DNA from: an uncultured Planctomycetaceae bacterium
Lineage (GTDB): Bacteria > Planctomycetota > Planctomycetia > Planctomycetales > Planctomycetaceae
Reading direction: 5' to 3'
DNA: 19,087 nt
Assembly: GCA_903921605.1 (NCBI GenBank)
Contig: CAIXQV010000496.1
Location: forward strand, 1-19,087
Made by a program: the position numbers and the translations under genes. The notes beneath the pieces were generated by a model that ran no database searches, had not been told where the DNA came from, and saw only the letters and a list, made by a program, of their open reading frames with translations. Every line of letters begins with the position of its first letter. Position 1 is the first letter of the stretch. Below, in pieces: positions 1-19,087 of the stretch.

Positions 1-115
1 GAAGCCCGGCATGATGCCGCCGATTCCAGAGTCGACGGATGGCGAAGAGATGTTGCCAGTCGATCCCGAAAAGCTTCCGGAGTCAGACGAGCCTGGCGAT
101 ATTCCGGAGAAGTAG
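1..115 (+). CDS. 3' end of an unidentified protein (partial)
   Basis: An open frame enters from the left edge (codons from base 2) and stops at TAG 113-115, leaving 37 residues. The tail is rich in proline and acidic residues (MMPPIPESTDGEEMLPV... then PEKLPESDEPGDIPEK) and looks disordered. Such tails are common on planctomycete exported or membrane proteins, but no domain can be named from this piece. It ends 32 bp before the CHAT gene on the same strand, so it may be the upstream member of the same transcription unit. It could also be a chance open frame, though the composition and the tight spacing favour a real gene end. Confidence 0.6.
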   Translation, partial: KPGMMPPIPESTDGEEMLPVDPEKLPESDEPGDIPEK

Positions 116-147
116 CGTCTTTACAGCTTTCAGAAGATCTTGATCTC

Positions 148-3100
148 ATGATGATTCACCCTGCATTTGTAAGTGTCTCTTTATTCCTCGTGTTGCTCTT
201 ACCTTCCGTCGCATCCGGGCAGGATGCACGGCTCAGCAGCGCGATCACGAAAGCCGAACAGTTCCAAAAGCAGGGGAAACTTGAGGACGCTGCAAACGAA
301 TACGAGAAGGCTCGAAAACTCGCGGTCGAAGTGTGGGGCGACAACCATGCCAACGTTGCCGCTCTCACTCAGGCGCAGGGGATGCTTTGGAAGGATCTGG
401 GCGAATATGCAAAAGCAGAGACGTTGATCCGGAAAGCGCTCGAGATTTCGACCGCAGTTGGTGACACCGAACTTGCCGCTGAAGCCACGAACAATCTTGC
501 TACCGTAAAATGGGAGCTGGCAGACTATGTGGAGTCACAGAAACTTCACGAAAACGGTCTGGCGCTGCTCAGCAAAGCGTACGGCGAGAACTCGCCAGAG
601 GCGGCTGTCAGTCGAAGCAATCTGGCGGAGGCCCTCAAAGAGCTAGGCGACTACTCCAGCGGCGAACCAATGGTGTTGCAATCCATCAAGGTGCTTCGCA
701 ATCATCAGCCCACGTATGCTTCGGAGCTGGCCGCCAGCTTGATGAACCATGCGGATTTCTACGCGCGCCAGGGAATCTATGTTCGTGCGGAACTGCTGCT
801 GCTGGAATCGATGCAGATCAAAGAAAAGGCCTTCGGTGTCAACCATTTCGAGGTCTGTCGTCCGCGAAATAATCTGGCGGCATTGTACTTCGGGATGGGG
901 CAGTTCGAAAAAGCGGAATCCATGCACAAGCAGAATCTGAAAGTGTTCGAGGCCACTCTGGGGCCAAACCATCCTCATGTTGCCAGCATTGTCCTGAACC
1001 TTGCCTTGACGTATCAGATGCAGAAGCGATACGACGAAGCGGTGGCCATGTACGAGCGTGCTCTTTCGATTCGCCGCAAAAGCTTCGCCGCAGACCACGC
1101 GTCGATCTCGTTAACGCTGCATAACTTTGGACAATTCTATACTAAACGAGCAGACTATCCTCGAGCACTGACGACTTTGCAAGAAGCCCTCGCCAGCCGC
1201 ACAAAGACGTTTGGCCCTGACCACATCACAGTGGGCGTGACAAGTATGGCGATTGGCGATGTGCACTATGCACAAGGGCAGTTTGAAGAAGCCAAAGCGA
1301 ATTATGAGGAGTCCCTGCGCATTCGCCAGAAGCAACTCCCCGAGACTCATCACGACCTGGCCTACAGCCACACGACATTGGGCGAGGTGAATGCATCCAC
1401 TGCAAACTGGGATTCAAGCGTCGATCATTTCGATTCAGCCAGACGCGGGTTCCGTCGACATATTGATCAGTCGCTGCCGTCGCTTCCCGAGGCCGATCAG
1501 ATTTCATTTCTTAAGTACGTTGACGAGCCATATCTTCATTCTTCACTTTCGCTTGTGTTGGCGCAACCGCAAAACCAGAAGGTGATCAATTCCACGGCTG
1601 GCTGGGTGCTTAACGGAAAAGCAGTCTCGCAGCAGGCGATGGCCCAGCGGGCGTTGATTGATCGCGACACCAAAGATTCAAAGCTCGCGGCTGCGGTTAA
1701 GGCGCTGCTTGTGATTCGTAAACAACTTGCGTCACTGATGATGTTAAGCGATTCAGAGGAAGGCGATCCTGCAAAGCAAGCTCGCATTGATGAATTGGTG
1801 CGGCAGGAGCAGGCACAGTCGCGAACGTTATCCGAGCAGGGCGGCCGTTCGCCGGGCTCAGCGGCCTGGATTGAGACCGATGACGTTCGTAAGGCGTTGA
1901 AGGATGATTCAGTGCTGGTGGAGATTGTGAGATTCCGAAAGTACGACTTCGCCAATCCTGCGGCCAAAGAAGAAGATTGTCCTGAGCACTATGTTGCGTG
2001 GATCATTCCAAAGAATGAAGCAGGGGAAATTCGTGTGGTCGATCTGGGTGATGCGACAGCGATTGACGAACGTGTTCGCGCTGCTCGAATTGCTTTGAAG
2101 GAAGCACCGCAGTTGATTCGCGAGAACGGCGAGCAGGACGCCGAAAAAATGTTAGAACCTTCGCTTCGGTCTCTGGCAGGCTCAATTCTGTATCCGTTGC
2201 TTGACGCTCTGGAGCCAGCCAAAACGGTTTACCTCAGTCCGGACTCGTTGATGTGGCTTGTGCCCTGGAGTGCGTTACCTCTTCAGGATGGCCAGTATGC
2301 TATTGAGAAGTTCGATATTCGATTCCTTGTCACCGGGCGTGATTTGGTTCGTAACGAAAACACATTCAATGCCTCCAATCCCGTCATTTTCGCCGACCCG
2401 GATTTCAACCTTGATCCTGCAGCGGTCGAAGCAGCAACGCAGCAGTTACTTAAGAAACCTTCGGGTCAAAGAAACACATTGCGAGCGATCGCTCCATCGG
2501 GAAAGTTTAAACTCGGAACCGTGTCACGCTTACCAGGTACAAAGTCGGAAGCGGAAGCGGTCTTGCCAAATCTGGAACTGTTTACTGCCAGAAAGGCCTC
2601 CGTTTATTCTGGCCAATCGGCTCTGGAAGCTGTCTTCAAAACTGTCCGCCAACCCCGCGTGCTGGTCTTAAGTACTCACGGATTTTTCGAAGAGGAAAAG
2701 CCGGCGGGTGAGTCGTCGCAGACTTCATCAAATCCGTTACTGCGTTGTGGTTTGCTTCTCGCAGGCTGCAACAAGCCCATCGATGCGTCGGTGAATGATG
2801 GCGAGGATGGGATTTTGACAGGACTGGAAATTGTCAGTGTCGACTTGCGAGGCACGGATCTGGTCGTCTTGAGCGCTTGTGAGACAGGACTTGGCGAAGT
2901 TCGAAACGGAGAAGGTGTTTCCGGCCTGCGTCAGGCATTCCAATTGGCCGGTGCACGATCGGTCGTTTCTACCTTGTGGCAGATTCCCGACCGAGAAACC
3001 GCCAGATTGATGGCGAGCTTTTTTGACGGTTTGGCAGAGACTCACGATAAAGCCAGTTCGCTTCGTCAATCCCAACTCAAACTTATCGCAGCACGACGTG

Positions 3101-3159
3101 ATCGTAAAGGGGCCGCTCATCCATTCTACTGGGCTGCATTCACCATCACCGGCGAGTAA
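148..3159 (+). CDS. Exported TPR-repeat CHAT-domain protein (caspase-like peptidase fold)
   Basis: Product of 1003 aa. Residues 1-24 form a signal peptide (hydrophobic core VSLFLVLLLP, cleavage likely after VASG), so it should act outside the cytoplasm. Residues about 30-435 are a run of roughly eight or nine kinesin-light-chain-like tetratricopeptide repeats, with recurring GxNHPxVA and ALxIR(Q/R)K motifs. A helical linker follows, then a C-terminal CHAT domain (about 620-1003). Both caspase-like catalytic residues are present: His844 in STHGFF and Cys911 in LSACETG, followed by the family's GEGVSGLRQAFQLAGARSVVSTLW segment. CHAT proteins are caspase-related peptidases; the substrate here is unknown. 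The ATG at 148 is followed directly by a second ATG (151) and either may be used; no strong Shine-Dalgarno site is seen. The next gene starts 65 bp downstream on the same strand. Confidence 0.92.
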   Translation: MMIHPAFVSVSLFLVLLLPSVASGQDARLSSAITKAEQFQKQGKLEDAANEYEKARKLAVEVWGDNHANVAALTQAQGMLWKDLGEYAKAETLIRKALEISTAVGDTELAAEATNNLATVKWELADYVESQKLHENGLALLSKAYGENSPEAAVSRSNLAEALKELGDYSSGEPMVLQSIKVLRNHQPTYASELAASLMNHADFYARQGIYVRAELLLLESMQIKEKAFGVNHFEVCRPRNNLAALYFGMGQFEKAESMHKQNLKVFEATLGPNHPHVASIVLNLALTYQMQKRYDEAVAMYERALSIRRKSFAADHASISLTLHNFGQFYTKRADYPRALTTLQEALASRTKTFGPDHITVGVTSMAIGDVHYAQGQFEEAKANYEESLRIRQKQLPETHHDLAYSHTTLGEVNASTANWDSSVDHFDSARRGFRRHIDQSLPSLPEADQISFLKYVDEPYLHSSLSLVLAQPQNQKVINSTAGWVLNGKAVSQQAMAQRALIDRDTKDSKLAAAVKALLVIRKQLASLMMLSDSEEGDPAKQARIDELVRQEQAQSRTLSEQGGRSPGSAAWIETDDVRKALKDDSVLVEIVRFRKYDFANPAAKEEDCPEHYVAWIIPKNEAGEIRVVDLGDATAIDERVRAARIALKEAPQLIRENGEQDAEKMLEPSLRSLAGSILYPLLDALEPAKTVYLSPDSLMWLVPWSALPLQDGQYAIEKFDIRFLVTGRDLVRNENTFNASNPVIFADPDFNLDPAAVEAATQQLLKKPSGQRNTLRAIAPSGKFKLGTVSRLPGTKSEAEAVLPNLELFTARKASVYSGQSALEAVFKTVRQPRVLVLSTHGFFEEEKPAGESSQTSSNPLLRCGLLLAGCNKPIDASVNDGEDGILTGLEIVSVDLRGTDLVVLSACETGLGEVRNGEGVSGLRQAFQLAGARSVVSTLWQIPDRETARLMASFFDGLAETHDKASSLRQSQLKLIAARRDRKGAAHPFYWAAFTITGE

Positions 3160-3224
3160 CCATTTAAACAACCCTCAAGGTCTACAAGCTTCGTCGGTGA
3201 CCACTACACGCAAAAATACACATC

Positions 3225-5396
3225 ATGAATTCAATAGCCTACCAGATCTCGTGCAGACTTTTCGCCTTGGGTCTGATCAACCTCGTCTTTGCTTCTTTCT
3301 CCGCTGGCGACGAAGTTCAAAGCCGACTCAACGCGGAGGTGAAGGAGATTCTGCGAAGCCGTTGTGCCGATTGCCACGGCGCTGCCGCTTCCTCAACAGA
3401 GTTTGACGTCCTTGACGCGAAATCCCTCATCGAAACGGATATCGTTAAGGCGGGAAACCCGGAAGAATCCCGCCTGATGAAGTTCCTCGTGACTGACGAC
3501 GAGCAGATTCGCATGCCGAAGGATCTTCCTGCGCTGTCATCCAGCGAGATCGACAAAATCCGGACCTGGATCGCCAATGGCGCGACCGCTTTTCCGGAGG
3601 ATGTCGCGATTCCACGGGAAGACCAGCGTGAAGACTCATTCAGCGCGGTCGCTGGAGTGGATTACGTTCTCAAACAGATTCTTGCTCATCAACGCTCACT
3701 GTCGTCCGATCAGGCGAAGTCGATGCGATACTTCAGTTGCAATCATCTGCTGACACGCGGAGCAACGCGTGACGAGCTGAACTTGCAACGCGATGCCTTG
3801 GCAAAGACTGTTAATCATCTGACGTATTCTCGCGATCCTGTGATGATCGAGGCGATCGATGGCGATACCGCGACGATCTTTGCAGTCGATATTCGCAAGC
3901 TCGGTTGGCATCACGAGTCGCTCAAAGTGGTCGGTACCCAGGGCAAGCTCGGCCCTTCACTCAACAACTACGACATGGTGTTGCTTGAGTATCCCTATGC
4001 GATCGCCTATCACGACTCGGATACCTATGAAAAGCTGAAGAACGAGTTCATTGTGCCCTCCGGCATGGTGCGTCCGATCGCCTATATGCGCGTCGATTGG
4101 TTCTGCAGCGTTGCGCTTCAGCCGCCGCTCTATCACGATCTGATGCACATGCCGTCTCATGTGCAGGACCTCGAGCGAGAAATCGTCGGGGTCAAAGCAG
4201 ATGAGGAACTCCTTCATAAGAATGTTGTTCGAGGAGCCGTGATTTTATCCGGAGTCTCTCGCAATAATCGGGCTGCTGAACGATACGTTTCCCCGCACGG
4301 TGCCTACTGGAAATCGATTGATTACGCGACAAATAAAGGGGAGGAAAATATCTTTCGTGATCCGGTCAACCTTCATGGTGTTGGCGGCGAGATGATATTC
4401 AACCTGCCAAATGGGTTGCAGGGGTACTATCTCTCAACTGCCGCGGGGGATCGACTGGATTCGGGACCCACGGAAATCGTGACTGATAAATTCGCTGAAG
4501 ACAAGTTGGTTCGAAATGCTCTTTCGTGCATCCGTTGTCACGATCAGGGGATCAAGACGTTCAAAGATTCTGTGCGGCCCGCGTTTGAGTCGATGCCAGG
4601 CAACCTTGGATTCAGCCGTAGCGAGGTCCTGAAGCTCTATCCCAAACAAGAAGAGCTATCAGCCCTTTTCAAGTCCGATGGCGGACGGTTTATGTCTGCC
4701 CTGGAGAAGGTCCTCGGACATCCCCAAAAGACTGAACCGTTAACGCCAGTCACTCGTCGTTTTCTAGAAGACCCGATCACGTTGACGGCCGCCGCAGGTG
4801 AGCTGGGATTGATAAAGTCCGGGGACCTTGGAGCCGTCTTTCGCAGCCGACAATTTGCGACGTTAGGATTGATTCCGCTCGCAAGTCAAGGTGCAGTTCG
4901 CCGTGATACCTGGGAAGATTATTTCGATCAGATTGTTCGCGAACTGGGGTTAGGAGACGCGATCGTTTCGCTTGATGCCAATACTCGCAATGACTACGCA
5001 CCACTTGGGCACGGCCCCGACATCAAGATAACGACGACAAAGAACAGTCGAACATTCTCGGCCGGAGATCAAATCGCAGTCATCATTACGAACCAGGGAA
5101 AGACAGAAGTATTTGTCGAATTGATTGGCTCTGGAACCAAAGGTGAAAAAGTCGTTCTGATTCCCACAGGCTTGCGACTGAGCCCCGGAGCATCCACGCG
5201 ATTTCCCAGCGAAGGCACCATCACGGTTAAGCCCAGCCTTGGTCATGAGTTGATCACCGTCTTTGCCAGTGAAGCTGAATTTTCTGCAGGAACGTTGTAT
5301 CGGGGTAAGAACATCGCTGATCGCTACGTTCATGAACTCGACACTCAGCGAGTCAGCCCGATCATCAAGAAGAGCCTTGTGATTGAAACGCGATAG
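3225..5396 (+). CDS. Exported di-haem cytochrome c protein with C-terminal DUF4384-like domain
   Basis: Product of 723 aa with an N-terminal signal sequence (about residues 1-28). The first c-type haem site is CADCH (Cys47, Cys50, His51), within a planctomycete-type cytochrome c domain of about residues 33-125; RMPKDLPALSSSEIDKIRTWIANGA has the usual axial-Met and C-terminal helix pattern of that domain. A long middle part of unrecognised fold follows, then a second site CIRCH (Cys435, Cys438, His439). Residues about 599-690 (from DIKITTTKNSRTFSAGDQIAV) resemble DUF4384, a beta-rich domain often found with caspase-like peptidases or kinases. The second CxxCH could be a metal site rather than a haem site. 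Its place 65 bp after the CHAT gene suggests co-transcription. Redox role and partner are unknown. Confidence 0.82.
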   Translation: MNSIAYQISCRLFALGLINLVFASFSAGDEVQSRLNAEVKEILRSRCADCHGAAASSTEFDVLDAKSLIETDIVKAGNPEESRLMKFLVTDDEQIRMPKDLPALSSSEIDKIRTWIANGATAFPEDVAIPREDQREDSFSAVAGVDYVLKQILAHQRSLSSDQAKSMRYFSCNHLLTRGATRDELNLQRDALAKTVNHLTYSRDPVMIEAIDGDTATIFAVDIRKLGWHHESLKVVGTQGKLGPSLNNYDMVLLEYPYAIAYHDSDTYEKLKNEFIVPSGMVRPIAYMRVDWFCSVALQPPLYHDLMHMPSHVQDLEREIVGVKADEELLHKNVVRGAVILSGVSRNNRAAERYVSPHGAYWKSIDYATNKGEENIFRDPVNLHGVGGEMIFNLPNGLQGYYLSTAAGDRLDSGPTEIVTDKFAEDKLVRNALSCIRCHDQGIKTFKDSVRPAFESMPGNLGFSRSEVLKLYPKQEELSALFKSDGGRFMSALEKVLGHPQKTEPLTPVTRRFLEDPITLTAAAGELGLIKSGDLGAVFRSRQFATLGLIPLASQGAVRRDTWEDYFDQIVRELGLGDAIVSLDANTRNDYAPLGHGPDIKITTTKNSRTFSAGDQIAVIITNQGKTEVFVELIGSGTKGEKVVLIPTGLRLSPGASTRFPSEGTITVKPSLGHELITVFASEAEFSAGTLYRGKNIADRYVHELDTQRVSPIIKKSLVIETR

Positions 5397-5608
5397 TCAT
5401 CCTCCGATCAATGCGAGCAACTCGAGAAGTCCTCGGCACAATGTATGGCTCGTATGGAACAGCCGGGGCTATCCAAACGTGGTACCCTGGCAACAATTCA
5501 CAGCGGCAGATTTCTCTGGCCCCTCTTTCTGCCTGCTGAACTCCTGTTGATTGTAGGGCAGGTTTCGCCGTTGTGTAGAATCTTGAGGCTGGCGTAATGC
5601 GATTGGCC

Positions 5609-5626
5609 GATCGGTGTCTACCGATC
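5609..5626. terminator. Hairpin between convergent genes
   Basis: GATCGGT and ACCGATC form a perfect 7-bp stem around a GTCT loop. It lies in the 270-bp gap between the cytochrome gene (plus) and the Nudix gene (minus), where both transcripts must end. There is no U-tract on either side, so it is at best a weak or factor-assisted terminator. The rest of this gap shows no gene. Confidence 0.35.
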
Positions 5627-5666
5627 TCCGCAAAGCATCCAGATGCCTTCCGCACGTTTTGCAATT

Positions 5667-6137
5667 TCAGTCGAGCTTGGTACTTACTTCATCGGTCGGA
5701 GTTGCACTGGCGTGCATCTTTGCGAGGTGCCCTTCCAGCGATTGCAGCAGTCCATCGATCGTCAGCTCCTGAATCTCGTGTGGGGGATTCCACGGGAACC
5801 AACGAAACCCATGATGCTCTGTCAGCCTGATTTTGACCGGGTGTTTTAGCCAGGCCAGAAACACATACAGCACTTTCTCAATCGAGCCTTCTCCACCGTA
5901 TCGCTTCTCGTTCACAAAGTAGCGATTCTCGAAACGGAAGTCCGGATCGACGTCGATGTCCTGTTCCGTTATTCCGGTTTCCTCAGCCAGTTCCCGCAAA
6001 GCGCACTGCAGTTCCGTTTCTCCTTCATCGACGTGTCCCTTTGGCAAGTCCCATCGATGCGGATGTTTCATCAGCAGAAAGGATTCGATTGGCTTGCCGC
6101 GTACGATGAGAAATCCACATGAGATCGGTTTTTTCAT
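5667..6137 (-). CDS. Nudix hydrolase, Ap4A-hydrolase-like
   Basis: Product of 156 aa. The Nudix box is complete at residues 34-56 (G-x5-E-x7-REL-x-EE-x-GI, beginning GHVDEGE), preceded by WDLPKG. It therefore carries the Mg-binding glutamates needed to cleave a nucleoside diphosphate linked to another group. The WDLPKGHVDEGE context, a tyrosine-containing mid-region and the short C-terminal HHGFRWFPW segment resemble bis(5'-nucleosyl)-tetraphosphatases, so cleavage of dinucleoside polyphosphates is the best guess; RNA 5' ends or other nucleotides are possible. The ATG at 6137 is chosen because GGAGGAAA lies 7 nt upstream and the encoded protein begins at the first Nudix beta strand. The frame stays open upstream to an ATG at 6227, but those 30 residues do not look like the family. 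Divergent from the Gfo/Idh/MocA gene. Confidence 0.9.
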   Translation of the reverse strand: MKKPISCGFLIVRGKPIESFLLMKHPHRWDLPKGHVDEGETELQCALRELAEETGITEQDIDVDPDFRFENRYFVNEKRYGGEGSIEKVLYVFLAWLKHPVKIRLTEHHGFRWFPWNPPHEIQELTIDGLLQSLEGHLAKMHASATPTDEVSTKLD

Positions 6138-6144
6138 AATGCTA

Positions 6145-6152
6145 TTTCCTCC
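6145..6152 (-). promoter_or_regulatory. Strong Shine-Dalgarno site of the Nudix gene
   Basis: GGAGGAAA on the minus strand ends 7 nt before the ATG at 6137. It is one of the strongest ribosome binding sites in the window and fixes the start of the Nudix gene against the longer open frame reaching 6227. Confidence 0.75.
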
Positions 6153-6498
6153 ATGATTCGCAGCCAGCGACGGCAAACCGGCTCCTGACATGGAACATTC
6201 TGTGATCCTCTGAGCCCCAACCAACACGCAGCGAACCCAGGGTATGATGCAGTCCTGTGACCATTTTCACAATCGCAAGACTTTCCTCACCTCAAGGTAT
6301 CCAACACTTTTCGGAGATGATTTCTGTGCCGAATTCTGGACCGATCACGAAATCGGTGTTTTCATTCCGTGATGAAAACCTCGTCCTTTATGGCTCTGTG
6401 TCTGCGATTCTTTGCGATGGTCAAGCAATCGAACAGAAGCTGGGACTGACACGGAGGGCTGACGCCCAACCGCTCGCCGGTTCAGCGCACCTGGGGGG

Positions 6499-6514
6499 CG
6501 AGAAAGGATTCTCG
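6499..6514. repeat. Short perfect inverted repeat in a GC-rich intergenic block
   Basis: CGAGAA and TTCTCG flank an AGGA loop. Just upstream, AACCG-CTCGC-CGGTT forms another small dyad (about 6468-6482). Together they could fold as a compact two-hairpin element. No second copy exists in this window, so its status as a genome repeat is untested. Confidence 0.3.
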
Positions 6515-6755
6515 TATTGCCGCAAGGCGAAGCCCGAGTTTAAGTCGCTGTAGAATCCTGGCCCCAATCAATGGTTGACGCGCCAACGGGTAGCAGCCAG
6601 CGGTCACGTCCTCGTCGGCCGGCATGGCAAGAAGGACCTCCCGGAATGCTCGACTGCGCCCAATTCAGATCTCTTTCCGCAGCTCGCTGGCATCGGGATC
6701 GCATTGCGATAAAAAACACCCTCAAAGCAACTCCGTTTTACGACAGGAATTCTCT

Positions 6756-7802
6756 ATGAGCACAAGGTTTGGAATTGTTGGCACGGGCATGATCGCGCAC
6801 TTCCATGCGAAGGCAATTCAGGCCATGCCAGGCGGGCAGGTCGTCGCGTGCTTCAATCAGAATGTCGATAAGGCCAACGCTTTCGCGGCTGAATACGGAT
6901 GCAAAGCCTACTCGACGCTGGACGAGCTGCTGGCTGATCCCAACGTGGGGATTGTCACAATTTGCACTCCCAGCGGTGCTCACCGAGATCCTGCGATTGC
7001 TGCAGCGAAGGCCGGAAAACATGTGGTCGTGGAGAAGCCTCTGGAGATTACTCTGGAACGCTGCGATGACATCATCAACGCGTGTACTAAGTACGGCGTA
7101 AAGCTCTGCACGATTTTTCCATCACGGTTCAGTGCCGCGAATGTCGCGTTGAAAGCTGCGATTGATGGCGGACGTTTCGGCCGAATCACGCTGGCTGATA
7201 CTTATGTAAAGTGGTGGAGAACTCAGGAGTATTATGACGGCGGCGGCTGGAGAGGCACCTGGGCTTTGGATGGCGGCGGAGCTTACATGAATCAGGCGAT
7301 TCACAATGTTGATCTGTTGTCCTGGCTGATGGGCGACGTGGCCGAGATCGCCGGCTTTACGGGAACACTGGCTCACGAACGCATCGAAGTGGAAGACGTG
7401 GGTGTTGCCTGCCTGAAGTTTGCGAATGGAGCGATCGGCGTGATGGAAGCCACCACAGCCGCCTGGCCAGGCTTGTTGAAAAAGACCGAGATTCACGGCA
7501 GCCGCGGCACAGTGATTGTGGAGCAGGATTCCATTCTGCGCTGGGAGTTCGCCGACGAAAAACCTGAGGACGCGGAGCTTCGAACGAAGCTCGGTGCGGG
7601 CAGTGCAACCTCCGGTGGTGCTTCGGATCCGAAGGCGATTTCTTTCGTCGGTCATCAAATGCAGCTTGAAGATTTTGTGGACGCGATCAAAACCGGACGA
7701 CAACCTCGAGTTGACGGCGCGGAGGGACGCAAAAGCGTTGAGATCATCCTGGCGATCTATGAAGCGTCGCAAACCGGTCAGAGTCAGAAACTGCCGCGAT
7801 AA
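6756..7802 (+). CDS. Gfo/Idh/MocA family NAD(P)-dependent oxidoreductase
   Basis: Product of 348 aa. The N-terminal Rossmann fold opens with FGIVGTGMIA (Gly9-x-Gly11-x-x-Ala14), and the family's EKP motif follows at residues 93-95 (VVVEKPLE). The C-terminal alpha/beta domain carries GGGAYMNQAIHNVDLLSWLMG with the probable active-site His183 and Asp186. These enzymes oxidise or reduce a sugar, inositol or related polyol with NAD(P); the substrate cannot be told from sequence. The ATG at 6756 is preferred because AGGA lies a few bases upstream and the Rossmann strand begins at residue 5. The same frame stays open to 6624, but that extension is arginine-rich and unlike the family. Planctomycetes carry many such paralogues, often for polysaccharide breakdown. 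No sugar-specific neighbour is present here. Confidence 0.92.
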   Translation: MSTRFGIVGTGMIAHFHAKAIQAMPGGQVVACFNQNVDKANAFAAEYGCKAYSTLDELLADPNVGIVTICTPSGAHRDPAIAAAKAGKHVVVEKPLEITLERCDDIINACTKYGVKLCTIFPSRFSAANVALKAAIDGGRFGRITLADTYVKWWRTQEYYDGGGWRGTWALDGGGAYMNQAIHNVDLLSWLMGDVAEIAGFTGTLAHERIEVEDVGVACLKFANGAIGVMEATTAAWPGLLKKTEIHGSRGTVIVEQDSILRWEFADEKPEDAELRTKLGAGSATSGGASDPKAISFVGHQMQLEDFVDAIKTGRQPRVDGAEGRKSVEIILAIYEASQTGQSQKLPR

Positions 7803-7814
7803 ATGCTGCGGATC

Positions 7815-7846
7815 GACGCTCAGAGCGAATTTGCTCTGAGCGCCGT
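7815..7846 (+). terminator. Strong hairpin after the oxidoreductase gene
   Basis: CGCTCAGAGC (7818-7827) and GCTCTGAGCG (7834-7843) form a perfect 10-bp stem with a 6-nt loop. Two further pairs outside one mismatch extend it to 7815-7846. It starts 12 bp after the stop codon and ends 19 bp before the next gene, so it fits a terminator or mRNA-end stabiliser. Only TTT follows, so a classic U-tract is lacking. Confidence 0.6.
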
Positions 7847-7865
7847 TTGAAGGGATTCTTGTTCA

Positions 7866-8795
7866 GTGAACGGACTCATCGGAATCGGAGAACTCGCCGG
7901 ACTAACAGCCGCCGCATTATGGGCGTGCTCCAGTTTGTTTTATGGCCGAACGAAACTGTCTGCGTGGCAGATCAACTTCGGCAAGAACTTTCTGGCATCA
8001 ATCATTCTTTGCGTGCATCTGTTCGTCGTCACAAGCCTGGCCGGGCGATCCATGTTTGCGGCAGATCGCAACACATGGCTGCTGCTCATCGTCAGCAGCG
8101 TCATTGGGATACTGATTGGCGATACGTTCTATTTCCGCAGCCTGCAAATCCTGGGGCCTCGCCGCGCACTGATCGTGTCGATGACATCACCTCTGTTCGG
8201 AGCCATCATCGGCTGGAGTGTGTTGCAGGAATCGCTGTCGCTTCTCAGCATTTCCGGGATCCTGCTGACGTTGTTCGGCATTGCGATTGTTGTCACTGAA
8301 CGAGGAGCAGCGGCTGAGACGCCCGGACATTTTCCGGCTTCGATGTCTCGTGGCGTCGCGATGGGACTGCTGGCGTCTTTGTGCAACGCATGCGGCGGAA
8401 CCTTCAGCCGTCTCGGAACATTCGGCAGCGAAAAACTTTCCGCGGGCGGATGCGATCCGCTCGAAGCGACTGTGATTCGGGTTTGTGTGGCTTCGGCCAG
8501 TTGCATTGCCATTGCGATTATCACGAGGCAACTGGTTAGTACGGCTCGCAAATCATTTGATCCGACGGCCTTGAAATCTTATTTGCCAGCGGTGATCTGC
8601 GGCCCCTGGCTGGGGATCTGGATGAGTCAGATTGCCTACAAGAACTCCTATCTGGCAATCGTTCTGACACTGACGTGCACGACGCCGCTGTTCGTGATGC
8701 CGATGCTACGAATCGCCTACGGCTATCAGATTACAGTCCGAGCGATCATCGGCACTCTGGTCGCATTGATAGGTGTGTATCTGACGGTGGCGTGA
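7866..8795 (+). CDS. EamA/DMT-family membrane transporter
   Basis: Product of 309 aa made of two tandem EamA units (about residues 5-140 and 165-308), each with about five membrane spans, giving ten in total. The second unit includes LPAVICGPWLGIWMSQIAYKN and ends in a hydrophobic helix (IIGTLVALIGVYLTVA). DMT-superfamily proteins of this kind export or exchange small metabolites, often amino acids or sugar derivatives; the substrate is not predictable. The start is GTG at 7866, with GAAGGGA about 10 nt upstream; no ATG lies near the first hydrophobic helix. It follows the oxidoreductase by 63 bp but is separated from it by a strong hairpin, so it may have its own promoter. It converges on the M29 gene with 9 bp between stop codons. 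Confidence 0.88.
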   Translation: MNGLIGIGELAGLTAAALWACSSLFYGRTKLSAWQINFGKNFLASIILCVHLFVVTSLAGRSMFAADRNTWLLLIVSSVIGILIGDTFYFRSLQILGPRRALIVSMTSPLFGAIIGWSVLQESLSLLSISGILLTLFGIAIVVTERGAAAETPGHFPASMSRGVAMGLLASLCNACGGTFSRLGTFGSEKLSAGGCDPLEATVIRVCVASASCIAIAIITRQLVSTARKSFDPTALKSYLPAVICGPWLGIWMSQIAYKNSYLAIVLTLTCTTPLFVMPMLRIAYGYQITVRAIIGTLVALIGVYLTVA

Positions 8796-8804
8796 AGGTC
8801 CCCG

Positions 8805-9926
8805 CTATTCAGGCAGGCCTTCATTGAGCGGCTGCAGATCCTTCGGGATGAAGAAACCGTCTTTGCGAATCAGCTCTCCGTCGAACCAGATTTCACCGCC
8901 GCCGTAGTCGGCCCGCTGAATCAGAACAAGGTCCCAGTGAACTCGACTGCGATTGCCGTTGTCGGCTTCTTCGTAAGCATTGCCCGGCGTGAAGTGGAAT
9001 GATCCGCCAATCTTTTCATCAAACAACGTGTCCAGCATTGGATGCAGAATTCGATTATTCGTCCCGAAAGACCATTCGCCGATGTAACGAGCGCCCTCAT
9101 CGGAATCGAGCACCTGGTTCAGCCGTTCCGGAGCATTTCGACACGTGGCGTTGATGATCTTGCCATCCTTTAGTTCGAAGCGAATTCCATCAAACACGGT
9201 TCCCTGGTAGCGCGATGACGTGTTAAACAGGATCGTTCCATTGACGCTGTTTCGGACGGGAGCCGTAAAGCATTCGCCGTCAGGAATATTCGATTCGCCA
9301 GCACACGGAATAACCGGAATGTCTTTGATGGAGAAACGAAGATCAGTACCCGGAGCCGTGATGTGGACCTGGTCGGCAGCTTCCATGCGAGCTTTCAACG
9401 GCAACAGATCCTTCGCCATTTTTGCATAGTCAGCGGTGCAGACGTCAAAGTAAAAATCTTCGAATTGTTCGCAGCTTTTGCTGGCCGCCTGAGCCATCGA
9501 TGGAGTCGGATACCGCAGGACGACCCAGCGAGTTTTCGGGACGCGGATCTGCACATGAACCGGCTGCCACCAATGCTGCTGATAGAGATCCATACTGGTC
9601 CCGGCGACATCGGAGAATTCATTGGAATTCGCTGATCCGCGAATGCCAATGTACGCACTCATCTCGGTCATTACGGCCGCTTCGAACTTTCCCGCCAGCG
9701 ACATGCTTTCGGCCGTTGCTCCTCGATATAGACTGCGCAGCACGGCGTTGTTCTTTATCGACACGATCGGCGTCGCGCCGACACGATAGGCTTCTTCAAT
9801 CAGGCGGCAGATCAGATTGGGCTCGGGCAGATCAAACGCCTCGATTAGAACTTTCTGCCCCGGCTGCAGCCGACAGCTATGATGAATCAAGACCTGAGCA
9901 AGGCGGTCAATTCTGGGATCCTGCAT
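8805..9926 (-). CDS. M29 family aminopeptidase (AmpS/AmpT-like metallopeptidase)
   Basis: Product of 373 aa. The family's C-terminal metal-binding half is intact: GESNIPDGECF (Glu218), GEWSFGTNNRI (Glu284), SFHFTPGNAYEEA (His311, Tyr318) and NRSRVHWDLVLI (His330, Asp332). These match in order and roughly in spacing the dinuclear metal ligands known for Thermus and staphylococcal M29 enzymes. These enzymes remove N-terminal residues from peptides in the cytoplasm; no signal peptide is present here. The ATG at 9926 (MQDPRIDRLAQVL) is chosen because M29 proteins typically begin with this DPRxxxLA motif. A TTG at 9944 would add six residues (MAKKFV) but has no ribosome binding site. The upstream region holds a 16-bp palindrome that could be an operator. 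Confidence 0.9.
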   Translation of the reverse strand: MQDPRIDRLAQVLIHHSCRLQPGQKVLIEAFDLPEPNLICRLIEEAYRVGATPIVSIKNNAVLRSLYRGATAESMSLAGKFEAAVMTEMSAYIGIRGSANSNEFSDVAGTSMDLYQQHWWQPVHVQIRVPKTRWVVLRYPTPSMAQAASKSCEQFEDFYFDVCTADYAKMAKDLLPLKARMEAADQVHITAPGTDLRFSIKDIPVIPCAGESNIPDGECFTAPVRNSVNGTILFNTSSRYQGTVFDGIRFELKDGKIINATCRNAPERLNQVLDSDEGARYIGEWSFGTNNRILHPMLDTLFDEKIGGSFHFTPGNAYEEADNGNRSRVHWDLVLIQRADYGGGEIWFDGELIRKDGFFIPKDLQPLNEGLPE

Positions 9927-10005
9927 AACGAATTTCTTTGCCAAAAATATACGGTTGGAGAAATCTCCGGATGATCAATTCGGCCGAAAGGTCCTGTCGC
10001 CTCAA

Positions 10006-10021
10006 CCTGTTTACAAACAGG
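10006..10021. promoter_or_regulatory. Palindromic candidate operator upstream of the M29 gene
   Basis: CCTGTTT and AAACAGG are perfect 7-bp inverted arms around AC, a form typical of sites for dimeric helix-turn-helix repressors. It lies 80 bp upstream of the M29 start codon, in a plausible promoter position. No regulator gene for it is visible in this window. Another palindrome, TTCGGCCGAA (9979-9988), lies nearer the gene. Confidence 0.35.
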
Positions 10022-10050
10022 GAGACAAACGCTTATGAAGGATAGGTCAG

Positions 10051-10124
10051 CTCGGAATTCGCGACAGTCCTTGGCCCTGCACGGCTCTACAAGCCGCATT
10101 CTGCCGAGTTAGTCAGTTCCTGAC
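10051..10124. other. Cluster of nested inverted repeats (possible structured RNA or leader)
   Basis: CTCGG (10051-10055) can pair with CCGAG (10104-10108), enclosing CGGCT-CTACA-AGCCG (10082-10096). GTCAG-TTC-CTGAC (10112-10124) follows. The density of dyads in about 75 bp is unusual, but each arm is only 5 bp and the strand is unknown. It would lie in the 5' leader of the M29 gene if transcription starts far upstream. Confidence 0.25.
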
Positions 10125-10149
10125 AACTGGTGCTCCGTTCCGATGCCCA

Positions 10150-10177
10150 ATCCCGGCAATGCCCTCATTGCCGGGAT
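10150..10177 (-). terminator. Hairpin terminator after ppc
   Basis: ATCCCGGCAATG and CATTGCCGGGAT form a perfect 12-bp GC-rich stem with a CCCT loop, beginning 13 bp after the ppc stop codon on the minus strand. No U-tract follows. The position and stability make it the likely end of the ppc transcript. Confidence 0.65.
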
Positions 10178-10190
10178 CATCCAGCCGCAA

Positions 10191-12953
10191 TCATCCAGTG
10201 GTGCGCATACCGGCGGCGATTCCCTGAACCGACAGCCTTAAGAGATCTCGTAATCGTTGAAGATCGCTTTCATCGACTGCGCTGTCCAGCTTTCGGCGCC
10301 TTCGCAGCAGCTCAATCTGGATCAGATTCAGCGGGTCGATATCCGGGTTTCGCACTTCGATCGATCCCTGAAACCAAGGCGTTGTCGCAAGCAATTCTGA
10401 ACCGCCCACAAGATCCAAAATCGTCTGACGGGACCGATCTCGTTCGCTGGCGATCAGCTTCCAGATCTGTCCGCGCTGCTCTTCATCGCTGCACAATTCT
10501 GAATAGCACTGGCCAACGTACATGTCGGTCTTTGCCAATGCGGTCGCTGCGTTATCGATCGTGGCCTGAAAGAATGGCCATTGACGATACATTTCCAGAA
10601 TGCGTTGCCAGCCCGAACGATTACTGTACTTCACTTCCGATAAGGCTGTCCCCAGTCCATACCATGCGGGAATCAGGCATCGATTCTGAGTCCATGCGAA
10701 GACCCACGGAATGGCTCGCAGGTCATTCAGAGTTCGCTGGCCTGTTCGACGAGAAGGCCGTGACGCGATCGGCAGGTTTTCGATTTCTTCGATCGGTGTC
10801 GCCTCGCCGAAGAATTCAATAAAGCCCGGCGTATCGACCAACTGTCGATACGCCTTCAGGGACTGCTCAGCCAGTGATTCCATCAACTCGCGCCATTCGG
10901 CATGGACAACCGGGCGAGGAACATTGCTGGCGACGAGCGTGGCAAAAGTAACCTGTTCCAGATGACGATAGGCCACCTGAGTATCATCGTATCGCTCGGC
11001 GAGAACTTCCCCTTGCTCCGTGAGTCGCAAAGAACCACCCAACGCATCCGGCGGCAATGAAAGTATCCCGCGTGCAGCCGGACCGCCACCACGTCCCAGG
11101 GAGCCACCTCGACCGTGGAAAAATGTCATGCGAATTCCGCGTGCCGCTGCGACCTGATGCAACAGGTCCTGTGCTCGGTCAAGCCCACAACAGGCTGCCA
11201 GATAGCCGCCGTCTTTCGTGCTGTCGGAATAACCGACCATCACGATCTGTCGGTTGTTCTGAGCCTTCAGATGTTCCGCAAAAACAGGCTGATCCAGAAT
11301 GTCTGACATGACTGCCGGAGCAGCCTTCAGATCGCCAATTTTTTCGAACAATGGGATGATTCGCAACGCGTGCGTTGGCACTGTCGTTGTCGCCGCCCCG
11401 GATACCTGTAACTCCGAACAAGCGCGGCGCCACAGCCAGAGCACCGTCAACATGTCAGATGGCCAGCGAGTCATGCTGATGATATGACCGCCCACACAGT
11501 TTGGTCCAAATCGCATAATGGCCTGCAGCAGCATCCGAAACAAGGAGAGTGTTTCGAGTGTCAGCGGCGCCAACGTCGATTCGTCAAGAGGCTTCGCTGT
11601 TCCCATGCTCCGGATCAGCACCGCCTGACGCTCCGGTTCACTGAGTGTCGCAAAGTCGGCACAGTCGCCAGTCACCCTCAGCAATTCTGTCATGACTTCT
11701 CGATAACGCCCGGCATCCTGGCGAACATCCAGTCGAGTCAGATTCAGCCCGAAGACTCGCGTCAGATCAAACCAACGCTGAACTTCTGCAGCCAGCGCCT
11801 GCTGACCATGACATTGTCGCAGACTGACAATCAACGCGTCGACATCGTGTTCCAGTTCATGACCGTCGCAGTACGCCCCGTCCAGAGCAGGCTGCGACAT
11901 GCTGATGCAGCGGGATTGTTTCAGTCGCCATTCAATCAGTCGGATCCATCGTCGATAGATCTCATGCGGTGCGACTCGGGCGAGTGTTTCTGCAAACTCC
12001 GGCCACCGAGTTTCAGCGATCGACAATGCATTGGGGAGATCGTTCTTCAGAGTCACTTCATTGCGTGACACAGACAGAAAATCGTACAACCTGTGGCACC
12101 AGTCAAGATGTCGATCAATGGCCGTATCACGGAGCCAGATTAAAGTACGTTCGGTAATATCCCAGGTGACTCCCGGATGCCCATCGCGGTCACCACCGAT
12201 CCACGAACCAAAGCGCAGGAAGCGGGGAATCGTGAATTCGAACTGAGGAAACTCTCTGGCCAGCGCCATGCGGAGAGATTGGTAGATCTCGGGAACAACT
12301 TCCCACAAACGTGGCATGATCGAAAGACCGCGCTCAACTTCTTCCAGCACCGACGGTCTCATCGGACGCAGGAACTCAGTCTGCCACAAAACTGTCAATT
12401 CGGCCGCCAGTCGAGATCGCACACCGTCCCGCTCGCGCGGCAGAAGATCCTGTCGATCCATCTCCACCAGACAATGGCGCATGCGGCGCAGCTTGGAGCG
12501 AATCGAGCGCCGCTTTGCTTCGCTGGGATGAGCCGTGAAGACCAATTCGACATCAAGGAGATTCAACGCCTGCTGAACTCCTTCTGCGTCGAAGCCCGCC
12601 GCTTTCAACTGTTGAATTGACGTGCCAATTGATTCACTGATCGGATCCGGATGACGGGCCTGCTCTCGATGACGCAGCACACGAACTCGTTGGCGATCTT
12701 CAGCAAGGTTGGCCAGATCAAAGAAGATGCTCAGGGAACGCGCTACCAGGCGAACTTGATCTTCACTCAGGCCCTGAATTTTTTTGGCCAGAACTGTTTC
12801 CGCGCCTGGCACATTGGCTCGACGGTCGCGAGCTAACTGGCGAATCTCGGAAACCAATTGAACGGCTTCAATTCCCTCATCCTTCGCAACAACATGTTCC
12901 AGCAATTCCTCCAGAAGACACATGTCGCGGTGAAGTTGATCATTGTCGACCAT
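10191..12953 (-). CDS. ppc: Phosphoenolpyruvate carboxylase
   Basis: Product of 920 aa; it adds bicarbonate to phosphoenolpyruvate to give oxaloacetate, refilling the TCA cycle in the cytoplasm. The conserved blocks are in order: TAHPSEAKRRS with catalytic His142; GSWIGGDRDGHP (249-260); GYSDSTKDGG with Lys580; FFHGRGGSLGRGGG with His613, Arg615 and Arg621; SRPSRR (731-736); RAIPWVFAWTQ (746-756); and RNPDIDPLNLIQIELLRR near the end. Oddities: the usual TAHPTE is TAHPSE, and the near-universal C-terminal RNTG is RTTG, so Thr918 sits where E. coli has Asn881 of the aspartate inhibitor site. The other three inhibitor-site residues are kept (Arg621, Lys808, Arg868). The ATG at 12953 is supported because the N-terminal helix (LHRDMCLLEELLEHVV) matches the family, although the Shine-Dalgarno site is weak. 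Confidence 0.97.
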   Translation of the reverse strand: MVDNDQLHRDMCLLEELLEHVVAKDEGIEAVQLVSEIRQLARDRRANVPGAETVLAKKIQGLSEDQVRLVARSLSIFFDLANLAEDRQRVRVLRHREQARHPDPISESIGTSIQQLKAAGFDAEGVQQALNLLDVELVFTAHPSEAKRRSIRSKLRRMRHCLVEMDRQDLLPRERDGVRSRLAAELTVLWQTEFLRPMRPSVLEEVERGLSIMPRLWEVVPEIYQSLRMALAREFPQFEFTIPRFLRFGSWIGGDRDGHPGVTWDITERTLIWLRDTAIDRHLDWCHRLYDFLSVSRNEVTLKNDLPNALSIAETRWPEFAETLARVAPHEIYRRWIRLIEWRLKQSRCISMSQPALDGAYCDGHELEHDVDALIVSLRQCHGQQALAAEVQRWFDLTRVFGLNLTRLDVRQDAGRYREVMTELLRVTGDCADFATLSEPERQAVLIRSMGTAKPLDESTLAPLTLETLSLFRMLLQAIMRFGPNCVGGHIISMTRWPSDMLTVLWLWRRACSELQVSGAATTTVPTHALRIIPLFEKIGDLKAAPAVMSDILDQPVFAEHLKAQNNRQIVMVGYSDSTKDGGYLAACCGLDRAQDLLHQVAAARGIRMTFFHGRGGSLGRGGGPAARGILSLPPDALGGSLRLTEQGEVLAERYDDTQVAYRHLEQVTFATLVASNVPRPVVHAEWRELMESLAEQSLKAYRQLVDTPGFIEFFGEATPIEEIENLPIASRPSRRTGQRTLNDLRAIPWVFAWTQNRCLIPAWYGLGTALSEVKYSNRSGWQRILEMYRQWPFFQATIDNAATALAKTDMYVGQCYSELCSDEEQRGQIWKLIASERDRSRQTILDLVGGSELLATTPWFQGSIEVRNPDIDPLNLIQIELLRRRRKLDSAVDESDLQRLRDLLRLSVQGIAAGMRTTG

Positions 12954-13008
12954 AAAATGTGCAATTGCCTTTTTCTTAAACGCTTAAAGTTGCTACCGCT
13001 GCACTGCT

Positions 13009-13023
13009 GCACAGTTTGTGCCA
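13009..13023 (-). promoter_or_regulatory. Sigma-54-like promoter upstream of ppc
   Basis: Read on the minus strand, TGGCAC-AAACT-GTGC has the invariant GG and GC at the correct 10-bp spacing; the only core mismatch is G for the first T of TTGC. Transcription would start near 12997, leaving a leader of about 44 nt before the ppc ATG. One such match in a 160-bp promoter gap is suggestive but could be chance, and no activator gene is adjacent. Confidence 0.4.
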
Positions 13024-13114
13024 AAGAGCGGCCAGTTCTCGCTCGTCCTCCACAGGTTGATGAGTCGGCTGACACGGAGCAACTCCGGATCTATTTTTTA
13101 AAGGCAATATTTAA

Positions 13115-14524
13115 TCACGCCGGATCACTCAGTAACTCTTTGACCAGACCGTCACTGTCCGCAAACGTCTCAGTCGGTACATCCAGTTGCCGCAGCATGG
13201 TGGCAAAGACGTTCGAGAGAGGTTTGTCTTCTTTCTTAACTTCCAACTGCCACGGTTCAGTGCCACCATCCCAGGCGCCGGCCTGAGGATCGGCCCCTGC
13301 GTTGTTGATGTACTGGCCATGACGGAACCCCATGTTCTGCCCGCCAACAAGAACCAGTGGATAGTTGCGAGACAGATGAAAGGCACTGGAGGCAGATCCG
13401 AAGAACACGAGCGTATTCTCCAACATGTTCCCCTTGCCGGCGGGTTCCGGCGTCTGCTGTAGACGTGTGACGAATCGAGCAAACTCTTCGTTCAGGAACT
13501 GGCAGTAAATTCCCAGGCGTTTCCATCCGTCGGGATTCTTTGTCTCATGAGTCAGCGAATGGGCCAATGTATACCCGACAGCTCGGGCCAGATGATCGCT
13601 GATTCCAAATCCGTTTTCTCGGCCAATCTGGTACGTCGCAACACGCGTCGAATCAGTTTTGAACGCCAGATAGATCAGCTCAAACATCGTCTGCACATAG
13701 GCTCGAGGTTCATCCGGAGTGATGTCCAGCTTCAAGTGATCCTCTTTAACAACCGGCAGTGGCGTGTTAATCCAGTGCCTTGCCTTTTCAACTCGTCGTT
13801 CCGCTTCACGCACCGATTCCAGATACTCGTCCAGGCTGCGCTGATCAGATACGTTCAGTTTCCGGCGTAACGAAGCGGCATCCTCCATCAAATCATCCAG
13901 CGCGCTCTTATTGAGTGCCAGTCGGCGTGCGGCATCTTCGTCGCTGCTGACGAACAGCATATCGAAAACTCGCTTTGGACGATTCTCCGCTGGGATCGCG
14001 CGGCCGTTGTGATCGAAGGAAAGCGTTTGTGCTCCACGAGGAGTCCCAGTGCCGCCGTCGGTCGACATCACGATCGATGAGAATCGTGTTTGGTTGCCGA
14101 CATGTGAGGCATAGACCTGATCAAGAGAAATCGAATTCTGATACGGCCCACCGGTTCCTGTTGACGCGGCCGTCAGGAATTGATCGGCATTGCAGTGTCC
14201 GTGAACTTTACGAACGGCTGGATGCGAAAACCCCGAAAGGATGGTCAGGTCCTTCCGCAGCGGCTCGAACGGTTCACCGCATTTTGAAAACGTGAAGTCA
14301 TTGCCGTTTCCATGGGGAAACCATGACCAGTCTTTATACGACGGATCTTCCGGCAGCGGCATCCCCACGCCATCGGGAAAGTAGATGCACGCCAATCGCT
14401 TGATGGAACTGGGCTCGTCATTCGCTCGCAGCTTCGCCGACGCAACACACTCGAACAACGGCAAGGCCAAAGCCACACCCGTTCCGCGAAGAAATCGACG
14501 ACGATCCAGGGAGTTCAGGTTCAT
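13115..14524 (-). CDS. DUF1552 family Tat-exported protein
   Basis: Product of 469 aa. The N-terminus is a twin-arginine signal (DRRRFLRGTGVALALPLFECVASA), so it is exported folded. The body matches DUF1552, with IYFPDGVGMP near the start, LTILSGFSH, HGHCNADQFLTAAS, SLDQVYASHVG, LVLVGGQNMGFRHGQYI and a C-terminal NVFATMLRQLDVP segment like those of the related sulfatase-like DUF1501 proteins. The function is unknown. In planctomycetes these genes usually follow a gene for a DUF1592/DUF1587-type cytochrome c protein; none is adjacent here. The ATG at 14524 has AAAGG about 11 nt upstream. It is oriented with ppc but 161 bp away, so a shared transcript is not certain. Confidence 0.9.
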   Translation of the reverse strand: MNLNSLDRRRFLRGTGVALALPLFECVASAKLRANDEPSSIKRLACIYFPDGVGMPLPEDPSYKDWSWFPHGNGNDFTFSKCGEPFEPLRKDLTILSGFSHPAVRKVHGHCNADQFLTAASTGTGGPYQNSISLDQVYASHVGNQTRFSSIVMSTDGGTGTPRGAQTLSFDHNGRAIPAENRPKRVFDMLFVSSDEDAARRLALNKSALDDLMEDAASLRRKLNVSDQRSLDEYLESVREAERRVEKARHWINTPLPVVKEDHLKLDITPDEPRAYVQTMFELIYLAFKTDSTRVATYQIGRENGFGISDHLARAVGYTLAHSLTHETKNPDGWKRLGIYCQFLNEEFARFVTRLQQTPEPAGKGNMLENTLVFFGSASSAFHLSRNYPLVLVGGQNMGFRHGQYINNAGADPQAGAWDGGTEPWQLEVKKEDKPLSNVFATMLRQLDVPTETFADSDGLVKELLSDPA

Positions 14525-15478
14525 GTTTCAAAGACCTTTGATGACGTCTGTGCGGAGAGACGAGAACTACAGAACCCATCGTTGGATCAGTCAATTCGAA
14601 TGGTCCGGGCGAAGTAAGGCGACGCACAGTGGATGACTGATTTTACCTGATCGCAAACAACGAATGAAGTGAAAAAACGGTGCAACGGTTCAGGGAGATA
14701 TGAAGTACGTCGAATCTGGCAGACTTACCAGCAAATGCATGTTCTTCAATTGGGGAGGATCAGTAACGCAGTACAACCAAGTCGGTATCGGATTCGGCCT
14801 CATGCATTGAGTTGCAACGGTTTCGGCTGCACCACGGAAACGGCTCAGACATTGAAAATGTCGCCGATGGGTTTTTGTCGGCAAGATGCTGATTCATCCG
14901 CACGCTTTGTCACTGACACAACCTTTTGCTGTTTGAGTTTGCATCGGAGCCGAGCCACGCTGGGAATGCAATAATCCCTGGTGTGCCGTCACAGCGCATA
15001 GGACGCTGTCTCGACTGCAGCGACTCGCAGCGCAGCGTCACCGGGCACCTGAGCCAACGTTGTTTCAACGCGTCAGTCAATACCAGCGACGCGATGAGGA
15101 AGATCCGTTCGTAGACGCGGATGATGTCACGGCCCCGTTCCCTGTAGTGACAACGACTTCGCTGTTGAGGAGTCACCACGACATGGGGCGTGAACGAGAC
15201 GTGAGACCCGGAGAACTACAGCCCGGACGTAATCAGAAAACGGCGATTTGGCATCATTCACCATCCGGCGGGGTTGAATTGGGTTGAACGTACTCGCGGA
15301 ATCTGAAAATGGAATGCGAAGTTAAGTAAATGACAGGAACGCGCCGTGCGTTTCTGAAATGTCGGATTTTAGATTCGAGAAGGGTAAACAAAGACGTTGT
15401 GACGAAGTCTCGCCCGGGAAAGACAGACCCAAAAGCCGTTTCTGATCTGACCCGGTTGGCAGACGTCGCAGCATCTGT
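14525..15478. other. 954-bp region without a recognisable gene
   Basis: This stretch separates the DUF1552 start from the 3' end of the sigma-54 activator gene, both on the minus strand. Three open frames (14669-14974 plus, 14910-15179 minus, 15060-15287 plus) overlap each other, lack Shine-Dalgarno sites and show no domain. No tRNA fold, insertion sequence end or long repeat was seen. A small tandem GGGTTGAA occurs near 15270-15290. It presumably holds the DUF1552 promoter. It may also be a decayed gene or hold an RNA gene not recognisable by eye. Confidence 0.5.
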
Positions 15479-17662
15479 TCATTTCTCAGAAGCGTGCTGA
15501 CGAGTGCTTTTGATTTTGTGCTTTCGCATTTTTCCGTAAAGCGTGGTGGGCTTGAGTTTCAACTCGGCCGCGGCGCCGTCGGGGCCATAGATTTTTCCAT
15601 GACAGCGGCTCAGGGTGTCCAGAATAATCTGACGCTCGATCTCCGCCAGTGATCTTCCCGCAATCATGGTGGGCGGTTCCGCGCTGAGTGACGGGCGTCC
15701 GAACAGCCAGGATTCGTCAACCACCAGAGTGTCCCCCTGACTGATGATCATGGCCCGTTCAATAATGTTCTCCAGCTCACGCACGTTGCCCGGCCAGTTG
15801 TAGTTCATCATCAGTTCCATTGTGCGACGATCCACTCGCGTAATCGACTTGTTCATGTGCACCGAGAAGCGTCCGATGAAATGATTCAGCAGCGAAGGAA
15901 TGTCCTCCCGCCGCTCACGCAGAGGCGGAACACGGATCGGAAAGACGTGCAGCCGGTAATACAGATCTTCTCGAAATCGGCCCGATTCGGAGTGCAGCTT
16001 CAGGTCCCGATTCGTCGCCGCGATCACACGCGTATCGATCTGAATCGGCTCATTACCACCGACGCGTTCGATCGTGCGTTCCTGAAGAACTCGCAGCAGC
16101 AGCACCTGTGTCTCGATCGGAACTTCCGAAATCTCATCCAGAAAAATGCTGCCACGGTGAGCCAGCTCGAAGCGACCTCGACGACGTTCGGTCGCACCCG
16201 TAAAGGCGCCGGCTTCATGACCAAACAGCTCGCTTGGAATCAGATTCGGAGCCAGCGAAGCACAGTTCACTTTCACCAAAAGTTCATCACGCCGGGAACT
16301 GAGATCATGGATTGCTCTGGCGATCAGTTCTTTTCCCGTACCGGTTTCCCCAAGGATCAGTACTGTAGAATCCGTGTTCGCAACTTGCTCAATCGCCACG
16401 CGCACCTGCTGCATGGCTCGACTGTCGCCAATGATGTTTCCAAAGTCCTTGTCCGTCCGAATCTCATCGCGCAGATAAATATTCTGCTGCTGAAGTTCTC
16501 CTTTTAGCCTATCAATTTCGCCATAGGCGGCGGCATTGTCGATTGAGATCGCCAGTTGCCCGCAGGCTTCATTCAGCAGCTCCAGATCCCAGTGATCGGG
16601 TGCCTCCGACTGCCGCGACGCGATTCCCAGCACTCCGAGGCATTGATTGCGAGCAGTCAACGGAAGGAAAACTTTCGACGCATAACCTGACTCCCAGAGT
16701 TTCTGATCGTCCGGAAACGAATGGGAACTTTCCAATGAACGAACCACGTGCGGCACTCGATGCTGCATAACCCAGTGAAAGGCCGAACCCGAGTGCGGCT
16801 GCACGGCGGTTTCCGTCAGTCTCCGGCGTTCGGAAATGATCTCCACTGCCAGTTCGCTGCGAGCGGTCTCGTGTCCGGCCAGCAACAGGCTCACGCGGTC
16901 ACACTTGAGAAGTCGGTAGATCTGATCGGCCGCATGCTCAAAGATCGTGCGAATGTTGAGACTGGAATTGACAACATCGCCAAACTCCACCAGCAGTCGA
17001 TAGCGGGATTCGGAATGTCGCAGTTGCTGCGTCTGTTTATCAACCTCCTGCTGCAGAGTCTCCAGAAATCCGTCCTTGGATCTGTTCGCCGCCGCCAGCT
17101 CCTCGTTCTTCCGCTGAAGCTCACTGATCAGTTGAGTTTTCTCCAGACTGATGGCAATGTGACCCGCCAGGCGACGAAGCAGGACTACGTGTTGATCCGT
17201 GTAGATGCCAGCTTCGCGACTGGAAAAGAAGATCACACCAATCGGTTTGCCATTCGCGAGCAGCGGCAAGGTCAGACTCGATTTCATTCCTTCCCGACAA
17301 ATCAGCTCTGTCGATACAGATTGAGGTTTCCGGGAAAGGTAGTCGTCCAGATCATTGATGATGCGCGACTGACCTGTGGCCACGAGCGGAGCCAGCGTTG
17401 AACCAGCTAGTCGCGCGGCGTAGCCAACTTTCAGCCTCACTTCCCCATCCGAGCGACAGGACGCAAGCCGCAGTACGTCGCCCGGTTCCTCCAGCAGAGC
17501 GACCGCGATCCGGTTGTACGGCACGATGCCATGCAGCTGGCGATAGACCGAGTCGAACAGATCGTTGAAGCTGTGCCCCATGTTGAGCTGTTCGAGCATC
17601 TGCTCGACCAGTCGCTCATAATCCTCGTGCTTAGGCGGCACAACGGCGGTGGGTAAAGTCAT
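15479..17662 (-). CDS. Sigma-54-dependent activator with two GAF domains (NifA/FhlA-like enhancer-binding protein)
   Basis: Product of 727 aa. GAF domain 1 spans about residues 15-175, a coiled coil about 176-215, GAF domain 2 about 222-380 and the AAA+ domain about 405-640. The AAA+ domain has Walker A GETGTGKE (438-445), the sigma-54 contact loop GAFTGA (485-490), Walker B IFLDE (506-510), the FREDLYYRL arginine-finger segment and [10 protein letters not shown] (623-632). A Fis-type helix-turn-helix lies at 671-716. The intact GAFTGA means it should remodel sigma-54 polymerase rather than act as a simple repressor. The GAF domains probably sense a small ligand or redox state; several cysteines (69, 122, 254, 341, 367) are present but no known metal motif is obvious. 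It is divergent from a sigma-54 promoter driving Fe-S genes, which suggests that operon as its target. No strong Shine-Dalgarno site precedes the ATG at 17662. Confidence 0.93.
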
Positions 17663-17679
17663 CGAAATACAGCTGTCTA

Positions 17680-17693
17680 ACGAAATATGGTCA
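17680..17693 (+). repeat. Upstream copy of a 14-bp repeat, candidate activator site
   Basis: ACGAAATATGGTCA matches ACCAAATATGGTGA at 17806-17819 in 12 of 14 positions. This copy lies 18 bp before the activator's own start codon, so binding here could also control the activator gene. Its centre is about 248 bp upstream of the predicted operon start. Confidence 0.4.
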
Positions 17694-17805
17694 CATTGAA
17701 GCCATTTGTGCCCAATTGCCTGAAAGAACTCGCATTTTGTGGGCTTTAGGCCAGCAATTTCCGCTTGATTCTACCCAAAGGGGGACGGCATGGGCATTCG
17801 GAACG

Positions 17806-17819
17806 ACCAAATATGGTGA
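17806..17819 (+). repeat. Downstream copy of the 14-bp repeat, candidate activator site
   Basis: ACCAAATATGGTGA has a partial dyad (ACCA/TGGT). It lies about 122 bp upstream of the predicted transcription start, within the usual range for enhancer sites of sigma-54 activators. It is 126 bp from the other copy, or twelve helical turns at 10.5 bp, so both would face the same side of the DNA. Confidence 0.45.
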
Positions 17820-17908
17820 TTCCGGAGCAAATGGGGCTTGCTACAGAATCCGTCTTAAATGCCTTCTGGAAAGAGACTTATGCGCACCGCCTTGCCTTAT
17901 TGAACTCA

Positions 17909-17924
17909 TGGCACAGTGGTTGCT
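17909..17924 (+). promoter_or_regulatory. Sigma-54 promoter of the ferredoxin-suf operon
   Basis: TGGCAC-AGTGG-TTGCT is a perfect match to the sigma-54 core (TGGCAC-N5-TTGCW). GG lies at 17910-17911 and GC at 17922-17923. Transcription should start at about A17935, giving a 32-nt leader before the ferredoxin ATG at 17967. The divergent neighbour encodes an activator with an intact GAFTGA loop, which is the partner such a promoter needs. Confidence 0.82.
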
Positions 17925-17966
17925 TCGCTCAGAGACAGCCGCAAACACTCCAAGGGCGACTATCCC

Positions 17967-18245
17967 ATGACTCACGTTGTTGCTCAACCATGCTGCGACT
18001 GCAGATACACCGACTGCGTTGTCGTTTGTCCGGCCGATTGTTTTCACGAAGGTAGACGGATGCTGTATATCGATCCGCAGGACTGCATCGACTGTGAATC
18101 GTGTGCGCCAGCCTGTCCGGCGAAAGCGATCTTTCATGAGGATCGTCTGCCGCTGGAATGGGCACCATTTCGTGATCTGAATGCCACGATGGCGCGGCAG
18201 AGTCCTTCGATCCTTGAACCCCGAAACGTCATGAAGCCAGTTTAA
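17967..18245 (+). CDS. 7Fe-type ferredoxin (FdxA-like)
   Basis: Product of 92 aa, cytoplasmic electron carrier. The cysteine pattern C9-x2-C12-x4-C17-x3-C21-P-x2-C25 and then C40-x2-C43-x2-C46-x3-C50-P matches Azotobacter ferredoxin I, in which one [3Fe-4S] and one [4Fe-4S] cluster are held. By that comparison C9, C17 and C50 bind the 3Fe cluster, C21, C40, C43 and C46 bind the 4Fe cluster, and C12 and C25 are free. An additional Cys10 sits next to a ligand. The ATG at 17967 is preferred: a GTG at 17916 lies inside the sigma-54 promoter, before the expected transcription start. AAGGG lies about 10 nt upstream. As first gene of a Fe-S assembly operon it may supply electrons for cluster building. 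Confidence 0.93.
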   Translation: MTHVVAQPCCDCRYTDCVVVCPADCFHEGRRMLYIDPQDCIDCESCAPACPAKAIFHEDRLPLEWAPFRDLNATMARQSPSILEPRNVMKPV

Positions 18246-18264
18246 TTATACAGGAGATCTCAAG

Positions 18265-18597
18265 ATGTCAGTCAAAATCACGGCAAGTGCCGCACGCGAA
18301 TTCAAGAAGGTCATCGTCGAGCAGCAGATGCCCGACACGATCGCGCTCCGCGTCGGCGTGAAGGGCGGTGGCTGCAGCGGTTTCGAATATCAGCTGGAGT
18401 TCGACAACACGGTCAACGAAGACGCTGACCTGCTTGTCGAAATGCATGGTGTTCGCGTGGCGGTTGATAAGAAGAGTGCCTTGTTTCTGGACGGCACCGA
18501 GATTGATTTCCACGAGGGTCTCGACAAACGTGGGTTTGTCTTCAACAACCCCAACGCTACAAAGTCCTGTGGTTGCGGCAGTTCTTTCTCGGCCTAA
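18265..18597 (+). CDS. sufA: A-type iron-sulfur carrier protein (SufA/IscA/ErpA family)
   Basis: Product of 110 aa. It has the family's three conserved cysteines: Cys37 in GGGCSGFEYQLEF, and Cys102 and Cys104 in the C-terminal SCGCGSSF. These hold an Fe-S cluster or iron for transfer to target proteins. The family's FLDGTEIDF and GFVFNNPNA segments are also present. AGGAG lies 9 nt before the ATG. It starts 19 bp after the ferredoxin stop, and sufB begins 94 bp later on the same strand, so the suf assignment rests on context. By sequence alone it could equally be called IscA- or ErpA-like. Confidence 0.93.
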   Translation: MSVKITASAAREFKKVIVEQQMPDTIALRVGVKGGGCSGFEYQLEFDNTVNEDADLLVEMHGVRVAVDKKSALFLDGTEIDFHEGLDKRGFVFNNPNATKSCGCGSSFSA

Positions 18598-18629
18598 GCG
18601 TCACTTGAACATTCGGCTGTGCATTTGAC

Positions 18630-18649
18630 GGCAGCATCTCATCGCTGCC
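18630..18649. repeat. Small hairpin between sufA and sufB
   Basis: GGCAGC and GCTGCC form a 6-bp stem with an 8-nt loop, in the only sizeable gap (94 bp) of this operon and 42 bp before the sufB start. There is no U-tract. It could mark RNA processing or partial termination that adjusts the ratio of the carrier to SufB, or be chance. Confidence 0.3.
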
Positions 18650-18691
18650 AGTGGCGGCTGAGTTTAATGATCGACATGAGGGGATACGGAC

Positions 18692-19087
18692 ATGTCAACG
18701 GATAACGCATTGCTCGAAGAATACTCGCAGCGTGAGTATAAGCACGGATTCGTGACGGACATCGAAGCGGATGCAATTGCCCCTGGCCTGAACGAAGACG
18801 TTGTGCGGCTGATTTCGTCGAAGAAGAACGAGCCCGACTGGCTTCTGGAATGGAGGTTGAAAGCTTACCGGCACTGGCTGACCCTGAAGGAGCCCACATG
18901 GCACAACGTCAAGTATCCCCCGATTCGCTATCAGGATTCCATTTACTATTCTGCGCCGAAGCAGCAGATCAAACTCAACAGCCTTGATGAAGTCGACCCG
19001 CGCCTGCTGGAGACTTACGAGAAGCTGGGGATCCCGCTGGAAGAGCAAAAAGCTCTGGCGGGAGTCGCCGTCGATGCTGTCTTTGAC
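18692..19087 (+). CDS. sufB: SufB, Fe-S cluster scaffold (5' part, runs off the window)
   Basis: The first 132 codons are present and the frame is open at the right edge. The N-terminus is typical SufB: LEEYSQREYKHGFVTDIEADAIAPGLNEDVVRLISSKKNEPDWLLEWRLKAYRHWLTL, then EPTWHNVKYPPIRYQDSIYYSAPKQ. SufB forms the SufBCD complex, on which new Fe-S clusters are built in the cytoplasm using sulfur from SufS/SufE or SufU. The ATG at 18692 has GAGGGG about 7 nt upstream. The catalytic C-terminal half lies beyond the window, where sufC, sufD and sufS would be expected. Confidence 0.95.
   Translation, partial: MSTDNALLEEYSQREYKHGFVTDIEADAIAPGLNEDVVRLISSKKNEPDWLLEWRLKAYRHWLTLKEPTWHNVKYPPIRYQDSIYYSAPKQQIKLNSLDEVDPRLLETYEKLGIPLEEQKALAGVAVDAVFD

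Follow-up and report, generated by a model that had tools for sequence, protein, structure and literature searches.

Operons for SUF iron-sulfur (Fe-S) cluster assembly are mostly controlled by repressors that sense an Fe-S cluster of their own (IscR, SufR), or by Fur or OxyR at sigma-70 promoters, and a strict sigma-54 promoter is one that has no basal activity. A described arrangement close to the planctomycete locus considered here comes from Bradyrhizobium DOA9, in which a ferredoxin gene (fer) and sufBCDS lie downstream of fixR-nifA (PMC6066989); a second study describes lower levels of suf genes in rpoN mutants under nitrogen-fixing conditions (PMC13207237). Both systems place the gene of an enhancer-binding protein near a ferredoxin gene and a suf operon, although the Bradyrhizobium system is tied to nitrogen fixation and the planctomycete pair, unlike it, is divergent and has its own dyads. 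In Desulfovibrio, the divergent orp operons, with mrpORP, depend on sigma-54 and a cognate regulator (PMC6345978); this resembles our case in putting the gene of an Fe-S biogenesis factor under sigma-54 and a cognate regulator, and it differs in that the factor is not SUF machinery. The suf operon of Escherichia coli is described as controlled by OxyR, IscR and Fur, with IHF, from a sigma-70 promoter (PMC7229158), whereas the planctomycete element is of the sigma-54 type. A term search of the main text of a comparative sigma-54 study returned none of the terms iron-sulfur, Rhodopirellula and planctomycet (PMC3162934), and work on Rhodopirellula baltica records the induction of a gene called nifU under several stresses (PMC2754498). 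Within the open-licence literature, which leaves subscription journals mostly uncovered, we found neither a sigma-54-controlled suf operon outside nitrogen fixation nor a paper on the present pair.

The stretch of DNA analysed here, which we call the window, is 19,087 nucleotides long. In it, a gene for an enhancer-binding protein and a suf operon diverge from an intergenic region at 17663-17966, which is very probably (we would put it at roughly 0.88) an enhancer-dependent sigma-54 promoter for suf, served by the divergent activator as its dedicated regulator. The original prediction proposed this pairing of sigma-54 with a dedicated divergent activator, and it is supported by a conserved promoter element, paired dyads, a fixed spacing and the co-occurrence of activator and operon across genomes. 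Its boundaries of 17663-19087 left out the activator itself, which occupies 15479-17662 on the minus strand.

The activator is a bacterial enhancer-binding protein of 727 amino acids with the Pfam order GAF-GAF-Sigma54_activat-HTH_8 (PF00158 and PF02954 matched). Its AAA+ domain carries a Walker A motif, retained in 46/46 aligned sequences, and a GAFTGA motif at residues 485-490, retained in 44 of the 46, and its helix-turn-helix is of the Fis type; the GAF-GAF-AAA+-Fis architecture with an intact GAFTGA loop, first read from the letters of the DNA, is thus confirmed by domain models and motif alignment. The domain order GAF-AAA+-HTH is shared with the FhlA/NorR/NifA group, from which the protein differs in its target and in scoring under every family cut-off: the best NCBIfam models are FhlA (442 bits, cut-off 830), NifA (387, cut-off 529) and NorR (355, cut-off 476), so that it qualifies as none of these three named equivalogs. 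We considered an Fe-S cluster in the GAF domains and rejected it, since C69 (43/46) and C254 (45/46) are the only near-invariant cysteines of the protein, and a usual cluster would need more. The AlphaFold model (mean pLDDT 71.8, pTM 0.38) gave, among the 50 structure matches listed of 1599, AAA+ activators, GAF-domain phosphodiesterases and a GAF-PHY piece of a phytochrome, from which we drew no hint of a ligand. Among the relatives of the activator are four GAF-GAF proteins of 415-476 amino acids that have no AAA+ domain (P0079, P0098, P0125 and P0172); they may be products of split genes or stand-alone sensors.

On the other side of the intergenic region, the plus strand carries fdx (17967-18245), sufA (18265-18597) and sufB (18692-19087, cut by the window end), the order ferredoxin-sufA-sufB that had been read from the sequence and that Pfam and NCBIfam matches uphold. 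The 92-residue fdx product is FdxA-like (best model FdxA_Protbact, 102.6 bits, under its cut-off of 135), and its nine cysteines are invariant across 13 aligned sequences. SufA belongs to the IscA/ErpA/SufA family (PF01521 and TIGR00049, both above cut-off) and scores under the cut-offs of both the SufA and the ErpA equivalog models; the truncated SufB gives a partial match to NF008773/TIGR01980. In relative L001, whose activator is 95% identical to that of the window in the GAF region, sufB is followed by sufC and sufD, which makes a complete set of sufB, sufC and sufD, and then by a SufU-like gene and a TPR gene, the last two named by eye. At the far end of the window, positions 1-3159 (plus strand) encode a long protein, truncated by the start of the window, that resembles TPR and CHAT-type proteins and matches the NCBIfam FxSxx_TPR and Csx29 models far under their cut-offs.

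A contig scan of genomes, with alignment of the GAF region, yielded 39 loci. Among the 16 closest, 13 have the activator divergent from a suf operon (L001-L010 and L012-L014; the exceptions are L011, L015 and L016), and whole-genome searches added four further divergent pairs (L041, L058, L063 and L064), so that activator orthologues of at least 57% identity are divergent from this type of SUF operon in 17 of 19 genomes. Carriers of the pair include records titled Rhodopirellula rubra CECT 8075, Rhodopirellula sallentina SM41, Neorhodopirellula pilleata Pla100 and Rubripirellula obstinata CECT 8602. More distant activators (L017-L039 and L042-L055) had no adjoining suf gene except at L024, where SufC, being an ABC ATPase, gave a 24% match, with L042-L055 covering only about 1.5 kb per side and many of the other distant loci cut by contig ends. 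Over the 13 divergent loci the first operon gene is the ferredoxin in eight, sufA in three (L008, L009 and L010) and sufB in two (L005 and L013), and a ferredoxin that is not first sits behind sufD (in L005 as a 21-residue match only). A -24/-12-like element is kept where sufA or sufB comes first, and hence the promoter follows the operon and not the ferredoxin. By eye, L005 has the end of a sufA (...KSCGCGSSFSA-stop) between its -24/-12 element and sufB, where tblastn found no sufA; the promoter seems to have been kept there while sufA decayed.

The putative promoter itself, TGGCACAGTGGTTGCT at 17909-17924 on the plus strand, bears out the predicted perfect sigma-54 core: it has no mismatches and is the sole exact match in the 19,087 bases, against 0.03 expected in shuffles. 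Between its end and the ATG at 17967 lie 42 bp, which corrects the 43 bp first given, and transcription would be expected to start near 17935. Relatives that keep the gene order were predicted to keep the element, and they do, in the window and 13 loci, with four further loci in agreement. Over these 14 regions the element has no mismatch in two, one in seven, two in three (L001, L002 and L014) and three in two (L003 and L008); the five imperfect elements count against a sigma-54 reading. It is the single best match of its intergenic region in 12 of the 14, L008 and L014 each having an equally good one elsewhere. L001, too similar to the window, was set aside when conservation was counted, and in the 13 remaining regions GG and TGC never vary, partly as a matter of selection since the elements were chosen as best matches; conservation around the element was followed up to 12 bp behind it, and alignment A3 was made without L001 and L003. 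Elsewhere in the window, a one-mismatch -24/-12 sequence, TGGCACAAACTGTGCA, lies at 13008-13023 (minus strand), about 55 bp before a phosphoenolpyruvate carboxylase gene (10191-12953, minus strand); with up to one mismatch, the window holds two matches in all, and 0.7 are expected by chance.

Upstream of the promoter, the intergenic regions share an inverted repeat with the consensus TGACCAAATATGGTCA, present at least once in 14/14 regions (L011, L015 and L016 were excluded from this motif set and served as held-out loci or exceptions). With a matrix trained on these regions themselves, the 14 regions hold 34 such sites of at least 7 bits; 300 shuffled sets gave 1.3 on average and never more than 6. 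In the window, a matrix from which the window and L001 were withheld ranks a distal dyad, TCTAACGAAATATGGTCACA (17676-17695), first with a score of 21.8 and a proximal dyad, AACGACCAAATATGGTGATT (17802-17821), second with 20.6, and the third-ranking position scores only 8.4. These we take as candidate upstream activator sequences. The distal dyad lies 14-33 bp before the ATG of the activator gene, a position that would allow autoregulation.

The proximal dyad begins 106-110 bp before the T of the -24 motif in all 14 regions (107 bp in the window), and in 300 shuffled sets any 5-bp spacing band was shared by at most 5/14; the distance from the -24/-12 element to the start codon ranges from 42 to 289 bp over the same regions. 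Held-out loci extend the pattern: L058 has a spacing of 108 bp and an element with two mismatches, L041, L063 and L064 have TGGCCC-N5-TTGCW (one mismatch) at 117, 118 and 117 bp, and L011 and L015 have spacings of 139 and 150 bp. Relative to 107.9 bp, and with 10.5 bp to the turn, these shifts come within 0.13 turn of 1, 3 and 4 turns of the helix, a fit that is suggestive and not proof, since it represents only about three independent events and the comparison was made after the numbers had been seen. A strict dyad pattern has 40 occurrences across the 19 genomes, of which 16 belong to the activator locus and 24 lie elsewhere; a reversed control pattern has 2. When 150 candidates per genome, of 804 to 2511, were scored, the dyad model ranked the activator locus first in 16/19 genomes (not in G003, G008 and G009). 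The 24 other places include ten regions with a dyad of at least 15 bits, which were those covered by our check for -24/-12 elements beyond the activator locus; among these ten regions of the 19 genomes only L095 has such an element, with two mismatches, within 40-260 bp, and no second dyad target was found.

A palindromic Gibbs search between dyad and promoter, with one site forced per region, its position free, and L001 left out, recovered a third conserved dyad, CGYAAG-N18-CTTRCG, at 17853-17882 in the window. It reached 17.2 bits in the 13 non-redundant regions, against 11.4 +/- 0.33 (maximum 12.0) in 15 shuffled sets, and all 13 sites fell 25-29 bp before the -24 motif despite their freedom of position. 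With a matrix that left out L003 and L014, the best positions in held-out loci were 25-28 bp before -24 in the four suf loci and 37-38 bp in L011 and L015; of 200 shuffles, the score was reached by none for L041 and L064, one for L058, two each for L011 and L015, and 32 for L063, where the third dyad is therefore weak. The placement would suit a bend-protein site of a sigma-54 promoter. The third dyad could be a bend site or a second operator, either of which we regard as a candidate role, and its symmetry would suit a dimeric regulator. The suf operon of E. coli, described above, likewise has multi-input control, and a site for a bending protein that separates activator from promoter would have its parallel there.

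Activator and operon also travel together. Among 396 genomes of the order, with cut-offs of E <=1e-100 for the activator and E <=1e-150 for SufB and at most four candidates scored per genome (the activator and SufB draws agree in their handles wherever these are shown), the activator is present in 11, this SUF type in 11 and both in 10, an overlap whose chance probability, leaving kinship out of account, is 5e-18. Dyads and a -24/-12-like element at the spacings given above are present in each of the ten. The one genome with the SUF type (71% identity) and no detected activator, G717, has a contig that begins 1.1 kb before sufB, and those 1.1 kb contain neither dyad nor -24/-12 element; the one with the activator and no SUF of this type, G011, has a locus of the sigma-factor kind discussed below. 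In a sample of 57 genomes, this SufB type occurs in 2, only another type (41-46% identity) in 48, and no match in 7. Four activator genomes (G003, G002, G009 and G005) have a second SUF type in the order sufC-sufB-sufD at L107-L110; at three of these loci the gene ahead of it looks, by eye, like nuoB. The sigma factor itself is available in these organisms, rpoN being present in 18 of the 19 relatives; no match was found in G003, a genome split over hundreds of contigs that is the source of L003, one of the two weakest elements. That genome, together with the exceptions L011, L015 and L016, counts against the sigma-54 reading of suf. Rrf2-family proteins occur somewhere in all 19 genomes, and other Fe-S or redox regulators may therefore exist in these cells.

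The alternative that fares best accepts the element and makes it an inducible booster: a weak sigma-70-type promoter would supply a basal suf transcript, which the activator would raise under stress. In 10 of the 19 activator genomes, some of them perhaps incomplete, this is the only SUF type found (G004, G006, G007, G008, G010, G014, G708, G714, G762 and G290), a count that refers to SUF systems, with ISC and NIF outside it. The switch may thus command the main SUF supply there; a basic supply should need basal expression, and strict sigma-54 control is awkward for one that is possibly essential. A consensus scan of 17600-18300, which can miss promoters, found no sigma-70-like site, but with 0.5 expected by chance this absence is weak counter-evidence, and planctomycete sigma-70 promoters may deviate from the consensus used. 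We regard a basal promoter as possible, if on balance doubtful.

A second alternative starts from the exceptions, and would make the activator a general stress regulator whose ancestral target was an alternative sigma-70-family gene, suf having been captured later by the same cassette. A gene for a sigma-70-family factor takes the place of suf behind the dyads and the -24/-12 element at L011 and L015, with a ferredoxin gene after it at L011. G011 has no SufB of this type, and only the other SUF type was seen in G015 and, judged by score and a neighbouring sufD (its sufB match is partial), in G011. The L015 sigma factor has 32-45% matches in other genomes, many of them long frames that resemble the main sigma factor; among the listed dyads, compared by eye, none lies beside its relatives outside G011 and G015. 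Set against this, sigma-type loci number only two and, of the 11 genomes in the order sample that have the activator, 10 have the SUF operon; this order of events seems to us unlikely, a little more so than a basal promoter. At L016, the third exception, which matches in pieces at 53-60% identity, both SUF and the dyad are missing. L015 also has a prismane (hybrid-cluster-protein) family gene at 2377-3669 (minus strand) and a CRP-type regulator gene at 3934-4623 (plus strand), some 3-5 kb from the activator/sigma-factor pair, neighbours that possibly hint at NO or low-oxygen stress.

A NifA-type module for nitrogen fixation, in which suf would serve nitrogenase, has the Bradyrhizobium arrangement and the fall of suf in rpoN mutants in its favour (PMC6066989, PMC13207237). 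We nevertheless hold it to be very improbable: nifH occurs in only 1 of the 19 related genomes, and that one, G011, is without this SUF type, in keeping with the original suggestion of a general Fe-S supply operon with no nif gene in view; the activator, moreover, falls short of the NifA cut-off. Chance matches in merely related sequence deserve next to no credence, for although the window and L001 are 80% identical over the 85 bp upstream of -24, and an alignment with cheap gaps puts the best other pairs at 78-83% across 72-264 columns (inflated, we think, by the gaps), the ungapped median pair identity is 28% and the next best pair reaches 46%, shuffled sets came no nearer to the shared spacing than 5/14, and in 133,793 bp from 32 loci with the other SUF type there is no dyad of at least 13 bits and there are two stray elements with up to one mismatch.

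The reading we prefer is therefore one of ordinary sigma-54 machinery put to an unusual use, the control of suf apart from nitrogen fixation, and the conserved architecture suggests how it might work. The divergent activator would bind the two TGACCAAATATGGTCA-type dyads, as sigma-54 RNA polymerase waits in a closed complex at 17909-17924. DNA looping, perhaps aided by a protein on the third dyad, would bring the ATPase ring of the activator to the polymerase, and ATP hydrolysis, gated by a signal read through the two GAF domains, for which redox, iron or NO is so far a guess, would open the promoter for transcription of fdx-sufA-sufB-sufC-sufD and the genes that follow. We infer activator binding, looping, sigma-54 dependence and autoregulation through the distal dyad from the arrangement of these sites.

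More speculatively, the GAF-GAF activator, the dyads, the middle dyad and the -24/-12 element may together form a portable cassette that places the only SUF system of some planctomycetes under all-or-none, ATP-gated control with no part in nitrogen fixation. Its target would have been swapped between suf and an alternative sigma factor with the elements kept on one face of the helix (at about 108, 118, 139 and 150 bp), and a second regulator, bound at the middle dyad, would combine another signal with that of the activator. Taken jointly, these proposals are tentative and rather unlikely to hold in full.

For the organisms that carry the pair, the provision of SUF seems to require both an ATP-consuming activator and a sigma factor without basal activity, which raises the question of how a cell can afford strict positive control over a basic supply. 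The fixed architecture of the promoter offers exact sites for mutation, and the dyads provide an enhancer motif for work on planctomycete regulons.
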